Of a stretch of DNA of 64,000 nt, positions 1-64,000 are shown piece by piece. Position 1 is the stretch's first letter, and every line of letters starts with the position of its first letter. A model generated the notes under the pieces. It did no database searches, was not told the DNA's origin, and saw only the letters and a program-made list of their open reading frames with translations. The stretch is taken from NCBI RefSeq assembly GCF_003402535.2, contig NZ_AP025172.1, positions 1,240,001-1,304,000 on the forward strand, written 5' to 3'. Position numbers and translations under genes: made by a program. Source of the DNA: Cupriavidus sp. P-10. GTDB lineage: Bacteria > Pseudomonadota > Gammaproteobacteria > Burkholderiales > Burkholderiaceae.

Positions 1-1
1 C

Positions 2-149
2 CTGGTGACCCAAATCGCGCCTCGAGTAGCGTCACCCATGCTCGACTGGTTCCACCTTGCGATGAAACTTCACTCGATACGATCACCGCTGTTCTCGCGC
101 CATTACATTCTACCGCGCCCAGAGATCTTCTCACGGTGCGTGGATTTGC
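2..149 (+). pseudogene. ISKra4-like transposase, middle fragment (upstream of IS3 insertion)
   Basis: Frame 2 reads through a segment containing the string LDWFHLAMKLHSIRSPLF. The LDWFH motif is characteristic of ISKra4-type transposases. The window starts inside this gene and the reading is cut by the IS3-family element. The C-terminal part resumes at about 1466 in the same orientation, so the two pieces look like one gene split by the insertion. The family name is from memory of conserved motifs and not from a search. Confidence 0.5.
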
Positions 150-177
150 CCCCGTGTCCCCGGACACGGTCACACCC

Positions 178-1059
178 TTAGGTTGATAAGGCCAGCGCAC
201 GTCTGAACTCCCGCGGGGAGCGGTAATTCAGGGCGCTATGGGGGTGCTGCTCGTTGTAATGCTCAAAGGCGATGGCCAGATTGCGAACCGCCGTCTCCGC
301 ATCTGGCTTGGGCATGAAGGCGACGTAGTCACGCTTCATGGTCTTCACGAAGCTCTCGGCCATCCCGTTGCTCTGCGGGCTGCAGACCGGCGTGGTCAGC
401 GGCTTCAGGCCGATGGCCGACGCAAACGCCGTGGTCTTGTCGGCCGTGTAGCCCGAGCCATTATCGGTCAGCCATTCAATTTCCGTCGGCGTCTTCAGCA
501 CGTTTCCAAAGCGATTCTCGACGGCGGCCAACATCACGTTGCGGACCACATCACCGCTATGCCCGCCGGTGGTCGCCGCCCAGCTCATCGCCTCTCGGTC
601 GCAGCAGTCCAGGGCGAACGTCACGCGCAATGGCTCGCCGTTGTCGCAGCGGAACTCAAAGCCGTCAGAGCACCAGCGCTGATTGGTTTTCTCTACAGCA
701 ACCTTGCCGTCATGCCGGCGCTGAGGCCTCGGCGCAACCGCTCTGCGTTGCAACAGCAGGCCGTGTACACGCATGACCCGATAGACCCGTTTCACATTGA
801 CGGGCGGTGCACTGTGGCGTTCGCGCTCCCTACGCAGTACACCCCAGACCCGGCGATAGCCGTAGCTGGGCAGATGCGCGACCGCATTCCGAATCTCCTC
901 GACCAACCCCGCATCGTCGGTTTGCCTGGCGCCGCGCCCATCCCGCCAATCCGCAGGACGAGTCAGCTTCTCTGCCACATTCGAGCGCGCTACACCGAGA
1001 ACTTCGCAGACCCGCTTCACAGGTCGTCCCCCGGCAATGAGGGTGAGCGCGCAATCCAT
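178..1059 (-). CDS. IS3-family transposase OrfB (DDE integrase domain)
   Basis: This 293-residue protein has the usual IS3 OrfB layout. An N-terminal HTH_21-like region contains [13 protein letters not shown] near residues 67-79. It is followed by an rve integrase core with the DDE triad in WCSDGFEF (about residue 130), WLTDNGSGY (about residue 196) and [14 protein letters not shown] (about residue 231). It overlaps orfA by 43 bp in a different frame, which is the normal arrangement for production of an OrfAB fusion by programmed -1 frameshifting. The gene appears full length. It catalyses cut-and-paste-like transposition of its own element through a circular intermediate, as known for the family. 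Confidence 0.93.
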
Positions 1060-1412
1060 TTTCGCGACTTCATCACCTCCACTGCCTCGCGCAGAATCTC
1101 GTTCTCCATGGTCTTCTTGCCCAGCAGGCGTTGCAGCTCACGAACTTGCTTGAGCGCATCGCTCAACTCCGAAGCTGGCACCACCTCCTCCCCAGCACTG
1201 ACCGCAGACAGGCTGCCATCCTGGTACAGCTTGCGCCAATGAAAGAGCCGGTTCGGATTTACGCCATGCTGGCGCGCCACCATCGACACCGTCTTACCCG
1301 GCTCGCAGCTCTCGCGCACCATCGCGAGCTTCTCTTCCGGCGACCACCGCCGCCGGCGCTCCGGCCCCGTCAACACTTCCACCAATTCCTGCTTCGTTTT
1401 AGTCATAAACAC
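1017..1412 (-). CDS. IS3-family transposase OrfA (HTH)
   Basis: This 131-residue protein has an N-terminal HTH_Tnp_1 domain ([17 protein letters not shown] through [19 protein letters not shown]). A C-terminal leucine-zipper-like heptad region follows ([19 protein letters not shown]). It binds the element ends and provides the N-terminus of the frameshifted OrfAB transposase. Its 3' end overlaps orfB. It begins close to the right terminal repeat of the element. Length is typical for IS2-type OrfA. Confidence 0.92.
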
Positions 1413-1465
1413 AGTCGTATGCCGACCCGCTATTGCAAATGGGGGACTGTGTCCGGCGTTTCAGG

Positions 1466-1897
1466 GGGCCGCTCCAGTGCGAAAAGATATGGCGCAAAAT
1501 ACGAGATGCACTGTGGAGAGGCCGAGCGGCAATAGGTATAGAGTTGACCAGGACGTTGGCTGCCTCCATGAAAGTGGAGGCGTTGAAGCGTGAAAGCTTC
1601 TATGGCCCTGCCGCAGCGACTACCTTCGGTGCTGCCAATCGACTCCTCAGTTTTCTCCAGCACAACGCAGCCATCCTTGTTGACTATGCGCGCGCAAGGC
1701 GGGCGGGGAGGCGAATCTCTACCGCTCCGGCAGAATCAGTGATGAATCATTTGATCACCCGCCGTCTGTCCAAACGACAGCAGATGCGGTGGTCTATCAA
1801 CGGTGCCCACTACCTTCTCGAGGCGCGAGTCGAACTGCTCGATGGCAAGCTGGAGGAGCAATTCATCTGTAAGTACCCACACTTTCGGTCGCCGTAG
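1466..1897 (+). pseudogene. ISKra4-like transposase, C-terminal fragment
   Basis: The frame continues from the IS3 insertion point with KIWRKIRDALWRGRAAIGIE and ends with the conserved C-terminal block SVMNHLITRRLSKRQQMRWS, followed by a short tail ending PHFRSP. The order and strand match the fragment at 2-149, so this is the 3' portion of the interrupted gene. The upstream catalytic region is outside the window. The last 57 bp and the following 49 bp recur inverted at 31541-31646. The gene cannot make a full transposase in this state. Confidence 0.6.
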
Positions 1898-1946
1898 ATC
1901 CAACTGAGCACGTAAACGGGCGCATCCCCCAGTTTCTTTCCACTCC
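1841..1946 (+). repeat. Inverted copy of the ISKra4-like 3' end (partner at 31541-31646)
   Basis: About 106 bp spanning the transposase C-terminus and the downstream end segment is repeated in reverse complement at 31541-31646 with only scattered mismatches (shared strings include GGCGCATCCCCCA and TGAGCACGTA). This indicates two copies of the same element end, about 29.6 kb apart in opposite orientation. Confidence 0.8.
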
Positions 1947-2280
1947 CCGCATCGTTATTGCCTAGGACGCTGTCGAAACTGAGGTTGGCCAAGCGCCTCA
2001 GGACAAACCGGGACGGCACCTGTTTACGGGCCCGGTGGCAGCCGGTGTATAGGCGGCATGATCTAAGCGCATGCTTTGGTACGGAACGTGAGAACCATGC
2101 TCCAGATGTGAAGGGAAATGACATCGCGCCAGGGAAAGCCTGGAAAAGGGGGATGTGAAAGCGGAAACCTTTCGTTGGAGTCCAGAGGGTTCGACTCCCT
2201 CCCGGCAAAGGACTCGCAACATGGACAAGGCCCAAGGCTGCGCACCAGGTGGAAGCTAAATTAATGACGGAGTGTGTTGA
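1947..2280. other. Non-coding stretch with a tRNA-like T-arm
   Basis: No convincing gene is seen. At 2185-2201 there is a perfect T-arm-like hairpin (GAGGG, loop TTCGACT, CCCTC) followed by CCGGCA. No complete tRNA cloverleaf can be built upstream, so it may be a tRNA 3' remnant or chance. Confidence 0.3.
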
Positions 2281-2445
2281 ATGAATTCGTCACGTGTCGC
2301 TGCGCGCGCAGGGCTGGCCTTTCGCTGCGCGCCCATTCTCCTTAGCGGCATCGAGTTGATGCATATGATCGCCAAGGGACAGATGCAGTACCCCGATGGG
2401 AGCACTCCGTCCGCTGCAGAGCAATTCTATTCCTTGGCCGCTTGA
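2281..2445 (+). pseudogene. IS6-like transposase C-terminal remnant
   Basis: The 54-codon frame ends with LSGIELMHMIAKGQ followed by a Phe/Tyr-containing tail and stop. This resembles the C-terminus of IS6/IS240-type transposases (GxExxHMIxKGQ). Everything upstream of this block is missing. It is a short scar only. Confidence 0.45.
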
Positions 2446-2506
2446 GCGACTTTTTGACTCGCCCACTTCGCTCGTCACCACGCCCTTATTGCGACAGAGA
2501 CACACC

Positions 2507-3235
2507 TTACGTCGCCGCAGACCTCTCACTGACTGACATGTTCCGCCGCCTGCGTGCCACAAGCCATTTCCCTGAGGCAATGACCAGCAGTGCAATGACG
2601 ATTTCTACAGTCAATTTGAGCATTGAACTGGGCTGACCCAAGTGCTCGACAACAACGACGTCAGTTATCAGCATGCCACCGGCAATCCAGCCCAGCAATC
2701 CTGCACCCAATGTCACGACCACCGGGAAACGATCTATCAGTTTCAGTACCAGCGTGCTGCCCCACACAATGATCGGTACACTCACACACAGGCCAAAAAT
2801 CACGTAATACAGATGATGATCCACGTGGGTATTCTGGGCTGCGCCTGCAATGGCAATAACGTTGTCCAGACTCATCGCAAAGTCGGCAACAATAATGGTT
2901 TTGACGGCAGACCAAACCGATGTACCACCGGTTGTTATCTTCCCGTGCTCATCTTCCTCAGGCGCAAGGAGCTTGATTCCTATCCACACCAACAGGACAC
3001 AACCCACCACCTTAAGGAAAGGAATTTCCAGCAGCGTGAGTGCAAACGCGATGAGCAAGACTCGAAGCAAGATGGCACCGACCGTGCCCCAAAGTATGCC
3101 TTTAATCCTTTGCCTGACTGGCAAGTTGCGACAGGCCAAGGCGATGACAACAGCGTTGTCGCCACCGAGCAAAATATCAATCAGAACGATCTGGAATACG
3201 GCGCCCCAATGGAGCGTCTCGATGGATTCGAGCAT
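2507..3235 (-). CDS. TerC/YjbE-family integral membrane protein
   Basis: The 242-residue protein is hydrophobic, with about seven membrane segments and the family signatures IDILLGGDNAVVIALACRNLP near the N-terminus and ADFAMSLDNVIAIAGAA near residue 115. The acidic D/N residues in these two repeats are the conserved features of the TerC superfamily, which includes the YjbE/TerC group linked to metal ion (Mn, tellurite) handling. I chose the ATG at 3235 because the longer open frame upstream encodes a decayed sigma-factor tail. A TTG four codons upstream is also possible. Function in export of a divalent metal is inferred from family knowledge only. Confidence 0.85.
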   Translation of the reverse strand: MLESIETLHWGAVFQIVLIDILLGGDNAVVIALACRNLPVRQRIKGILWGTVGAILLRVLLIAFALTLLEIPFLKVVGCVLLVWIGIKLLAPEEDEHGKITTGGTSVWSAVKTIIVADFAMSLDNVIAIAGAAQNTHVDHHLYYVIFGLCVSVPIIVWGSTLVLKLIDRFPVVVTLGAGLLGWIAGGMLITDVVVVEHLGQPSSMLKLTVEIVIALLVIASGKWLVARRRRNMSVSERSAAT

Positions 3236-3284
3236 AAACGTCCAGTCCAAAAATGAAATCCAACATCGGCATAACCCGGAAAGG

Positions 3285-3525
3285 CCGCCCGTGGAGAGGG
3301 CCAAAACAGCTTCCACAATGCGGTCACAGCGCTCTTCTGCAAATGAGAATGCATCTTCAAGCGCGACATCCATTTGCACGGGGCAGCGCTTCGCGCAAGA
3401 GTTCGCGCGCACGGAAGAAGCAGGTACGCACCGTGGCCTTGGGAACTTCGACCCATTGCGCAACCTCTTCGACGCTCGACTCATCAAGTGCCCGCAACGA
3501 GAACACTTGCAATGGGGCTCGACTA
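3285..3525 (-). pseudogene. ECF sigma factor C-terminal relic (frameshifted)
   Basis: Reading the minus strand gives VFSLRALDESSVEEVAQWVE, then a region-4 helix-turn-helix (KATVRTCFFRARELLREAL), and after a frame change VALEDAFSFAEERCDRIVE. This matches the C-terminal layout of the sigma factor relic at 8880-9100 (IFVLRAVEELSVEEV, then ERCYRIVVAVL). The N-terminal two thirds are missing and the frame is broken near 3380. It lies directly upstream of the TerC-like gene and accounts for that frame's spurious N-terminal extension. Confidence 0.7.
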
Positions 3526-3581
3526 TCTTGTAGCGTTTGGCCTTCTGCCCGCTTCCATGCCCAGCAAATCCGCGGAAGGTC

Positions 3582-4016
3582 CTAGCGATAGACGAGGACC
3601 GGAATCGTGCAATGCGTGAGGACCTTCTGCGTTTCACTTCCGACCAGCAGACCGGCAAGGCCCCGTCGGCCGTGGGATGCCATGAAAATTACATCGCAAC
3701 CGTGTCGGGTGGCTGCCGTCACGATGTCCCTATATGGTGTGGTCGATGTCGTCAAATCGGTGCCACAGGCGACACCCTCCGCCTCTGCAACCGCGACGAT
3801 CTGGTTCAGGCGAGCACGCGCGTCCGCCGCAGCGTGCTCCTCGAATGTCTTGCGTGTCTGGTGACTCGCATCGCTCGATTGCAGGAAGGGATATTCATCC
3901 ATGCAAGTGAAGGCGGTGATCTTCGCGCCGCTTGACTTCGCAAATTCGATGGCAGCCGCCGCAGCTTTCCTGGAGAGATCGGATCCATCGGTGGGTAGCA
4001 GGACGTGCTTGAACAT
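3582..4016 (-). CDS. Universal stress protein, UspA family
   Basis: This 144-residue protein starts MFKHVLLPTDGSDLSRKA, a typical Usp beta-1/alpha-1 start with the ATP-contacting Asp. It ends with the nucleotide-binding signature ASHGRRGLAGLLVGSETQKV, followed by the last strand IPVLVYR. The G-2x-G-9x-G(S/T) pattern places it in the ATP-binding Usp group. Such cytoplasmic proteins accumulate under stress and growth arrest. It lies in a minus-strand run with the MarR regulator and TerC-like gene, but gaps are over 100 bp and no shared operon is evident. Confidence 0.93.
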   Translation of the reverse strand: MFKHVLLPTDGSDLSRKAAAAAIEFAKSSGAKITAFTCMDEYPFLQSSDASHQTRKTFEEHAAADARARLNQIVAVAEAEGVACGTDLTTSTTPYRDIVTAATRHGCDVIFMASHGRRGLAGLLVGSETQKVLTHCTIPVLVYR

Positions 4017-4149
4017 CTTATAGCTCCTTCTATTGAATGCCGCGGGTGGCTATCTCTAAAGGATAGACTTGTTTCTCCGCGGGACATCGTTTGAGATCTC
4101 GGCATTGCCCATGCATCGCAAGCAAATGCGTCCATCCGGCCAAAAGAGG

Positions 4150-4569
4150 CTAGGGTATCGACAGCTTTGCTATCTTGAAAACCGAACCCAATGACTTGAG
4201 CTCGATTTTGTGAAGCGCTGCCAGATGCATCAGGCAACGCTCACCTCGCGCCGCCAGATGCACTTCCACCTGGCGGTGATCCGCGTCACTCTGCAAGCGG
4301 GTCACCAACCCTGCCGCCTCGCAGCGCGACACCAAGGCGACGACGCCGTTTGGGGCGGCTTGCAAGCGTTCTGCCAATTCCCCAATCGTTGCCCAATCGC
4401 GATCGCGGAAGCCTTTGATATGTAGCAGCAGCAGATACTGTAAGAGCGTGATGCCCTCCGCGCGCGCTGCTACTTCGGAAAATCGCAAATAGCGGCGCAG
4501 TTCGTACCGAAACTCGGACAGCGCTTCGAAGTTCTGCTTTGTTACGTCGTATCGCGTGTCAGGATTCAT
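4150..4569 (-). CDS. MarR-family transcriptional regulator
   Basis: The protein is 139 residues from the ATG at 4569, which has an AGGGAG ribosome-binding site about 8 nt upstream. An alternative ATG at 4587 is less well placed. The winged helix is visible as ATIGELAERLQAAPNGVVALVSRCEAAGLV, followed by the wing sequence SDADHRQVEVHLAARGE. The recognition helix and D-R-R/H wing pattern fit MarR regulators, which are dimeric repressors of stress or efflux genes and are often released by small phenolic ligands. Its target is unknown; the divergent or adjacent membrane protein and usp are candidates. Confidence 0.85.
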   Translation of the reverse strand: MNPDTRYDVTKQNFEALSEFRYELRRYLRFSEVAARAEGITLLQYLLLLHIKGFRDRDWATIGELAERLQAAPNGVVALVSRCEAAGLVTRLQSDADHRQVEVHLAARGERCLMHLAALHKIELKSLGSVFKIAKLSIP

Positions 4570-4674
4570 ACTCTGCTCCCTGGACATCGCCAGTGACCCT
4601 TGGTCGGCCCAACATTGGACTGCTATTGCAGCGAAGCATGTGCCTTGACCAACCAAGTCCCTGTCAAGCTGGCG

Positions 4675-5199
4675 TCACCTCTTGGCAGGCGTCGTGACAC
4701 GGTTGTCGAGCTTACGCTCTAGTTTCATATAGGTAATGGCAACCACCAGTCCGAACACGAGATGTGTAACGAGGCTAGCAGCGCCGCGCGCATCCCCGAA
4801 CCACGGAAAAACTCGAGTCATGCCGTTGAAGGCAAGCCCATAGACAACCAGTCCAAAGATGGCACCCGCTAGTGCGGCCATACCGATACTCGAGACAAAT
4901 CTAAACAACGCCATGATTGCTGCCAGGACCAGTCCGAAAATGACGGACAGCGCAAAGTGAACCACTAACGCCACCAGCGTGATGCCTAGGTCAAAGGTAG
5001 GCTGTAGCGAAACAACACTGTGCCCCATGACGATGGCTGCCGTCATTTGCAACGGTACCCACGGGCTTGTTCCCAAAATCCACGTCGCCAGCACTTCCAG
5101 TAGCAGAAAGATCACCCCCGCAGCAAGTCCGGCGATGACGGCGACGCGCCAGTCTGGCGTTCGACGCGCTAAGTGGTGCGATTGCGTGCGAAGTTCCAT
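4675..5199 (-). CDS. Small integral membrane protein, unknown function
   Basis: This 174-residue protein begins at an ATG with a strong AGGAGGA site. It has an N-terminal cytoplasmic stretch (MELRTQSHHLARRTPDW) and about four membrane helices, including VAVIAGLAAGVIFLLLEVLA and ITLVALVVHFALSVIFGLVL. A short charged C-terminus follows (KLERKLDNRV). No motif identifies a transporter or enzyme. Proteins of this shape occur in Cupriavidus and relatives as conserved hypothetical membrane proteins. It lies upstream of the MarR gene on the same strand, about 100 bp away. Confidence 0.75.
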   Translation of the reverse strand: MELRTQSHHLARRTPDWRVAVIAGLAAGVIFLLLEVLATWILGTSPWVPLQMTAAIVMGHSVVSLQPTFDLGITLVALVVHFALSVIFGLVLAAIMALFRFVSSIGMAALAGAIFGLVVYGLAFNGMTRVFPWFGDARGAASLVTHLVFGLVVAITYMKLERKLDNRVTTPAKR

Positions 5200-5957
5200 G
5201 ATGTCCTCCTGCAGTGAGCGAGGCCTGGTGACACCGTCTCCGACGACAAACTTGGCAAGAAGCACGGCAAACCCAGCCTAGGCAGACAGATGCAGCCGGA
5301 CCGAACGCGAACAGCCTGTTTCCTGGACCCGGTAGAGCATGTCCTCATACCTAAATTTATATCATACTGTGATATATTCAAGCCGATAGCACTCGATGAA
5401 CCACGTCCGGGAACCCTTTGTGGTCCACGCAGAATATTCGTGGAAGTGCGGCACCACCCGCAGATACGGCTTTAAGGTCTTGCCTGCGGATATCGGACGA
5501 TATGTTTCTGGTCATAGACCCGATCAGCATGGGTCCGAGATGGCTTGCGCAGTGGGCGGCCAGACATCCCAGGACCGCAGGCGAACAGGACAGGGTCATT
5601 TGCGATGGCCTTCCCCATCGTTCCAAAGGCCATCTGGAAATCGACGTGCACGTCTAGGGTGGCATCGCCCTCCTGAACCTACTCCCACGACAGCGACCTG
5701 ATCGGCGCCCAGGCTTGTCCGTCGAGCGAGCGCAATCTCATTGCGGCGCGCATCCCCCTATGCCGGCAATGCCAGGGGCGAGCGGTGCTGATGATGAAAC
5801 GCATGCCTTCCTTCAATTGAGCAGGACCTGGTAGCGAGCGTAGCGGCGCGCTGTGGCGCGCCTGCGATTGGTGTAAGGCCGGCAGTGCGCGCTGGTTCTC
5901 GAAAGTGCCGTGTCCGGTGATCGATCCTGATGCGACGAGTCATGGAACCGACCATGG
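5200..5957. other. Gene-poor interval with an AT-rich inverted repeat
   Basis: No recognisable gene. ATATCA-TACTG-TGATAT at 5359-5375 is a perfect 6-bp inverted repeat in an AT-rich patch that stands out from the GC-rich surroundings. A related motif is at about 10093-10110. Several overlapping open frames at 5378-5701 lack recognisable domains. Confidence 0.4.
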
Positions 5958-6784
5958 TCACAACGATTTCAGGTACTCGGCCAAGTCAGGCGGGGCTCGG
6001 GACACGGAGCCAAGACTGCTATTTCAGCTACTGCGACATAGGGGCTCCAGTAGGCAATGTCTTCACCATCGCCCGTAAAGGTGATGCGATGAATGCCTGC
6101 CAGGCCGTATGCGGGGGTATCACCGCCGGCTTGCTGATGCCGTCGATATTGTGTCGGGGATCAAACTTGCCCGCGCCCCAGGAATTGAAGACCTTCTTCA
6201 TCGCTGCGTCGACGGCGCGCGAAAGCGCAATGATCGCGCTGGGATTGAGATCGCGATTGGCCCATCCGTCCAGGCACTTGCCAAAGCCCGGCGCGATCGA
6301 ATTGTCCACCGTCGACGCCATTGGCTGTCTCGACGGTTCCCTTGACGCCGACCACTGCATTCAGTTTCAGCAGCGCCACCATGCTGGATGGGCTCGTGAG
6401 TCAACCGTGCCATTCCTGAGTCCCGCCGCGACTGCCTCGGGCAGCGCCTCGGCGTCCACTTTCAGCACGACTGACAATGCGGTAAGTGGATCCACCGCGC
6501 TGCCAATGACTTCGTGCATCTTCAGGTTATCGGTCAACTGCGCCTCGTCGCCGAATGTCTCGAAGCGGAACATCTACTTGCCTTCTTCAATCACGGCTGC
6601 CTGGCTCGATGCCGGACTGCCCCCACCGTCTCCCGAAGAGCCGCCACAGGCTGCAGCAGTCAGCACCGCGACGGCGGCCGTTATCGTATTGAGCAAGCCT
6701 CGCCACGCCGTCGCTGGATGCGGCTGCGGTGCAGGCAGGGATTACGGTTCAGGCATGAGCACCGGCAGTATCTTGTTCATGGTT
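5958..6784 (-). pseudogene. Decayed copy of the diheme c-type cytochrome lipoprotein
   Basis: On the minus strand, several frames match the intact protein at 23567-24859. They include MFRFETFGDEAQLTDNLKMHE and the block GKCLDGWANRDLNPSAIIAL through GAGKFDPRHNIDGISKP. A final DLAEYLKS ends at the stop at 5958. The start lies near 6784, but there are in-frame stops in the N-terminal part, several frameshifts, and a deletion of several hundred bp that joins the YVAVAE region directly to the C-terminal tail. Both heme motifs are lost or disrupted, so it cannot be functional. Confidence 0.85.
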
Positions 6785-7122
6785 CATATCCTTGCTGACG
6801 GGTGAAGGGACCGCAACGGACGAACGGCAGGCAATCTATCGCCGGTGGCAACGGTCTGTGCTTCCGGCGACAAACCACCGAAGCCAGAAGGAATGCCGAT
6901 GTAAGCGCGACGACGGGCTCGCCCACGAGTTGTCTGGGCAGACGCTCAGACATAAGGAAGCTGTCTGCTCGCTTGCTGATGGCCGTTAGACGTGCACAGC
7001 AATGAAAAGGTGACAAGCCGCACGAACTCACTGCACGGTGTGAGGCTGCAGGAGCCATCGACTATGATGGAAAGATCCGGATATGTGACCAAACCTTGAG
7101 CCGCGCCAAGGTAGGGGCTGCC

Positions 7123-7887
7123 ATGAAGATCGCACTACTGTCGGACCTGCACCTGTCCGTCCATCCGATGGAGCCGCCCAGAACGGGCGCCGATGTGACC
7201 GTGCTCGCGGGCGATATCTGCCGCCCAGAGGCGGCGATCAACTGGGCGAAGCAGCTCCGCCAGCCCGCGCTGTTCGTAGCCGGTAATCACGAGTTCTACG
7301 GGACGGACCTAATGACCACCATGACACAGCTGCGGGCTCACGCTGATGGCAGTTCAGTGCGCGTGCTGGAGCGCGCCGAAGCGCTCTGTGGCAACGTGCG
7401 TTTCCTGGGTTGCACGCTCTGGTCCGACTACCGGCTCTACCGGCGTGCGGATGAGAGGGAGCTTGGCCTGCGACAGGCCACCGAACTGGTGCGCGATTTC
7501 TCTCATATTCAGGTCGCCCCCGACTTTGCGCAGAAATTTACCCCAGCGCTATCGCAGTTGCTGTTCGACGGCTCGGTCGCATGGCTGGAGCAGAAGTTTC
7601 GCGAGCGGCACGACGGCCCAACCGTGGTGATCACGCACTTTGCTCCGTCGCGCGACAGCATTCACCCCAGGTTCTCCCACTCGCTGCTCAACGCGTGTTT
7701 CGTCTCGGATCTCAAGTCCCGCATCCTGCGATGGCAGCCTCAGCTCTGGATGCACGGCCATACCCACGACAGCTTTGACTATCGAATAGGGGACACGCGC
7801 GTCATTGCCAATCCTAGAGGCTACGTACGCAATGGGGTGGCCGAAAACCCGTCGTTCGACCCCGAACTTGTGGTCGAAGTGACCTAG
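7123..7887 (+). CDS. Calcineurin-like metallophosphoesterase
   Basis: The 254-residue protein shows all five metal-binding blocks of the family in order: SDLHLS (residues 7-12), AGDIC, AGNHEFYG, ITHFAPS and HGHTHDSF. These residues bind two divalent metals and hydrolyse phosphoesters; the substrate is not evident. I chose ATG 7123 over the upstream in-frame start because it begins exactly at the first beta-strand (MKIALLSDLH) and has a GTAGGGG site just upstream. It is intact although it lies between two pseudogenes (cytochrome and sigma factor), which suggests it was inserted between them or has been selectively retained. Confidence 0.92.
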   Translation: MKIALLSDLHLSVHPMEPPRTGADVTVLAGDICRPEAAINWAKQLRQPALFVAGNHEFYGTDLMTTMTQLRAHADGSSVRVLERAEALCGNVRFLGCTLWSDYRLYRRADERELGLRQATELVRDFSHIQVAPDFAQKFTPALSQLLFDGSVAWLEQKFRERHDGPTVVITHFAPSRDSIHPRFSHSLLNACFVSDLKSRILRWQPQLWMHGHTHDSFDYRIGDTRVIANPRGYVRNGVAENPSFDPELVVEVT

Positions 7888-7973
7888 ATTGCTGGCCGTG
7901 CTCCCCTCCTCTGTCACCTTCGTGCAACTGCATGCGTCGAATGACCAGAAGCCGGAAAAGGAGCCTCACGCCA

Positions 7974-8519
7974 ATGGACCAGAATCGGATTGCCAAGCCC
8001 TTACCGGCTGCTGTCGATGGCCGCCCGGATGCTGACCTGGTAGCCGGCGCCCGCGCCGGCGAACCCTCGGCCTTCGAGACCGTCATGCGTCGCAACAGCG
8101 CCTGTTGTTCCGCACCGCACGCGACGTGGTTCTTGATGACGCCGAGGCCCAGAACGTGGTGCAGGAAACCTACCTGCGCGCCTTCACCAGGCTGGGTTCG
8201 TTTCGCGGCGAGGCTCCGCTGAGCATCTGGCTGGCGCGCATTGCCATGTCGCGGTGAGCGCTCAGCGCAAGAATGGCCGGATCGTGCAAATGGAAGACAG
8301 TGAAGGCCTGGCGACCGAATCCTTTCCGGAGAATGTGATGTCCTTCCGCACCCCCGACGGTGAACCGCCCGATGCCATGGCCGAACGAGGCCAGGTAGGC
8401 GAGCTCTTGCAGGGTGCCGTCGAGCACCTGCCGGCCATCGACCGCCGCGTATTCATTCTGCGAGCCGTCGAGGACATGAGCGTAGAGGAAACCGCGTTTG
8501 CCTCGGTGTCAGCAACGAT
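7974..8519 (+). pseudogene. ECF sigma factor relic, N-terminal and middle part
   Basis: Frames here align with the intact sigma factor at 21992-22714. MDQNRIAKPLPAAVDGRPDADLV leads to a frameshifted region 2. The middle then reads MSAQRKNGRIVQMEDSEG, PDAMAERGQVGELLQGAVEHL and VFILRAVEDMSVEETAF. Frame breaks occur around 8095, 8225 and 8500. Even the leader upstream of the start (CCAGAAGCCGGAAAA) is shared with the intact gene, so the duplication included the promoter-proximal region. Confidence 0.85.
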
Positions 8520-9167
8520 GTGGTCAAGACGCGCTTCCTGCGGGCGCGCGCCATGCCGCGCGAATCCCTGGCCGAACAGATGAAGCCCCATTTGCACAAC
8601 AAGTTCAGTTTTGCCGGCCAGCGCTGCGACGCGGTAGTCAGCCATGTTCTCGGCGAGCTCCACCAGCGAGGACTGATCCGGTCCCACGGTTCGACCTTCG
8701 CCCATCGCGTCAAGTCGGCATGCGGCAGGGATGCGCAAATCATTCCCTTGGCTGCCGCGATGAACTTTGCCGAGCCAAAGCCGCAAGTGTGGTTGCAAGA
8801 TGATCCAGACCGACAACCGGATCGCGTCGCCATGCGCTCGGAAATCCGCCAGCTGATGGAGGCGCGCATCGACCTGCTTCCAGACACCTTTCGCAGCATC
8901 TTTGTGCTGCGCGCGGTCGAGGAATTGAGCGTCGAGGAGGTTACCCAAGCGCTGGAGATCTCAGAGGCGACGGTGCGCCCACACTTTTTTCGCGCTCGCA
9001 ACCTGCTGCGCGAGGGCTTGTCGAGTGACATCGACGCGTCCATTGGCAATGCGTTCGCCTTTGACGGAGAGCGGTGCTATCGCATCGTTGTGGCCGTGCT
9101 GGCACCGGTTGCAGCTGATCGGGAATCCCCCATGGGGTCACCCCTCTGCTCAAGAGGGCGCGAATGA
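8520..9167 (+). pseudogene. Chimeric ORF: two ECF sigma factor C-terminal halves in frame
   Basis: This 215-codon frame begins with the region-4 end of the first sigma relic (VKTRFLRARAMPRESLAE through NHVLGEL-type tail). It then continues into a second, different sigma C-terminus: RQLMEARIDLLPDTFRSIFV, VEELSVEEVTQALEISEA and ATVRPHFFRARNLLREGL. It therefore joins two paralogous sigma tails, each with its own region 4, and lacks region 2 entirely. It ends with an ATGA overlap with the next gene. It is probably non-functional, although translation coupling to the downstream amidase gene remains possible. Confidence 0.6.
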
Positions 9168-9970
9168 ACGCGCTGCTCGCGTTCATTGGAACGCACCTGG
9201 CGGAATACCTTGGCGCGCCTAAGCGACAGGGCTCGCTGGTGGCGACCGTCGCGCCGGGGTTGCTTGCCGCGGCACTGCGTCCTGGCGACGTGCTTCTGGT
9301 CGAAGGCAATACGCGCATCAGCGTGGCGATCAAGTACCTGACGCAATCCACCTGGTCGCACGCGGCGCTGTTTGTGGGCGATGCGCTACCGCCTCCGGCC
9401 AGCGGCGGGGAGCGCCCAACCTTCGTCGAAGCAGATCTGCGAGGCGGCGTGCGCGCGGTGGGCCTGAGCGTGTTCGCCGGCTTGCACACGCGCATTTGCA
9501 GGCCCGTCGGGCTGTCGACGCAAGACGTGCAGAAGCTCGTCGCGCATACGATCGGACGCATCGGCCAGCAGTACGATCTGAGGAATGTGATCGATCTCGC
9601 GCGCTACCTCATTCCGACGCCGCCCGTGCCGGCGCGATGGCGGCGGCGCTTGCTTGCCCTGGGCAGCGGCGAGCCAACGCGAGCGATCTGCTCCACCCTG
9701 ATCGCTCAGGCATTCCAGACGCTGCGCTATCCGATTCTGCCCGATGTGACCCGGTCGGGCTCCGCCGATCCCGCCTGCCAGCACTGTCATCGCGAAATTC
9801 TGCACATCCGTCACCACAGCCTGTACACACCACGGGACTTCGACCTCTCGCCCTACTTCGATGTGGTGAAGCCGAACCTGCTCGCTGACTTCGACTACCG
9901 CGCGCTGGCCTGGGCCGACGATACACCCGCCGTGCAGGATGCTGGTAGTAGCCGGCGCGCCAGCGCTTAG
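9164..9970 (+). CDS. YiiX/YebB-like permuted papain-fold amidase (NlpC/P60 superfamily)
   Basis: This 268-residue protein has the layout of the C92/YiiX group of permuted NlpC/P60 enzymes. An LRPGDVLLVEGNTRISVAIK strand leads to the His motif STWSHAALFVGD (about residue 67), then FVEADLRGGV, and the catalytic Cys is in RAICSTLIAQAFQ (about residue 186). Members act on amide or ester bonds in lipids or peptidoglycan. The start overlaps the stop of the upstream sigma chimera (ATGA), giving possible coupled translation. There is no signal peptide, so a cytoplasmic or membrane-surface location is likely. Confidence 0.8.
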   Translation: MNALLAFIGTHLAEYLGAPKRQGSLVATVAPGLLAAALRPGDVLLVEGNTRISVAIKYLTQSTWSHAALFVGDALPPPASGGERPTFVEADLRGGVRAVGLSVFAGLHTRICRPVGLSTQDVQKLVAHTIGRIGQQYDLRNVIDLARYLIPTPPVPARWRRRLLALGSGEPTRAICSTLIAQAFQTLRYPILPDVTRSGSADPACQHCHREILHIRHHSLYTPRDFDLSPYFDVVKPNLLADFDYRALAWADDTPAVQDAGSSRRASA

Positions 9971-10239
9971 CCTGCCCATCTATCCCATCACCCGGGAACC
10001 CAACAATTGGACAGCGACGTGTGTCTCGGCCCCTGGCAACGAGCATCCCGGGCTGTTGCAAAGGGCGCGGTGGGTTACACTCGGGTCGTCTGTATATATC
10101 ACGATATGATGTATTATTAATAGTGTAAAGTTTTCGCTGGGGCCACCTCACACCATTGGACGGACCTCCCGGCCTTCACCCGGCCGGGTGGAAAACTTGT
10201 AGTCCAACGCAGCAGGCAGCTCGTTCACCAAGGCACGAA
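9971..10239. other. Intergenic with AT-rich palindromic patch
   Basis: No gene. An AT-rich segment at about 10092-10135 includes ATATATCACGATATGATG, a near-palindrome resembling the motif at 5359-5375. It could hold a promoter or operator. Confidence 0.35.
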
Positions 10240-10420
10240 ATTCAAATTTCGAATTCTGCTGTAGGAGGGCCTAACAAACTGACTTCCTGAGGTGGCGCCA
10301 GCAGATGATGCAGCAGGCAGGCGAACTTCAAGAAGGCTTCGTCGATGACGGCGAGGCACTCGAATTGGACGCGCAAGCGCTTGAAGTTGGGCAGCCAGGC
10401 AATCGTTGACAGACCAGCCG
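10240..10420 (-). pseudogene. IS5-type transposase C-terminal remnant
   Basis: The minus strand reads WLPNFKRLRVQFECLAVIDE followed by AFLKFACLLHHLL. This is the typical C-terminal block of IS5-family (ISL2/IS1182-like) transposases (RYxRLxVRxE...AFL). Only about 50 residues remain, so this is an insertion-sequence scar. Confidence 0.6.
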
Positions 10421-10536
10421 CTCACGGCGTGGAGTTCCCTCTGCCGAAGAGTGAGGTCTTGATCCGACCCGGCAAGCCGCCTATCGTGACACAGGGATGG
10501 TGTGTGTCACGCCTCAAAGCTTCAAAGGAGCGCACG

Positions 10537-11133
10537 ATGAGTCAGGATAAGGAAATTCCCGGCTACCTCTACGGTTCGTCCGACATCCCAAGTTTCCCCA
10601 TCACGATGACTGAGTTCGAGTTGATGAAGAAGAGCGTGTTGTTCGGCGACGAGGATGCTAAGTTCCTTCGGCTATCGCATGATGTGCTCAAAGAGCAAGT
10701 CGAGGCAATTCTAGATGTCTGGTACGGCTTCGTCGCCTCGAACCCGCATCTGGTCTCGACCTTCGCGAGTCAACTTGACGGAAGTCCGCTCGGTGACTAT
10801 CTTGCTGCGGTGCGCAAACGCTTTGGCCAGTGGATTCTCGATACGGCGCGTGCCGAGTATGACCAGGCATGGCTTGACTACCAGTACGAGATTGGCCGGC
10901 GGCACCATCGGATTGCGAAGAACCGTACCGACGGCGTGGCCGCGACTAGCATTGTTCCATTCAGGGACCTGTTCTTGCTGATCTATCCCATTACGCATAC
11001 GCTCTGGCCATTTCTAGCCAAGCACGGCCATAGCCGTGAGGATGTAGAAGCTATGCATGCCGCATGGGTCAAGACTTGTTTGCTCCAGGCGACGCTCTGG
11101 AGTTACTCCTATGTCAGTGCCGGGGACTTTTGA
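10537..11133 (+). CDS. Protoglobin-domain heme sensor/globin
   Basis: The 198-residue protein matches single-domain protoglobins. IPGYLYGSSD at the N-terminus is followed by the globin helices with RLSHDVLKEQVEAILDVWYG, the segment YLAAVRKRFGQWILDT, and the proximal-heme region DYQYEIGRRHHRIAKNRTDG containing the candidate proximal His. Protoglobins bind O2, CO or NO at heme; physiological roles are unsettled. ATG 10537 has an AAAGGAG site; the longer frame upstream is IS remnant. It stands alone, with no adjacent signalling domain gene. Confidence 0.9.
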   Translation: MSQDKEIPGYLYGSSDIPSFPITMTEFELMKKSVLFGDEDAKFLRLSHDVLKEQVEAILDVWYGFVASNPHLVSTFASQLDGSPLGDYLAAVRKRFGQWILDTARAEYDQAWLDYQYEIGRRHHRIAKNRTDGVAATSIVPFRDLFLLIYPITHTLWPFLAKHGHSREDVEAMHAAWVKTCLLQATLWSYSYVSAGDF

Positions 11134-11329
11134 GTCCTTCCTGGCTGACATCGCCAGCTCGAGCACGCGGAAAGTTGGAAAGAGGTGAGGAATTCCGGAG
11201 GCTGTTTTGTTTGAGCCACGCCGCCATGCGGGGCTCGGGGGCGCTGCTGATTTGATAGCGCGCTTCAGCAAAACGCAGTGGCCGTAGATCTGAGATCACG
11301 ACGTTGCACCGACGAGGCACGCTATTGGA

Positions 11330-11545
11330 GGGCAGTCATGTTCCTGAGTACACAACGCTCTGTCCACTTCGGCCCGTGATCCAGTACAAGACCGAGTCTG
11401 TCGCCGAGCGGATCAGGGAGCTTACCGCCGGCCGCCATTGTCGACATGGACTTCTCGGTCGTGTCCTCAGGCAGCGCTACGGCCTGCGCCAAAGGCAGCA
11501 CGATATATTTCGCGGCGGTGCCCATCGGGCGCTGCCGCTGACATG
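11330..11545 (-). pseudogene. Zinc-type alcohol dehydrogenase/quinone reductase fragment
   Basis: The minus strand contains PMGTAAKYIVLPLAQAVALP followed by a short unrelated tail. The GxAAxYxxVPxxxAVxLP pattern is that of the N-terminal GroES-like domain of MDR-family oxidoreductases. Flanks do not continue in frame. It is at most a 30-40 residue remnant. Confidence 0.4.
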
Positions 11546-11701
11546 GTTTTGTTAGCCGCTCTTTTACTCCCGTCGGCGCCGGCCTACGCCGTCTGCTGGG
11601 CTATGTCGATGGTTGGCAGGATCACGTCCTCCTGCTGATCGGTCAGCACAAGTTCGTACGCTGCGATCCCGCTGACGTCCAATACTAGGCAAAACTGTTA
11701 G

Positions 11702-12727
11702 ATGTCCAAGATTGTTTCCACGCTCAAGAAACTCTATGACGTGATCGACGGCTTTGTTCTGATCATGCTGGCCGCCATCGGCATTGCCCTGCTGGCCTCC
11801 GAGGTGGGCAGCAGCAAGGGCCCGCTCCACCTGGGCGTGGTGACCAGCCTGGGCGTGGCGCTGGTGTTCTTCCTGCACGGCGCGGCGCTGTCGCGTGACC
11901 AACTGGTGGCCGGCGCCCGCAACTGGCAGCTGCATGTGTTCGTGCAGGCCTTCACCTATGTCGTCTTCCCGATGATCGGCCTGCTGCTGTTTCTGTCACT
12001 GCGCAACGCGCTGCCGGCGGATCTGCTGCTGGGCGTGTTCTTCCTGTGTGCGCTGCCGTCAACGGTATCGTCGTCGGTGGCCATGACCTCGATGGCGCGC
12101 GGCAACGTACCAGGCGCCATCTTCAATGCCACCATCTCCGGTCTGATCGGCATGGCAGTGACGCCAGTGCTGATGGGCCTGGTAATCAGCGCCAGCGGCG
12201 CCGCGATGCCGCTGGGCAAGGCCCTGACCGGCGTGGCGCTGCAGCTGCTGCTGCCGTTCGCACTGGGCCAGCTGCTGCGCCCGCTGATCGGTGGCTGGCT
12301 GGCCCGGCGCAAGCAGATCACCAACAAGTTCGACCGCGGCGTGATCGTGCTGATCGTCTATTCATCCTTCTGTGACGCCACCGCCGCTGGCCTGTGGCAC
12401 CAGTACCGGTGGCAAACCATCGCCGCGGTAATGGCGCTGGCCGCCGTGCTGCTGTTCGTGGTGCTGGGCGCCACCACCGTCGTGGCGCGCCGCCTGGGCT
12501 TTCCCGTGGAGGACGAGATCCCCGCTGTCTTCTGCGGCTCCAAGAAGAGCCTGGCCAACGGCATCCCGATGGCCAAGATCCTGTTCGTCGGCCACCCGGC
12601 GCTGGGCCTGCTGGTGCTGCCGCTGCTGGTGTACCACCAGCTGCAGCTGATAGTCTGTTCGGTAATGGCCTCGCGCTATGCCATGCGCGAATCGGTGCAG
12701 CGGCAGGACCCACGCGCGCGCGCCTGA
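11702..12727 (+). CDS. SBF-like (YfeH-type) bile acid:sodium symporter family transporter
   Basis: The 341-residue protein has about ten membrane helices and fits the SBF-like/YfeH family (PF13593 type). Helical segments include FVLIMLAAIGIALLASEVGS and MIGLLLFLSLRNALPADLLL. The crossover helices contain LCALPSTVSSSVAMTSMARG (residues ~116-135) and FCGSKKSLANGIPMAKILF (~279-297), which supply the sodium and substrate site in this fold. The substrate is unknown; family members move organic anions. The gene is isolated, with IS remnants upstream and no obvious partner. Confidence 0.88.
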   Translation: MSKIVSTLKKLYDVIDGFVLIMLAAIGIALLASEVGSSKGPLHLGVVTSLGVALVFFLHGAALSRDQLVAGARNWQLHVFVQAFTYVVFPMIGLLLFLSLRNALPADLLLGVFFLCALPSTVSSSVAMTSMARGNVPGAIFNATISGLIGMAVTPVLMGLVISASGAAMPLGKALTGVALQLLLPFALGQLLRPLIGGWLARRKQITNKFDRGVIVLIVYSSFCDATAAGLWHQYRWQTIAAVMALAAVLLFVVLGATTVVARRLGFPVEDEIPAVFCGSKKSLANGIPMAKILFVGHPALGLLVLPLLVYHQLQLIVCSVMASRYAMRESVQRQDPRARA

Positions 12728-13178
12728 CACCAGCGTCGTGGCGAAAGCCCAGCCCGTGCCGCCACGGCGCAAGCCAGAGCCGGGGCCGGCGCAGCGGCCG
12801 GTTCAGACCGAAGGGTTCCTCGCCGGCGGCGGGTTGCACGCGAAATAGCTGCGGGGAGCGATGATAACCACGAACGAGCATGGACTCATTAGGAGAATCT
12901 CGCAGAGACAGGAGTGCCTTTGGCGGTCGTCACACAAATCTATATGGAAGCTCAGTCTCCGGGATTCCCGGCGCGGTTCATACCTTGTGACGAGCTGACA
13001 ACAGTCTCGCCGATGAACTCTTCGCATACTGACCGCGCTCGGTAAGCTACGGCTGCACGGTAAGGCACGCCTCGATCCACCGGGCTGCTTCGCGAGTCTA
13101 GTGGAACTGATGAAATCAGAATGACGCCGGCTCGGGCAACATTTCACTTTGAGGTCTTTCTTTGCTAAGAAGACGATA
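12728..13178. other. Non-coding interval
   Basis: No convincing open frame, RNA or repeat was recognised in this stretch between the transporter and the small secreted protein. Confidence 0.4.
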
Positions 13179-13499
13179 ATGCTAAAAAAGATCACAATGG
13201 CCGTCCTGATACTTGGCACCTCCGCCTACACGCTCGCCGTCGACGCTGTGGAATACTCCGTGGGTCAGCATGTCGAAGTTCGCGGACGATTGTCGTTACG
13301 TGGCAACGCACCGTTCACCTATTGGGTGATCCATACACGCAGTGGAGTTGTTTGGGTTCTGGACGGCGTTGATCCAGACGCAGTCAAACCTATGCTTGGG
13401 GAACAGGTTCAGGTAGGGGGTGTGGTGTCCAGAGCGGACGAAGATCAAACAAGGCTCCCGGTAATTGAGGTCGACACGATGCGCTCGGCGCAACCCTAG
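13179..13499 (+). CDS. Small secreted/periplasmic protein, unknown function
   Basis: This 106-residue protein starts MLKKITMAVLILGTSAYTLA, a good Sec signal peptide (cleavage likely after the TLA or VDA region). The mature part (VGQHVEVRGRLSLRGNAPF, WVIHTRSGVVWVLDGVD, MLGEQVQVGGVV) is rich in beta-strands, with the pattern of a small OB-fold-like domain. No catalytic residues stand out. Function is unknown. Confidence 0.65.
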   Translation: MLKKITMAVLILGTSAYTLAVDAVEYSVGQHVEVRGRLSLRGNAPFTYWVIHTRSGVVWVLDGVDPDAVKPMLGEQVQVGGVVSRADEDQTRLPVIEVDTMRSAQP

Positions 13500-13760
13500 C
13501 CTGACGCCCGCTTGCCTCGTATCCAACGCCGAACCGACGCGACAGGTCATTCTCTCTGGCCGGCTCCAACTCCACAATGCTGCCACTGGGAAGGCAGCAA
13601 CCACTCGCATCCAGCAGTACTCAGTCAAGGCGACGGCACATACAGTACGTTCTTGCACTGAAGCGCCGCTGTAGGGGTTTTTGAGGCCGTCGTCGTCCCC
13701 AAGACGTATCATTGAGGCCCCGCCTCTCGGGTGCCGGCCAACAACTAGAATCTGCCCCTC

Positions 13761-13976
13761 ATGCTTTGCCCCACCTGCAAGGAGATCCCCTTGTCTCCCG
13801 TCTGCCTTGAGATTAATTCGCCGGAGCCTGGCTCGTCCATCGTACTGAATTTGTTGAAGTGCCCGGCGTGCGGAGTAGGTGTCATCGACGAAGACGAGGT
13901 GCGGCGAATACTTGGCATGCCGGCATCTGAGCGCGAACCATCGCCAAGGGAAGATTTGAGCCGGCGGCACAATTAA
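13761..13976 (+). CDS. Small zinc-ribbon protein
   Basis: The 71-residue protein has two CxxC knuckles, MLCPTCKEIPLS and KCPACGVGVIDEDE, separated by about 33 residues. This forms a simple zinc-ribbon. It ends in a charged tail (REPSPREDLSRRHN). It runs right into an ISL3-type transposase remnant, so the C-terminus might be altered by the insertion. No function can be assigned. Confidence 0.5.
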   Translation: MLCPTCKEIPLSPVCLEINSPEPGSSIVLNLLKCPACGVGVIDEDEVRRILGMPASEREPSPREDLSRRHN

Positions 13977-13977
13977 T

Positions 13978-14379
13978 GAGCCTCACCTGCTGCGCAATCG
14001 GGAGAACGTTACCCGTGAGGCCGATCAGATCCGCCTTGAGGAAATACTGGCGGCCAACCAGGCGCTGATGACCGTCTACGTGCTCAAGGACGACCTCAAG
14101 ACGCTTTGGACATATCGAAACGCCGGCTACGCCAAGCGCTTCTGGCAAGAATGGTACGACCGGGCCATGGCCAGTGGCATCGCGCCGCTATGTCAGTTCG
14201 CCAAACGGCTCAAGCCATACCTGCCAGGCATCCTGGCCCACAGCGGCTGGCCACTGGGGACCAATCTGGTGGAAGGCATCAACAACCGGATCAAGGTCAT
14301 CAAACGCATGGCCTACGGCTTCCGCGATGACCATTACTTCTTCCTGAAAATCCGGGCGGCGTTCCCCGGAAATCGGTGA
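13978..14379 (+). pseudogene. ISL3-family transposase C-terminal fragment
   Basis: The frame reads HLLRNRENVTREADQIRLEE, LMTVYVLKDDLKTLW, GTNLVEGINNRIKVIKRMAY and ends FFLKIRAAFPG. These are conserved C-terminal blocks of an ISL3-type (DDE_Tnp_ISL3) transposase. It is a different subgroup from the four copies at 50.7-64 kb. The N-terminal zinc finger and most of the catalytic domain are missing. Confidence 0.8.
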
Positions 14380-14499
14380 ACCAAAAAAATGGCCCTCAGC
14401 CAGAAGGCAGAGAGCCCAGGAAAGTCCACGAAGAAAGTGTCGGGCAACGCTCGCAAGTTGCCCACCATCAGTATCTACCACCCCTACGTAGTCCGCAAC

Positions 14500-14615
14500 T
14501 CATTCGCCAGTGCTCCCTCCGAGGTTGAACCGAAATAGCAGCCCACCGCGCAACTGATGACGGCGGCGGGAAAGCGATGACCGTGATAGCGCGTTCTTGT
14601 GTTCTTCATCGCTCC
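14500..14615 (-). pseudogene. IS6-type transposase N-terminal remnant
   Basis: The minus strand gives YHGHRFPAAVISCAVGCYF, then after a frame change LLFRFNLGG. The HRFPxxVISxAVxxYFRFxL block is the usual start of IS6/IS26-type transposases. Only about 35 residues are left, frameshifted. Confidence 0.5.
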
Positions 14616-15104
14616 ATCTGGCGCCACGGGATCGGCAACCTGGCGCTGCCGATCCTGCCGGCAAGGTGGGCAAACCCCACCGCATATGGTATAAGTGAAC
14701 TCAGTCTCCGCATCCGGGCGGGGCAAGCAGCCCTGCAAGTTGAGCGGCGAAACCGAATATAGGGGCACTTAGCCCCACCGGAAGCCGGCCAACAATGGTT
14801 CGGCGCATAACAACCCTCCTCCAGCAAACGTAGCGACCGAATGCACTCTGTACAGATCCGCACCGCCAACCGCCAGCATGCCAAGCATGTTGCGGCTGCA
14901 CGCGCCTGTGCACAGCACCGCGGCCTAGCCGCCCTGCAAGTCAGCGTCGCCCAACAGTTCCATCTTCCCGCCGTGCTTCTCTTAGCCGTGCGGGGAATCA
15001 GGGACTAGCCCACAGTCCGGATCTGATCTCCCTGCACGGCACATTGCCCGGGGGCCGCAAGCATCGATGACGGCCCACTGTTCAACGTGCAAATGGGAGA
15101 GCGC
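14616..15104. other. Non-coding interval
   Basis: No recognisable gene. Overlapping open frames on both strands lack domain signatures and plausible starts. Confidence 0.35.
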
Positions 15105-15203
15105 ATGCCGACGATCAGCCGCAAGACCTTAGTCATCTATCGCAGGACACTTTGCGTGATGGGGGCCATGGCCGTCCTCTACCTCGCCCTCAATCTCGAT
15201 TGA
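15105..15203 (+). CDS. Candidate 32-residue single-pass membrane protein
   Basis: An ATG preceded by GGGAGAG opens a 32-codon frame with a basic N-terminus (MPTISRKTLVIYRRT) and one hydrophobic helix (LCVMGAMAVLYLALNLD). This topology is typical of bacterial small membrane proteins. No homologue is recalled and it may be spurious. The next gene starts 156 bp downstream on the same strand. Confidence 0.35.
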   Translation: MPTISRKTLVIYRRTLCVMGAMAVLYLALNLD

Positions 15204-15359
15204 TCCGACCTCGATCAGATTCCGATAGGACGGGATCGGATCTAGGTGCGCGCCGGCCGCTCCGGCGCGAAACCGCGTTGCACGATTTCCTGCCGGCTAG
15301 CGCCGGGTCGGGCCGCAGCGCAGCGGGGAAGCCAGCCTACAAGCTACGTCTTCATGGTC

Positions 15360-16223
15360 ATGGAACTCACTCAGAATTTTGTCAAAGCCAAGCGTCCCTG
15401 CGCGGGTGGCTACAGATGGTTCTTGCGCAACCGCCACGACGGCACCGACTACCAGCGCCTGCTTGACGCCCTGGTCCAAGCCAACCGCGTGAACGATGCC
15501 TGCTGGCTGCTCAACCAGTTCGGCCCGACCGACGCCGTGCTCACGCTCGATAAGCTCGATGCCAAGGCGTTGGTCTTTGCCGGCACCGTGATCGTGCGCG
15601 GCGACATCGATGTCGAGTCGGTGGTCAGGGCCGGGCGCAGCATCCGCGTCGGCGCGGGCATCCGGGCCGGCATTTCCATCGTCGCCGGCGAGAACATCGA
15701 CAGCGCGGGCAATCTCTACAGCGGCGGCACCATCGAAGCCGGCGGCGACGTCAAGGCCAATTGGGGCATCGAAGCCGAGACCGAGATCGACTGCAAGGGC
15801 AATGTCCGCGCCGGCTGGGATGTTACCGCCGGTGGGCGCATATCGGTGAGCGGCAACCTGCAGGCCGGGCAGAACATCGTGGCGCAAGGCGCTATCCGCT
15901 GCGGCCAGGGCATCAAGGCGGGTGGGAATATCGAAGGCCAGCACGATATCGTCGCCGGCTGCGGCATCGAGGCTGGCGGCGCGATCCGTGCCGGCCAGCA
16001 TCTGGAGGCGGGCTGGGGCATCAAGGCCAGAGAGACCATCGCCGCCCAAGGCGCCATCAAGGCCGGCGAAGGCGTGCAGACCGAGGAAGACATCCTGACC
16101 GGGCCGGGCTACGGCATCTATGCCGGCCTGAACGTGCGCGTCGACATCTGGGAAGATAGCGCCCGCGTCGTCGCCAGACAGAAGCCCGCCAGGCTGGTGA
16201 GCGGAAGCTGGGAGCCGCGCTGA
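15360..16223 (+). CDS. Beta-solenoid repeat protein (bactofilin-like/left- or right-handed helix)
   Basis: From the ATG at 15360 this is a 287-residue protein. About 75 residues of helical N-terminus (YQRLLDALVQANRVNDACWL) precede some 30 consecutive short repeats built on the pattern [G/A]x[I/V]xAGxx[I/V], for example VRAGRSIRVGAGIRAGISIV and IRCGQGIKAGGNIEGQ. Such short glycine-spaced repeats form a beta-solenoid, as in bactofilins and hexapeptide proteins. There is no signal peptide, so the product is likely a cytoplasmic scaffold or filament; this role is inferred. The 54 bp upstream in frame lacks a better start. Confidence 0.75.
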   Translation: MELTQNFVKAKRPCAGGYRWFLRNRHDGTDYQRLLDALVQANRVNDACWLLNQFGPTDAVLTLDKLDAKALVFAGTVIVRGDIDVESVVRAGRSIRVGAGIRAGISIVAGENIDSAGNLYSGGTIEAGGDVKANWGIEAETEIDCKGNVRAGWDVTAGGRISVSGNLQAGQNIVAQGAIRCGQGIKAGGNIEGQHDIVAGCGIEAGGAIRAGQHLEAGWGIKARETIAAQGAIKAGEGVQTEEDILTGPGYGIYAGLNVRVDIWEDSARVVARQKPARLVSGSWEPR

Positions 16224-16266
16224 GGCGCGGCTGCTGATCCAGAGGCGTGGCGTGCGCTTGCAGGGC

Positions 16267-16419
16267 ATGGTGGTCGAGCACGACGGTGCGCTGGCCACAC
16301 TGGGCGACTTCCGTGAGCGGAACCTATGCCTGTCCGTCAGCAGTAAGCGCCATGTGCAACTGACGTTCACTGAGAAAGTGGGTCCTGACCCGGTCACCTT
16401 TGGACCGCGATCGCAGTAG
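16267..16419 (+). CDS. Short open frame, unknown (possible gene remnant)
   Basis: A 50-codon frame (MVVEHDGALATLGDFRERNL...) lies 43 bp after the solenoid gene. The frame is open further upstream to about 16230 without a start, which suggests the tail of a larger protein. No family is recognised. Confidence 0.25.
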   Translation: MVVEHDGALATLGDFRERNLCLSVSSKRHVQLTFTEKVGPDPVTFGPRSQ

Positions 16420-16458
16420 TCGCGGAACTCTGCAGAATCATAGGAGCAAGTAATCGTT

Positions 16459-16635
16459 ATGGTAGGTATAGGGTGTGTATTGGCCGGAATGGGCCTCGCT
16501 GCACTCGTCGCGGCGGCACAGGCAAGGCGAGCGGGCGAGGCGTTCCGAGATGTGCGACTGTTGGCTGGCGTGTCGGCAACCTGCGCTTTGGCGGGGCTGG
16601 TGCTCGCGCTGGACCTGATGGGATGGAACGCGTAG
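16459..16635 (+). CDS. Candidate 58-residue two-helix membrane protein
   Basis: An ATG with an AGGAG site 13 nt upstream opens a 58-codon frame. It encodes two hydrophobic helices, MVGIGCVLAGMGLAALVAAA and LLAGVSATCALAGLVLALDL, joined by a basic, acidic loop (QARRAGEAFRDVR). This hairpin topology makes it a credible small membrane protein. No function is known. Confidence 0.5.
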   Translation: MVGIGCVLAGMGLAALVAAAQARRAGEAFRDVRLLAGVSATCALAGLVLALDLMGWNA

Positions 16636-16789
16636 CTGGCGTTCAGTCCGCGGCATAGACTCCCTGCCTTCAAAGCTTGTTTGCAGCGCTCCGTTGTAGC
16701 CCATCTCGGCCTCGGTGACCTGGAAGGCGTCACAGTCCAGCATCACCATTTCCGCATGCCTGCCGAGCTATTGAGCCGACGCGGTCAGC

Positions 16790-17280
16790 CAAGTTCAGGA
16801 AGCGTACGGCGTGGATGGTGATTGCATCGATGGCATCCTTCAGCGGGATCTGCTGCTCCTTGCCGCGTGCTTTGGCCCCTACGAACACGTGCTCGACCAT
16901 CGTGAACTCCCGGATCTCTGGCTTGACAGCCGGGTAGCTGCGCAACTGTCCCATGATGATCCTGCTTGGCGCCTTGGAGCAAGCGGCCCGCACGCGCTTG
17001 AGGAACCACTTAACTGTTGTACCCTTGTCCCGTCTGCTTCTACAGAAGGATGTCGAGTTCGGATACCGTGCTGATCGACCGCGCGCCACAGCACAACACA
17101 TAGGGCTCGTGGCGTAGCGTGACGAACATTTTCGTCCCTGATGGCAGTTGGAACCGAGCTTGCGACGTGCGGCTTCGACGCAAGTGGGCGAACGTTGCCC
17201 AGCACCTGTCACATCAGTGGCGGATCGTTTCGTAGCTGACGACTACGCCGCGCTCGAATAGCAGCGCCTCAACATAGCGT
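16790..17280 (-). pseudogene. Decayed IS6-type transposase
   Basis: Reading the minus strand across frames gives YVEALLFERGVVVSYETIRH, then a broken stretch with KMFVTLRHEPYVL and WRAVDQHGIR, then WFLKRVRAACSKAPSRIIMG and LRSYPAVKPEI. This is the order of blocks in an IS6-family transposase (RDVEELLxERGxxVSYETIRRW...WRAVDxxG...LRSY). Several stops and frameshifts are present and the C-terminal part is divergent. Confidence 0.65.
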
Positions 17281-17520
17281 GGTTCAACAAAAAACGACCA
17301 GCGGATCGCATGAGACGATTGCCACCGAGAACCGGTGGCCCGCGAAAGCGCAGTGCCGCCTTATCACTACGCCATTTAATCCCTCCCGATCCCAAACTCG
17401 ACAATGCCCTTCTTCTGCTTCACGTCAGCACTGGTGCCGAGTGCGATCTCCTCTGACGGTCAAGTCCCCACCTGCGCAGGGACCCAAGCCAGAGGGGCGC
17501 TATCCTGATCTTTGGAAAGT
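17281..17520. other. Intergenic, nothing identified
   Basis: About 240 bp between the IS6 relic and the rnk-like gene with no recognisable feature. Confidence 0.3.
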
Positions 17521-17913
17521 TCAATGGATGCGTTCAGACTCCAGGATTTCCTCGACCGTGATTTCGAGAAAGTTCAGGCTCTCAGGTACCGCGACACGGA
17601 CATGCTGGCCCTCGTGCAAACCAAACAGCGCCATACCCGCCGGCGACAGGATTGACAGCTTGCCTTGGCGATAGTCGGCGTCTTCAGGGTACACAATGCG
17701 CCAAAGCAGATGCTCACGATGGTGCGCTTCGATGCATAAAAATGGGGTATGCAGCGTTATGGCCTTGGCCGGCAGGCTGGTGTGCGTGCAGATGATCGCA
17801 TGCTCGATCATGTCACGCAGGCACTGCCGCTTATGCGTCGGCAACCCCTGATCCAGCACAAGAGAATTGAGCCGCTCGATATGGGCCGTTGTAAGGAAAA
17901 TCGTCTTTCGCAT
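17521..17913 (-). CDS. rnk: Rnk-like nucleoside diphosphate kinase regulator (GreA/GreB C-terminal fold)
   Basis: The 130-residue protein has a short helical N-terminus (TTAHIERLNSLVLDQGL) and a GreA/GreB-type FKBP-like C-terminal domain. The latter includes LLWRIVYPEDADYRQGKLSI and LSPAGMALFGLHEGQHVRV. The V-x-P-x-D-A-D...LSPxGxALxG pattern is the family signature. Rnk proteins bind RNA polymerase near the secondary channel and affect nucleotide pools. Length agrees with Rnk (about 135). It is monocistronic here. Confidence 0.85.
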   Translation of the reverse strand: MRKTIFLTTAHIERLNSLVLDQGLPTHKRQCLRDMIEHAIICTHTSLPAKAITLHTPFLCIEAHHREHLLWRIVYPEDADYRQGKLSILSPAGMALFGLHEGQHVRVAVPESLNFLEITVEEILESERIH

Positions 17914-18767
17914 CGCAATCTCCGCGCATCACTTTGAATCCATTCGCCAGGCAGACTGTCCATGGCGTCAGGGAAACGAGTTTCGGCCCGGTGCTCTGCA
18001 GACGGTACCAAACGAGGTCAGGCAGAGCGCCGGGCGGCAGGGAGCATTGCGGCAGTCGCCGCGCGATGGAGCGGGAAGGTGCGTTTCACGGGAATTCAGA
18101 TGCGAGAATGACAATCCTCACAGTCATCATTTAAACAGGGTTCGCGTCTCAAGGGAAGCCTGGGCGACCGGCCGGTTTCCGCACCAAGGCAAGGATACCG
18201 GCAGCCGGTTTGCCTTTTCCTGGGAATTGGATAAGATGATCAAATAGTCAACAGACTCGTTTTCAGTTTTCTGCTTGAGGAACTAGGCAATGGATACGGT
18301 GGTGCAGTATTTCTGCCAATTCGGGTTATCAGGCGTGAAGCGACAGCCGGTATCGCAGATAGTAGCCTTACCGTCACAAGTTGGCGCTGCAACGAAGGCC
18401 TCGCACTTCTACAGCACGAAGCAGCCGCGATATGGAGTGAGTCGCGCCTGCCTCTAATTTTTCCGGAACTTCTTTGGGCACGCGACTGAAGCGCCCAACA
18501 AGCTCCGGATTCCACCTCACCTTGCACTTCTGTTTCCGTATTGGTCATCCGATCAATGGGTTCGCCCTGTTGAACTTCGATTGACCATTGGCTTGCGGTC
18601 AGAGATGCGCGCTGCTGCCATGCAGCGGGCACATGTGCGAGCGTTCAGCTTTTTCCCTGGCAATCGGGCGCAAGCCGGCTGAATCCGGCTTTCGCATGGC
18701 GGGCTCGCATGCGGCCCCATCCCCCTCAGCACGCGGAAAAATCGCGGCTGCTTACAGGAGTGTGATC
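17914..18767. other. Gene-poor interval upstream of phasin
   Basis: No recognisable gene. Long overlapping frames at 18240-18720 look like shadows without domain features. An ACAGGAG site at 18755-18761 belongs to the phasin gene. Confidence 0.35.
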
Positions 18768-19061
18768 ATGAATTCTCTAGCCATACACCATATTTCCGTA
18801 GCGCAGCGGACGAACCTTGAAGTCTTGTGGGGCATGGCGGACATGGTAGGCCTCATGGGGCAAGCTTTTGCTCACTTTGAGAAGCTACTCGAATGGAATC
18901 TTCAATTGGTCCCTATTTCGATGCAAAGATCCGGTGAGTGCACGAAACAGATGTTCGCAATGGGTAGGCCTCGGGATCTCCTGGCAATGCAGATCGTTCT
19001 GATGCAGTTGGCAAGCGGGCAAGCTTTCTCATTCCAGCATGATCCAAGCCCGGAATCGTGA
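18768..19061 (+). CDS. Short phasin-family protein
   Basis: The 97-residue protein starts MNSLAIHHISVAQRTNLEVL and continues with the amphipathic helix FAHFEKLLEWNLQLVPISMQ and LLAMQIVLMQLASGQAF. The start and helix spacing resemble the N-terminal half of PhaP phasins (QxxNLExLxGL...FxxxEKLxELNLQ), which coat polyhydroxybutyrate granules. Typical phasins have about 180-190 residues, so this one is either truncated or a short variant. ATG 18768 has a good AGGAG site. PhaB at 26692-27435 makes a PHB context plausible. Confidence 0.75.
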   Translation: MNSLAIHHISVAQRTNLEVLWGMADMVGLMGQAFAHFEKLLEWNLQLVPISMQRSGECTKQMFAMGRPRDLLAMQIVLMQLASGQAFSFQHDPSPES

Positions 19062-19084
19062 AGCGCCAAGGTCGAAGCTACGAA

Positions 19085-19260
19085 GCCGCAGCGCCGCATG
19101 TGCCTGCATCCGACCTACGCCGTCACGCCGCAACGCGAGCCAATTGCCTTCACCATGGGATCGCGCCATGACGTCAAGGCGCGTACCGTGCGTCAGCAAC
19201 TGTGAGGACAACGAGTTGATCTGCCGGCAGGTAAGTGCAAGACGCCTGGCTGGCCCTACA
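19085..19260 (+). pseudogene. IS4-family (Tn5-like) transposase remnant
   Basis: Reading through stops gives CLHPTYAVTPQREP joined to IAFTMGSRHDVKARTVRQQL and GQRVDLPAG. These resemble two separate blocks of IS50/Tn5-like transposases that are not adjacent in intact proteins, so internal sequence has been lost. This is motif recall only. Confidence 0.4.
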
Positions 19261-19335
19261 CGAATCGACCGAGACTGAGCGCGCCTACCGCAAGGAAGCC
19301 GAGCGCCAGGCGCCGCATCATCGCGCCCACCCGGG

Positions 19336-19503
19336 CTAACAAAGACCGAACCCGCCCATCATGCGTTGATGCATCACGAGCATGCCTACCGCGCCAAGGG
19401 ATGCGAGCACGCCGATCACGGCGAACACGATCAGGAGGACTCTCCATATCAACGATTTGTTCACGCGCAACCTCTCATCTTCGTTGGCGGCCTGGGCACG
19501 CAT
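19336..19503 (-). CDS. Small single-pass membrane protein in metal-associated cluster
   Basis: From ATG 19503 the product has 55 residues: a charged N-terminus (MRAQAANEDERLRVNKS), one membrane helix (LIWRVLLIVFAVIGVLASLG) and a His/Met-containing C-terminus (MHQRMMGG). A GTG at 19464 with a GAGAGG site would give a 42-residue form. It lies 35 bp downstream of the DUF2933 gene on the same strand, and both follow a Met-rich secreted protein, a grouping common near copper or silver resistance genes. Metal binding is inferred from the MHxxMM motif. Confidence 0.55.
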   Translation of the reverse strand: MRAQAANEDERLRVNKSLIWRVLLIVFAVIGVLASLGAVGMLVMHQRMMGGFGLC

Positions 19504-19538
19504 CTGCTGCGCGTACCCTACGAACTCCGACCGTCCAC

Positions 19539-19787
19539 TTACTCCTTGATGCGAAACGGATCGGGCTTCTGCGCTGGCAGGTGCTCGGTCATCGCGCTCA
19601 CTTGATCATCGTGCGCGCTCATGCTCTTCATCATCAGCCACATCGACAGCGGGCAGAGCAAGAGCAGCAAATACGGGCCAATGCCCGGGACAAGCGCATG
19701 GACCGGCGGCCATACAGCATAGGCGGCAGCCAGCATCGCCAGCAGGCCGATGCCCGCTGTGATCAGCGTCTTCGTATCGCATTTCAT
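19539..19787 (-). CDS. DUF2933-like small membrane protein
   Basis: The 82-residue protein starts at ATG 19787 with an AGGAG site. Two hydrophobic helices, LITAGIGLLAMLAAAYAVWP and IGPYLLLLLCPLSMWLMMKS, are followed by a hydrophilic tail with a His/Met segment (MSAHDDQVSAMTEH). This fits DUF2933, a family that often sits next to copper or heavy-metal efflux genes. It probably shares an operon with the upstream Met-rich protein (44 bp) and the downstream small membrane protein. Confidence 0.75.
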   Translation of the reverse strand: MKCDTKTLITAGIGLLAMLAAAYAVWPPVHALVPGIGPYLLLLLCPLSMWLMMKSMSAHDDQVSAMTEHLPAQKPDPFRIKE

Positions 19788-19831
19788 TTGCGGTACTCCT
19801 ATCGGGGAAGGTTTGAACCGGAACGGCGTCC

Positions 19832-20140
19832 TTACTTCGCTGGTGGCGTCTGGATCTTGTCCGCGTACTTGCGCATGATTTCGCCCATCGCTTGCATCAT
19901 GTCCGCGTGCATCTGCATCGAAAGCTTCTCGTTTCCAGGAGGAAGCCCCATCATGGGACAACTGCCCATCATGCCGCCACCCATCATGCGGCCCATCATC
20001 ATGTCGGGCCCTTTGTCCTGCGCACCGGACTTGGGGCCTTCGCCACCATGGCTTGAGCCGGCCGCCACGGACCAGCCGCTCGCGCCAAGCATCACAAGGG
20101 CTATAGTTGTAGCGATTAGCGACTTCCCGACCCCAGCCAA
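19832..20140 (-). CDS. Met/His-rich secreted protein (putative metal binding)
   Basis: The 102-residue product has a signal peptide (LIATTIALVMLGASGWSVAA). A Met-rich segment follows, with repeated MM/GMM units (MMMGRMMGGGMMGSCPMMG), and an amphipathic tail (MQMHADMMQAMGEIMRKYAD). Such Met clusters bind Cu(I) or Ag(I) in periplasmic proteins. The only in-frame start is TTG 20140 without a strong ribosome site, so the true N-terminus may be slightly different or the leader altered. It precedes the DUF2933 gene. Confidence 0.65.
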   Translation of the reverse strand: MAGVGKSLIATTIALVMLGASGWSVAAGSSHGGEGPKSGAQDKGPDMMMGRMMGGGMMGSCPMMGLPPGNEKLSMQMHADMMQAMGEIMRKYADKIQTPPAK

Positions 20141-20339
20141 TCAGGGACCGCTTGGGCTTGCACACCAGACGCTCCCTGGCTAGATCTCTGGGCAATCTCG
20201 GCAATATTCGGGCGTATGTCAGTGTCATCAACGTGCGCGGAAATTGCTGCAAGATATACCGGACCGCCCCCTCCGCTGGCAAGCGAGATCACAGGCCTTT
20301 CTGCACTGCGGCCTGCCTTTTCGAATCGATTGTGATTCG

Positions 20340-21068
20340 CTAGTAGCCGAAAAATTCTTCACTGCGGATCGCATCCTCATTGACGCCAAGATCAATCAGG
20401 ACGTCCCGCATCGCTTCCACCATGCCCGGTGGCCCAGCCACATAGTAGACCGGTGCGTCAAGTTCGCTGCAGGCCCTTCTGAGCATATCTTCGTCAATCT
20501 GGCCAGCTCTGCCGTCCCACGCAAGCGCGGACTTTGTTGCCTGCGTCATTGTCGCAATCAGGTGGAAGTACTTGTATCTCTGCTCAAGCTGCCTGAGCTC
20601 GACGAGGAATGCAGCATCTTCCGGGCGGCGATTGGCGTAAAGCAGCAGAATGCGCTGCGGCAACTGCTCCCGCGCCGCCTGCCGCAGCATGCTGACAAAG
20701 GGCGTGACACCGATGCCCCCCGCAACCAGGACCGCGGGCCGTGCGCGATCGCCGTGCAGGGTCAGGGACCCGAACGGCCCTTCCAGCCTAACGATGGCAC
20801 CGGCTGACAAGGACTTGATTGCCCGCTTGAACGGGCTGTCGCGCATTCGCGTCGCAATGACCAGTTCATCCTGGAACGGTGCACTAACAAGTGAGAACGT
20901 GTGTCGCGCGAGGTACCGCCCCGAGGGCGGCGCAGGATCGGGGAGGACCAGGTCGATCGCCTGGCCGGGCTTGAAATGGAAACCGGACGGCTTTTCAAAA
21001 TGAAAGGCGAAGGTGCCAGCCGCGACTTCTTCGCATCCTTTCAGCCTTACTTCATAGGAATTCATCAT
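20340..21068 (-). CDS. FAD-dependent ferredoxin/flavodoxin--NADP reductase-like oxidoreductase
   Basis: The 242-residue protein is a two-domain FNR-superfamily reductase. The FAD domain contains ARHTFSLVSAP (RxxS/T-type motif, residues ~55-65) and IVRLEGPFGSLTL. The NAD(P) domain has LVAGGIGVTPFVSMLR and YYVAGPPGMVEAM. The protein ends EEFFGY, where the terminal aromatic stacks on the flavin. It would transfer electrons between NAD(P)H and a partner protein not encoded alongside. It follows folE2 by 46 bp on the same strand, suggesting co-transcription. Confidence 0.88.
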   Translation of the reverse strand: MMNSYEVRLKGCEEVAAGTFAFHFEKPSGFHFKPGQAIDLVLPDPAPPSGRYLARHTFSLVSAPFQDELVIATRMRDSPFKRAIKSLSAGAIVRLEGPFGSLTLHGDRARPAVLVAGGIGVTPFVSMLRQAAREQLPQRILLLYANRRPEDAAFLVELRQLEQRYKYFHLIATMTQATKSALAWDGRAGQIDEDMLRRACSELDAPVYYVAGPPGMVEAMRDVLIDLGVNEDAIRSEEFFGY

Positions 21069-21114
21069 ATGCCCTCGAGAATGGGTTGCCTGGTCCGGAT
21101 ACTTTCGCCTTCCC

Positions 21115-21933
21115 CTACCGCCTGGTCAGCCTCACGTGACCCGGATGCGTGATGCGTGCGAAAGCCGAGTGATTGTGAATCGATTCAAAGTTCTCCGCCT
21201 CGACCTCGAATTCCATCACGCGCGCATCGCTACCCAGCGCAAGCACGACATCGCGCACCAGGTCTTCGACAAACCTCGGGTTGTCGTATGCCTGCTCAGT
21301 GACGTATTTCTCGTCTGCGCGCTTCAGCAGGCCATACACTTCGCAGGAGGCGTTGCGTTCGGCGATGGCAATCAGTTCCTCGACGGCCATCTCTTCCGCG
21401 AGCCTGACCCCGACGCAGATGTGCGAGCGCTGATTATGTGCGCCGTATGCGGCGATCTCTTTCGAGCATGGGCACAGGCTGGTAGCTGGGACCGTAACGT
21501 ACATCCAGAATCCATACTGCCTGTCTTCCGCCACGGTACCTAGCCAACGCACTTCATAGTCGAGCAGGCTCTGCACGCCCGAGACCGGAGCGGATTTCCT
21601 GACGAAGTATGGAAACCGCATCTCAAGTTCCCCGCTAGGTGCATCCAATCGCTGCAGCATGGCGAACAGGAATGCCTTGAAGCCGGCCTGGTCGAGCGCT
21701 TCTTTCTCAGCCTCCAGCATCTCGATGAAGCGGGACATATGCGTACCCCTGGCGGTGGCCGGCAGCCCGACGGCCATCGACAATGTTGCGATGGTCGGCA
21801 ACAGTCTCTTGCCCGCACGCAAGGTAACCGGATACCGCACCCCCTTGACGCCAACGGCGTCGATGGCCAGCTTCCGCTGATCCTCAGTCGCCTGCACGTC
21901 CGGAAGGAAAGCGGTTCTCTCTGGGGCGTTCAT
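21115..21933 (-). CDS. folE2: GTP cyclohydrolase FolE2 (type IB)
   Basis: The 272-residue protein matches the FolE2 (GCYH-IB, COG1469) family. Signatures are ATARGTHMSRFIEML (residues ~60-74), the metal-binding Cys/Glu region SLCPCSKEI (~151-159), HNQRSH and FESIHNHSAFARI near the C-terminus. It converts GTP to dihydroneopterin triphosphate, the first step of folate and related pterin synthesis. FolE2 can use metals other than zinc and often replaces FolE under zinc limitation. No Zur box was recognised upstream. It lies between the ECF sigma and FNR-like genes in one minus-strand run. Confidence 0.93.
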   Translation of the reverse strand: MNAPERTAFLPDVQATEDQRKLAIDAVGVKGVRYPVTLRAGKRLLPTIATLSMAVGLPATARGTHMSRFIEMLEAEKEALDQAGFKAFLFAMLQRLDAPSGELEMRFPYFVRKSAPVSGVQSLLDYEVRWLGTVAEDRQYGFWMYVTVPATSLCPCSKEIAAYGAHNQRSHICVGVRLAEEMAVEELIAIAERNASCEVYGLLKRADEKYVTEQAYDNPRFVEDLVRDVVLALGSDARVMEFEVEAENFESIHNHSAFARITHPGHVRLTRR

Positions 21934-21991
21934 ATTCGTCCTTTGTTTGTTTGCGCAGGGTAGGTACCCGGGCTTGCCAGCGGTATTGGCA

Positions 21992-22714
21992 TCAGTGCGG
22001 CCTGATCAGGCCGCGCCGGTTGAGTTCGCTCAGCACATGGTTGACCACAGCGTCGCAGCGCGATCCGGCAAACGCGAAGGTGGCATGCAAGTATGGCGTT
22101 GCCTGCTCAGCCAGGATGGCGCGCAGCATCGTGCGCGCCCGCAGGAAACGGGTCTTGACAACATCATTGCTGACGTCAAGGCAGAATGCCGTTTCCTCGA
22201 CGCTCATGTCTTCGACCGCGCGCAGAATGAAAACGCTGCGGTAGATGGCCGGCAACCGCTCGATCGCTCCTTGCAAGATCTCGCGCATCTGGCCCCGTTC
22301 GGCCATGGCATCGGGCGATTCGCTGTCCGCGGTGCGGAATGACATCAAATTCTCCTGCGAAGGTTCGGCCCCAAGTTCCTCACTGTCTTCCATCTGGATG
22401 AGCCGCCCTCTCTTGCGTTGCGCGCTCATCGCGACATTGATTGCGATGCGCACCAGCCAGGTACTCAAGGCAGCGTCGCCGCGGAACGAATCCAGGCTGA
22501 TAAAGGCGCGCAGATAGGTCTCCTGTACCACGTCCTGAGCCTCGGCATCATCAGACACCACACCCCGCGCTGCACGGAACAACAGACGGTTGTTGCGGCG
22601 CATGATGATCTCGAATGCACTTGCATCCCCGGTTCTGGCGCCCGTCACAAGGTCGGCATCCGGGCGAGCGTCAATGGTCGGTGGTGGCTGCTGGGCACTC
22701 ACTGTATTAGGCAT
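21992..22714 (-). CDS. ECF-type RNA polymerase sigma factor
   Basis: The 240-residue protein begins at ATG 22714 with an AAGGAG site. Region 2 is visible as ARGVVSDDAEAQDVVQETYL and DAALSTWLVRIAINVAMSAQ. The linker contains MEDSEELGAEPSQEN. Region 4 reads SVFILRAVEDMSVEETAF and DVVKTRFLRARTMLR. A C-terminal extension follows (FAFAGSRCDAVVNHVL), also present in the relic copies. No anti-sigma gene is adjacent. It heads the run sigma-folE2-FNR and is divergent from the cytochrome gene, a pairing repeated in decayed form at 5.96-8.7 kb. Confidence 0.93.
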   Translation of the reverse strand: MPNTVSAQQPPPTIDARPDADLVTGARTGDASAFEIIMRRNNRLLFRAARGVVSDDAEAQDVVQETYLRAFISLDSFRGDAALSTWLVRIAINVAMSAQRKRGRLIQMEDSEELGAEPSQENLMSFRTADSESPDAMAERGQMREILQGAIERLPAIYRSVFILRAVEDMSVEETAFCLDVSNDVVKTRFLRARTMLRAILAEQATPYLHATFAFAGSRCDAVVNHVLSELNRRGLIRPH

Positions 22715-22929
22715 TCTGGATATCGCTCCTTTTTCCGGCTTCTGGCAATTAGACGCGTGACGTCCCACAAAGGTGACAGGCAATTTGACTACGGGGCAAG
22801 CAATTGACGCCAGTTGGTCCGCGTCGATTTCCGCCACAGATTTCACGCGTGTGCTCGCGGCCATGCCGTCCTGACGATAACTGCCCGTTGGGCGAGGAAA
22901 CGCTGAGCCGATCTTCGGCATTAGGATTG

Positions 22930-23238
22930 TCAGGGGCGTGGCCATGCATCCACGGGCGGTGGCCACAATTCCAGACGCATGCCTTCAGATTCTGGGAAAA
23001 AGCGCGCCTTCATCCATGCATCCGGAAACCTGCGATGGATCTTGCGGCGGCGGAACGGGAAACGATCGACGACCGCCTCCGGTTCATCTTGTGGCTCGCC
23101 AGCATCTTCCTCCGGCCCTGCCATCGAGTGGTGGAGGCATCTTTTTGCTTCGCAGCCGGCTTGAGCCTTCTCTCGAAGCAGGGCCATATCTTTTTTTATG
23201 TCCGCTTTCATCATAGGCGATCTGTCCGGCGAGTTCAT
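22930..23238 (-). CDS. Hypothetical 102-residue protein
   Basis: ATG 23238 has a GGAG site about 8 nt upstream and opens a 102-codon frame. It has a charged helical N-terminus (MMKADIKKDMALLREKAQAG), an acidic middle (GPEEDAGEPQDEPEAVV) and a basic, Pro-rich end. No family recognised. It lies in the gap between the divergent sigma factor and cytochrome genes. A long frame runs on the opposite strand, so it may be spurious. Confidence 0.35.
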   Translation of the reverse strand: MNSPDRSPMMKADIKKDMALLREKAQAGCEAKRCLHHSMAGPEEDAGEPQDEPEAVVDRFPFRRRKIHRRFPDAWMKARFFPESEGMRLELWPPPVDAWPRP

Positions 23239-23566
23239 AGGCAGTGCTCCGTGCTACGCCATTTGCCAAACCTCGGATGGAACCTTGCAGCTCATGGGTA
23301 GCGCGTGGTCTGTCACCTTTCGGCGACTTGGTGCGTCTAATGTCCAGACCAGTAGAACGGGTGGATGTCATGTCAGAGCGCCCCCTCAGCAGCACGCCCA
23401 CGAGGCCAATCGACCCGCCGTCGGAACGATGCCCCGATCGTGCTCGCGCGCCGGGGAGCCCGCCCGGCGTTCCGCCCGTCATGCATTGACACCATCGCCT
23501 ACCACCCTGCGCTGCTGCGCCGCGGCTCAATCGCAGCGGTTTCATCCACAACGAAGGAGACTGATC

Positions 23567-24859
23567 ATGAAACAGGTTCCGCACGTACATCCGCCCGCGA
23601 CCCAACCAATGCGCAGGCGGCAGGCGCGCTCAATGATCACCTGCCGGCGCTTGCTGACCACCATGACGACAGGCGCCGCCGTGGCGGCTGCCGCGGCTTG
23701 CGGCGGCTCGTCGGGCGAGACTGTGGCAGTCAACGAGGATGCCACAGCGAAGCAGGCAGCGCTGGTCGAACAGGGCAAGCAGATCTTCCGGTTCGACACA
23801 TTTGGCGATGAAGCACATTGGACCGATACACTGAAGATGCACGAGGTCATCGCCACGGCAGTCGACCCCGTGACCGCCCTGTCGGTCGGTCTGAAAGTGG
23901 ATGCTGAAGCCTTGCCCGCGGCGGTCGTGGACGGCATCAGGAATGGCACCGTCGACCTGAAGAGCCCGGCCACCACCGTGGCTCTGCTGAAACTGAACGC
24001 GGTCGTCGGCGTCAAAGGCACCGTCGAAACCATTAACGGAGTGGACAAGCTGGTCCGGGTCGGGATCACCTGCGCGCTATGCCATTCGACGGTCGACAAC
24101 TCGTTCGCGCCCGGCATTGGCAAGCGCCTGGATGGATGGGCCAATCGCGATCTCAGCCCGGGCGCAATCATTGCGTTGTCGCCGGCGGTGGATGCCGCCA
24201 TGAAGACGGTCCTCAATGCGTGGGGCGCCGGCAAGTTTGATCCCCGGCACAATATCGACGGGCTCAGCAACCCTGTTGTGATCCCGCCCGCCTACGGTCT
24301 GGCCGGCATTCATCGCATTACCGTTACCGGCGACGGCGAAGACATCGCCTACTGGAACCGGTATGTCGCCGTGGCAGAAATGGGCGGCCTTGGCTCCGTG
24401 TCCGAACCGCGGCTGAACCTGTCCATCACGCATGGCACGGAGGATCTTGTCACCAGCAAGCTCCCAGCCCTGCAGGCCTACCAGCTATCCCTGAAGGCCC
24501 CGCCGGCACCGGCCGGCAGTTTCGACGATATGGCGGCGCAGCGGGGAAAGCTCGTTTTCGAAGGCGCCGGGAGATGCGCCACTTGTCATAGCGGAACGAC
24601 CTTCACGGACGCTAATTCGCGCCTACATCCGCCCGCCGATTCGATGGCCGAACCCGAATCGCCAAGCTATGCATCCCGCTCGGCGACCAAGCAGTATCGG
24701 ACCTCGCCGCTGAGCGGCGTATGGCAGCACCCGCCCTACTTCCACGACGGGTCGGCTGCGACGCTGACGGATGTCGTGCAGACCTACAACACGAAGCAGG
24801 CGCTTAGCCTGACCAGCCAGGAGATCGCCGATCTGGCCGAATACCTAAAATCCTTGTAG
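23567..24859 (+). CDS. Diheme c-type cytochrome lipoprotein
   Basis: The 430-residue protein has a long N-terminal export signal with a twin-Arg-like MRRRQ region and a lipobox ending at AAAAACGGSSG, suggesting an anchored lipoprotein. Two heme c sites are present: CALCHS (about residue 170) and CATCHSG (about residue 342). Conserved blocks around GKRLDGWANRDLSPGAIIAL, GKFDPRHNIDG and HPPYFHDGSAATLTDVVQTY resemble the fold of cytochrome c peroxidase/MauG-type or DHOR-like diheme proteins, where HDGS is near the second heme. ATG 23567 has a good AAGGAG site. It is divergent from the sigma gene. A decayed paralogue lies at 5958-6784. Confidence 0.88.
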   Translation: MKQVPHVHPPATQPMRRRQARSMITCRRLLTTMTTGAAVAAAAACGGSSGETVAVNEDATAKQAALVEQGKQIFRFDTFGDEAHWTDTLKMHEVIATAVDPVTALSVGLKVDAEALPAAVVDGIRNGTVDLKSPATTVALLKLNAVVGVKGTVETINGVDKLVRVGITCALCHSTVDNSFAPGIGKRLDGWANRDLSPGAIIALSPAVDAAMKTVLNAWGAGKFDPRHNIDGLSNPVVIPPAYGLAGIHRITVTGDGEDIAYWNRYVAVAEMGGLGSVSEPRLNLSITHGTEDLVTSKLPALQAYQLSLKAPPAPAGSFDDMAAQRGKLVFEGAGRCATCHSGTTFTDANSRLHPPADSMAEPESPSYASRSATKQYRTSPLSGVWQHPPYFHDGSAATLTDVVQTYNTKQALSLTSQEIADLAEYLKSL

Positions 24860-25084
24860 CGTCGCTTGAGCCAAGTTCGTGTGTGAACGCACAATCCGTG
24901 ACCGTGACAGCGCGAATTCCGATCCCCAACCTATCCGCGGCATGCGCGTGTAATACCCGGCTTCGATGCGTGAGTTTTGCCCCCTACAAAGATGCCCACG
25001 CAACGAATGCAAATTTCGGTTCAAACAATCCAGGTGACTCCTATACTGATGGGACGTATTACAAACCAATGAGGACACGAAGCC
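24860..25084. other. Intergenic/promoter region for DUF4142 gene
   Basis: 225 bp without genes. The segment GACTCCTATACTGATGGGAC at about 25031-25050 could include a promoter, but no reliable -35/-10 pair is called. Confidence 0.3.
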
Positions 25085-25615
25085 ATGAAAATCACAAACA
25101 TCATCCTTGCCTGCGCTATGTTTCTCTCAACCGGCGCAGCAGTGGCCGAGGAGGCCGCACCAAACGACGCGCAAATCGCCGCCATTGTCGTCACGGCGAA
25201 TCAAGTTGACATCGACGCCGGAAAACTCGCCAAATCACGGGCATCCAGCAAAGACGTAAAGGCATTCGCACAGCAGATGATTACCGATCATACCGGCGTC
25301 AATAAGTCTGCAAGCGCACTCGTGAAAAAACTTAAGGTCAAGCCCGAAGACAGCGCGACCAGCACAGGTCTCAAGACGGGCGGCGACCAGAACTTACAGA
25401 AACTCAAAGGCCTCAAGGGAGCCGAGTTCGACAGCGCCTACGTCGACCACGAGATCACCTATCATCAGACCGTGATCGATGCAATGGATAAGACGTTGAT
25501 ACCAAATGCCAAGAACGAAGAATTGAAAGCGCTGCTGGTAAAGGTTCGGCCTGCCTTCGTGGCGCACCTGGAGCATGCCAAGGGAATTCAGGCCTCGCTC
25601 GGCATGAAGAAATGA
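25085..25615 (+). CDS. DUF4142-domain secreted protein
   Basis: The 176-residue protein has a signal peptide (MKITNIILACAMFLSTGAAVA). A four-helix ferritin-like DUF4142 region follows, with AAIVVTANQVDIDAGKLAKS, VKAFAQQMITDHTGVNKSAS and FDSAYVDHEITYHQTVIDAM. His and Glu residues are spaced as in this family (DHT...HEITYH). Function is unknown; many homologues are periplasmic and stress-linked. Its stop overlaps the start of the cupredoxin gene (ATGATGA), indicating an operon. Confidence 0.92.
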   Translation: MKITNIILACAMFLSTGAAVAEEAAPNDAQIAAIVVTANQVDIDAGKLAKSRASSKDVKAFAQQMITDHTGVNKSASALVKKLKVKPEDSATSTGLKTGGDQNLQKLKGLKGAEFDSAYVDHEITYHQTVIDAMDKTLIPNAKNEELKALLVKVRPAFVAHLEHAKGIQASLGMKK

Positions 25616-25968
25616 TGACGCGTATGGGGGTACTGGCCACGCGATATCGGGCTGCGGCGCTGTGGGCCACGGCAGGATTGCTATTGGTGCAACCGATCGT
25701 TACAGCAAGCGCTAGGCCAGTCATGCACACGGTGGTGATTGAGGGTACCCGTTACGAACCGCAGGCCCTCACCGTGCGGGCGGGCGACACCGTTGTGTGG
25801 ATCAACCGGGACTTCTTTCCACACACGGTGACGGCGCAATCCGGCGGATTCGACTCAAAGGCCATCGCAACTGGGAAGTCGTGGAAATACGTGGCCAGGA
25901 AGGCCGGCGTATTTCCCTATATCTGCACATTGCATCCGACCATGAAAGCCACCCTTCGCGTCGAATGA
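25612..25968 (+). CDS. Cupredoxin-domain (plastocyanin-like) secreted protein
   Basis: The 118-residue protein has an N-terminal signal region (ALWATAGLLLVQPIVTASA) and a type-1 copper domain. Candidate ligands are His in FFPHTVTAQ, then Cys, His and Met in FPYICTLHPTMKATL, the classical H...C-x3/4-H-x3/4-M order. It should be a periplasmic electron carrier or copper-binding protein. It overlaps the DUF4142 gene by 4 bp, and both lie downstream of the diheme cytochrome, so the three may serve one periplasmic redox or metal response. Confidence 0.9.
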   Translation: MMTRMGVLATRYRAAALWATAGLLLVQPIVTASARPVMHTVVIEGTRYEPQALTVRAGDTVVWINRDFFPHTVTAQSGGFDSKAIATGKSWKYVARKAGVFPYICTLHPTMKATLRVE

Positions 25969-26691
25969 AACGGGGCAACGTTTGGATCATTGCGGCGTGC
26001 GGCCGAGCTTCAGGAAGCCTGCCCCGCCGCCGCGCCACGTCCTTGTCGAATCATTATGCATTCCTCCATGGCAAGAGGCGTGACGTGTTCGGTGATGTCG
26101 GCTACCGAGGGGTCGAAAAGCGTGATAAAACCCAAGACGTCACCGTCAACCGGCACACCGCGAGGCGCCCAGGGTGAGCACCGGGCCTTGGACAAGGCGA
26201 CGCCGTTGGGGAAGCGGCGCGATGGACTTGAGCACGTCATTGCCCATATCCGCGCCGAGGTCGAGCATTTGTTCCGCACCTGATCACGTGCCGGTTCTCC
26301 TACCTCGGGTGCGTTACCGTGGCTTGGTGAAGAACAAGCGACAACTGCCTACGCTGTTTGCGTTGAGCAATTTTTCAATGACGCACCTTGGGCTGGAGCC
26401 GGCAGCCAAAAGATGAGTGCCCGGACGTGGGCCAACGAGGCAAAGCACGGGCGAGACCTGCCTGTTGCCAACGCCGAACCAGGCCGAATTCAGGCGAAAG
26501 AACTCATCGAGTTCATCTGGCAACGCGCACACAATCGGATCGTTCGCGCTACCGTTGTTTTGAACACCCCAGGCTACAACCAGCTCGAAAGTCCCAACGA
26601 TGGGACAGAGCGGCACCTACAAGCCCGACTCGTAGTCTCGCAGTGAACGACCGGCGGCAAGGCCGGTCATATCTTCGTGGACGGGGCGCAG
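25969..26691. other. Gene-poor interval
   Basis: Only short overlapping frames without recognisable domains; the frame at 26413-26646 (77 codons) has no family assignment. Possibly eroded coding sequence. Confidence 0.35.
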
Positions 26692-27435
26692 TTACTGCAG
26701 GTGCTGGCCGCCGTTGATAGCTAGGTTGGCCCCTGTCACGAAGGCAGCCTCGCGGGAACACAAGTATGCGACCAGCGCTGCCACTTCTTCGGGTTTCCCC
26801 AGGCGACCCACCGGGATCTGCGGAATGATCTTGGTATCCAGAATATCCTTGGGCACTGCCGTGACCATCGCGGTGGCAATATATCCCGGCGAGATGGTAT
26901 TGACGGTCACGCCCCGCTTCGCAACTTCAAGCGCAAGCGATTTGGTGAAGCCATGTATGCCCGCCTTGGCGGCCGCGTAGTTGGTTTGACCGAAGCCACC
27001 CTTGGAGCCGATGATGGAAGATATGTTGATGATGCGACCCCAACCCCGCTCCACCATGCCGTCGCATACCGGCTTCGTCATATTGAACACCGAGTCCAGA
27101 TTGGTGCGGATGACCGCATCCCAATTGACCTTGTCCAGCTTTTTGAAGCTGGCATCCCGTGTGATGCCAGCATTATTCACAAGGATGTCGACCGGACCGA
27201 CTTCAGATTGGATCTTGCCAATGCATGCCTGGCACGAGTCGTAGTCGGCGACATCGACCGCATAGGCCTGAAACTGACGCCCATCTGCCGCCATCCGGGT
27301 CAGCCAGCCCGCCACACCAGCATTGCTAGGGGAATGGGTAACCACCACCGTATATCCCGCGTTATGGAGCTTGGCACTAATGGCTTCGCCCAGCCCACCC
27401 ATGCCTCCAGTCACCACTGCAATCTGCTTTTTCAT
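26692..27435 (-). CDS. phaB: Acetoacetyl-CoA reductase PhaB
   Basis: The 247-residue short-chain dehydrogenase begins at ATG 27435 (AGGAG ten nt upstream). It has the NADP-binding VVTGGMGGLGEAI motif, the NNAG signature (LVNNAGITRDASFKK), and the catalytic Ser-Tyr-Lys set in NISSIIGSKGGFGQTNYAAAKAG. The N-terminal and active-site context matches PhaB, which reduces acetoacetyl-CoA to (R)-3-hydroxybutyryl-CoA for polyhydroxybutyrate synthesis. phaC and phaA are not nearby, so this is probably an additional paralogue. Confidence 0.93.
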   Translation of the reverse strand: MKKQIAVVTGGMGGLGEAISAKLHNAGYTVVVTHSPSNAGVAGWLTRMAADGRQFQAYAVDVADYDSCQACIGKIQSEVGPVDILVNNAGITRDASFKKLDKVNWDAVIRTNLDSVFNMTKPVCDGMVERGWGRIINISSIIGSKGGFGQTNYAAAKAGIHGFTKSLALEVAKRGVTVNTISPGYIATAMVTAVPKDILDTKIIPQIPVGRLGKPEEVAALVAYLCSREAAFVTGANLAINGGQHLQ

Positions 27436-27651
27436 TGCACTCAACTCCTCGTGATCGAGTTTAGGTCACTACGCTTTCTTGGTGGCGCGCGCCCCCCAGT
27501 TATTGCCGGCCGATCGGAGGTGGTTATTCAGTCCCGCCGCAGATCAGTTTCTTGATACGCACGCGAGATGTATCTCATCCTTGCATTTCTATGCATTATG
27601 CGTTTATCTGGACTAGGGATTCCCCGAACATGCCGCATCGCCGCATCGCCG
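27436..27651. other. Upstream region of phaB
   Basis: No gene. Contains a tandem CGCCGCATCGCCGCAT tract just before the IS903-type insertion site. Confidence 0.3.
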
Positions 27652-27660
27652 CATGGGAGT
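27652..27660. repeat. 9-bp target site duplication, left copy
   Basis: CATGGGAGT lies directly before the left terminal repeat of the IS903-type element and recurs directly after the right terminal repeat at 30699-30707. A 9-bp duplication is the size expected for the IS903 group. Confidence 0.85.
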
Positions 27661-27779
27661 GGCGTTGTTGCATAAATCCGGGTGTCTGGCTGGGCCCTGA
27701 CGTTTACGCGCAACGGTCTGGGCGGCGCCCCTGTTAACTCTTCGGGTAACTGCGTAGATTCTCGATTTTTGCCCGAGAG

Positions 27780-28735
27780 ATGCGCAAGGACGAACACAAG
27801 CGGGGAGAGCCAAAGGGGACCTACCGTGTCAGGAACTGGGCAAAGTACAACGCAGGCTTGATCGCGAGAGGCGACGTCACGATGTGGATCGATGAAAGCG
27901 TGATGAATGCAGCGCCCGAGGCGGCGTCGCCCAGGCGTGGCCGGCCACACGTCTACTCGGACGCGGCGATTCAGATGCTGCTCGGAATCAAGCAGGTGTA
28001 CCGTCTGCCGTTGCGTGCGCTGCAGGGCTTTGCACATAGCCTTCGCAAGCTCGCCTTCGCCGATTTGCCAGTCCCGAACTACACGACTCTGAGTCGCCGC
28101 GCGCAGGATCTGAACGTGGTGCTGCCGGTGCAGCGCGCCAGTCAGTCGCTGCACCTGGTGGTCGACAGCACTGGCCTGAAGGTATTCGGCGAGGGCGAGT
28201 GGAAGGTGCGCAAGCACGGCTACTCGAAGCGGCGCACCTGGCGCAAGGTGCATCTGGCGATGGACGCCAAGACAAGGTAAGCGCAGCTTTGATGACACAT
28301 CAGGACGTTGGCGACGCTGACGTGTTGCCCGAGTTGCTCGATCAAATCCCCACCGATACGCCAATCGACATTATCGGTGGCGATGGCGCATACGACACGA
28401 AGCAATGCCACACGGCGATTGCTGCGCGAGGCGCGCAACCGTCGATTCCGCCGCGTGAGGGAGCGATGCCATGGCCGCAGACCACGTCCGGTGCGGTCTG
28501 GCGCAACGAGGCCATTGACGCCATTGCCCGAAGTGGCAGGCGCGAATGGAAGACGTCCAGCGGCTATCACCGGCGTTCGCTGGTCGAAAACTTGATGTAC
28601 CGGCTCAAGACACTCACGGGTAATCGCTTGTGGGCGCGTGATGTCGGGGCCCAGGCGGCCGAGGTGGCGATCCGCGTCGGCGTACTCAACCGCATGGCGG
28701 CCCTTGCACGCCCGCAGTCCGTCCGCATCGCCTGA
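27780..28735 (+). pseudogene. IS903-type IS5-family transposase (frameshifted)
   Basis: The first frame (27780-28280) contains the N-terminal half including VPNYTTLSRRAQDLNVVL, LHLVVDSTGLKVFGEGEWKV and WRKVHLAMDAKT, with the first catalytic Asp in VVDSTG. The second frame (to 28735) continues ALMTHQDVGDADVLPELLDQ, IGGDGAYDTKQCH and HRRSLVENLMYRLKTLTG, with the second Asp and the Glu in SLVENLMYR. The break is near 28270-28276, where a few bases seem missing (AKT then a stop). All catalytic blocks are otherwise intact, so inactivation looks recent. Confidence 0.9.
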
Positions 28736-28774
28736 ATTCATCAGCACGGGAAACCTTTGTTTTCAGATCTGATT

Positions 28775-30684
28775 ATCGCGGTAGGAATACCCATTACTGG
28801 GCACCCCCCGCACAGATCCCGGCGGGCCCGATTCGGGCACCGGGCTCCCACCTTGGGTGATTGACGGCAAAGCGCCGGTCAGGCCACGGATGAAGGATTC
28901 GAGGTTTCGGGAGCCAGGCGTCAGCGATCTTGGCAATCCGCTCCCAGGTCATGCCATCCTTCTGACTGCGCCGCCGTAGCGTGCGTCGCCAGAGTTCAGT
29001 GACGTGGTGACGGAAGGCGCCAAGTGCCCGCGAGTTCGTGGGCACCGCGTGATACGCGAAGTAGCCACTGACCACCTGCTTGAGCCATCTCCCTTGTAAG
29101 GGGATCGGTTCATGCATGCGCTGTCGTAACTGCTCCTTAACCTGCTTGAGCTTTGCTCTCATACGGTCGCCACGAGTCTTTCGTTGAAGTTGGAAGGACC
29201 CGCGACGGGATTTCCCGCATATGTAAATGAAGCCCAAGAAGGTGAAGGTCTCCGGCTTGCCAAGCCCTCGGCGCGCCCGGTTGGCCGCTGCGTAGCGACC
29301 AAACTCGAGCAGCCGGGTCTTGTCCGGGTGAAGCGCAAGCGAGAACTGCTCAAACCTCGAACGCAGTGCATCCCAGAAGCGCCGTGCGTCGGCTTCATGC
29401 GCAAAGCCAACAACGATGTCATCCGCATAGCGCAGGATGATGACGTTGCCTTTGGCTTCTCGCCGTCGCCATTGCTCGGCCCAGAGATCGAAGACGTAGT
29501 GCAGGTATATATTGGCGAGCAGTGGCGATGCCACCGCGCCCTGAGGCGTGCCTGTCTCGCTGACGCTCCATTCTCCATCCTCCAGAACGCCCGCCTTGAG
29601 CCACTTGCGCACAAGGCGGATGATGCGTTCGTCGCCGATCCGGTGCTCAAGGAAGCGGATCAGCCAAGTCTGGCTTACCGAGTCAAAGAAGCCCCGAATG
29701 TCGGCGTCGAAAATCCAGTTCACCGGGGTGCTGGTGATCCCTACCGCCAGTGCATCCAGCGCATCGTGCTGGCTGCGCCTGGGCCGGAAGCCGTACGAGA
29801 ACCCGAGGAAGTCCTCCTCGTAGATCGCGTTCAGCACCTCGACCACCGCTCGCTGGACAATTTTGTCCTCCAGCGCGGCGATCCCCAGCGGACGCTGCTT
29901 GCCATCCGGCTTCGGTATATACCGTCGCCGTACTGGCAGTGCCCGGTACGCTCCGCTCTGAACTGCCGCGTGCAAAGCTTGAAGATGCTCTTCCAAGCCG
30001 GCCTCGTAGTCCTGCCACGTCAGGCCGTCCACCCCAGGCGCCGCCTTGCGCTTGAGCGCGAAGAATGCCTCCCGGAGCAAATCAACTGTGACATGGTGCG
30101 AAAGCGCGGTGAACCGCTCCTTCTTCCGCTGCCTTGCAGCGTGTCGTACACGTTCCAGCCCCTGTGGCACGCTTTCCCGGTTCTGTGCCCGGCACGTGTG
30201 TGGCTGACCCGCGTTCCCCTTGGCCCCCGCCCTTCGCTCCACCCACTCCGCGGCCGGTTTCCCGACTTTGTTCGCAAGCTTCATCGCTACTATGGCGGAG
30301 TCTGACTTCTCTCGTCCGTTCATCATCGGCTACGGCTCCTCGCCTTCCCAACACGGACCAGCCCTGCGCTGCGACTGGCCAGACGAGAGATCTCCCGGTT
30401 CCCGTTCAAGGAGCGTACGTACATGCCAGGGTCTCAGACCACGCCGGGCCGGTGACGCGCTCGCTGTAGCGCGCCCCACCATGTTGCCTTCCGCCTGCAT
30501 AACTGCGTCGGCGCCCGGGATGAACGTTTCTATCGTGGCTCAATGGCTGGCCTATACGCACCCCTGTCAACGCTTCGCAACGCTCCTCGCGGACCGCCAC
30601 GCATGACTCGGGGACAACGTGATTTGCTAGATCTTCGCTGTCTGGGACTTTCACCCGTTACTCCTTGCCGGTCTCCCGGCGCAC
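28775..30684 (-). mobile_element. Group II intron (bacterial class C-like) with reverse transcriptase
   Basis: On the minus strand the 5' end at 30684 reads GTGCGCCGGGAGACCGG, matching the GUGYG start, followed by GGTGAAAGTCCC, a conserved domain I string. Near the 3' end there is a domain V-like hairpin (GAGCCCGGTGCCCGAATCGG ... CCGCCGGGATCTG) and a terminal CCGCGAT with the AY end at 28775. Total length is 1910 nt. The insertion point is inside the right inverted repeat of the IS903-type element. Class assignment is by the look of domain V and the RT, not by modelling. Confidence 0.88.
28794..30326 (-). CDS. ltrA: Group II intron-encoded reverse transcriptase/maturase
   Basis: The 510-residue protein has an RT domain with blocks RRYIPKPDGKQRPLGIAALE, FLGFSYGFRPRRSQHDALDA, DADIRGFFDSV, GTPQGAVASPLLANIYLHYV and the catalytic RYADDIVVGF. 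It is followed by a maturase region (LKQVVSGYFAYHAVPTNSRA, ELWRRTLRRRSQKDGM). It promotes splicing and retrohoming of its intron. There is no HNH endonuclease domain, as usual for class C. The C-terminal residues are encoded inside domain V, which is unusual. Starts at 30326 or an internal ATG are both possible. Confidence 0.93.
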   Translation of the reverse strand: MMNGREKSDSAIVAMKLANKVGKPAAEWVERRAGAKGNAGQPHTCRAQNRESVPQGLERVRHAARQRKKERFTALSHHVTVDLLREAFFALKRKAAPGVDGLTWQDYEAGLEEHLQALHAAVQSGAYRALPVRRRYIPKPDGKQRPLGIAALEDKIVQRAVVEVLNAIYEEDFLGFSYGFRPRRSQHDALDALAVGITSTPVNWIFDADIRGFFDSVSQTWLIRFLEHRIGDERIIRLVRKWLKAGVLEDGEWSVSETGTPQGAVASPLLANIYLHYVFDLWAEQWRRREAKGNVIILRYADDIVVGFAHEADARRFWDALRSRFEQFSLALHPDKTRLLEFGRYAAANRARRGLGKPETFTFLGFIYICGKSRRGSFQLQRKTRGDRMRAKLKQVKEQLRQRMHEPIPLQGRWLKQVVSGYFAYHAVPTNSRALGAFRHHVTELWRRTLRRRSQKDGMTWERIAKIADAWLPKPRILHPWPDRRFAVNHPRWEPGARIGPAGICAGGAQ

Positions 30685-30698
30685 TATGCAACAACGCC

Positions 30699-30707
30699 CA
30701 TGGGAGT
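30699..30707. repeat. 9-bp target site duplication, right copy
   Basis: CATGGGAGT, identical to 27652-27660. Confidence 0.85.
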
Positions 30708-30908
30708 GCAAAGCACCGTATTGGAAATGGGCGTTTAGCATTGAGCGATTCGGTCGCCTGCCGAGCTCGAGATGAAGTCATCAATCGAGAGGAGCCAATC
30801 ACCGATTGGGGCGGATGCGACACCCAGGATAGAAGATGCCCGCTGAATTGGCCGAGTTCCTCGACCGGTTCGGACGAATGGCTGAAGCCAAGTCCCAACG
30901 CTCCCGCA

Positions 30909-31313
30909 CGCTACCGCCGCGCCCACGGGCTGGCGCCTAGCCCGCAGCCTGGGGAGATGCGCCCGCTGGTGCTGCCGGTGATCGGCCGTGAGACGGGGCG
31001 CGACAAGGCCCTGTCACGCGGGGCGCTGCACCTGGTGCTGAAAGAAGTATTCGGCATGGCCGCGGAGCGCTTGCGGGCGCGGGGGCCAGAGTGGGAGGCG
31101 CAAGCCGCAGTACTGGCCAGTGCCTCGGCCCACTGGCTGCGCCATACCGCCGGCTCGCACACGACCGACCAGCAGGTGGACCTGCGCTACGTCAGGGATA
31201 ACCTCGGGCATGCGTCGATCTCGACGACGAGCGGCTACCTGCATAGCGAGGAGGATGCGCGCCATGAAGCCACGCAGGAGCGGCACCGGATTGGCTGGGT
31301 CCGCAAGGCTTGA
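30909..31313 (+). pseudogene. Tyrosine recombinase C-terminal fragment
   Basis: About 135 codons encode the C-terminal catalytic part of a phage-type integrase. KALSRGALHLVLKEVFGMAA is followed by HWLRHTAGSHTTDQQVDLRY (HxxR box), DNLGHASISTTSGYLHSEED (His and nucleophile Tyr) and a basic tail. The N-terminal arm and the first catalytic Arg are absent. A shorter piece of the same gene type lies at 50553-50637. Confidence 0.85.
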
Positions 31314-31540
31314 GCACGTAGCTCGCTAGGCCGAATTCGGCGGGGGCCTTTGTCTTTCGGTTTCTGTGGGACGTCCCTCCGCTTTGTCGCATGGTAGTTT
31401 CATGATCGTGAAAGTATGGGGGGGGGGGTGGGTTTCATGCTAGCTGTTTGGTCGTTGCAGATAAAGCTCGGCGATTAATTGCAATTTGGCTATCAAACAA
31501 CCATTCTCCCTATGCTTGTTGTTGAAGGTCGTCATTCGTG
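31314..31540. other. Non-coding interval with poly-G tract
   Basis: No gene. A run of about ten G residues near 31420 is followed by TGGGTTTCATGCTAGC. Otherwise featureless. Confidence 0.4.
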
Positions 31541-31646
31541 GGAGTGGAACGAAATTGGGGGATGCGCCCGTCTACGTGCTCAGTTGGATCTACGGCGACC
31601 GAAAGTGTGGGTACTTGTAGATGAATTGCTCCTCCAGCTTGCCATC
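31541..31646 (-). repeat. Inverted copy of ISKra4-like 3' end (partner 1841-1946)
   Basis: Reverse complement of the end region at 1841-1946, with a few substitutions. It represents the extreme C-terminal codons and terminal segment of the same element type. Confidence 0.8.
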
Positions 31647-31709
31647 CAAGCTTGCTTAAATCTATCCGGAGTCTGCTTGGAGATTGCCTTGACCTGCTGG
31701 ACACGCTGG

Positions 31710-31866
31710 TCCGATCGCCATCCCAGGCGGTGAGCTGGTGCGGCCGGCGCGAGGCTGGCGGCCTCGCCCACGAAGAATGGTGGTGGTGGGCGGTGGAGAC
31801 GACGGCCGTTCCACGCGACAACATCTTCCACGCCAGTGCGCGCTCGTCACACAAAGTGCGGTCGGG
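31710..31866 (+). mobile_element. Degenerate end of an ISL3-family element
   Basis: This segment resembles the non-coding end following the ISL3 transposase copy at 60121-61989: GCGAGGCTGGCGG, a purine-rich middle, and a terminal GTCACACAAAGTGCGG at about 31849-31864. It looks like a solo IS end left by deletion. It abuts the Ogt-like fragment, which it probably interrupted. Confidence 0.5.
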
Positions 31867-32100
31867 TTCGCCCGGAGGGAGGATGCAAAACGGGCGCAGC
31901 AACTGCAAGCGAGGCGTTCGCAAGCCCGACCGCGAGGCCATTCTCGCGATACCTGAGCTGCTCGGCCGGCGGCACGGATTGTTGTGCCGCGGCCTGCGCA
32001 AACTCGCCATAGCTTCGGCAGCGACCGCTAGGGATGTAAATGAGTTCGTGAAGGCGCGCCTGGACGGTACACCCCATTGCGCAGCGGCAACCAGCTCAAT
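31867..32100 (-). pseudogene. Ogt/Ada-type methylguanine methyltransferase fragment
   Basis: The minus strand reads QARLHELIYIPSGRCRSYGE followed by FAQAAAQQ and a less clear stretch. The pattern V(H/W)xLxxIPxGxxRSYGExAxA is the helix-turn-helix region of O6-alkylguanine-DNA alkyltransferases. The active-site PCHR is not preserved. This is a short decayed remnant, with modest certainty. Confidence 0.45.
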
Positions 32101-32224
32101 CATCTGCCGGGCCGCAGCGCCGGCGCGGCGCATCGGCGCCAGCCTGATTCGGCCGCCGCCTGCCTCTTGCTATCCCCACTGCCATAATGTTATTCATGGG
32201 TGCTGCACCGGGAACTGAGGCAGG

Positions 32225-32467
32225 TCATTTACCTTTGCTTCCGGTCGATGTATACGACGAGTTTCCACTGCCTGCGGTGCAACAAAAGCCACTACCTCCG
32301 GTTGACCCGTTGCATTGTTCGACGAAAGACTGGAAATCGTCTGCTCGCATTGGCTTTGCATACCACCATCCCTGCCCCCAATCCACACCTTGTTCGCGGA
32401 GGTACCGGACTTGGTCGGCAGTCTCCACGCCCTCAGCCACGATTCGCAAATTTAGAGCCTTGGCCAT
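32225..32467 (-). pseudogene. EAL-domain (cyclic-di-GMP phosphodiesterase) C-terminal fragment
   Basis: The 80-residue frame begins with AKALNLRIVAEGVETADQVR, the conserved EGVE(T/N) block of EAL domains, and continues LREQGVDWGQGWWYAKPM, the C-terminal QGxxxAKP motif. The upstream catalytic part (the EAL and DD motifs) is missing. The break coincides with a tRNA 3'-end sequence at 32477-32508, indicating truncation at an integration or deletion junction. Confidence 0.85.
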
Positions 32468-32476
32468 ACTAATCTA

Positions 32477-32508
32477 GGGTGCGGGTTCGAGTCCCGCTGC
32501 CGGCACCA
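32477..32508 (+). tRNA. tRNA 3'-end fragment (T-arm, acceptor strand, CCA); possible att site
   Basis: The sequence has a perfect T-stem (GCGGG / CCCGC) around the loop TTCGAGT, then TGCCGGC-A-CCA. This is exactly the 3' third of a tRNA with an encoded CCA. No matching 5' acceptor strand (GCCGGCA) with D- and anticodon arms is found upstream, where an EAL gene fragment lies instead. It is typical of the tRNA piece carried at an integrase attachment site. The isotype cannot be read. Confidence 0.7.
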
Positions 32509-32529
32509 TCCTGATCGGGAAAGCCTTCG

Positions 32530-32705
32530 CCCCCACCGAACCAATCGGGAATTCTGGCGCGTGCGAGCTGACTACCCTGGACGGTCTTTTCAAAATCACC
32601 GGCGCCGTCGTTGATCACGGTAACGCGTTCGTCGGTCGCCACACCGTTTCGACTGAGGAGCTGATCGTAAGCAATGGGATGGACGCCCCCACCCGGTGAC
32701 GGCAT
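32530..32705 (-). pseudogene. ISKra4-like transposase internal fragment
   Basis: The minus-strand frame contains AYDQLLSRNGVATDERVTVI, NDGAGDFEKTVQGSQLARAR and ends IPDWF. This resembles the region just before the LDWFH motif of ISKra4-type transposases. Only about 50 residues remain between the tRNA fragment and IS110. Confidence 0.5.
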
Positions 32706-32760
32706 CGATGTGCCAGAGTGGAAGTGTCGCTAGCCACTCAAACCGGAAGGGGCATCCATC

Positions 32761-33795
32761 ATGCAAATTACGACAATTGGGATCGACCTGGCCAAGAATG
32801 TGCTACAGGTCCACGGCGCAAACGAGCGAGGCAAGATGGTGCTGCGCAAGCAGTTGCGGCGTGAGCAAGTTGCAGCGTTCTTCGCCAACCTCCCGAGTTG
32901 CCTGATCGGGATGGAGGCGTGCGGCAGTGCACACCACTGGGCCCGTAAGCTGCAGGCGCTAGGGCATACGGTCCGGCTGATGGCGCCGCAGTTTGTGAAG
33001 CCTTATGTCAAGAGCAACAAGAACGATGCGGCCGATGCACAAGCCATTTGCGAGGCTGTAACGCGGCCCACGATGCGATTTGTACCGATCAAGAACATCG
33101 AACAGCAGACAGTCCTCTCTCTCCATCGCGTGCGCCAGGGCTTCATAAAGGCTCGCACCGCTCAGGCCAACCAGATCCGTGGCCTGCTGGCTGAGTACGG
33201 TCTCGTTGTGCCACAAGGCATTGCCTATATCGCCCTACGTGTGCCGGATCTGATCGAGGATGCGACGAACGATTTGCCTGGCACATTCCGCCAGCTTATC
33301 GACCGTCTGCTCGAGCACCTAAAATTGCTCGATCAACAGGTCAAAGAGATCGAGGCACAAATTAAGGCTTGGCATCGTGACGACGAAATCAGCCGACGAC
33401 TCGAGCAGGTGCCTGGAATCGGACCGATCACAGCGAGCGCGCTGGCTGCGACGGTGGGCGATGCAAAGAACTTCGACAACGGAAGGCAACTCGCGGCGTG
33501 GCTGGGACTTGTGCCTCGACAACATTCCAGCGGCGGCAAGGCAAAGTTGCTTGGCATGAGTAAAAGAGGTGATGCATACCTTCGAACCTTGCTCATCCAC
33601 GGAGCGCGGTCGGTAATCTATCGAGCGACGCAGAGGAACGACCGTGATAGTTGGCTGGTCAAGCTGACAACGCGCCGAAACGCTAACGTCGCGGCGGTCG
33701 CCTTGGCCAACAAAACAGCTAGAATCGTTTGGGCTTTGCTTGCGCACGACCGTCAGTTCCGACCCGACTACACGCCTGCTATCGCAGCCGCGTAG
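32761..33795 (+). CDS. IS110-family transposase
   Basis: The 344-residue protein has the N-terminal DEDD (RuvC-like) domain starting TTIGIDLAKNVLQVHG, with VKPYVKSNKNDAADAQAICE as the second block. The C-terminal transposase_20 domain reads LEQVPGIGPITASALAATVG, AAWLGLVPRQHSSGGKAKLL and GMSKRGDAYLRTLLIHGARS. Residues fit the IS1111 subgroup. Recent work shows IS110 elements use a bridge RNA from their non-coding ends, so the flanks (32700-32760 and 33796-34150) are candidates for it. The gene is intact. Confidence 0.93.
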   Translation: MQITTIGIDLAKNVLQVHGANERGKMVLRKQLRREQVAAFFANLPSCLIGMEACGSAHHWARKLQALGHTVRLMAPQFVKPYVKSNKNDAADAQAICEAVTRPTMRFVPIKNIEQQTVLSLHRVRQGFIKARTAQANQIRGLLAEYGLVVPQGIAYIALRVPDLIEDATNDLPGTFRQLIDRLLEHLKLLDQQVKEIEAQIKAWHRDDEISRRLEQVPGIGPITASALAATVGDAKNFDNGRQLAAWLGLVPRQHSSGGKAKLLGMSKRGDAYLRTLLIHGARSVIYRATQRNDRDSWLVKLTTRRNANVAAVALANKTARIVWALLAHDRQFRPDYTPAIAAA

Positions 33796-34150
33796 TCAAG
33801 TCGGGCCAGTCAAAACAGACTTCAGAGGGATCACACCACAGATTGCGCAAGCGATCACGAAGTGATGGCGAGACAGGTAAGACCGTGGTCGGCAAAGCCC
33901 TTCCCGGACGAGGCACCAAGAGTGCGTGTAAGCGATCGAGGCGCCGACCAGCAAATCCCATCAGGGACAGTGAGCATGTCCATGCTCGCATCAAAAGTCC
34001 GGATGTACGGGAGCAATCTTCCTCTTCTCGTTGTCATGAGTGAGAGCTTGGCAAACTGGGGGCGTCCATGTACGTCCGCTGATGGCCGTGTAGACGCGAG
34101 AGTCGAACCTATCCAGAGTAGTTCCCATCAAAAATCTGGCGAAGACTACT
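33796..34150. other. Interval between IS110 and IS66 transposase genes
   Basis: No protein-coding gene is evident. The part nearest the IS110 gene may contain its 3' end. The left terminal repeat expected for the IS66 element (complement of that at about 40683-40701) was not found, so that end seems lost. Confidence 0.35.
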
Positions 34151-34546
34151 TTGGAGACTGTGGCTAAGCGTGGTGGCCGCGTACGCGGCAGCCGCAATCA
34201 TCCGATCGAACTGAAGCAAAGGCTTGCAGAAGCTGCGTGCGTGCCAGGCGTCTCGGTTTCAAAGCTGGCGCTGGAACACGGTCTAAACGTGAACATGGTC
34301 TTTCGGTGGCGTCGCATGCTTCGAGCAGGCCAACTAGGGATCCCCCATGTTGGTGACACCCCAGTGCTGTTCCCCGTTGTAGTCAGAGGCCCCGGAGTCG
34401 AAGCGTCGCTCACGGGCAAGCCATGCGAGCGGCCGGAAGCGTTGCCAGCAGGAGTCATCCGATTGCACCTGGCCAAGGGCCAGGTGAGCATTGAAGGCCG
34501 AGTCGATCCAGAAACCCTGCGTATGATCGTGCAATGGCTGAGCTGA
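34151..34546 (+). CDS. tnpA: IS66-family accessory protein TnpA
   Basis: The 131-residue protein has an HTH region (HPIELKQRLAEAACVPGVSV, KLALEHGLNVNMVFRWRRML) and a C-terminal block typical of IS66 TnpA (GVIRLHLAKGQVSIEGRVDP). The start is TTG 34151 or GTG 34160. It overlaps tnpB by 13 bp, as in IS66 operons. It is required with TnpB for IS66 transposition. Confidence 0.9.
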   Translation: METVAKRGGRVRGSRNHPIELKQRLAEAACVPGVSVSKLALEHGLNVNMVFRWRRMLRAGQLGIPHVGDTPVLFPVVVRGPGVEASLTGKPCERPEALPAGVIRLHLAKGQVSIEGRVDPETLRMIVQWLS

Positions 34547-34893
34547 TGATGGAGCCGCCGGCGAACACCCGGATCTGGGTTGCTGCAGGATTTACTGACA
34601 TGCGATGTGGTTTCGATGGCCTAGCTGCCAAAGTGCAGATGGTCCTGCAGAAAGACCCATTCTCTGGCCACGTTTTTATCTTCAGGGGCAAACGTGGTGA
34701 TCTGCTCAAGTGTCTGTACTGGCGGGACGGTGGCTTGTGCCTGTTCGCCAAACGTTTGGAACGGGGTAGGTTCGCCTGGCCGCGTGCCGAAGGTGGCGTG
34801 GTGGCCCTGACGAATGCGCAACTTGGCCTTCTGTTGGAGGGGTTCGACTGGCGGCAACCCATCAATGCGGCCCGTCCGTGCAGTGCTTTGTAA
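34534..34893 (+). CDS. tnpB: IS66-family accessory protein TnpB
   Basis: The 119-residue protein shows the IS66 Orf2 signature: IWVAAGFTDMRCGFDGLAAK, KDPFSGHVFIFRGKRGDLLK and CLYWRDGGLCLFAKRLERGR. Length matches the family (about 115). It sits between tnpA and tnpC and is intact. Confidence 0.95.
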   Translation: MAELMMEPPANTRIWVAAGFTDMRCGFDGLAAKVQMVLQKDPFSGHVFIFRGKRGDLLKCLYWRDGGLCLFAKRLERGRFAWPRAEGGVVALTNAQLGLLLEGFDWRQPINAARPCSAL

Positions 34894-34944
34894 ACGTCTG
34901 TGACAACACACGTGGGGAGTGACGCTGGCGCCTAGACTGCCTGC

Positions 34945-35988
34945 ATGACCTCCAGTAACGCTTCACTTCCCGACGACATCGACGCCTTGAAGGCCCTGCT
35001 TCTGGCGCGGGAAGCTGAGCTTCGCGAGCGCGACAGCGACGTGGAAAATCTACGTGGCACGGTCGCGACGCTTCAGAGGACACTCTCAGATCGAGCACTG
35101 GAAATCGAGAGCCTGAAGCTGTGGATCGCAAAGCTCCAACGAATGCAGTTCGGGCGCAAGTCCGAGAAGATTGATCGCCAGATCGAACAATTGGAATTAC
35201 GTCTGGAGGATCTGCAGGCCGACGAAGGTGCCGGAGTGCTCGACGCAAGCGAGCAGCGCTCAAAGGACGTGACCAGGCCGACTGGACGCAGAGCCCTCCC
35301 TGATCATTTACCGCGCGAAGATCTCGTCCATCAACCTGACGATGTGTGCTGTCCGCAGTGCGGCGGAACGCTCAACGAGCTTGGCGAAGACATCGCCGAG
35401 CAACTCGAGTACGTGCCGGGGCACTGGCGAGTGATCCGGCATCGTCGACCAAAGAAGGCCTGTGCCTGCTGTGACTGCATCGTACAGGCACCAGCGCCCA
35501 GCCGGCCCATTGATCGCGGTATGCCTGGTCCTGGTCTGCTCGCCCGTGTCCTGGTTGGAAAATTCTGCGACCATCTCCCCCTGTATCGGCAGTCGGCGAT
35601 ATACGCGCGGGATGGCGTCGAGTTGAGCCGCTCGACACTTGCCGACTGGGTCGGACAAGCCAGCGCACTATTGCGCCCCCTGGTCGATGCAATCCGGCAG
35701 TACGTGATGGCGGCGTCGAAGATCCACGCTAACGATACGCCGGTACCAGTACTTGAACCTGGGAAGGGCAAGACCAAGACCGGACGGCTCTGGACCTATG
35801 TACGTGACGACAGGCCCGCTGGTTCAGTGGACGCGCCAGCCGTATGGTTTGCGTACAGCCCGAGTCGGTCAGGCGAATATCCGCAAGCCCACCTGAAAGG
35901 CTTCAGGGGGATCCTGCAAGCTGACGCATTCGCAGGCTACAACTCGATTTACAGAGACGGCGAGGTGCAAGAGGCCGGATGTGTCGCT
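34945..35988 (+). pseudogene. tnpC: IS66-family transposase TnpC, 5' part (interrupted by RIT element)
   Basis: About 348 codons contain the N-terminal leucine-zipper region (LKALLLAREAELRERDSDVE), the zinc-finger block (CCPQCGGTLNELGED, KKACACCDCIVQAP) and the start of the DDE domain (AASKIHANDTPVPVLEPGKG, GILQADAFAGYNSIY). The frame then enters the RIT element at CGCTCA (35985-35990). The C-terminal part is at 40103-40659. Together they make about 530 residues, the usual TnpC length, so the gene was intact before insertion. Confidence 0.92.
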
Positions 35989-36012
35989 CAGTATCCCGAG
36001 TACCGTTTTATG
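35989..36012 (+). repeat. RIT left terminal inverted repeat
   Basis: Matches the reverse complement of 40053-40076 at 23 of 24 positions; shared core GTATCCCGAGTAC. Confidence 0.88.
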
Positions 36013-36117
36013 TGGGGTGAGCGCCGTTCGGGCGCCAACGGACGAGTTTGAAGGGCCAAACAACTCGGCATATTATCTGTCTGGACGCTATGCATGTACG
36101 GCGTCTGGGCGGTGAAC

Positions 36118-36858
36118 ATGCAGATCCCACTGCGAACGGTATCGAGTGCCGAGAGCTACGTCGCGAATCGCGAATGGCTCATCGCGCGTTTGGACCGTTG
36201 TCCGTTGCATCCCTCTGGCGGTTGCTCGTTTGCTCGCCATGGCACCTATCGGCGTGCGGCACCATCAGGGATGCGCATTGCCAGGTGGTACTGTCCTCAG
36301 GGACACCGAACTTTCAGTCTCCTGCCTGATTTTCTCGCCGCAAGGCTGCCGGGTCTGCTTGCCTCGATCGACGCCGCCGTCGCAAGCTTGCCGCATGTGC
36401 GCAGCATGGAGGCCGCTGCCGATGCGCTACGGCGGGACGACGTGAGTTTGCCGTCGGCTGTACGTTGGTTGCGCCGCAGGGTACGCGCGGTTGAAGCAGC
36501 GCTGCATGCGGTATCTTCCCTGCAACTGCCAACGCCGAGCATGCCGCAAAGGTGCCGCATGCCCGGCGAAGCCAGCCCGTACCGGACGCTACTGGAGTTG
36601 AGGCATGCGCTCCCACCACAGATACTCAGCGAACTACCGGCACCGCTGGGTTTTCTGAGATTGCAGCGAGGCGTGTGGATCCGTCCTGCGCTTGACCAAC
36701 AAGACACGGGGCCTGACGGGAGGCGCGAGCCGATCTACGCTGCAGCGGTCAACTTTGAGCAAACATTATGCAGCTTGATCCGACCGATACACGCCGATCC
36801 AGGCCGTCCCCGACGACGAGCGAGATCATCCACGTGTGGCGTGACGACCGCTCCGTAA
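36118..36858 (+). CDS. RIT-associated zinc-ribbon protein
   Basis: The start could be ATG 36094 or 36118; the latter has a GGGCGGTGA site. The protein (about 246 residues) opens with a zinc-binding region resembling a transposase zinc ribbon: RCPLHPSGGCSFARHGTYRR, then WYCPQGHRTFSLLPDFLAAR. The rest is helical and basic. It overlaps the first recombinase gene by 91 bp in another frame, so the two are probably translated together. A DNA-binding helper role for the recombinases is inferred from position. Confidence 0.65.
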   Translation: MQIPLRTVSSAESYVANREWLIARLDRCPLHPSGGCSFARHGTYRRAAPSGMRIARWYCPQGHRTFSLLPDFLAARLPGLLASIDAAVASLPHVRSMEAAADALRRDDVSLPSAVRWLRRRVRAVEAALHAVSSLQLPTPSMPQRCRMPGEASPYRTLLELRHALPPQILSELPAPLGFLRLQRGVWIRPALDQQDTGPDGRREPIYAAAVNFEQTLCSLIRPIHADPGRPRRRARSSTCGVTTAP

Positions 36859-38003
36859 AGGACGGCAGTGCCTACGTGTATCTCCGGTGGATCAGGCGCT
36901 TCAGGGCATATTGCGACCAGCGCGGACTGCACGAGCAAGCCCAGTTGACTCTCTATGGTGCACGTCGCTTCGTCGATTGGTATTCCCGACGGCATGATAT
37001 AGGTCCCGACGCAGCGGCGAACGCTAGGACTGCGGTTCACGCATTGAATCGTGTTTATTGCGTGCTCGGAAGGGAAGCGCCGCCCTGGCGGGTTGCGCCG
37101 GTTGCCAGTTGCCCTGCGACGGGGGTACTGCGCGCATACACGGATCACCTCATAGCACATCGCGGCAGCCCGCAGACGACTGTGCACAAGAGGCTGATCC
37201 ACATGGGCTATTTTCTGGAGCATCTTCGCAAGTGCGGTCAGACGTGGCGCTCCATGACTCTGGTTGATATCGATACGTTTCTCGTTGACTGCAGTCATCG
37301 ATACGCCCGTACCACGACGGCCGACATCGCTGGCAGCATCCGGTCTTTCGCGCGCTTTCTGATTGCCACCGCTCGCAGCCGGCGCAATCTCGCCGATTCA
37401 GTAATAGCGCCCGTACAGCCAAAGTATGAGCGTCCACGTCGGGCGCTGCCGTGGGAGGATGTGCAGCGGTTGCTCCATGCCGTTAGCCGGTCAAATCCGT
37501 GTGGTCTGCGCGACTACGCGATACTGCTAATGATGAGCACCTATGGCTTCGGCGCCGGCGAAGTGATCGGGCTGCGACTTGACGATATCAACTGGAGCGC
37601 CGCCACGTTTCGGGTGATTCGACCGAAGACCGGAACGGCCTTCACGTTACCGCTGCTGCCGGCCGTCGCGAGGGCACTGGCTCTCTATCTTCGCGACGGA
37701 AGACCACCACACGCAACGACCCGCTATCTATTTCTTCAGTGCAAGTTGCCATTCGCCCCTCTGAGTTGCGCGTCCGCTGTCAGGCACATCGTGGTCAAGC
37801 ATGCCACCGTGGCCGGCTTGACAGCTACTTACCTCGGCAGCCACGTGCTGCGTCACTCCAACGCATCACGTCAAATTGACCTTGGTGCGGACCCGCGGGT
37901 AGTCTCCGATATTCTTGGCCATCGCGACCCGGATTCCATTTCTGCATACGTACGCATTGCAACGGAGTCGTTGCGGGACGTTTCACTGCCGGTGCCATCA
38001 TGA
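36768..38003 (+). CDS. ritA: RIT tyrosine recombinase A
   Basis: The 411-residue protein has a SAM-like N-terminal core-binding domain (SAYVYLRWIRRFRAYCDQRG) and a catalytic domain ending SHVLRHSNASRQIDLGADPR, DILGHRDPDSISAYVRIATE (HxxR, His and Tyr). The position of the first catalytic Arg is filled by Gly in TYGFGAGEVIGLRLDD, where RitB and RitC have an Arg (TGLRLGEA, TGARVSEA). Its stop overlaps the ritB start (ATGA). It probably acts in a complex with RitB and RitC. Confidence 0.9.
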   Translation: MQLDPTDTRRSRPSPTTSEIIHVWRDDRSVKDGSAYVYLRWIRRFRAYCDQRGLHEQAQLTLYGARRFVDWYSRRHDIGPDAAANARTAVHALNRVYCVLGREAPPWRVAPVASCPATGVLRAYTDHLIAHRGSPQTTVHKRLIHMGYFLEHLRKCGQTWRSMTLVDIDTFLVDCSHRYARTTTADIAGSIRSFARFLIATARSRRNLADSVIAPVQPKYERPRRALPWEDVQRLLHAVSRSNPCGLRDYAILLMMSTYGFGAGEVIGLRLDDINWSAATFRVIRPKTGTAFTLPLLPAVARALALYLRDGRPPHATTRYLFLQCKLPFAPLSCASAVRHIVVKHATVAGLTATYLGSHVLRHSNASRQIDLGADPRVVSDILGHRDPDSISAYVRIATESLRDVSLPVPS

Positions 38004-38968
38004 GAACGCTTGTGACAGCGAGAGGGCTGGCCCGTGATGCAGCGAACTTTCTGAACTTCCGGCGTGCCATGGGCGTGCAATATCACCGCGGCGAGTTTGT
38101 GCTCAACGGCTTCGTGCTGTTCATTGCCGAACAATGGGGCGAGCAGACCGTGGCACTTGATGAGGCTATCCGGAGATGGTCGTCGCGCGTCGCCGGACGC
38201 AAGGCCGTCACGGTGAGCCAGGAATTCGGGGTGGTCCGCCAGTTGTGCCTTTACAGGCGCCGCACCGATCCGCGCGGATATGTTCCCGAACATGCGCTCG
38301 CGCCAGTCAAGGAATCGCCGTTTCTCCCGTACATCTTCTCGCATGAAGAAGTGCTTCGGCTCCTGCATGCGGCGAGCAGCCATCGCGGTCGCTGGATTTG
38401 GGGGCCAATGTTTCGCGCATTGATGCTGGTGCTTTACTGCACTGGCCTGCGACTGGGAGAAGCGGTCCACCTGAATATGGAGGACGTAGATCTCCGCCGC
38501 AACACGTTCCTGGTGTCGCACAGTAAAGGGCGATCCCGCATCGTGGCGTTTCGCCCGGATCTGGCCAGGGAGCTGCATCAATACCTGGAGGCACGTCGAC
38601 AGCTCCTTCGGAATCGTCGCGTCAAAGAACCGCAAGCGTTGTTCATTCGTCTGGACGGCACACCACTTACGGTGAAGTCCGCATCGGAGGCAATTCGGCG
38701 GTTGCTTCGGCAATTGGCGATCAAACCACCCGCCGGCAGGATCGGACCGAGACCGTACGAGTTCCGCCACGCCTTCGCGGTGCATCGTCTCACGGCATGG
38801 GCATCTACCGGAGTGGATGTCCACGCAAAGCTACCCTTACTATCTGCCTATCTCGGTCATCAGGACGTGCTCGGTACAGAGGTCTACCTGAAGGCGACAC
38901 CACAACTGCTGGATCTCGCCAGCAGACAGCTCCAGAATCATCTGCGCCATGCGCATAGTCCAGAATGA
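38000..38968 (+). CDS. ritB: RIT tyrosine recombinase B
   Basis: The 322-residue protein has the full catalytic set: Arg in LYCTGLRLGEAVHLNMEDVD, Lys in VSHSKGRSRIVAF, HxxR in YEFRHAFAVHRLTAW, His in LSAYLGHQDVLGTEVYLKAT and nucleophile Tyr in EVYLKA. The N-terminal core-binding domain precedes (ARGLARDAANFLNFRRAMGV). It overlaps both neighbours by 4 bp, so the three recombinases are translationally coupled. Confidence 0.92.
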   Translation: MRTLVTARGLARDAANFLNFRRAMGVQYHRGEFVLNGFVLFIAEQWGEQTVALDEAIRRWSSRVAGRKAVTVSQEFGVVRQLCLYRRRTDPRGYVPEHALAPVKESPFLPYIFSHEEVLRLLHAASSHRGRWIWGPMFRALMLVLYCTGLRLGEAVHLNMEDVDLRRNTFLVSHSKGRSRIVAFRPDLARELHQYLEARRQLLRNRRVKEPQALFIRLDGTPLTVKSASEAIRRLLRQLAIKPPAGRIGPRPYEFRHAFAVHRLTAWASTGVDVHAKLPLLSAYLGHQDVLGTEVYLKATPQLLDLASRQLQNHLRHAHSPE

Positions 38969-39981
38969 AGAATGCACCATCCGCGGCCTTGTTCATTCGG
39001 GTCGAGTCGTTCTTTGCCGATTACCTGCAACGCGCGCGCGGTGCTAGCATCCATACGGTGCGCGCCTATCGCGATGCCCTGAAGCTTTTCTTTGAGTTCG
39101 TCGCGACGAACAAGGGGTGCAGCGTTTCGGCTATTGATCTTGGTGACATGAATGCTGCAACGGTTTCCCGATTCCTCCTTCATCTCGAGACGGACCGGTC
39201 AAACTCGGTGGCAACGCGCAACTGTCGACGTACCGCTATTCGAAGCTTCTTCAAACACCTGCTGCGCACAGACATCGTTCACTCGCATCAGTATGCCGGA
39301 GCGCTCGCAATTCCGGCAAAGAAGGCACGACATCAGCCGGCGACCTATTTGGAAGCTGATGAAGTCCGTGCGATTCTTGCAACGCCCAACACAAAGACCA
39401 TTCGTGGGCATCGCGACTACGCATTACTGCTGTTTCTCTACAATACCGGCGCGCGTGTCAGTGAAGCGGCGGGTCTTTGCTGGAACGACCTGCAACTAGC
39501 CTCTCCACGGCAGGTCCGGCTCCACGGTAAAGGTCGCAAGGATCGACTCCTGCCGTTGTGGCGCGAGACTGCCGATGCGCTTCGCCGGCTAGGAACGATC
39601 AACCATCCGGGCACACAGCCTCATGTTTTTCTCAATCGCCATGGAGAAGCGCTAAGTCGTGATGGGATTGCCTACATTCTGCGCCGGCACGTGCAAGCCG
39701 CGGCTCGGGAACTGCCTGCGCTCGCTCATAAGCGGGTCACGCCACATGTACTGAGGCACAGTTGTGCTGTCGGATTGCTGCAATCGGGTAACGCCTTGCC
39801 GGTGATTCGCGACTATCTTGGTCATGCGAGCATTGCGACAACCGGACGCTACATCGAGACAAACCTTCAGATGAAGCGCGATGCCCTGGAAATGTTCTGG
39901 CAGCATGCTGGGATCGAGCCTGCTCATGCGAGATCATGGAAACCGAAACCCGACCTTCTCGCGTTTCTGAGTTCGCTGTAA
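38965..39981 (+). CDS. ritC: RIT tyrosine recombinase C
   Basis: The 338-residue protein is XerC/D-like. The core-binding domain is FADYLQRARGASIHTVRAYR. The catalytic domain has LLLFLYNTGARVSEAAGLCW (Arg), LHGKGRKDRLLPLW (Lys), VTPHVLRHSCAVGLLQSG (HxxR), IRDYLGHASIATTGRYIETN (His, Tyr). It is the last gene of the trio; the element end lies about 100 bp downstream. Confidence 0.92.
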   Translation: MKNAPSAALFIRVESFFADYLQRARGASIHTVRAYRDALKLFFEFVATNKGCSVSAIDLGDMNAATVSRFLLHLETDRSNSVATRNCRRTAIRSFFKHLLRTDIVHSHQYAGALAIPAKKARHQPATYLEADEVRAILATPNTKTIRGHRDYALLLFLYNTGARVSEAAGLCWNDLQLASPRQVRLHGKGRKDRLLPLWRETADALRRLGTINHPGTQPHVFLNRHGEALSRDGIAYILRRHVQAAARELPALAHKRVTPHVLRHSCAVGLLQSGNALPVIRDYLGHASIATTGRYIETNLQMKRDALEMFWQHAGIEPAHARSWKPKPDLLAFLSSL

Positions 39982-40052
39982 GCGATAAGATTTATGTGGT
40001 GACGCAGGAGCATCCGAAGTCTACGTAAAAGCGTCGACCGCTCGATGCTCAG

Positions 40053-40076
40053 CATAAAACCGTACTCGGGATACTG
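40053..40076 (-). repeat. RIT right terminal inverted repeat
   Basis: Reverse complement of 35989-36012 with one mismatch. Confidence 0.88.
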
Positions 40077-40080
40077 CGCC

Positions 40081-40100
40081 GTATCTGGAGCTCCAGATAC
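40081..40100. repeat. Perfect 20-bp palindrome at RIT right junction
   Basis: GTATCTGGAGCTCCAGATAC is a perfect palindrome that abuts the right CGCTCA core copy. No equivalent is present at the left junction. It may be a recombinase binding site or a remnant of the donor or circle junction. Confidence 0.8.
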
Positions 40101-40102
40101 CG

Positions 40103-40659
40103 CTCACGCGAGACGAAAGTTCCACGATCTGTACTTAGCACGCAGGAACGACGTCAACACTGAGGCGCTGCGCCGGATCGGCGAACTTTACGCTATTGAG
40201 GCTGATATCCGCGGGAAGCCTCCCGACGAGCGAAGGCGCGTCCGACAGGAGCGGGCGCGTCCATTGCTGGAGGCCTTCGAGATCTGGTTACGTTCGACGC
40301 TCAGCAAGGTGTCGCCCAAAAGCGATACCGCGAAGGCTATTGGTTATGCATTGAATCAGTGGTCGGCATTGACCCTGTATGCCAGTGACGGTCGCGTTGA
40401 GATCGATAACAACGCAGCGGAGCGTGCGCTGCGGGCCGTTGCCCTCGGCCGAAAGAACTTCCTGCACTTCGGCTCTGACAGTGGCGGCGAACGCGGTGCC
40501 GCTATCTATTCGCTGGTGGCCTCAGCCAAGTTGAACGGCCTCGACCCCGAGGCCTACCTGCGCCACGTCATTGCGCGCATCGCCGACCACCCCGTCAATC
40601 GCGTCAGCGAACTGCTGCCATGGGCCATGGCTGAGCAGATCCGTTCGACCGCCGCCTGA
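40103..40659 (+). pseudogene. tnpC: IS66-family transposase TnpC, 3' part
   Basis: About 185 codons continue TnpC from [16 protein letters not shown] through [40 protein letters not shown] (DDE Glu region) to the end. It is separated from the 5' part by the RIT element. No start is needed, because this is the remainder of the interrupted gene. Confidence 0.92.
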
Positions 40660-40701
40660 AAGCAACCCCGTCGTCAAGAACGCTGTCCGCCGGACGGTTA
40701 C

Positions 40702-41062
40702 AGCTGATCGAGCCGCGCTGCAGCCGAGGTAACTTCCCGGTGCACATAGGCATAGAACTTTGGTGGCCTGTCGGTAAATGTCGCGCGCTAGGCAATAAGG
40801 TTGACGTGGCGACCAAGGCCTCTCACGGAGTCGCAATGCCGTAACCATGCCGAATCGACGCTCACGGAAGCACAGCGCCACCCGGCTTCATCGGCACCTT
40901 TCAGGCAGGGTTCAATGGCAATACCGATGGCTACGACATCGGCACGTGCATTACATTGGCTTGCCCCCGCCGGAGGTACCGCTCATTTTCCCCTTTGCTT
41001 TGCGGCGCGATCGCTTTGGGCATTGTATTTCGGCAACTCTCCCCGCCGTACTGTATGAGGGA
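40702..41062. other. Intergenic between IS66 end and catabolic locus
   Basis: No convincing gene; short frames only. It is the downstream boundary of the convergent hydrolase gene. Confidence 0.4.
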
Positions 41063-41695
41063 TCAGCCTTGCCCCAAAAGCGCATCGAATACATCACTGC
41101 TGCTGCGGACGTCGGCATACTTCGAAGCCAGATCGAAAAGACTAGCCTGATGGGGCGCATCGTTCCGGTCTCCGACGCAGTCTTCCAGCACGACAGGAAT
41201 AAAGCCGAACTGGATTGCGTCCACTGCCGTAGCGCGAACGCAGCCGCTGGTGCTCATACCTGCGATTAGTACACAATCGACGCGTAGCGCATTGAGAGTT
41301 GAGACAAGCGGCGTCGAAAAAAAAGCACTGGCGTACTGCTTCGTCAACACGATCTCCCCGGCAGTGGGTTCCAGTCCTTCTGCGAAAGCACCAAGCGGGT
41401 TGCCCTGCCGAAAGACAGAAAGCGCTCCGATCTTCCGATAGAACACGCCGCCATTGTGCCCCTCGCTATCGTACTCCACTCGAGTATGGATGACCGGCAA
41501 CCCCATCCTACGCGCGAGCCTCAGCATAGCAATAGCCGATCGCCGCACGCCTTCCGCCTGTGCGAAAAGAGGCGAGCAGGGATCGAAATACGCGCAGGCG
41601 AAATCCACCATGATCACCGCCTGACTACTCCCTAAGCCCAGAGAGCGCCCAAAGCCTGAATCGGCATAGTCTTGTTGGAGCGCTGTATTAGTCAT
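41063..41695 (-). CDS. Isochorismatase-fold cysteine hydrolase (amidase-like)
   Basis: The 210-residue protein (ATG 41695) has the catalytic triad of the cysteine hydrolase family: Asp in VIMVDFACAYFDP, Lys in VLTKQYASAFFST and Cys in GMSTSGCVRATAVDAIQFGF. The TSGCVRAT context is like N-carbamoylsarcosine amidase and maleamate amidohydrolase (NicF type), which hydrolyse amides or ureides. It overlaps the GntR gene by 4 bp (ATGA), so it belongs to the left arm of the catabolic locus. The substrate is not known. Confidence 0.88.
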   Translation of the reverse strand: MTNTALQQDYADSGFGRSLGLGSSQAVIMVDFACAYFDPCSPLFAQAEGVRRSAIAMLRLARRMGLPVIHTRVEYDSEGHNGGVFYRKIGALSVFRQGNPLGAFAEGLEPTAGEIVLTKQYASAFFSTPLVSTLNALRVDCVLIAGMSTSGCVRATAVDAIQFGFIPVVLEDCVGDRNDAPHQASLFDLASKYADVRSSSDVFDALLGQG

Positions 41696-42351
41696 TGCGT
41701 ATCTCGAATCATGGCTTGCCTGGCCGAGTTGATATGACAGTGCATAACGCTTCGTGCCCACATGCCGTCATGCGCGGAGAACGCATCGATCAACTCGCGA
41801 TGGTGATGGAAGCTGCGCTGCAGTTGCGTTGAGCCATACCGGCGAAACGTACGCTGGACGATTGGCACTTCGATCGCATTGGTCAACATGCCGACAAGCC
41901 GAGAATTGCGGCTCGCCTGCCCAATCAGCCTGTGGAACTCGCGGTTCAGTGCGCTGATTCGGGTCAGGTTTTCCTCGCTCATGTCAAGGCCTTGCGACTC
42001 GATTTCGTCCTGGATTTGCTGTAGTTCGGCGACTTCTTCGGCGGTGATATGCGTAGCAGCCAGATTGGCAATCTCGCTTTCCAACAGCAACCGCAGGTCA
42101 AAGATGTCACGCAGCTCGTCTACAGTCCAATGACGCACGAACGTGCCGCTATTCGGCTTGAAGTGTAGAAACCCGTCACTAACGAGCAAACGCATGGCTT
42201 CGCGCACAGGGGTACGCGAGGTCCCGAACTCCAATGCCAGCCCGTCTTCAGTAAGTCGCATGCCGGCCGGAAAAGCGCCATCGATAACGCGCTCCTTGAT
42301 AAGCCCATAGATCTCGCCGGCCGTGGATTTGGCTCCGTTGCTGCCTTTCAT
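41692..42351 (-). CDS. GntR-family regulator (FadR/FCD subfamily)
   Basis: The 219-residue protein has an N-terminal winged helix (IYGLIKERVIDGAFPAGMRL, ALEFGTSRTPVREAMRLLVS) and a C-terminal FCD ligand domain (DIFDLRLLLESEIANLAATH, FHRLIGQASRNSRLVGMLTN, with the metal-binding His pattern). Such regulators usually repress catabolic operons until an organic acid ligand binds. It sits between the isomerase-fold and hydrolase genes, with 3-bp and -4-bp spacing. It probably controls the divergent promoter at 43099-43186, where two TGTACA-centred sites occur. Confidence 0.92.
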   Translation of the reverse strand: MKGSNGAKSTAGEIYGLIKERVIDGAFPAGMRLTEDGLALEFGTSRTPVREAMRLLVSDGFLHFKPNSGTFVRHWTVDELRDIFDLRLLLESEIANLAATHITAEEVAELQQIQDEIESQGLDMSEENLTRISALNREFHRLIGQASRNSRLVGMLTNAIEVPIVQRTFRRYGSTQLQRSFHHHRELIDAFSAHDGMWARSVMHCHINSARQAMIRDTQ

Positions 42352-42354
42352 TGC

Positions 42355-43098
42355 TTAGAACCTCTCTAGAAGCGATCCGAAGCCGCTGATCTTATCGTTG
42401 ATGCCGGCGCTTCGTAAGGCTTGCCAATAAATAGCCGAATTGATTGCAAGCACCGGTTTTCCCAGTTTCAGCTCCATCTTGGCAGCCAACGATGCCATGG
42501 CCAGATTGGTGCCGACCTGTACCACAGCATCGACATCGTGGCCGTTGACCTCTTCGACAGCTTCGGCAAGCGTTTCAGGCTGGACGTGGGCGATCTGCAC
42601 CGGACTTGCGCAACGCAGGCCCTTGATCTTCTTTACACGATAGCCGCACTCCTCGAAGAAGCGAACCACATTTTCGTCGCCAACCGGCTGGTAAGGCGTG
42701 ACCACCCCGATCGTGCGGGCCCCGTATGCGTCTAGCGCAAGAGAGCATGCATCAGATCCCATCGCCACCGGCAGGCCAGTCTTTTGCTCCAAGTAGGACT
42801 TTAGTTTGCGGCTTGCGGCCAAGCCGTCCCAAAACGTCTCCGCGGAGATGCCGAGCACGAGATGGTCCGGCTCGCACGACATCACCGAGTCAACGGCTTC
42901 GTCCTGCGCTGCGGCAATGAGGTCAATCAGACGCTGAAAGTCAGCGTTGTCGCTGAGCGGGATATTGGGGATGCGGATCCGGCTGATGTGGTTCGTTACA
43001 CCCGGCGGTCGCATAGCATCAAATTCTGGCTGCACCGAAGTATTGGTCGAAGGGATCAGCACCGCGTACTTGCGACGGTAACCCAGGGAGTCAGTCAT
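42355..43098 (-). CDS. Maleate isomerase/arylmalonate decarboxylase-fold protein
   Basis: The 247-residue protein (ATG 43098) has the fold signatures of the Asp/Glu racemase - maleate cis-trans isomerase - arylmalonate decarboxylase group: YAVLIPSTNTSVQPEFDAMR at the start, ISAETFWDGLAASRKLKSYL in the middle, TIGVVTPYQPVGDENVVRFF, and VQVGTNLAMASLAAKMELKL near the end. Both positions where maleate isomerases carry catalytic Cys seem to be replaced (Ile-Ser near residue 85; Gly in VGTNL). The activity may therefore differ from NicE-type isomerases. First gene of the left arm. Confidence 0.8.
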   Translation of the reverse strand: MTDSLGYRRKYAVLIPSTNTSVQPEFDAMRPPGVTNHISRIRIPNIPLSDNADFQRLIDLIAAAQDEAVDSVMSCEPDHLVLGISAETFWDGLAASRKLKSYLEQKTGLPVAMGSDACSLALDAYGARTIGVVTPYQPVGDENVVRFFEECGYRVKKIKGLRCASPVQIAHVQPETLAEAVEEVNGHDVDAVVQVGTNLAMASLAAKMELKLGKPVLAINSAIYWQALRSAGINDKISGFGSLLERF

Positions 43099-43151
43099 TT
43101 CAGTTTCTCTTCCCAAAAGAAAAGTTGCATATCATCGAACACCTGCGTAGG

Positions 43152-43215
43152 ATTGTACACGATCGAACCAAAAACAGGGGATGGACATGCTAAAAAACGA
43201 CTCACTGTGTACAAT
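43152..43215. promoter_or_regulatory. Divergent control region with two candidate GntR operator sites
   Basis: ATTGTACAC at 43152-43160 and its inverted copy GTGTACAAT at 43207-43215 both centre on the palindrome TGTACA, the usual form of FCD-GntR operators (TnGTnnnACnA). They lie 55 bp apart, flanking the lyase start at 43187. Binding at both could repress both arms by looping or occlusion. No reliable -35/-10 elements were called. Confidence 0.55.
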
Positions 43216-44089
43216 CAGGGGTGAGACGCTGCGGAAACGGCTGGAAGAGAGCCCTATCGTCATCACGCCGGGAGCCTACGACAGCTGGAGTGCCCGTCTC
43301 ATCGAGCAGGCAGGCTTCCCTGCGATCTATCTGACCGGATATGGAGTAACTGCGGCCTCACTGGGCATGCCAGACCTTGGACTCATCACGGGCAGTGAAC
43401 TAGCGGATCAGGTTCGTCGGATCTCCGATGTCACACGCGTTCCACTAATTGCGGACGCCGACACAGGTTTCGGCGGCGTGCTCAACGTACGTCGGACCGT
43501 GCATGACTACATCCGAGCGGGCGCGGCTGCCATTCAGCTCGAAGACCAGGTATCCCCGAAGCGTTGCGGACACATGGACGACAAGCAGGTCACTGATGTC
43601 ACGGAAATGGTCGAGAAGATTCATATGGCAGTGGATGCGCGCGGTGATGTCCCGCTCCAGATCATCGCGCGAACCGATGCCCGGGCCACCCACGACTTGG
43701 ACGAGGCCTTGCGCCGTGGTGAACGCTACCTGCGTGCGGGTGCCGATATCCTGTTCGTCGAAGCCCCGCGGACCGAGGAGGAAATGGCGCGGATATGTGG
43801 CACCTTCCGCGGCGAAAAACTGCTGGCCAACATGGTCGAAGGCGGCAAAACTCCCTACCTTTCTCCGGCCACCCTTCAGCAGATTGGCTATGCCATCGCC
43901 ATCTATCCAGCAACACTTCTTTTCTCGGCCACGTACGCCATCGGGCGAACGCTGAGCCAGTTGTGCGATGGCAGGATCGACACCGCGGCTCTTGCCTCCT
44001 TCTCTCAATTCAATGAGCGGATGGGGTTGCAGGACTACTTCGCCGCGACAGATCGCATCCAATCCAACGCCCGGGAGCACGCGCTGTGA
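43187..44089 (+). CDS. Isocitrate lyase/PEP mutase superfamily lyase (2,3-dimethylmalate lyase-like)
   Basis: Start ATG 43187 is preferred over 43181 because of the AGGGG site spacing. The 300-residue protein shows the PEP mutase/ICL fold: PGAYDSWSARLIEQAGFPAI, the metal-binding LIADADTGFGG, IQLEDQVSPKRCGHM (the KRCGH catalytic loop) and IIARTDARATHDLDEALRRG. These cleave C-C bonds of substituted malates or related acids. Placement directly before a hydratase pair matches dimethylmalate lyase next to dimethylmaleate hydratase. Its stop overlaps the next gene (GTGA). Substrate is inferred. Confidence 0.85.
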   Translation: MLKNDSLCTIRGETLRKRLEESPIVITPGAYDSWSARLIEQAGFPAIYLTGYGVTAASLGMPDLGLITGSELADQVRRISDVTRVPLIADADTGFGGVLNVRRTVHDYIRAGAAAIQLEDQVSPKRCGHMDDKQVTDVTEMVEKIHMAVDARGDVPLQIIARTDARATHDLDEALRRGERYLRAGADILFVEAPRTEEEMARICGTFRGEKLLANMVEGGKTPYLSPATLQQIGYAIAIYPATLLFSATYAIGRTLSQLCDGRIDTAALASFSQFNERMGLQDYFAATDRIQSNAREHAL

Positions 44090-45477
44090 CGACCCTGTTC
44101 TCGCGGCTCTGGGATTCCCACCGCGTAGCGTCGCGGGCGGACGGGTGCGACTTGTTGTACGTGGATCGCCACGTCCTGCATGAGGTCACGAGCGCACAGG
44201 CTTTCGATCAGCTTCAAATGGCGGGGCGCCGAGTGCGTGTTCCGGGCCGGCATATCGCCGTGCCGGATCATTCCGTACCCACCTTGCAGGGCCCCGCTGC
44301 TGCTTGCGGTGAAGCGGTCGACACGCTGGCCGCCAACGCCGCGGCTGCCGGCATTCCGTTTTTCCCATTGCATACCAGTCGGCATGGCATTGTCCATGTC
44401 ACGGCTCCGGAACAAGGTTTTGTCGTGCCGGGCTGCACGGTGGTCTGCGGAGACTCCCATACGGCGACGCTGGGCGCATTCGGTGCACTTGCCTTCGGTA
44501 TCGGTACCTCAGAGATCGAGCATGTGCTTGCAACACAGAGCCTCTGGGTACGGCGACCGCGCACGCTTGGCATTGAGGTGACGGGCGCCCTTGGGCCGGC
44601 TGTTTATGCCAAGGACCTGGCGCTGCATATCATCGCGAAAATCGGCACAGCGGGCGCAGTCGGCAGCGCGATCGAGTACTTCGGCAGCACAGTGCGTGCG
44701 CTGAGCATGGAAGGCCGAATGACATTGTGCAATATGTCAATCGAAGCTGGGGGGCGGTTCGGTATGGTGGCGCCTGACGAAGTCACGGTGTCCTGGTTGC
44801 GAGAGCATGCGGCGGGACTGCAGAACGCAGCTTCAGAAAGCGCTTCGCAGAAATGGCTATCCTTGAAAACCGATTCATGGCGCGACTTCGACACCACGGT
44901 CCGCATCGACGGCAGCGCCATTGAGCCCACCCTTACGTGGGGCACGACTCCCGCTGACGCAACCACATTTGGCGGCCGCGCCGGAGACCCGGACGCCGCC
45001 GACTCTCGGGGCGAGCGTGACCGGATACAGGCTGCGCTCGACTACATGGGCCTGAAAGCCGGTCAGGCCGTCCAAGGTGTGCCCATCGATGTAGCATTCA
45101 TTGGATCCTGCACCAACTCGCGTATCGAGGATTTGCGCGCGGCAGCGACCATCGCCGCTGGTCGACGCGTGGCACGCAACGTGCAAGCGCTGGTTGTTCC
45201 CGGCTCCGCCGCCGTGAAACACCAGGCCGAGGCGGAGGGCCTGGCCGACATCTTTGTCGGCGCGGGCTTCGAGTGGCGTGGCCCCGGCTGCTCGATGTGT
45301 GTAGCAATGAACGGCGATCAACTGCAGCCGGGTCAACGCTGCGCATCGTCTTCGAACCGGAATTTTGAAAACCGCCAGGGCAGTGGTGGCCGGACACACT
45401 TGCTAAGCCCCGCCGCCGTTGCAGCTTCGGCGGTCGCCGGATATTTGACCGACCCGCGAGAGTTTCTACATGCCTGA
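44086..45477 (+). CDS. Aconitase-family large subunit (LeuC / dimethylmaleate hydratase-like)
   Basis: The 463-residue protein starts at GTG 44086 (overlapping the lyase stop). It has the aconitase-family blocks VCGDSHTATLGAFGALAFGI, the Fe-S cysteine segments FIGSCTNSRIEDLRAAA and GPGCSMCVAMNGD, and ASSSNRNFENRQGSGGRTHL. It pairs with the small subunit that overlaps it by 8 bp to form a [4Fe-4S] hydro-lyase that moves or adds water at a C=C of a dicarboxylate. LeuC is the closest shape, but no leuB lies here and the partner is a lyase, so a catabolic hydratase is more likely. Confidence 0.88.
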   Translation: MTTLFSRLWDSHRVASRADGCDLLYVDRHVLHEVTSAQAFDQLQMAGRRVRVPGRHIAVPDHSVPTLQGPAAACGEAVDTLAANAAAAGIPFFPLHTSRHGIVHVTAPEQGFVVPGCTVVCGDSHTATLGAFGALAFGIGTSEIEHVLATQSLWVRRPRTLGIEVTGALGPAVYAKDLALHIIAKIGTAGAVGSAIEYFGSTVRALSMEGRMTLCNMSIEAGGRFGMVAPDEVTVSWLREHAAGLQNAASESASQKWLSLKTDSWRDFDTTVRIDGSAIEPTLTWGTTPADATTFGGRAGDPDAADSRGERDRIQAALDYMGLKAGQAVQGVPIDVAFIGSCTNSRIEDLRAAATIAAGRRVARNVQALVVPGSAAVKHQAEAEGLADIFVGAGFEWRGPGCSMCVAMNGDQLQPGQRCASSSNRNFENRQGSGGRTHLLSPAAVAASAVAGYLTDPREFLHA

Positions 45478-46090
45478 GCCCATTTTTGAAGCAGCCGGTC
45501 CCGCCCTGCTGCTTGCCCGCGACGACGTTGATACCGACGCCATCTATCCGTCCCGCTTTCTCGGCACGACCAAGCGCACGGGACTTGGCCCTGCCCTGTT
45601 CGCGGACTGGCGGACGGCGCGTCTTGATGAATTTCGTCGCTTCGAGAACGCGCCATGCATCCACGCCACGGTGCTGGTGGCGGGCAGGAACTTCGGCTGC
45701 GGCTCCTCACGCGAGCATGCCGTGTGGGCTTTGGCCGATTGCGGCGTGCGTGCCATCGTTGCACTTTCGTTTGGGGATATCTTTTATTCCAACTGCCTGC
45801 GCAACGGAATCATTCCCGCAAGCGTCGCACCTGTGGAGTATCGCGCAATCGTCGCCGCATTGGCAGTCACCGAAACTACCGACATAGGCATTGACGTGCG
45901 CCAGCGCCAGATCAAGCTGGCCGACGGTGCTCGCCTGCCCTTCCAGTTGGAGGCGGGCGACGCCGAACGCCTGCTCAGCGGTACCGATGAGATCGCAGCC
46001 ACCTTGGCACTGCACCAGCACCTCTTAGCCTATGAACGGAGGACAGCGACAGAAATGCCATGGCTTGGCCCATGGCAGGAGACAACCTGA
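45470..46090 (+). CDS. Aconitase-family small subunit (LeuD / dimethylmaleate hydratase-like)
   Basis: The 206-residue protein contains the swivel-domain signatures LLARDDVDTDAIYPSRFLGT, VAGRNFGCGSSREHAVWALA and IVALSFGDIFYSNCLRNGII. The GCGSSREHA loop binds the substrate carboxylate. It overlaps the large subunit gene and so is translationally coupled. Length fits LeuD (about 200). Confidence 0.9.
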   Translation: MPEPIFEAAGPALLLARDDVDTDAIYPSRFLGTTKRTGLGPALFADWRTARLDEFRRFENAPCIHATVLVAGRNFGCGSSREHAVWALADCGVRAIVALSFGDIFYSNCLRNGIIPASVAPVEYRAIVAALAVTETTDIGIDVRQRQIKLADGARLPFQLEAGDAERLLSGTDEIAATLALHQHLLAYERRTATEMPWLGPWQETT

Positions 46091-46263
46091 TGCCACACCC
46101 GAATGCCCCCGTGGCGGCCAAGACTTCCCGGCACGCCATCCGGATGCTGTCCTCGATCGGGCGACGTTCAATTCCAGGCTCTGCCAAGGACGTTATAGGA
46201 AAGAGATTCGCATTTGCGACCAAAGTTCGTTCAACCCAAACCATTTCAGAGTAGGAGATTCCA
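46091..46263. other. Intergenic within catabolic operon
   Basis: 173 bp with no gene; AGTAGGAG just before 46264 is the ribosome-binding site of the cupin gene. Confidence 0.4.
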
Positions 46264-46683
46264 ATGACTGACACATCGCGCATCCTCGCCAAATCCGAGA
46301 GCTACTTCGCTAACCGCGACGATATTGCGCCAGAACAGATCGCTGCGGTCGAGGGCGTCAAAGAACAGGGCCACGTTGAAGTTCGCAAGATGCTTGTGGG
46401 CGACGACATGCTGTTCCTTCATGTTTACCGCAAGAAAGGCTTAGTTGATCCGGTCCACAAACACATGGACCACGAATCAATCGGATACCTGATCTCAGGC
46501 CGCCTGCGACTCATCATTGGTGGCAAGGAGTTTATCGCCGAGCCTGGCGCATCCTGGCTGCATCCCCTTGGCGTGGAGCATTTCAGCGAAGCACTGGAAG
46601 ACTGCGAGCAGGTTGAGATCAAGTCCCCTCCGCGGAAGACATGGGTCACGCCGGAGCAACTCGAAGCCCTGTCCAAAGAATAG
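46264..46683 (+). CDS. Cupin-domain protein
   Basis: The 139-residue protein holds one cupin barrel. The first motif is DPVHKHMDHESIGYLISGRL (His ligands in HKHxDHE and a Glu), and the second is PGASWLHPLGVEHFSEALED (His in GVEH). Strong AGGAG site before ATG 46264. Small cupins in catabolic operons serve as isomerases, decarboxylases, dioxygenases or sensors; which applies here cannot be told. It is followed by the oxygenase gene. Confidence 0.85.
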   Translation: MTDTSRILAKSESYFANRDDIAPEQIAAVEGVKEQGHVEVRKMLVGDDMLFLHVYRKKGLVDPVHKHMDHESIGYLISGRLRLIIGGKEFIAEPGASWLHPLGVEHFSEALEDCEQVEIKSPPRKTWVTPEQLEALSKE

Positions 46684-46768
46684 TCCGCCAATACTATGGC
46701 GCACCCTTTCCGCTGCACATACCGCTCGCGGCGCGGGCGCGCGCCAGCTATCACCAAGGAGATCAACA

Positions 46769-47551
46769 ATGGCAACATGGACCAGCCTGCGTGAACATAG
46801 CTTGACCCGCGAAAACCTTGAGGCACTGCTGAATAATAAGATTCCGGCGATCCGCATCAAGGGTTTCGCAACCCCCGAGGAGTGTATTGCATTCACCCAG
46901 TCCGCCAAGCGGGGCAACATTAAGTACTACAACGTCGCCAAGCGGATCGGCTACATCGGCATGGCCCAGTACGAATATCGCTGGGACCGACCCAAGTCAG
47001 ACTACTTCGACGCTGTTAAAGTCGCGAATGCCGATCTGGCCGAGGTCACCGCACGCGCATTCGATCCTGTGCAGCGGCTGATCGATACGCTGTCGTCGGT
47101 CTACCCCCACAAAGTCGGGGCCGCAGAGGAGCCCGGCATGGGTCACTATTTTGCCGGCATCATCCGCCTGGCATCGGAAGGCGTGGATCTGCACGCGGAT
47201 TACGCCCCCTTCAACACGCCTGACTATTCGATTCGCGATATCGACGCACAACTCGGCTGGAATTTTTTTTCCGAGCAGCCGAAATTCGGTGGCATCACGA
47301 CCGTGCACAACGCACCGTGGACACCAGAGCGCGTCGAGGGTGAAATTCCGAAGAGTTACGGGCTCTCGCACGACATTGTGGCTGGTGCACCGGCTTTCGA
47401 GTATGCCCCCACCGCTGGCGATGTAGTCATCTTCAATACCCGCAACCCGCATGAGATCGGCGCAGGTATTCCCGAGCCGGGGGTAGATCGCGTCTCCATC
47501 GGCTCCTTCATCGGGCGCATGCCGGATCGCTCTCTCGCAATGTGGGCATAA
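46769..47551 (+). CDS. Fe(II)/2-oxoglutarate-type oxygenase
   Basis: From ATG 46769 (CAAGGAG site) the 260-residue protein has the jelly-roll pattern of 2OG-Fe(II) oxygenases. The HxD pair is in GVDLHADYAPFNTPDYS, the distal His in FNTRNPHEIGAGIPEPG, and the 2OG-binding Arg in GVDRVSIGSFIGR. The HxD (not HxG/A) favours hydroxylation over halogenation. It probably hydroxylates or oxidatively cleaves a pathway intermediate. The NIPSNAP gene follows after 2 bp. Confidence 0.82.
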   Translation: MATWTSLREHSLTRENLEALLNNKIPAIRIKGFATPEECIAFTQSAKRGNIKYYNVAKRIGYIGMAQYEYRWDRPKSDYFDAVKVANADLAEVTARAFDPVQRLIDTLSSVYPHKVGAAEEPGMGHYFAGIIRLASEGVDLHADYAPFNTPDYSIRDIDAQLGWNFFSEQPKFGGITTVHNAPWTPERVEGEIPKSYGLSHDIVAGAPAFEYAPTAGDVVIFNTRNPHEIGAGIPEPGVDRVSIGSFIGRMPDRSLAMWA

Positions 47552-47553
47552 CC

Positions 47554-47880
47554 ATGATCGTCGAGGAACGCACCTACACCCTGCATCCAGGCAAGACTCG
47601 TGACTTCCTGATGTTGGTCGAAGTCGAGGGCTTGCCGATCCAGGAGCGCTACCTGGGAAGCCCGCTTGCGTACTTCACCACAGAGACTGGCACGCTAAAT
47701 GGCGTGGTGCACCTGTGGCAGTTCTGCACCATGGGCGACCGGGAGGAAAAGCGCGCACAACTCGCCCAAGACGATAGGTGGATTGAATTTACCGCCAAGG
47801 TGTTACCGATGATCGCGCGAATGGAGAACCGGCTGCTAGTGCCCACCCGCTTCTCCCGGATCGGCAACGCGAAAGCCTGA
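47554..47880 (+). CDS. NIPSNAP-family protein
   Basis: The 108-residue protein starts MIVEERTYTLHPGKTRDFLM and has the dimeric alpha-beta barrel pattern of NIPSNAP proteins, including LVHLWQF-like VVHLWQFCTMGDREEKRAQL and DDRWIEFTAKVLPMIARMEN. Such proteins often accompany catabolic operons in Burkholderiales; the role is unknown. It is 2 bp downstream of the oxygenase gene. Confidence 0.88.
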   Translation: MIVEERTYTLHPGKTRDFLMLVEVEGLPIQERYLGSPLAYFTTETGTLNGVVHLWQFCTMGDREEKRAQLAQDDRWIEFTAKVLPMIARMENRLLVPTRFSRIGNAKA

Positions 47881-47957
47881 GATGTTCTGATTACTTACAA
47901 CCAAGACGGATGGCGCCGCAATAATCCGGTGCCCGAACCACAAAGGATACTGACGCC

Positions 47958-49277
47958 ATGACAACAACACGAGAGGCCACGCCTGCCGATGTAGCGCCGG
48001 CGGTCGGAGAGGAAGCAGACGCTGCGCTGTACAGAACAGTTGCCTGGAGACTCATTCCGATCCTGTTCATCAGCTACGCAATGGCTTACCTGGATCGGGT
48101 CAATGTCGGCTTTGCGAAACTGCAGATGCTAGGCGACCTTGGATTCAGCGAAACGGTGTACGGCTTAGGCGCCGGGATCTTCTTCCTTGGCTATTTCATC
48201 TTTGAGGTGCCTAGCAATCTGGTGTTGCACAGGGTAGGGGCGCGTCGATGGATCGCACGGATCATGATCACCTGGGGACTTCTTTCCGCAGCGATGATGT
48301 TCGTAAAAACCCCGACGACTTTTTACGTCCTGCGATTCCTGCTGGGTGTCGCAGAGGCAGGCTTCTTCCCCGGGATTGTGCTCTACCTGACCTACTGGAT
48401 CCCACCGAGCCGCATTGGTAAGCCATTGTCGCTATTCTTCATTGCCGTGCCGGTAGCAGGTGTGGTCGGCGGTCCGTTGTCCGGGTGGATCTTGCAGGCC
48501 TTTCACGATGCCGGCGGTTTGCGTGGGTGGCAATGGATGTTCTTGATTGAAGGCGTGCCAACGATCTTGCTGGGTCTTGTCGTCCTGTTCATGTTGCGCG
48601 ACCGTGTTGACGATGCCCAGTGGCTTACCCAGCCGCAGAAACAGCGATTGCTCCAGAATCTCACCGCAGAACACACAGAACAGATTGGTCACTCGGTGCG
48701 CGATGCATTCACCTTGCCGATGGTTTGGGTAATGTGCCTGATCGAACTGTGCATTGGCATGGGTATCTACGGGATGGGCTTTTGGATGCCAACGCTAATC
48801 CGTGAGGCCGGTATCAAGGGGTTGCTCGACATCGGCCTCTTTAGCGCCATTCCGTATGGAGCCGCCATCGCTGCGATGGTATGGGTAGCACGCGTAGCCG
48901 ACGCCCGGCGAGATCGAAAAACGTTCCTGGCGATGTCCGCGCTGGTGGGTGCCATCGCTCTGGTCCTCAGTATGACTTACAGCACCGAGACCATTTTCGC
49001 GATCGCTATGCTCACCGTTGCGACCGCCGCCATCCTGACAGCCTTCGCGCAATTCTGGCGCCTGCCCACACTCCTGCTCGGCGGAAAGGCCGCCGCCGCG
49101 GGAATTGCCGTCATCAGTTCGGTGGCTAACCTGTCCGGATTTGTCAGCCCGTACTTGGTCGGCTGGCTACGTGACACAACTGGCAGCGGGGCAGTCGGTA
49201 TGTACCTGACCGCCGGCAGCCTAGCATTGGCCGCCGTGATTGTAATGGCTATCCCAGCCCGTTTGGTGAACCGCTAA
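47958..49277 (+). CDS. MFS transporter, anion:cation symporter (ACS) family
   Basis: The 439-residue protein has twelve predicted helices. The ACS signatures are AMAYLDRVNVGFAKLQMLGD (first loop, DRxNxGxA) and FLLGVAEAGFFPGIVLYLTY (helix 4-5). A cytoplasmic middle loop lies near QWLTQPQKQRLLQNL. ACS transporters import organic acids by proton symport, so it likely brings in the substrate of this locus. It is followed by a porin, giving both inner and outer membrane uptake. Confidence 0.93.
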   Translation: MTTTREATPADVAPAVGEEADAALYRTVAWRLIPILFISYAMAYLDRVNVGFAKLQMLGDLGFSETVYGLGAGIFFLGYFIFEVPSNLVLHRVGARRWIARIMITWGLLSAAMMFVKTPTTFYVLRFLLGVAEAGFFPGIVLYLTYWIPPSRIGKPLSLFFIAVPVAGVVGGPLSGWILQAFHDAGGLRGWQWMFLIEGVPTILLGLVVLFMLRDRVDDAQWLTQPQKQRLLQNLTAEHTEQIGHSVRDAFTLPMVWVMCLIELCIGMGIYGMGFWMPTLIREAGIKGLLDIGLFSAIPYGAAIAAMVWVARVADARRDRKTFLAMSALVGAIALVLSMTYSTETIFAIAMLTVATAAILTAFAQFWRLPTLLLGGKAAAAGIAVISSVANLSGFVSPYLVGWLRDTTGSGAVGMYLTAGSLALAAVIVMAIPARLVNR

Positions 49278-49439
49278 CTCCCGCCGCACCGGCGCAACGC
49301 CCACGGGCGACGCGCCGGCGGCACGCGTCCCGTCACCAGTTTCGCGCGACATCCGATGCCGAATGGCATTCGGAACGGGTGTCTGCGCGCGTCGATTTCC
49401 AGAAAACCGCAACCAAAATTCCCTTAAGAGAGAACAACT
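49278..49439. terminator. Possible GC hairpin between transporter and porin genes
   Basis: CCGGCGC at about 49289-49295 and GCGCCGG at about 49313-49319 form a stem around a loop with an inner CGCCC/GGGCG pair. There is no T-run, so it may attenuate rather than end transcription. Confidence 0.35.
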
Positions 49440-50534
49440 GTGCTCCACGCCAAGCTGAAACCTGTCACTGCTACCGTCACATCGCTGGCCTTGACTATGT
49501 GGACGAGCAACGCCGAGGCAGATGTGCTGCTGTACGGCCTGATCGATACCGGCATTGCCTATGTCAATGATATCGGCGGTCATTCCAATGTGCGCGAACA
49601 AGCAGGGGGAACAGCCGCCAGCCGTTTCGGCCTGCGCGGCAATGAAGACCTCGGCACGGGCTGGCGCGCGTTGTTCGCGCTCGAGGGAGGTGTCAATACA
49701 GATGATGGCACGCTCGGTCAAAGCTCAGCATCTGCCATGCGTATCTTCGGCCGGCAGGCCTGGGTCGGCCTATCATCAAGCAGCGCCGGCATGCTGACCT
49801 TCGGCCGCCAGTACGACTTCATGTTCGACATGAACCGATATGGGAGTAATCGATACCTGGGCGCGTACTATTTAAGACCGCTGACAGCCGGGGCATTCAT
49901 CGGCACCAATGGTAGCTCCACCGATATTGATCGCCTTGGCGGAGGTCGCGTGGATAATTCCGTCAAATATCAGACACCAAACTGGGGCGGCTTCACAGCC
50001 GGCGCCATGTACGGGCTCGGCGAGCAACCCGGCCAGCCTTCAGCGGGTCGCACCGTGAGCGCCACCGCGCAGTTCGATCGAGGCGGCATGGCTGCCCAAG
50101 GCACCTACACGATGCGGCAGGATCCTGCAACGGGCGGGAAATATACCGTCGTCGGTGCCGGCCTTGCTTGGGATATCACAACGGCACTTTCCTTCAATGC
50201 ACTGTATACGCGTAGCGAGTGGAATCTGACGAACGACAGGGTCGACGTCTATGACGTTGGCTTGCGTTACCAGCTAACCGCCCCCCTTAGCCTCGGCATT
50301 GGTTATGCGCGCTATCAGCCCAACCACGGCGCTGCCAACGCCATTTTGACGGGGAAGCGCGATCAGTTTGGCACCAGCGCCCAGTATGCCTATAGCAAAC
50401 GCACCAGCGTGTACGCCTTGTACACGTACCAATACGCCCATGACGGCGGTGCGCAACTGTACTTCCTCGCCCCAACCGCCCTATCTGCCCATACCCAAAG
50501 CGCCGTGCACATTGGCATCCGCCACGTGTTCTGA
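49440..50534 (+). CDS. Gram-negative porin (Burkholderiales OpcP/OmpC-like)
   Basis: The 364-residue protein starts at GTG 49440 and has a signal peptide ending near SNAEA. The mature part begins DVLLYGLIDTGIAYVND, the standard start of beta-proteobacterial trimeric porins. Inner strands include SRFGLRGNEDLGTGWRALFA, RIFGRQAWVGLSSSSAGMLT and the LTFGRQYD motif. It ends with the C-terminal Phe (IGIRHVF), the outer membrane insertion signal. It is the last gene of the catabolic operon and probably admits its substrate. Confidence 0.95.
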   Translation: MLHAKLKPVTATVTSLALTMWTSNAEADVLLYGLIDTGIAYVNDIGGHSNVREQAGGTAASRFGLRGNEDLGTGWRALFALEGGVNTDDGTLGQSSASAMRIFGRQAWVGLSSSSAGMLTFGRQYDFMFDMNRYGSNRYLGAYYLRPLTAGAFIGTNGSSTDIDRLGGGRVDNSVKYQTPNWGGFTAGAMYGLGEQPGQPSAGRTVSATAQFDRGGMAAQGTYTMRQDPATGGKYTVVGAGLAWDITTALSFNALYTRSEWNLTNDRVDVYDVGLRYQLTAPLSLGIGYARYQPNHGAANAILTGKRDQFGTSAQYAYSKRTSVYALYTYQYAHDGGAQLYFLAPTALSAHTQSAVHIGIRHVF

Positions 50535-50552
50535 CCGGCAGCCGGCCCGGGC

Positions 50553-50637
50553 CACAAGTGAATGAGTTGTTCGGCATGGCGGCGGCGCGCCTGCGGGCAC
50601 GTGGGTCCGAGTGGGAGGCGCAGGCCGCGGTGCCGTA
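50553..50637 (+). pseudogene. Short tyrosine recombinase fragment
   Basis: Codes for NELFGMAAARLRARGSEWEA followed by QAAVP and stop. Nearly identical to the recombinase piece at about 31049-31113 (KEVFGMAAERLRARGPEWEA). Both ends are cut, so it marks an old rearrangement junction right behind the porin gene. Confidence 0.8.
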
Positions 50638-50729
50638 GCGGAAGATAAATTTGGCACCGAGGTAACCGACTGGACCAACAACACTGATATGTATTGACCT
50701 TGTCAAGTTGCTCGGTATTTTTGGCTGGT

Positions 50730-52673
50730 CGTGAAGAGAAGTAATCGCGGGTCTTCCGCAATTTGTGTGACGACGGCAAACTCACGCGGAGGACCTTGTC
50801 GTCGTTTTTCCCGCCCCACTACCCACCATTCCTATTTCTGATTAACGTGGGCGAGCCCCCCAACCGCTTCCCGGACACACGAACTCACGCGCCTGCGATG
50901 GCGACCGGACTGGCGGGTCCTGTAGAACAAGGCAGGCCGGTTTAGCTTGGCTTCAACACGCGCAGCCGCAGAAGTTCGATATTCGCGCGGCCATACATTT
51001 GCCGCTTGAGGAGCTTGAGCCGGTTGACATGACCCTCGGTCTGGCCATTGCTCCATGGCAGCGTGAAAGCCGCCCGCACAGCCGGTAAGTCGGCGCGCAG
51101 GCTTTGCGCGAACCCACGCATTTCCGCAGCGTCGCAGCACGACAGACGTTTAAACCATCGATCGAAATGTCGCACACTTCGCCGATGCATGAGTCCGAGA
51201 AATTCCCGCGCGAGGCTGCGGACCTCGCCGACCACGGGTTCGATCTTGCACAGCGCCTGCACGAAGCTCTCGTGGTCCGCGCTCTTCGGCTCCTCGACAG
51301 CGAGCTTTCTCCATCCGACAAGCCATCCGAACACGCGCCGAGCCGACGGGCACGGCATCGTACGCACGGGTACTTGGACAAGCGGTGCCTTGCCCTGCGG
51401 AAAGAGAAGGCGGGCCACGCAACTCTGCACGCAGGCGGGACTGCCCTTATAGCCTCGCTGCTTGAGTTCTCGCACAATCAGATCAGGAAAGCGACAGCCC
51501 TGGGCGATTCGTTCCTCGATATAGTCGCGATAGGGATCCAAAGGCGTAGGACCCCGAGCCCAGGGCGTGCGCTCGGGGAATGCCCCCGCGTGGACGAACT
51601 TCTGCACGGTTGCTTTGCTGATTGAGAGTTCGCGCGCGATTCCTTTGAGCGTGCCGCCCTGGGCGCGCAGTGCCATCACCCGCTCGTAGAGCGCCACCCG
51701 CGTGGCGCGTCGCTGATCGCTCAGGCGCTGCCATGACCGGAGTGAGTTGTGGCTCAGCACCCCCTGCCGGCCTTGGGTCACGCTGCCGACCTCTATTTGC
51801 TGCGCGGCTTGGCGCAGTTGTGGCCCGAGTCGGTAAAGGAGCCTCTCGACGTTGTCGCGCAGGTTGCTCAGCAGATGCCAGCGATCCGAGACTTGCTTGG
51901 CTGCCGGCAGCGCGAGGTCGACCGCTTCGGAATAGGTCCCGGCCCGGTCCCTGGCGACGATCTCGATCGATGGGTGCGCACGCATCCACGCAGCCACCGC
52001 AATGGCGTCCCTACCGGCGAACACTTCGATCGGCTCACGTCGCTCCAGATCGACGATGATTGTTCCGTACTGGTGACCGCGCGCGATCGCCCAGTCATCG
52101 ATGCCGACGACCCGCGGACGTGGTTTGCGCTTGCGCCCAGAAGCTCTTCGCAACTCCCGCAGCACGGTGTCGGCACTGGTGCGCAAGCCCAAGGCGTCAG
52201 CAACCCGGGCGGCCGCCTCACCACCGAGGGCGTGGCCCAGCGCGTGTAGCGCCTGAGCTTGCGATCGCGTACGACGCTGATACCGACCGGCCAAGGCGTG
52301 GATGTTCTCGACAAACGTACGACGGGGACAATTGGCGTTCGTACATTTGAAGCGACGCACCTCAATAGCGAGAATGACCCGCTGCTCGAGCATCGGACGT
52401 TCTTCCAGTCTGCGCACATAGCGGCCGTGGATTCGGTGACTCCAACGATGGCAGCCAGGACAACGTGCCGCGCGAACCGTACTACAGGCTTTGACAGTAA
52501 TGGTCTCCCCGCACGCATCGCTGGAGACGACGCGCTTACCCACACGGGCGAGAATACGATCAATCCCACCGAGAACTTGCCTCATGGTAACGATCAACGT
52601 ACGGCCAAATCGGCCAGCCCTCGACTCGGCCGTCAAACAAAGTGCGGGAGACCCGCGATTACTACACTTCACG
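50730..52673 (-). mobile_element. ISL3-family element, copy A
   Basis: Inverted ends lie at about 50730-50771 and 52632-52673. The inner part starts GGGTCTTCCGCA on the left and GGGTCTCCCGCA on the right, extending outward as AGTAATCGC. One transposase gene fills the element. Its right end directly joins copy B, whose own left terminal repeat is missing. Confidence 0.8.
50942..52585 (-). CDS. ISL3-family transposase, copy A
   Basis: From ATG 52585 the protein has 547 residues. It opens MRQVLGGIDRILARVGKRVV and has the ISL3 zinc finger (ARCPGCHRWSHRIHGRYV and FKCTNANCPRRTF). The catalytic core starts VGIDDWAIARGHQYGTIIVD and DRWHLLSNLRDNVERLLYRL. An HTH insert reads GTLKGIARELSISKATVQKF, and the C-terminus has LPWSNGQTEGHVNRLKLLKR. 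All blocks are intact. ISL3 transposases move their element by cut-and-paste via circles. Confidence 0.92.
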   Translation of the reverse strand: MRQVLGGIDRILARVGKRVVSSDACGETITVKACSTVRAARCPGCHRWSHRIHGRYVRRLEERPMLEQRVILAIEVRRFKCTNANCPRRTFVENIHALAGRYQRRTRSQAQALHALGHALGGEAAARVADALGLRTSADTVLRELRRASGRKRKPRPRVVGIDDWAIARGHQYGTIIVDLERREPIEVFAGRDAIAVAAWMRAHPSIEIVARDRAGTYSEAVDLALPAAKQVSDRWHLLSNLRDNVERLLYRLGPQLRQAAQQIEVGSVTQGRQGVLSHNSLRSWQRLSDQRRATRVALYERVMALRAQGGTLKGIARELSISKATVQKFVHAGAFPERTPWARGPTPLDPYRDYIEERIAQGCRFPDLIVRELKQRGYKGSPACVQSCVARLLFPQGKAPLVQVPVRTMPCPSARRVFGWLVGWRKLAVEEPKSADHESFVQALCKIEPVVGEVRSLAREFLGLMHRRSVRHFDRWFKRLSCCDAAEMRGFAQSLRADLPAVRAAFTLPWSNGQTEGHVNRLKLLKRQMYGRANIELLRLRVLKPS

Positions 52674-54451
52674 CCTGCGATCGCGACCGGACTAAGCGAG
52701 TCCAAAAGGACAAGGCAGGCCAATTTAGTTCGGCTTCAACACGCGCAGCCGCAGAAGGTCGATATTCGCGCGGCCATACATTTGGCGCTTGAGGAGCTTG
52801 AGCCGGTTGACATGACCCTCGGTCTGGCCATTGCTCCATGGCAGCCTGAAGGCCGCCCGTACAGCCGGTAAGTCGGCGCGCAAGCTTTGCGCGAATCGAC
52901 GCATTTCCACAGCGTCGCAGCACGACAAACGTTTCAACCATCGATCGAGATGTCGCAGACTTCGCCGATGCATGAGTCCGAGAAATTCCCGCGCGAGGCT
53001 GCGGACCTCGCCCACCACAGGTTCGATCTTGCACAGCGCCTGCACGAACCGCTCGTGGTCCGCGCTCTGTGGCTCTTCGACAGCGAGCTTTCTCCATCCG
53101 ACAAGCCATCCGAACACGCGCCGGGCCGACGGAATTGGCATCGTTTGCACGGGCTTCTGGACATGCGGCGTCTTGCCCAGCGGAAAGAGAAGGCGGGCCA
53201 CGCAACTCTGCACGGTGGCGGGACTGCCCTTATAGCCTCGCTGCTTGAGTTCTTGCCAGATTAGTTCAGGAAAGCGACAGCCCTGGAGGATTCGTTCCTC
53301 GATATAGTCGCGATAGGGATCCAAAGGCGTCGGACCCCGCGCCTTGGGTGCTCGCTCGGGGAATGCCCCCGCGTGGACGAACTTCTGCACTGTTACATCG
53401 CTGATTGAGAGTTCGCGTGCGATTCCTTTGAGCGTGCCGCCCTGGGCGCGTAGCGCCATCACCTGCTTGTACAACGCCAGCCGCGTGGCGCGTCGCTGAT
53501 CGCTCAGACGCTCCCATGACCTGAGTGAGTTGAAGCGGCTTAGTCCGCCGCCCTGCCGGCCCAGGGTCGCCCTACTGACGTTTACTTGCTGGGCGGCTTG
53601 GCGCAGTTGTGGCCCGAGTCGGTAAAGCAGCCTCTCGACGTTGTCGCGCAGGTTGCTCAGCAGATGCCAGCGATCCGAGACCTGCTTGGCTGCCGGCAGC
53701 GCGAGGTCGACCGCTTCGGAATAGGCCCCGGCCCGATCCCTGGCGACGATCTCGATCGATGGGTGCGCACGCATCCACGCAGCCACCGCAATGGCGTCCC
53801 TGCCGGCGAACACTTCGATCGGCTCACGTCGCTCCAGATCGACGATGATTGTTCCGTACTGGTGACCGCGCGCGATCGCCCAGTCATCGATGCCGACGAC
53901 CCGCGGTCGTGGTTTGCGCTTGCGCCCAGAAGCTCTTCGCAACTCCCGCAGCACCGTGTCGGCACTGGTGCGCAAGCCCAAGGCGTCAGCAAGCCTGGCC
54001 GCCGCCTCACCACCGAGGGCGTGGCCCAGCGCGCGCAAAGCGCGAGCCTGCGACCGCGTACGACGTTGATACCGGCCTGCCAAGGCGTGGATGTTCTCGG
54101 AAAACGTACGACGGGGGCAATTGGCGTTCGTACACTTGAAGCGACGCACCTCAATAGCGAGAATGACCCGCTGCTCGAGCATCGGACGTTCTTCCAGCCT
54201 GCGCACATAGCGGCCGTGGAGTCGGTGACTCCAACGATGGCAGCCAGGACAACGTGCCGCGCGAACCATACTGCAGGCTTCGACAGTAATAGTCTCCCCG
54301 CACGCATCGCTGGAGACGAAACGCTTGCCCACACGGGCAAGAATACGATCGATCCCACCGAGAACTTGCCTCATGGTAACGATCAACGTACGGCCAAACC
54401 GGCCGGAAATCAAGCCCTCGACTCGGCCGTCACACAAAGTGCGGGAGACCC
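52674..54451 (-). mobile_element. ISL3-family element, copy B (left end lost)
   Basis: The right terminal repeat is at 54429-54451 (GTCACACAAAGTGCGGGAGA...). On the left the sequence after the transposase gene is cut where copy A's right repeat begins, so the left terminal repeat of B is absent. Confidence 0.75.
52725..54374 (-). CDS. ISL3-family transposase, copy B
   Basis: From ATG 54374 the product has 549 residues and is a close paralogue of copy A, with the same zinc fingers, VGIDDWAIARGHQYG core, HTH insert (GTLKGIARELSISDVTVQKF) and WSNGQTEGHVNRLKLLKR end. The middle differs slightly (VNVSRATLGRQGGGLSRFNS). The gene is intact, although its element lacks one end. It could act in trans on the other copies. 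Confidence 0.92.
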   Translation of the reverse strand: MRQVLGGIDRILARVGKRFVSSDACGETITVEACSMVRAARCPGCHRWSHRLHGRYVRRLEERPMLEQRVILAIEVRRFKCTNANCPRRTFSENIHALAGRYQRRTRSQARALRALGHALGGEAAARLADALGLRTSADTVLRELRRASGRKRKPRPRVVGIDDWAIARGHQYGTIIVDLERREPIEVFAGRDAIAVAAWMRAHPSIEIVARDRAGAYSEAVDLALPAAKQVSDRWHLLSNLRDNVERLLYRLGPQLRQAAQQVNVSRATLGRQGGGLSRFNSLRSWERLSDQRRATRLALYKQVMALRAQGGTLKGIARELSISDVTVQKFVHAGAFPERAPKARGPTPLDPYRDYIEERILQGCRFPELIWQELKQRGYKGSPATVQSCVARLLFPLGKTPHVQKPVQTMPIPSARRVFGWLVGWRKLAVEEPQSADHERFVQALCKIEPVVGEVRSLAREFLGLMHRRSLRHLDRWLKRLSCCDAVEMRRFAQSLRADLPAVRAAFRLPWSNGQTEGHVNRLKLLKRQMYGRANIDLLRLRVLKPN

Positions 54452-54524
54452 GTAATCGTGTTCCGCTTATGAAGTAATACAGTTCCGTTTCAAGAATGTG
54501 GTGACTGGGCCGCTGGAAAGGCCT

Positions 54525-55169
54525 TCACTGCAGCAGTTCTGGCAGCAACGCGACAACTTGCCTTTCGGCCCTCATCGCAACAACGAGTTGGCGGCTATGT
54601 CGCTCGACCCGCCCTACCCTTTCCGCCAGCTTCGTGAGGATCTCTCGCGAATGCTCATGCTGTTCGACAACGTCAAAGCCGCTGAGCCAACGCACCACTC
54701 CAGTCAGCGGATGCAGAGGCTTGCACCACAGAGCGCTGGGATGCCGACAGCCGTTCCAGTGCATCGCGGCGAGCAGCCACGCCGCCGCGTTGACCTGAGT
54801 GGCTGCCACCTTGATGGCGGGCTTGTTCGGATCGAAACATCGAACGGCGAGACGAAGCAGCCGCTGTTGGCGACGCGGCACGTTTGCCCACGCCCGGCGC
54901 AGCAATAATCTTGTCAAATGCTCGCTGTCGTGCAGCAACGCACTCGATTCGCCGCCGGCCATTGCCTCGTATGTCCAGTCGCTCGATGCGCGGGTCTGAT
55001 AGCGCCCGCTGTTGGACATAAACGCTCGGCTACCCAGGATCTGGTGCCATTGACGGATGAGCTTATCGCGCTTACTCGTTGGCGGTGGAACTGCCTTGCG
55101 TTTGCGCGGTATCGGCTCGTACGCGGGGTTGGGCTCAGACAGCTCCAACACAAGGATCGGCAAGACCAT
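54525..55169 (-). CDS. Tn7-like module protein of unknown function
   Basis: This 214-residue protein begins with MVLPILVLELSEPNP, nearly the same as the start of the preceding gene (MVLPILVPDLTEPAP). The similarity extends into the ribosome-binding region, so the two starts are duplicated. The remainder (RQWHQILGSRAFMSNSGRYQ, LLRRAWANVPRRQQRLLRLA, AAWLLAAMHWNGCRHPSALW) is basic and helical, with no recognised domain. It occupies the position where TniQ/TnsD target selectors usually sit, but TniQ motifs and Zn-finger Cys pairs were not found. Confidence 0.65.
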   Translation of the reverse strand: MVLPILVLELSEPNPAYEPIPRKRKAVPPPTSKRDKLIRQWHQILGSRAFMSNSGRYQTRASSDWTYEAMAGGESSALLHDSEHLTRLLLRRAWANVPRRQQRLLRLAVRCFDPNKPAIKVAATQVNAAAWLLAAMHWNGCRHPSALWCKPLHPLTGVVRWLSGFDVVEQHEHSREILTKLAERVGRVERHSRQLVVAMRAERQVVALLPELLQ

Positions 55170-55236
55170 GGTCTATACTTCCAACCGCACTATCTGTTAC
55201 GCGGCGACGTGCCCTGACTTTCGCACTGCTTTGGGC

Positions 55237-56259
55237 CTACGCTTTCCGATGGGCGGCCCAGCGTCGCGAAATGGTAGTCCTGCTTGGCGGACTAACACTT
55301 GCCTGTGCGCATCGCTTCCGGATTTCGACGCAGAGCTCGAGAAGGGGATGCACGAGACGAGGCTGTCGCGGCAGCCAGTCGGTAAGCACCTCACTCACGA
55401 TCTTCTCGACCGTCGCCGCTAGACGCGGATCCCCGACCTTGGGACCTGGGTCATGACGTATCAACGCGCTCGCCACAGGATTCGCGAGAAAAAGCCGGCG
55501 CAAGCGATAAATCGTCGACCGATGGACTCCCAGCAATTCGCCAGCCTTCTTGGCTTGCTGACGCGAGAGCGGACCCGTCCCCAGCGGATGTAAGACCCTC
55601 ACAATCGCCCGCTCGCGCTCCGTTGCAATCGTCTCCGGCATGTTCAGAACCGTGGTCTTACACGCCCAAGACGATTTGCTGAGCGGAAGTCGGACTCTCG
55701 CACTGCTCACCGCCTCCGCCGTCCGATGGGCGGCCCAGCGTCGCGAAATGGTAGCTCGGCTTGGCGGATTAACACTCGCTCCTGCGCATCGCTTCTGGAT
55801 TTCGGCGCAGACCTCGAGCAGCGGATGCGCGAGACGACCCTGTCTCGGCAGCCAATCGGTAAGCACCTCACTCACGATATTCTCGACCGTAGCTGCTAGA
55901 CGCAGATCTCCCACCTTGGGACCCCGGTCATGAGGTATCAACGCGCTCGCCACAGGATCCGCGAGGAAGCGCCGGCGCAAGCGATACACCGTAGACCAAT
56001 GGATTCCCAGCCGTTGGCCAGCCTTCTTAGCTTGCTTCTGCGAGAGGGGCCCAATCCCCAGCGGACGCAAGACCCTCACAATCGCTCGTTCGCGCTCCGT
56101 TGCAATGCTCACCGCCATGTTCAAGTCAGCGGGCTTACGCACACGCGGCGATCGATTGAGCGGAGCAACCGGCGTGGCGGAATTAGTAGACGTCCGCGGT
56201 ATCCACAGCTTCGCTGGAGCGGGCTCCGTCAGGTCGGGCACAAGGATCGGCAAGACCAT
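55237..56259 (-). CDS. Solo tandem TniA/TnsB-type N-terminal DNA-binding protein
   Basis: The 340-residue protein contains two consecutive copies (about 130 residues each) of one module: ERERAIVRVLRPLGIGPLSQ..., helix-turn-helix STVYRLRRRFLADPVASALI / STIYRLRRLFLANPVASALI, then NIVSEVLTDWLPRQGRLAHP / KIVSEVLTDWLPRQPRLVHP and a final SRATISRRWAAHR / SRTTISRRWAAHR. This resembles the N-terminal end-binding region of TniA/TnsB transposases, but no DDE domain follows. A strong GGAGG site precedes the start; tnsC ends 3 bp upstream. A role in end binding or regulation is inferred. Confidence 0.75.
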   Translation of the reverse strand: MVLPILVPDLTEPAPAKLWIPRTSTNSATPVAPLNRSPRVRKPADLNMAVSIATERERAIVRVLRPLGIGPLSQKQAKKAGQRLGIHWSTVYRLRRRFLADPVASALIPHDRGPKVGDLRLAATVENIVSEVLTDWLPRQGRLAHPLLEVCAEIQKRCAGASVNPPSRATISRRWAAHRTAEAVSSARVRLPLSKSSWACKTTVLNMPETIATERERAIVRVLHPLGTGPLSRQQAKKAGELLGVHRSTIYRLRRLFLANPVASALIRHDPGPKVGDPRLAATVEKIVSEVLTDWLPRQPRLVHPLLELCVEIRKRCAQASVSPPSRTTISRRWAAHRKA

Positions 56260-56262
56260 GGT

Positions 56263-57321
56263 CTATACCTCCGGCTGGACGGTCTGTTGCGCGGCGACGT
56301 ACCCCGACTCCCGCACTGCTCGCTCCCAATGCGCCGAATCTAGTACCAGTCCTGCACTGTCCCACTGGGGACCGTTCAGTAGCACCGACTCGACTGCACG
56401 ACTAAAATAATCCATGTGGAGTTCTATCGGTCCAGCCAGCTGCGCGACCGTGTGGGCGTTCACGAAGCCATTCCACAGCGCCGTGGCAGATTGCTCCAGT
56501 CTTAAGCCGGCAGCGTACGCGTCGGGATAGAAGAAGGCCGTGAAGGTGCTCCCGGTGTCCTCTGGATAGCGAGTCATATCATAGCTAGCCAGGCAGGTTG
56601 CTGCTTCAACGGCGCCTGTAATGCCTCTGAAGTGCATTTGCTCGATCATGAAGCGAGCGACGATTTGCTCGTCACCAGACAGCTGATATTGCGCCTTCTG
56701 CTCCATCAACTGGGGCTGCCCTACCAGAAAGGTGATCAGGCGCACGCCGTGGTGGGCGAGCTGATCATGGACGTCGCGCAGCCATTCCAGTGCGTGCTTG
56801 GACAGTCGCTGTGCTTCATCGCAAAAGAGAACCACAATGTGACCTGAGCGCATTTGTAGTTGTTCGTTAATCCGACGCATCAAAGCGAAGCGCTTGTCGG
56901 CAATGAGCCTGGGTTGTGGGTCCCTGATGCCAGCGGCGCTCAACAATGCACTGAAGAACGCCCCCTCGTAGTCGGTGCGATGATATTCGCAGGACATCCT
57001 TAGCACGAGGATGTCACCTCGGTTCCTGCCAAGGTGCAATGCCAAATAGTCAATTGCGTGAGTCTTGCCCATGCGAGGACGGGCGTAGATTAACGCGCCC
57101 GGGATCAGTACGCGCACGCAGTGTTCGACGAGGTCGACGAAGCTTTCGATCGCTGCCGTCGCCACCCGATAGTGGCGGCGAGCAAGCGGATGATTGTGCA
57201 CCGTCAGGTCTGCCGGATTCACCGTCGTTGCATGAGGCGTGCGGCTGGCTGCGCGGACTCGGGTCGCGCTGACACGTGCGCGCGGTGCGCCTTTCGAGGC
57301 CGTGGTGGTCTTCTCGTTCAT
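56263..57321 (-). CDS. tnsC: TnsC/TniB-like AAA+ ATPase
   Basis: The 352-residue protein has a P-loop in LIYARPRMGKTHAIDYLALH (variant Walker A), Walker B in HIVVLFCDEAQRLSKHALEW, and a sensor-like VRLITFLVGQPQLMEQKAQY. The N-terminus is basic and unstructured, like TniB. In Tn7-like systems TnsC links the target selector to the TnsA/B transposase. AAGGAG site before ATG 57321. It is 96 bp downstream of tnsB and 3 bp upstream of the DNA-binding protein gene. Confidence 0.88.
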   Translation of the reverse strand: MNEKTTTASKGAPRARVSATRVRAASRTPHATTVNPADLTVHNHPLARRHYRVATAAIESFVDLVEHCVRVLIPGALIYARPRMGKTHAIDYLALHLGRNRGDILVLRMSCEYHRTDYEGAFFSALLSAAGIRDPQPRLIADKRFALMRRINEQLQMRSGHIVVLFCDEAQRLSKHALEWLRDVHDQLAHHGVRLITFLVGQPQLMEQKAQYQLSGDEQIVARFMIEQMHFRGITGAVEAATCLASYDMTRYPEDTGSTFTAFFYPDAYAAGLRLEQSATALWNGFVNAHTVAQLAGPIELHMDYFSRAVESVLLNGPQWDSAGLVLDSAHWERAVRESGYVAAQQTVQPEV

Positions 57322-57417
57322 GCCTGCTCCTTGCCGGCGAGATCAGTTCCTCTTCGCCCTTCATGGCCGGCTACAGTCGGGCCCGGCCAGCGCCCGTTTG
57401 CGCGCGCGCCCCCATGA

Positions 57418-59364
57418 TCAGCGGGAGTACCCCCTGATAATGCGCAACGCCTTGCCTTTAACGGGACCCTTGGCCAGTGGCGAAGGCGGCTGTTCGGGTG
57501 TCACGGTTTCACTTTCAGTGGCGGGAGGCTTTGCTGTCCGGCGCTCGCGCTGCACCTGCGCGATGTCGCTGGCCGCTCTCCGACGCTTTGCGGCCTGCTT
57601 ACGTCTGAGGGCAAGGAAGACCTCGATCGGATTGTCGCCCGGGCCGAAGTCTAGTTCGCGCGCCCGCTTGGCCTTGAAGATCTGCTGGCGCACCCGCAAC
57701 GAATGCGGCTCGTCGCGCCATCTGCCGCTAGCGAACAAGTCCTCCAACATGTGTCCGTCTTCGGTACAGGCCCAGAGCCTTCTCAAGTCCGAGGGGTCAT
57801 AGTGAACGCGTAAACGCTTGCCAATCAAGCCGCTGCTTCTGGCAAGCCGCTCGCTCGTGTAGCGCACGTGATAGAAGGTAATGTATGGTCGCTCACCACG
57901 GCCGAGGTTCCCATGGACGCGGCACAGTACCGGGTCATGCAGCAGTTCCGGATGCTCCCGTATCGGCTTGGGGATCAGGCGCAATCGGATCGCCTCGCGA
58001 CCAATGCCAAGCACATGCCGGCGCATCATCTCCAGTGGGGTGAAGCCACCCAGGCCAGCATGGGGCGTGCCGTGATAGTTCCACACCGTCAGGTGCAACA
58101 ACTCCTCCAACTCCTGGGAGGTGACGAGGAGCCGTAGAGAGTCGGTCGGATCGCGCAGACGTCTCAGCATAACCTGCGCCGCATCCTTTCCTGGTATCGC
58201 CCCCGGCAGCCGTCGCGATAGCGTTGCGGCGATCGTACCAAAGAAGCGCTCGATGAACGGCCGGTCATCGGGCTGATATGCCGGACCAAAATCGGCCGTG
58301 CAGCCCAACGCCTCGCACACGACATCGAGACTGGTGGTCGCCAAGTGCGCTCGCGCATTGTCTAGCCGGATCTGTCGCCAGCAGGCGTAGCTGGTTGGCT
58401 CCAAGGCCTGCGAGACGAAACCGCCGGTAGGCAGCAGGCGCAGGCCCGGCAGCGTGAGTTCGGGGACCTTCGCCGGCGTCACGGCGCGTTTGAAGGTTTC
58501 GATGGCGTCAAAGCGGTTACATTCGCGACCCAAAGAAATGGTGTAGCCCAGGAGACAGCGCGTAGCAACATCGATGATGGCCAGTAACCAGACGCGCTCG
58601 ATCTCATAGCTCTGTTCGCCGCCCAGTGGATCGTTGTCGATCACCTTCAGGCGAACGTCCATCTTATGGGCGTCGAACTCGACCGTATCAAACGCATCGG
58701 CGGATCCACGTTCAGGCAACTGCCGGAGCGCCGAAGCGGGCTTGATCCTTTGGCCGGCGGCACGCGCAGCTAAGTCGAAATCATCCTGCAGCCACCCCCT
58801 TAGTGTGCTGGCCAATGAACGAAAGCCCTTCCACTTCTGGTTCAGCGGATAATCGCCAGCGCCTAGGCCCAATTCACGACAGGACTGCTCAAAGCGGTGC
58901 GCCACCGCCTTGAGGCCCACCAGACGGCCTTTCTCACCGGGCTGCAAATGGACCTTTCTGGTTTCGATCTCTTTACGCAACTGCTCGGCCAGATTACGGT
59001 GACGCTGCAGCAATTGTCCAAAGGCCCCAGCATTTCCCGCTTTGCCGTGCGCGATCGCATGAGGCGCCTTGCTTCGTTCATAAGGCTGCACGTGGACATG
59101 CGGCACCAACGCCCGATATCCCCATGGGCGGCCATCCGGGTGCGCGCTCATAGCTCGACGGACCAGACGCCTTAAGGTTGAACGGTGGATACCCCAGGTC
59201 TCGTAGACCTGCGCAAGAGAGCTACCGCTGGCATAAGCCTCAATCGCATCGCGGCGCTGTCCAAACGTGGTCCGCGCTTCGCTCGTGAGGACACGCTCGT
59301 CAAGTTGAGGCCAATCCGACAGGCGAATTGTGTTCGGATCGATTCGGCGAGACGAGCCGGCCAT
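57418..59364 (-). CDS. tnsB: TnsB/TniA-like DDE transposase
   Basis: The 648-residue protein starts at ATG 59364 with an AGGAGGTG site. An N-terminal HTH (EAYASGSSLAQVYETWGIHR, STLRRLVRRAM) leads to the rve core with Asp in DTVEFDAHKMDVRLKVID, Asp in ACWRQIRLDNARAHLATTSL and Glu in AYQPDDRPFIERFFGTIAAT. A Mu-type C-terminal beta-barrel follows (RVHYDPSDLRRLWACTEDG). The tail is basic and may contact TnsC. It performs 3'-end cleavage and strand transfer. It starts 11 bp after tnsA ends. Confidence 0.93.
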   Translation of the reverse strand: MAGSSRRIDPNTIRLSDWPQLDERVLTSEARTTFGQRRDAIEAYASGSSLAQVYETWGIHRSTLRRLVRRAMSAHPDGRPWGYRALVPHVHVQPYERSKAPHAIAHGKAGNAGAFGQLLQRHRNLAEQLRKEIETRKVHLQPGEKGRLVGLKAVAHRFEQSCRELGLGAGDYPLNQKWKGFRSLASTLRGWLQDDFDLAARAAGQRIKPASALRQLPERGSADAFDTVEFDAHKMDVRLKVIDNDPLGGEQSYEIERVWLLAIIDVATRCLLGYTISLGRECNRFDAIETFKRAVTPAKVPELTLPGLRLLPTGGFVSQALEPTSYACWRQIRLDNARAHLATTSLDVVCEALGCTADFGPAYQPDDRPFIERFFGTIAATLSRRLPGAIPGKDAAQVMLRRLRDPTDSLRLLVTSQELEELLHLTVWNYHGTPHAGLGGFTPLEMMRRHVLGIGREAIRLRLIPKPIREHPELLHDPVLCRVHGNLGRGERPYITFYHVRYTSERLARSSGLIGKRLRVHYDPSDLRRLWACTEDGHMLEDLFASGRWRDEPHSLRVRQQIFKAKRARELDFGPGDNPIEVFLALRRKQAAKRRRAASDIAQVQRERRTAKPPATESETVTPEQPPSPLAKGPVKGKALRIIRGYSR

Positions 59365-59375
59365 TTGGACACCTC

Positions 59376-60032
59376 CTATACCCGCTGAAAGGAAGTCGCG
59401 CCGCTCAGCGGTGCTACCGCTATGTCGGGACTAACGACGCGGCCGGATGCCAACAATGCAAAGAGTGACGCCTCCACACTCGCTTGATCATATTCGGAGA
59501 AGCGCTCAACGATCGCATCCAACGCCCTCGGCTCATTCAGGTAGACCACAATGGCCTGCTCGAGCACAGGGGTACGGAACCGCCGGTAGCTGACGAGGTA
59601 GGGAACAATGCGCGACCAATTAGCGATCGGCACCCTCCAGGCCTCTAGTTCGGATTGATGAATGACGCGAACAGGCAGACCATGCAAAAGACTATCGGAG
59701 CCAGTGTCTTCTTCAACTGCCCGATCGTCGCCTTCCTTGGCATCACGATGCTCAATCAACCAGAACTCCCCTGCAGGCGCATCCCGCAGGCGAATCCAGA
59801 AGTCAATCATTGCACTGCCCGGTCCCGCCACGCGAGCCGGGCGCTCGGTGAAAGTCTCGATCGCAGGATTGGCTTCGACCATGAGCCATGTCCGGTAAGC
59901 CTCATAGCTGCCGAGGCTCAACCGACGCCCAAGCTTTGGGCTGTACAGCTCAATGCGACGCCGCCATCCATTGCGGGCGAAGGCAAGTGGGCGACTGTAC
60001 TGACGTAAGGCATCCGGCATGACATCAGCCAC
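59376..60032 (-). CDS. tnsA: TnsA-like endonuclease subunit
   Basis: The 218-residue protein (start GTG 60032 or ATG 60020) resembles TnsA in layout. IELYSPKLGRRLSLGSYEAY leads to the first acidic region WLMVEANPAIETFTERPARV, then IDFWIRLRDAP and FWLIEHRDAKE. The TnsA nuclease normally carries E...D...QxK; here the last part reads EHR, so the Lys appears replaced by Arg. A C-terminal region follows (VLEQAIVVYLNEPRALDAIV). TnsA cuts the 5' ends for true cut-and-paste transposition. First gene of the module. Confidence 0.75.
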   Translation of the reverse strand: MADVMPDALRQYSRPLAFARNGWRRRIELYSPKLGRRLSLGSYEAYRTWLMVEANPAIETFTERPARVAGPGSAMIDFWIRLRDAPAGEFWLIEHRDAKEGDDRAVEEDTGSDSLLHGLPVRVIHQSELEAWRVPIANWSRIVPYLVSYRRFRTPVLEQAIVVYLNEPRALDAIVERFSEYDQASVEASLFALLASGRVVSPDIAVAPLSGATSFQRV

Positions 60033-60120
60033 TGAAGTAAATCTGGGTCTCCCGCACTTTGTGTGACGGCCGAGTCAAGGCCTTGATTTCCAGCCGAATT
60101 GGTCTACGTTGATCGTTACC

Positions 60121-61989
60121 ATGAGGCAAGTTCTCGGTGGGATCGAACGTATTCTCGCCCGTGTGGGCAAGCGCTTCGTCTCCAGCGAAGTGCAAGGGGA
60201 GATCATTACTGTCGAAGCCCGCAGTACAGTTCGCAGGGCACCGTGCCCGGCCTGCCATAGTTGGAGTCACCGACTCCACGGCCGCTATGTGCGCAAGCTG
60301 GAAGAACGTCCAATGCTCGAGCAGCGGGTCGTTCTCGCCATTGAGGTACGTCGCTTCAAGTGTATGAACGCCAACTGCCCCCGTCGTACGTTTGCCGAGA
60401 ACATCCACGCCTTGGCCGATCGGTTTCAACGTCGTACGCGATCGCAGGCTCGGGCGTTGCACGCGCTGGGCCACGCCCTCGGTGGTGAGGCAGCAGCCCG
60501 GCTTGCCGACGCCTTGGGCTTGCGCACCAGTGCTGACACCGTGCTGCGAGAATTGCGCAGAGTACCTGAGCGCAAGCGCAAACCAAAACCGCGGGTCGTC
60601 GGCATCGATGACTGGGCGATCGCGCGCGGTCACCAGTATGGAACGATCATCGTCGACTTGGAGCGACGTGAGCCGATCGAAGTGTTCGCCGGCAGGGACG
60701 CCATTGCGGTGGCTGCGTGGATGCGTGCGCACCCATCGATCGAGATCGTCGCCAGGGACCGGGCCGGGGCCTATTCCGAAGCGGTCGACCTCGCGCTGCC
60801 GGCGGCCAAGCAAGTCTCGGATCGCTGGCATTTGCTGAGCAACCTGCGCGACAACGTCGAGCGGCTGCTATACCGACTCGGGCCACAAATGCGCCAAGCC
60901 GCCCAGCAAGTAAACGTCAGTAGGGTGACCCTGGGCCGGCAGGGTCTGCGCCGAAGCTCACAACGGTCATGGGAGCGTCTGAGCGCTCAGCGACGCGCCA
61001 AGCGGCTAGCGTTGTATAAGGAGGTGATGGCGCTACGCGCCCAGGGCGGCACGATCAGAGGAATCGCGCGCGAACTCTCAATCAGCCCAGCAACCGTGCA
61101 GAAGTACGTCAAAGCCGGAGCATTCCCCGAGCGCGCACCCAGGGCGCGGGGTCCGACGCCTCTGGAACGTCAGGGGATTCCCCGCCGAAACGCACAGCGG
61201 TCATGGGAGCGTCTGAGCGCTCAGCGACGCGCCACGCGACTGGCGTTGTACGAGCAGTTGATGGCGCTACGCGCCCAGGGCGGCACGATCAGAGGAATCG
61301 CGCGCGAACTCTCAATCAGCGTAGCAACCGTGCAGAAGTACGTCAGGGCCGGAGCATTCCCCGAGCGCGCACTCAAAGCGCCGGGTCCGACGCCTTTGGA
61401 TCCCTATCGCGACTATATCGAGGAACGAATCATCCAGGGCTGTCGCTTTCCTGAACTGATCTGGCAAGAAATCAAACAGCGCGGCTATAAGGGCAGTCCC
61501 GCCTGCGTGCAGAGTTGCGTGACCCGCCTCCTCTTTCCGCTGGGCAAGACCCCGCTTGCCCTGAAGCCCACGATGCAGATGCCCTCGGCCCGGCGCGTGT
61601 TCGGATGGCTTGTCGGATGGAGGAACCTCGCCATCGAGGAGCCAAAAAGCGCGGACCACGAGCGGTTCGTGAAGGCGCTGTGCAAGATCGAACCCGTGGT
61701 GGGCGAAGTCCGCAGTCTCGCGCGGGAGTTTCTCGGACTCATGCACCGACGAAGTGTGCTGCACTTCGATCGATGGTTGAAACGTTTGTCGTGCTGCGAC
61801 GCTGAGGAAATGCGTCGGTTCGCGCAAAGCCTGAGCGCCGACTTACCGGCTGTGCGGGCGGCCTTCAGGCTGCAATGGAGCAATGGCCAGACGGAGGGTC
61901 ATGTCAACCGGCTCAAGCTCCTCAAGCGCCAAATGTATGGCCGCGCCAATATCGAGCTTCTGCGGCTGCGGGTGTTGAAGCCAAACTAA
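60121..61989 (+). CDS. ISL3-family transposase, copy C, with duplicated HTH segment
   Basis: From ATG 60121 the protein has 622 residues, about 75 more than copies A and B. The extra length is an in-frame tandem duplication of the HTH insert. The first copy reads RSWERLSAQRRAKRLALYKE to ELSISPATVQKYVKAGAFPE; the second reads RSWERLSAQRRATRLALYEQ to ELSISVATVQKYVRAGAFPE. The rest (zinc fingers CPACHSWSH and CMNANCPRRTF, GIDDWAIARGHQYG, WSNGQTEGHVNRLKLLKR) is intact. Whether it is active is unknown. Confidence 0.92.
   Translation: MRQVLGGIERILARVGKRFVSSEVQGEIITVEARSTVRRAPCPACHSWSHRLHGRYVRKLEERPMLEQRVVLAIEVRRFKCMNANCPRRTFAENIHALADRFQRRTRSQARALHALGHALGGEAAARLADALGLRTSADTVLRELRRVPERKRKPKPRVVGIDDWAIARGHQYGTIIVDLERREPIEVFAGRDAIAVAAWMRAHPSIEIVARDRAGAYSEAVDLALPAAKQVSDRWHLLSNLRDNVERLLYRLGPQMRQAAQQVNVSRVTLGRQGLRRSSQRSWERLSAQRRAKRLALYKEVMALRAQGGTIRGIARELSISPATVQKYVKAGAFPERAPRARGPTPLERQGIPRRNAQRSWERLSAQRRATRLALYEQLMALRAQGGTIRGIARELSISVATVQKYVRAGAFPERALKAPGPTPLDPYRDYIEERIIQGCRFPELIWQEIKQRGYKGSPACVQSCVTRLLFPLGKTPLALKPTMQMPSARRVFGWLVGWRNLAIEEPKSADHERFVKALCKIEPVVGEVRSLAREFLGLMHRRSVLHFDRWLKRLSCCDAEEMRRFAQSLSADLPAVRAAFRLQWSNGQTEGHVNRLKLLKRQMYGRANIELLRLRVLKPN
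60964..61431 (+). repeat. 234-bp tandem duplication within ISL3 copy C transposase
   Basis: The segment starting CGGTCATGGGAGCGTCTGAG at 60964 recurs at 61198, a period of 234 bp (78 codons). The copies differ at scattered positions, so the duplication is not brand new. Confidence 0.88.
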
Positions 61990-62182
61990 ACCGGCCGGCT
62001 TTGTTCTACAGGCCCCGCCAGTCCGGTCGCGATCGCAGGCGCGTGAGTTCGTGTGGCCACGGCGAGGCTGGCGGACTCGCTTACGTTAGTCAGTAAGAAG
62101 AATAGTGGTAGTCGGGCGGGAAAGACGACGGCAAGGGTCCTCGACACGAATTCGCCGTTGTCACACAAATTGCGGAAGACCC

Positions 62183-62246
62183 CGATCGTTGCTTCAGTCT
62201 CACCCGTTTTCCCACCCTCCAGGCGGGCCTCGATGATCAGTCGCAT
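62183..62246 (-). pseudogene. ISKra4-like transposase N-terminal fragment
   Basis: The minus-strand start reads MRLIIEARLEGGKTGETEAT and is then cut by ISL3 copy C. This resembles the start of ISKra4-type transposases (MRLxIEARLE...). Only about 21 codons remain, so the assignment is tentative. Confidence 0.35.
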
Positions 62247-62533
62247 AGCAACTCCGATCGGTTGGCAACGTCGCCAGCATAGCTGATACGGTCAGCGCGC
62301 CGGGCGGGCTGGATGGGCTCTTTTCGTTAGAAACTTCGCGGATTCCAAGCACCGTATCCCATCGGGTACGGCGCGGTCATGCCGTCTATGGCGGCGGTCA
62401 AGTCAACGGAAATGGCCTCCCACGTTTTGGTTCACTCTCCTGGGAGTGCAAGCAATAGTGTCAATTCACCGGCCGGATTTCTATATTCGATGCGGGTTCC
62501 AGCTGGATTCCGGAGTGACAGACTTGCTCCGTT
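62247..62533. other. Non-coding interval between ISL3 copies C and D
   Basis: No gene recognised. The right border at 62533 is the point where ISL3 copy D has lost its 3' end. Confidence 0.35.
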
Positions 62534-64000
62534 CTACGGTAAGTCGGCGCGCAGGCTTTGCGCGAACCTTCGCATTTCCGCAGCGTCGCAGCGCGAAAGA
62601 CGCTTCAACCATCGATCGAACTGCCGCAGACTTCGCCGGTGCATGAGCCCGAGAAACTCCCGCGCGAGGCTGCGGACCTCGCCCACCACGGGTTCGATCT
62701 TGCACAGCGCCTGCACGAAGCGCTCGTGGTCCGCGCTCCTGGGCTCCTCCAACGCGAGCTTCCTCCATCCTATAAGCCATTCGAACACGCGCCTGGGCGA
62801 CGGGCACGGCATCGTGCGCACGGGTGCCTGGAAAAGAGACTTCTTGCCCTGCGGAAAAAGGAGGCGAATCACGCAATTCCGAACGGCGGCGCGACTGCCC
62901 GTATAACCTCGCTGCTTGAGTTCCAGCCAGATCAGTTCAGGAAAGCAACAGCCCTGTGCTCGTTCCTCGATGTAACTGAGATAGGGATCTAAAGGCGTCG
63001 GACCCCGCGCTCTGGGTGCGCGCTCGGGGAATGCCCCCGCGGTGATGAAGTTGCGCACGGTTCGACGGTCGATTGAGAGTCTCGCGCCCGATTCCTTTCA
63101 TCGTGCCGCCCTGGGCGTGTAGCGTCATAACCCGCTCGTACAGCTCCACCCGCGAGGCGCGGCGTTGATCGCTCAGGCGCTGCCATGACCAAAGTGAGTT
63201 GCGGCTCAACTCGCGCTGCCATCCCTGGGTTACGCCACCGACCTCGACTTGCTGCGCGGCTTGGCGCAGTTGCGGTCCGAGTCGGTATAGGAGCCTCTCG
63301 ACGTTGTCCCGCAAATTGCACAGCAGATGCCACCGATCCGAGACCTGCGTGGCTGCAGGCAGCGCGATGTCGACCGCCTCGGAGTAGGCCCCGGACCGGT
63401 CCCTGGCAACAATCTCGATCGATGGGTGCGCACGCATCCACGCGGTCACTGCAATGGCTTCCCTGCCGGCGAACACTTCGATCGGCTCACGTCGTTCCAG
63501 GTCGACGATGATCGTTCCGTACTGGTGACCCCGCGCGATCGCCCAGTCATCGATGCCGACGACCCGCGGTCGTGGTTTGCGTTTGCGCTCAGGAGCTCTG
63601 CGTAACTCCCGCAGCACGGTGTCGGCACTGGTACGCAAGCCGAAGGTGTCAGCAAGCCGGGCGGCCGCCTCACCACCGAGGGCGTGGCCCAGCGCGTGCA
63701 GCGCCCGAGCCTGCGACCGCGTACGACGTTGATACCGACCGGCCAAGGCGTGAATGTTCTCGGCAAAAGTACGACGGGGGCAGTTGGCGTTCGTACACTT
63801 GAAGCGACGCACCTCAATCGCGAGTACGACCCGCTGCTCGAGCATCGGACGTTCTTCCAGCCTGCGCACATAGCGGCCGTGGAGTCGGTGACTCCAACAA
63901 TGGCAGGCAGGACAAGGTGCCGCGCGAACCGTACTGCAGGCTTCGACAGTTATGGTCTCCCCTCGCGCGTCGCTGGAAACGAAGGAAACGAAGCGCTTAC
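62534..64000 (-). pseudogene. ISL3-family transposase, copy D (broken; runs off window)
   Basis: The minus-strand reading is close to copies A-C: GIDDWAIARGHQYGTIIVDL, SDRWHLLCNLRDNVERLLYR, then a frame change near 63075 (KGIGRETLNRPSNRA versus the expected GIARELSIS) and continuation PELIWLELKQRGYTGSRAAV to FAQSLRADLP. The C-terminal WSNGQTEGHVN block is deleted at 62533. The N-terminus lies beyond the window. A duplicated GAAACGAAG near the edge adds a further disruption. It is non-functional. Confidence 0.88.

Follow-up and report, generated by a model that had tools for sequence, protein, structure and literature searches.

The window, which is the whole 64-kb stretch of DNA analysed, carries a Tn7-like transposon whose TniQ selector appears dismantled, not absent. 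The anatomy and the origin of the rebuilt selector module are well supported. It comprises p340, in which a TniQ leader precedes two N-terminal, end-binding domains of a Tn402-type TniA, and p214, probably a TniQ derivative that lost its zinc-finger core. With regard to the complete reading, a Tn7-like transposon in which the dismantled selector has been rebuilt as p340 and aimed at Tn402-like transposons, confidence and doubt are evenly balanced; the targeting step is plausible and its evidence correlative. The preliminary description, made from the letters of the window, recognized five reading frames with a Tn7-like core and considered the arrangement an unusual variant. Both points are upheld.

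Anatomy of the element and its relatives

All five frames are present on the minus strand in the operon order tnsA-like, tnsB, tnsC, p340 and p214 (54525-60032). The features are as follows.

50730..50748, unstranded: outer tip of the element's left end (CGTGAAGAGAAGTAATC followed by GC); left ends are uninterrupted in L074, L075 and L007
50749..54451, minus strand: ISL3-family block inside the left end, with transposase ORFs at 50942-52723 and 52725-54437
54452..54524, unstranded: inner portion of the left end, carrying a repeat of the TnsB type (GAAGTAATAC)
54525..55169, minus strand: p214, 214 aa, probable core-less TniQ derivative with the TniQ leader and a part resembling the TniQ C-terminal part
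55170..55236, minus strand: decayed duplicate of the TnsC C-terminal tail (VRKSGHVAA*QIVRLEV*), located between p340 and p214
55237..56259, minus strand: p340, 340 aa, TniQ leader and two TniA N-terminal (end-binding) domains
56194..56259, minus strand: leader of p340 (MVLPILVPDLTEPAPAKLWIPR)
55726..56115, minus strand: TniA-type module 1 of p340, approximately residues 49-178
55246..55638, minus strand: TniA-type module 2 of p340, approximately residues 208-338, with a linker (KTTVLNM) before it
56263..57321, minus strand: tnsC, AAA+ ATPase, 352 aa
57418..59364, minus strand: tnsB, DDE transposase, 648 aa
59376..60032, minus strand: tnsA-like gene, 218 aa, named by position and conservation
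60033..60044, unstranded: inner remnant of the right end, cut by ISL3, with the repeat GAAGTAAATCT at 60034-60044
60045..62182, plus strand: ISL3-family element truncating the right end

The window element is damaged at both ends, with ISL3 inside the left end and an ISL3 cut at the right end. ISL3-family insertions separate the outer left tip from the remaining element, and the sequences flanking the block, GTAATCGC and GTAATCGT, would be compatible with an 8-bp duplication that contains a single mismatch. An extra tip in the opposite orientation is located at 52654-52673, between the two ISL3 transposase ORFs. The right outer tip was not found within the 64-kb window.

TnsB matches Mu-transpos_C above the Pfam cut-off and HTH_23 just under it; its D, D, E motifs are visible, as had been reported, and its PDB match is the Tn6677 TnsB (E 5e-6). 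TnsC matches AAA_22 over the cut-off (50 bits) and TniB under it (19.5 bits). The TnsA-like protein matched neither Pfam nor NCBIfam families at E<=1; against the PDB the single sequence retrieved nothing and the family profile retrieved unrelated matches only (E 0.9-1.3), so that its name rests on position and conservation. Residues E53 and D77 are invariant among seven family sequences, and a conserved lysine downstream is absent. Because this lysine is missing from what we take to be the TnsA catalytic motif, in which it follows E and D, the protein may be inactive and transposition may be replicative.

The closest counterpart, L007 of Cupriavidus numazuensis, shares all five genes in an identical order, with amino-acid identities of 91% (TnsA-like), 91% (TnsB), 93% (TnsC), 69% (p340) and 85% (p214); the five genes are thus no chance string of ORFs. 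Relative to L007, dN/dS is 0.08-0.13 for TnsA, TnsB and TnsC and 0.33 for p214. Four further relatives (L008-L011) encode TnsABC with a p214 homologue after tnsC and have no p340. One of these, L009, is complete: its 4.67 kb comprise TnsABC and p214 and are bounded by a 5-bp duplication, GCATG, and the flanking sequence resembles an aldo/keto reductase gene. Several Cupriavidus loci contain incomplete versions that include p340 or p214. The element family is rare: among 60 Cupriavidus genomes a closely related intact TnsC was found only in the window genome and in C. numazuensis, and among 399 genomes sampled from the order, TnsC at E<=1e-100 was found only in the window's genome.

The element tips have the form CGTGAAG[AT]G[AT]AGTAA, and the element's own ends bear repeats of the GWAGTAA type. 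Mini-elements of ~436 bp are bounded by the same CGTGAAG tips. The terminal repeats and 5-bp duplication of Tn7-like elements are both found among the relatives, the duplication in L009 only; none was seen in L007, L008, L010, the mini-elements or the other paired tips examined. Transposons of the Tn402/Tn5053 type are defined by TniA-TniB-TniQ, the absence of TnsA and TGT-type ends. The window element does not belong to them, as its operon differs and its tips are CGTGAAG as opposed to the TniABQ termini TGTTGCAGATCG. The possibility that the TniABQ element itself (~3.27 kb) owns the CGTGAAG tips was likewise rejected on account of its TGTTGCAGATCG ends.

The p214 and p340 genes

In Tn7-like elements and CRISPR-associated transposons, TniQ is generally considered to link TnsC to the bound target. 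The preliminary description recognized no TniQ and listed the 214-residue protein as unknown. With respect to the core, the former view stands: a Pfam scan at E<=1 detected PF06527 in neither p340 nor p214, and this domain is also absent from the precomputed domains of the 26 p214 homologues retrieved from 5.8 billion proteins and from two further relatives scanned. The rest of p214 calls for a revision. Members of its family mostly start with M-x-LPIL and end with VALLPELL, and the leader motif is present in 21/22 p214-family, 25/25 TniQ and 11/12 p340-family rows versus 2/98 TniA-type proteins. In addition, the hhalign alignment of the p214 profile covers residues 275-344 of a 401-aa TniQ (score 37.0, E 2e-4, probability 46%), compared with a top score of 22.8 for 40 column-shuffled profiles. 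The C-terminal similarity is modest; taken with the leader and the gene position, it indicates that p214 is probably a TniQ derivative that kept the leader and the C-terminal part. A p214 wholly unrelated to TniQ was rejected, given the shared leader and a score exceeding the shuffled controls. Structure prediction, proposed at the outset for both proteins, revealed no TniQ fold in p214: the AlphaFold model (mean pLDDT 75.6) had no useful PDB neighbour, and the fold searches were uninformative. In Janthinobacterium J1-1 (L019), TnsABC (TnsC 47%) is followed by this TniQ, a 401-aa protein starting with MRLPVLIVPP, whose TniQ (PF06527) match falls slightly below the Pfam cut-off; PF06527 is found in 3/30 of its homologues.

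The 340-residue protein had been described as a tandem of TniA/TnsB-type DNA-binding modules without a catalytic domain, and HTH families indeed matched it twice. Neither rve nor Mu-transpos_C was matched by p340 in Pfam, whereas the pHG1 TniA (541 aa) matches both, rve under the cut-off. The modules are two 431-bp DNA copies, 85% identical, and their proteins are 62-74% identical to the N-terminus of the pHG1 TniA, the gene for which stands upstream of tniB and tniQ. The inter-module linker matches the untranslated tniA leader, here read in frame. Positions 55131-55230 and 56221-56320 share 82% DNA identity and represent a duplicated TnsC-tail/leader segment; the second tail has decayed between p340 and p214 and is still readable in C. 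necator C39 (L017). This TnsC-tail remnant points to an origin of p340 at the tandemly duplicated segment. The low-confidence p340 model (62.6) retrieved ShCAST TnsB and MuA at Foldseek ranks 1-6 (E 0.3-0.7), and no tyrosine-recombinase-like Pfam match was obtained for p340.

Besides the window protein there are five full-length tandem homologues (P0057-P0061, 353-374 aa, P0061 being the L007 protein) and five single-module homologues (P0063-P0067, 202-262 aa), all with the leader; several p340 copies are broken. For p340, dN/dS is 0.38-0.52 with upper bootstrap bounds of 0.54-0.75, and the window p340 compared with those of L007, L073 and L075 gives 0.41-0.52 with upper bounds of 0.62-0.75, a constraint that may in part be inherited from TniA. 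A chance ORF was rejected on the basis of the L007 homologue, the full-length homologues and dN/dS. The module tree, in which 7/23 inner branches are well supported, suggests that the modules have been reshuffled, some of them grouping with TniA.

Location of the element tips

A search for tips that was independent of Tn402 returned 67 matches in 20 of 60 Cupriavidus genomes. Eight matches of the variant CGAGAAGTGAAGTAATGGTG (assumed unrelated) and one without a locus were dropped; the 58 flanks kept correspond to 54 distinct junctions. In Cupriavidus, the share of tips inside Tn402-like transposons is far higher than background. Such a location was found for 14/54 distinct junctions, 8/29 without and 6/25 with ISL3 inside the tip, the 29 including one flank (G365:C75) too close to the contig end for the interior class; two of the fourteen, 130 bp apart in G301:C86, are a single locus. 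The remaining 40/54 lie outside Tn402-like DNA. A Tn402-like terminus facing outward is present within 600 bp in 12/58 flanks (10/54 distinct junctions) and one facing inward in 1/58, compared with 0.6 predicted by the surrounding sequence; over 200 shuffles, outward termini averaged 0.25 and never exceeded 2, a post hoc comparison since the terminus pattern was picked after these flanks had been viewed.

Eight of the fourteen junctions are in the TniABQ clade and six in a type with TGTTGAAG-like ends and differing repeats. TniABQ-clade DNA occurs within 400 bp in 8/58 flanks, the similarity beginning no later than base 6 in six of them. Five of the six junctions that cut TniABQ interrupt tni genes (tniA, tniB or tniQ) and one the left end region, which led to rejection of the idea that Tn402-like elements inserted beside pre-existing tips. 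The junctions inside TniABQ are spread over ~2.9 kb. The pattern is one-sided, in that one flank is Tn402-like and the other not recognisably so.

On pBB1 (L075), the left tip of an element with p340 lies 127 bp inside a Tn402-like terminus. This is the only one of the fourteen that belongs to such an element, the other 13 belonging to mini-elements, further short units or ISL3-bearing tips, and the enrichment alone therefore does not implicate p340. Direct specificity would also leave 6/14 unexplained because their repeats differ from those of the p340 donor clade. No Tn402-like DNA was found at the left tip of the window element or at either L007 tip. Among p340-free relatives, outward termini were seen at 0/23 tips and an inward one at 1, a comparison confounded by the origin of most of these tips, a single Variovorax genome that has no TniABQ. 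Tn402-like DNA is also found close to further p340 loci: in L017 a TniQ remnant is 64 bp away from the tip, in L076 TniABQ lies immediately upstream of what remains of p340, and in L016 TniABQ is no more than 1 kb away.

ISL3 served as a rough control for mobile DNA at large. It has at least 101 matches in the same genomes versus about a dozen for the TniABQ clade; it is found within 400 bp outward in 4/58 flanks and within 3 bases of the junction in two. Flank annotation covered 38/58 flanks, with 16 Tn402-like and 4 others (duplicates, or p214/ISL3 flanks) set aside. One ORF per flank, within 900 bp, was taken by coding score, and the interrupted gene may be another; 29 of the 38 had a Pfam match, 28 to ordinary metabolic or regulatory genes and one to a group II intron, and nine had none. 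The end of an IS that is presumably ISKra4-like forms a second recurrent site (4 flanks).

Possible roles of p340

The preliminary description proposed that the tandem protein recognizes either the target or the element's ends. A role at the target is retained here by correlation, and the alternative is weighed below. The sequence indicates that the TnsC-tail/leader segment was duplicated, with a downstream copy, p214, comprising the leader and a part similar to the TniQ C-terminus, and an upstream copy, p340, in which the leader is joined to two TniA end-binding domains. In the proposed mechanism, the common leader would dock both proteins to TnsC, and the TniA domains of p340 would bind Tn402-like terminal repeats and bring TnsC and TnsB there. 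With an inactive TnsA, transposition would be replicative, and intramolecular events could give one-sided junctions that lack target duplications. The more ambitious version, a transposon-hunting Tn7-like element for which the termini of a competing transposon are the landing pad and a swap of modules changes the prey, is put forward tentatively, with doubt somewhat outweighing belief.

An explanation that we consider rather unlikely, and the strongest of the alternatives, assigns p340 no role: it would be a by-product of nested insertion or recombination with Tn402-like elements, TnsABC and p214 would be the machinery, and Tn402-like DNA would be hit as dispensable mobile DNA or serve as a recombination partner. 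At dN/dS ~0.5 versus 0.08-0.13, p340 evolves several times faster than TnsABC, and its constraint may derive partly from TniA; the broken copies, the apparently reshuffled modules (a weakly supported grouping with TniA) and L009, intact and with its 5-bp duplication in spite of having no p340, are also consistent with this explanation, as are the repeated hits on the ISKra4-like end. Yet the open frame and leader are retained in six full-length tandem proteins, including that of the window, and the upper bounds of dN/dS are below 1. Moreover, ISL3 matches outnumber TniABQ matches at least severalfold, yet two junctions abut ISL3 whereas six cut TniABQ, and the group II intron is the sole mobile gene among the 29 Pfam-matched flank ORFs.

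A decoy or repressor that occupies TniA sites on Tn402-like transposons and silences the competitor is an improbable function for p340. An end-binding TniA domain that lacks the catalytic part does have the layout of a dominant-negative inhibitor, and all five genomes in which p340 was seen (G000, G301, G321, G336 and G375) also contain TniABQ-clade genes or fragments; the presence of the TniQ leader in p340, the location of its gene between tnsC and p214 and the Tn402-like junctions would, however, be left unexplained. Binding of p340 to the element's own ends, by which it would assist transpososome assembly in place of targeting, is the other option named in the preliminary description and agrees with the derivation of the modules from end-binding domains. 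It is very improbable, given that the element's own GWAGTAA-type repeats are unlike the TniABQ termini and that TnsB has an HTH region of its own, unmatched by p340.

If p340 acts on the target as proposed, a short leader and an unrelated DNA-binding domain would suffice to direct transposition, a simple design that is testable and perhaps reusable, and one transposon would find another through that other's end-recognition domain. Separately, the existence of a core-less family, of which one member (L009) is intact and has a target duplication, suggests that the TniQ core is dispensable.

According to Faure et al. 2023 (PMC10293859), tniQ/tnsD is ubiquitous in the Tn7 branch, and figures given in Benler et al. 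2021 (PMC8649781) place tnsD/tniQ in 73-97% of the transposons of each clade; by the latter, TniQ is not strictly universal, and some elements in which none was detected are on record. The window element resembles TniQ/TnsD-bearing Tn7-like elements in its operon of tnsA-like, tnsB and tnsC genes, after which comes a gene that probably derives from TniQ, in its end repeats and, through L009, in the 5-bp duplication, but differs in having no TniQ core. Tn402/Tn5053-type TniABQ transposons are related as the donor of the p340 DNA-binding domains; in contrast to them, p340 has no catalytic domain, and the window element has a tnsA-like gene, other ends and no TniQ core. Among the open-licence papers searched, no earlier description of the five-gene set was found. 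Co-opted selectors are described in portions of PMC10293859, the main text of which does not use the term TniA. The Tn6022-type TnsF presented there likewise was co-opted from a mobile element, has tandem DNA-binding domains and lost its catalytic part, and a single TnsF-TniQ fusion provides a precedent for linking TniQ parts to DNA-binding domains; TnsF is, however, a tyrosine-recombinase derivative accompanied by an intact TniQ, whereas p340 derives from TniA and has the TniQ leader alone. The dual TniQ-TnsD loci outlined in the same source also reflect a TniQ region that was duplicated in tandem and then diverged, but in the window element one copy is the leader with foreign domains and the other is core-less. 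A Tn7-like element with two tnsD genes is mentioned for C. metallidurans in a passage of PMC3384475.

Mini-elements and insertions at Tn7-like tips

Mini-elements of ~436 bp, with the same tips (outer ends) as the Tn7-like element, occur at six loci, and their interiors exhibit no match to any of the five proteins (TnsA-like, TnsB, TnsC, p340 and p214) of the window's element.

Mini-elements with Tn7-like tips
L117:8653-9090, mini-element
L135:9190-9625, mini-element
L141:9522-9956, mini-element
L147:9639-10072, mini-element
L149:9388-9825, mini-element within the window's own genome
L155:12547-12983, mini-element

An ISL3-family IS lies exactly 19 bp inside the tip in 25 of the 26 ISL3-bearing Tn7-like tips (in the window at 50749), as if it were a hunter of such ends. 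Some units display a tip-ISL3-tip arrangement, and a further ISL3 copy in the window (60045) adjoins an inner right-end repeat.

Landing sites and TniABQ-type termini

A second site at which landing recurs is the 3' end of an ISKra4-like transposase gene: four tips are located at or near it (L131, L132, L145 and L146). At L150:5430-9176 there are several termini of the TniABQ type, in either orientation, which are possibly mini-elements of the Tn402-like family.

Other TnsABC modules

A copy of p214, the probable core-less TniQ derivative, that is 89% identical and has a broken frame adjoins a different TnsABC at L077:9685-14765, which suggests exchange between elements. This TnsABC (31-45% identical) has a TniQ-like gene of its own. 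The window's own genome contains a second, divergent TnsABC (L081, C4:344000-363900) with a 205-aa protein that is TniQ-like by BLAST and has no TniQ match in Pfam; its tnsB comprises two parts with ~6 kb between them.
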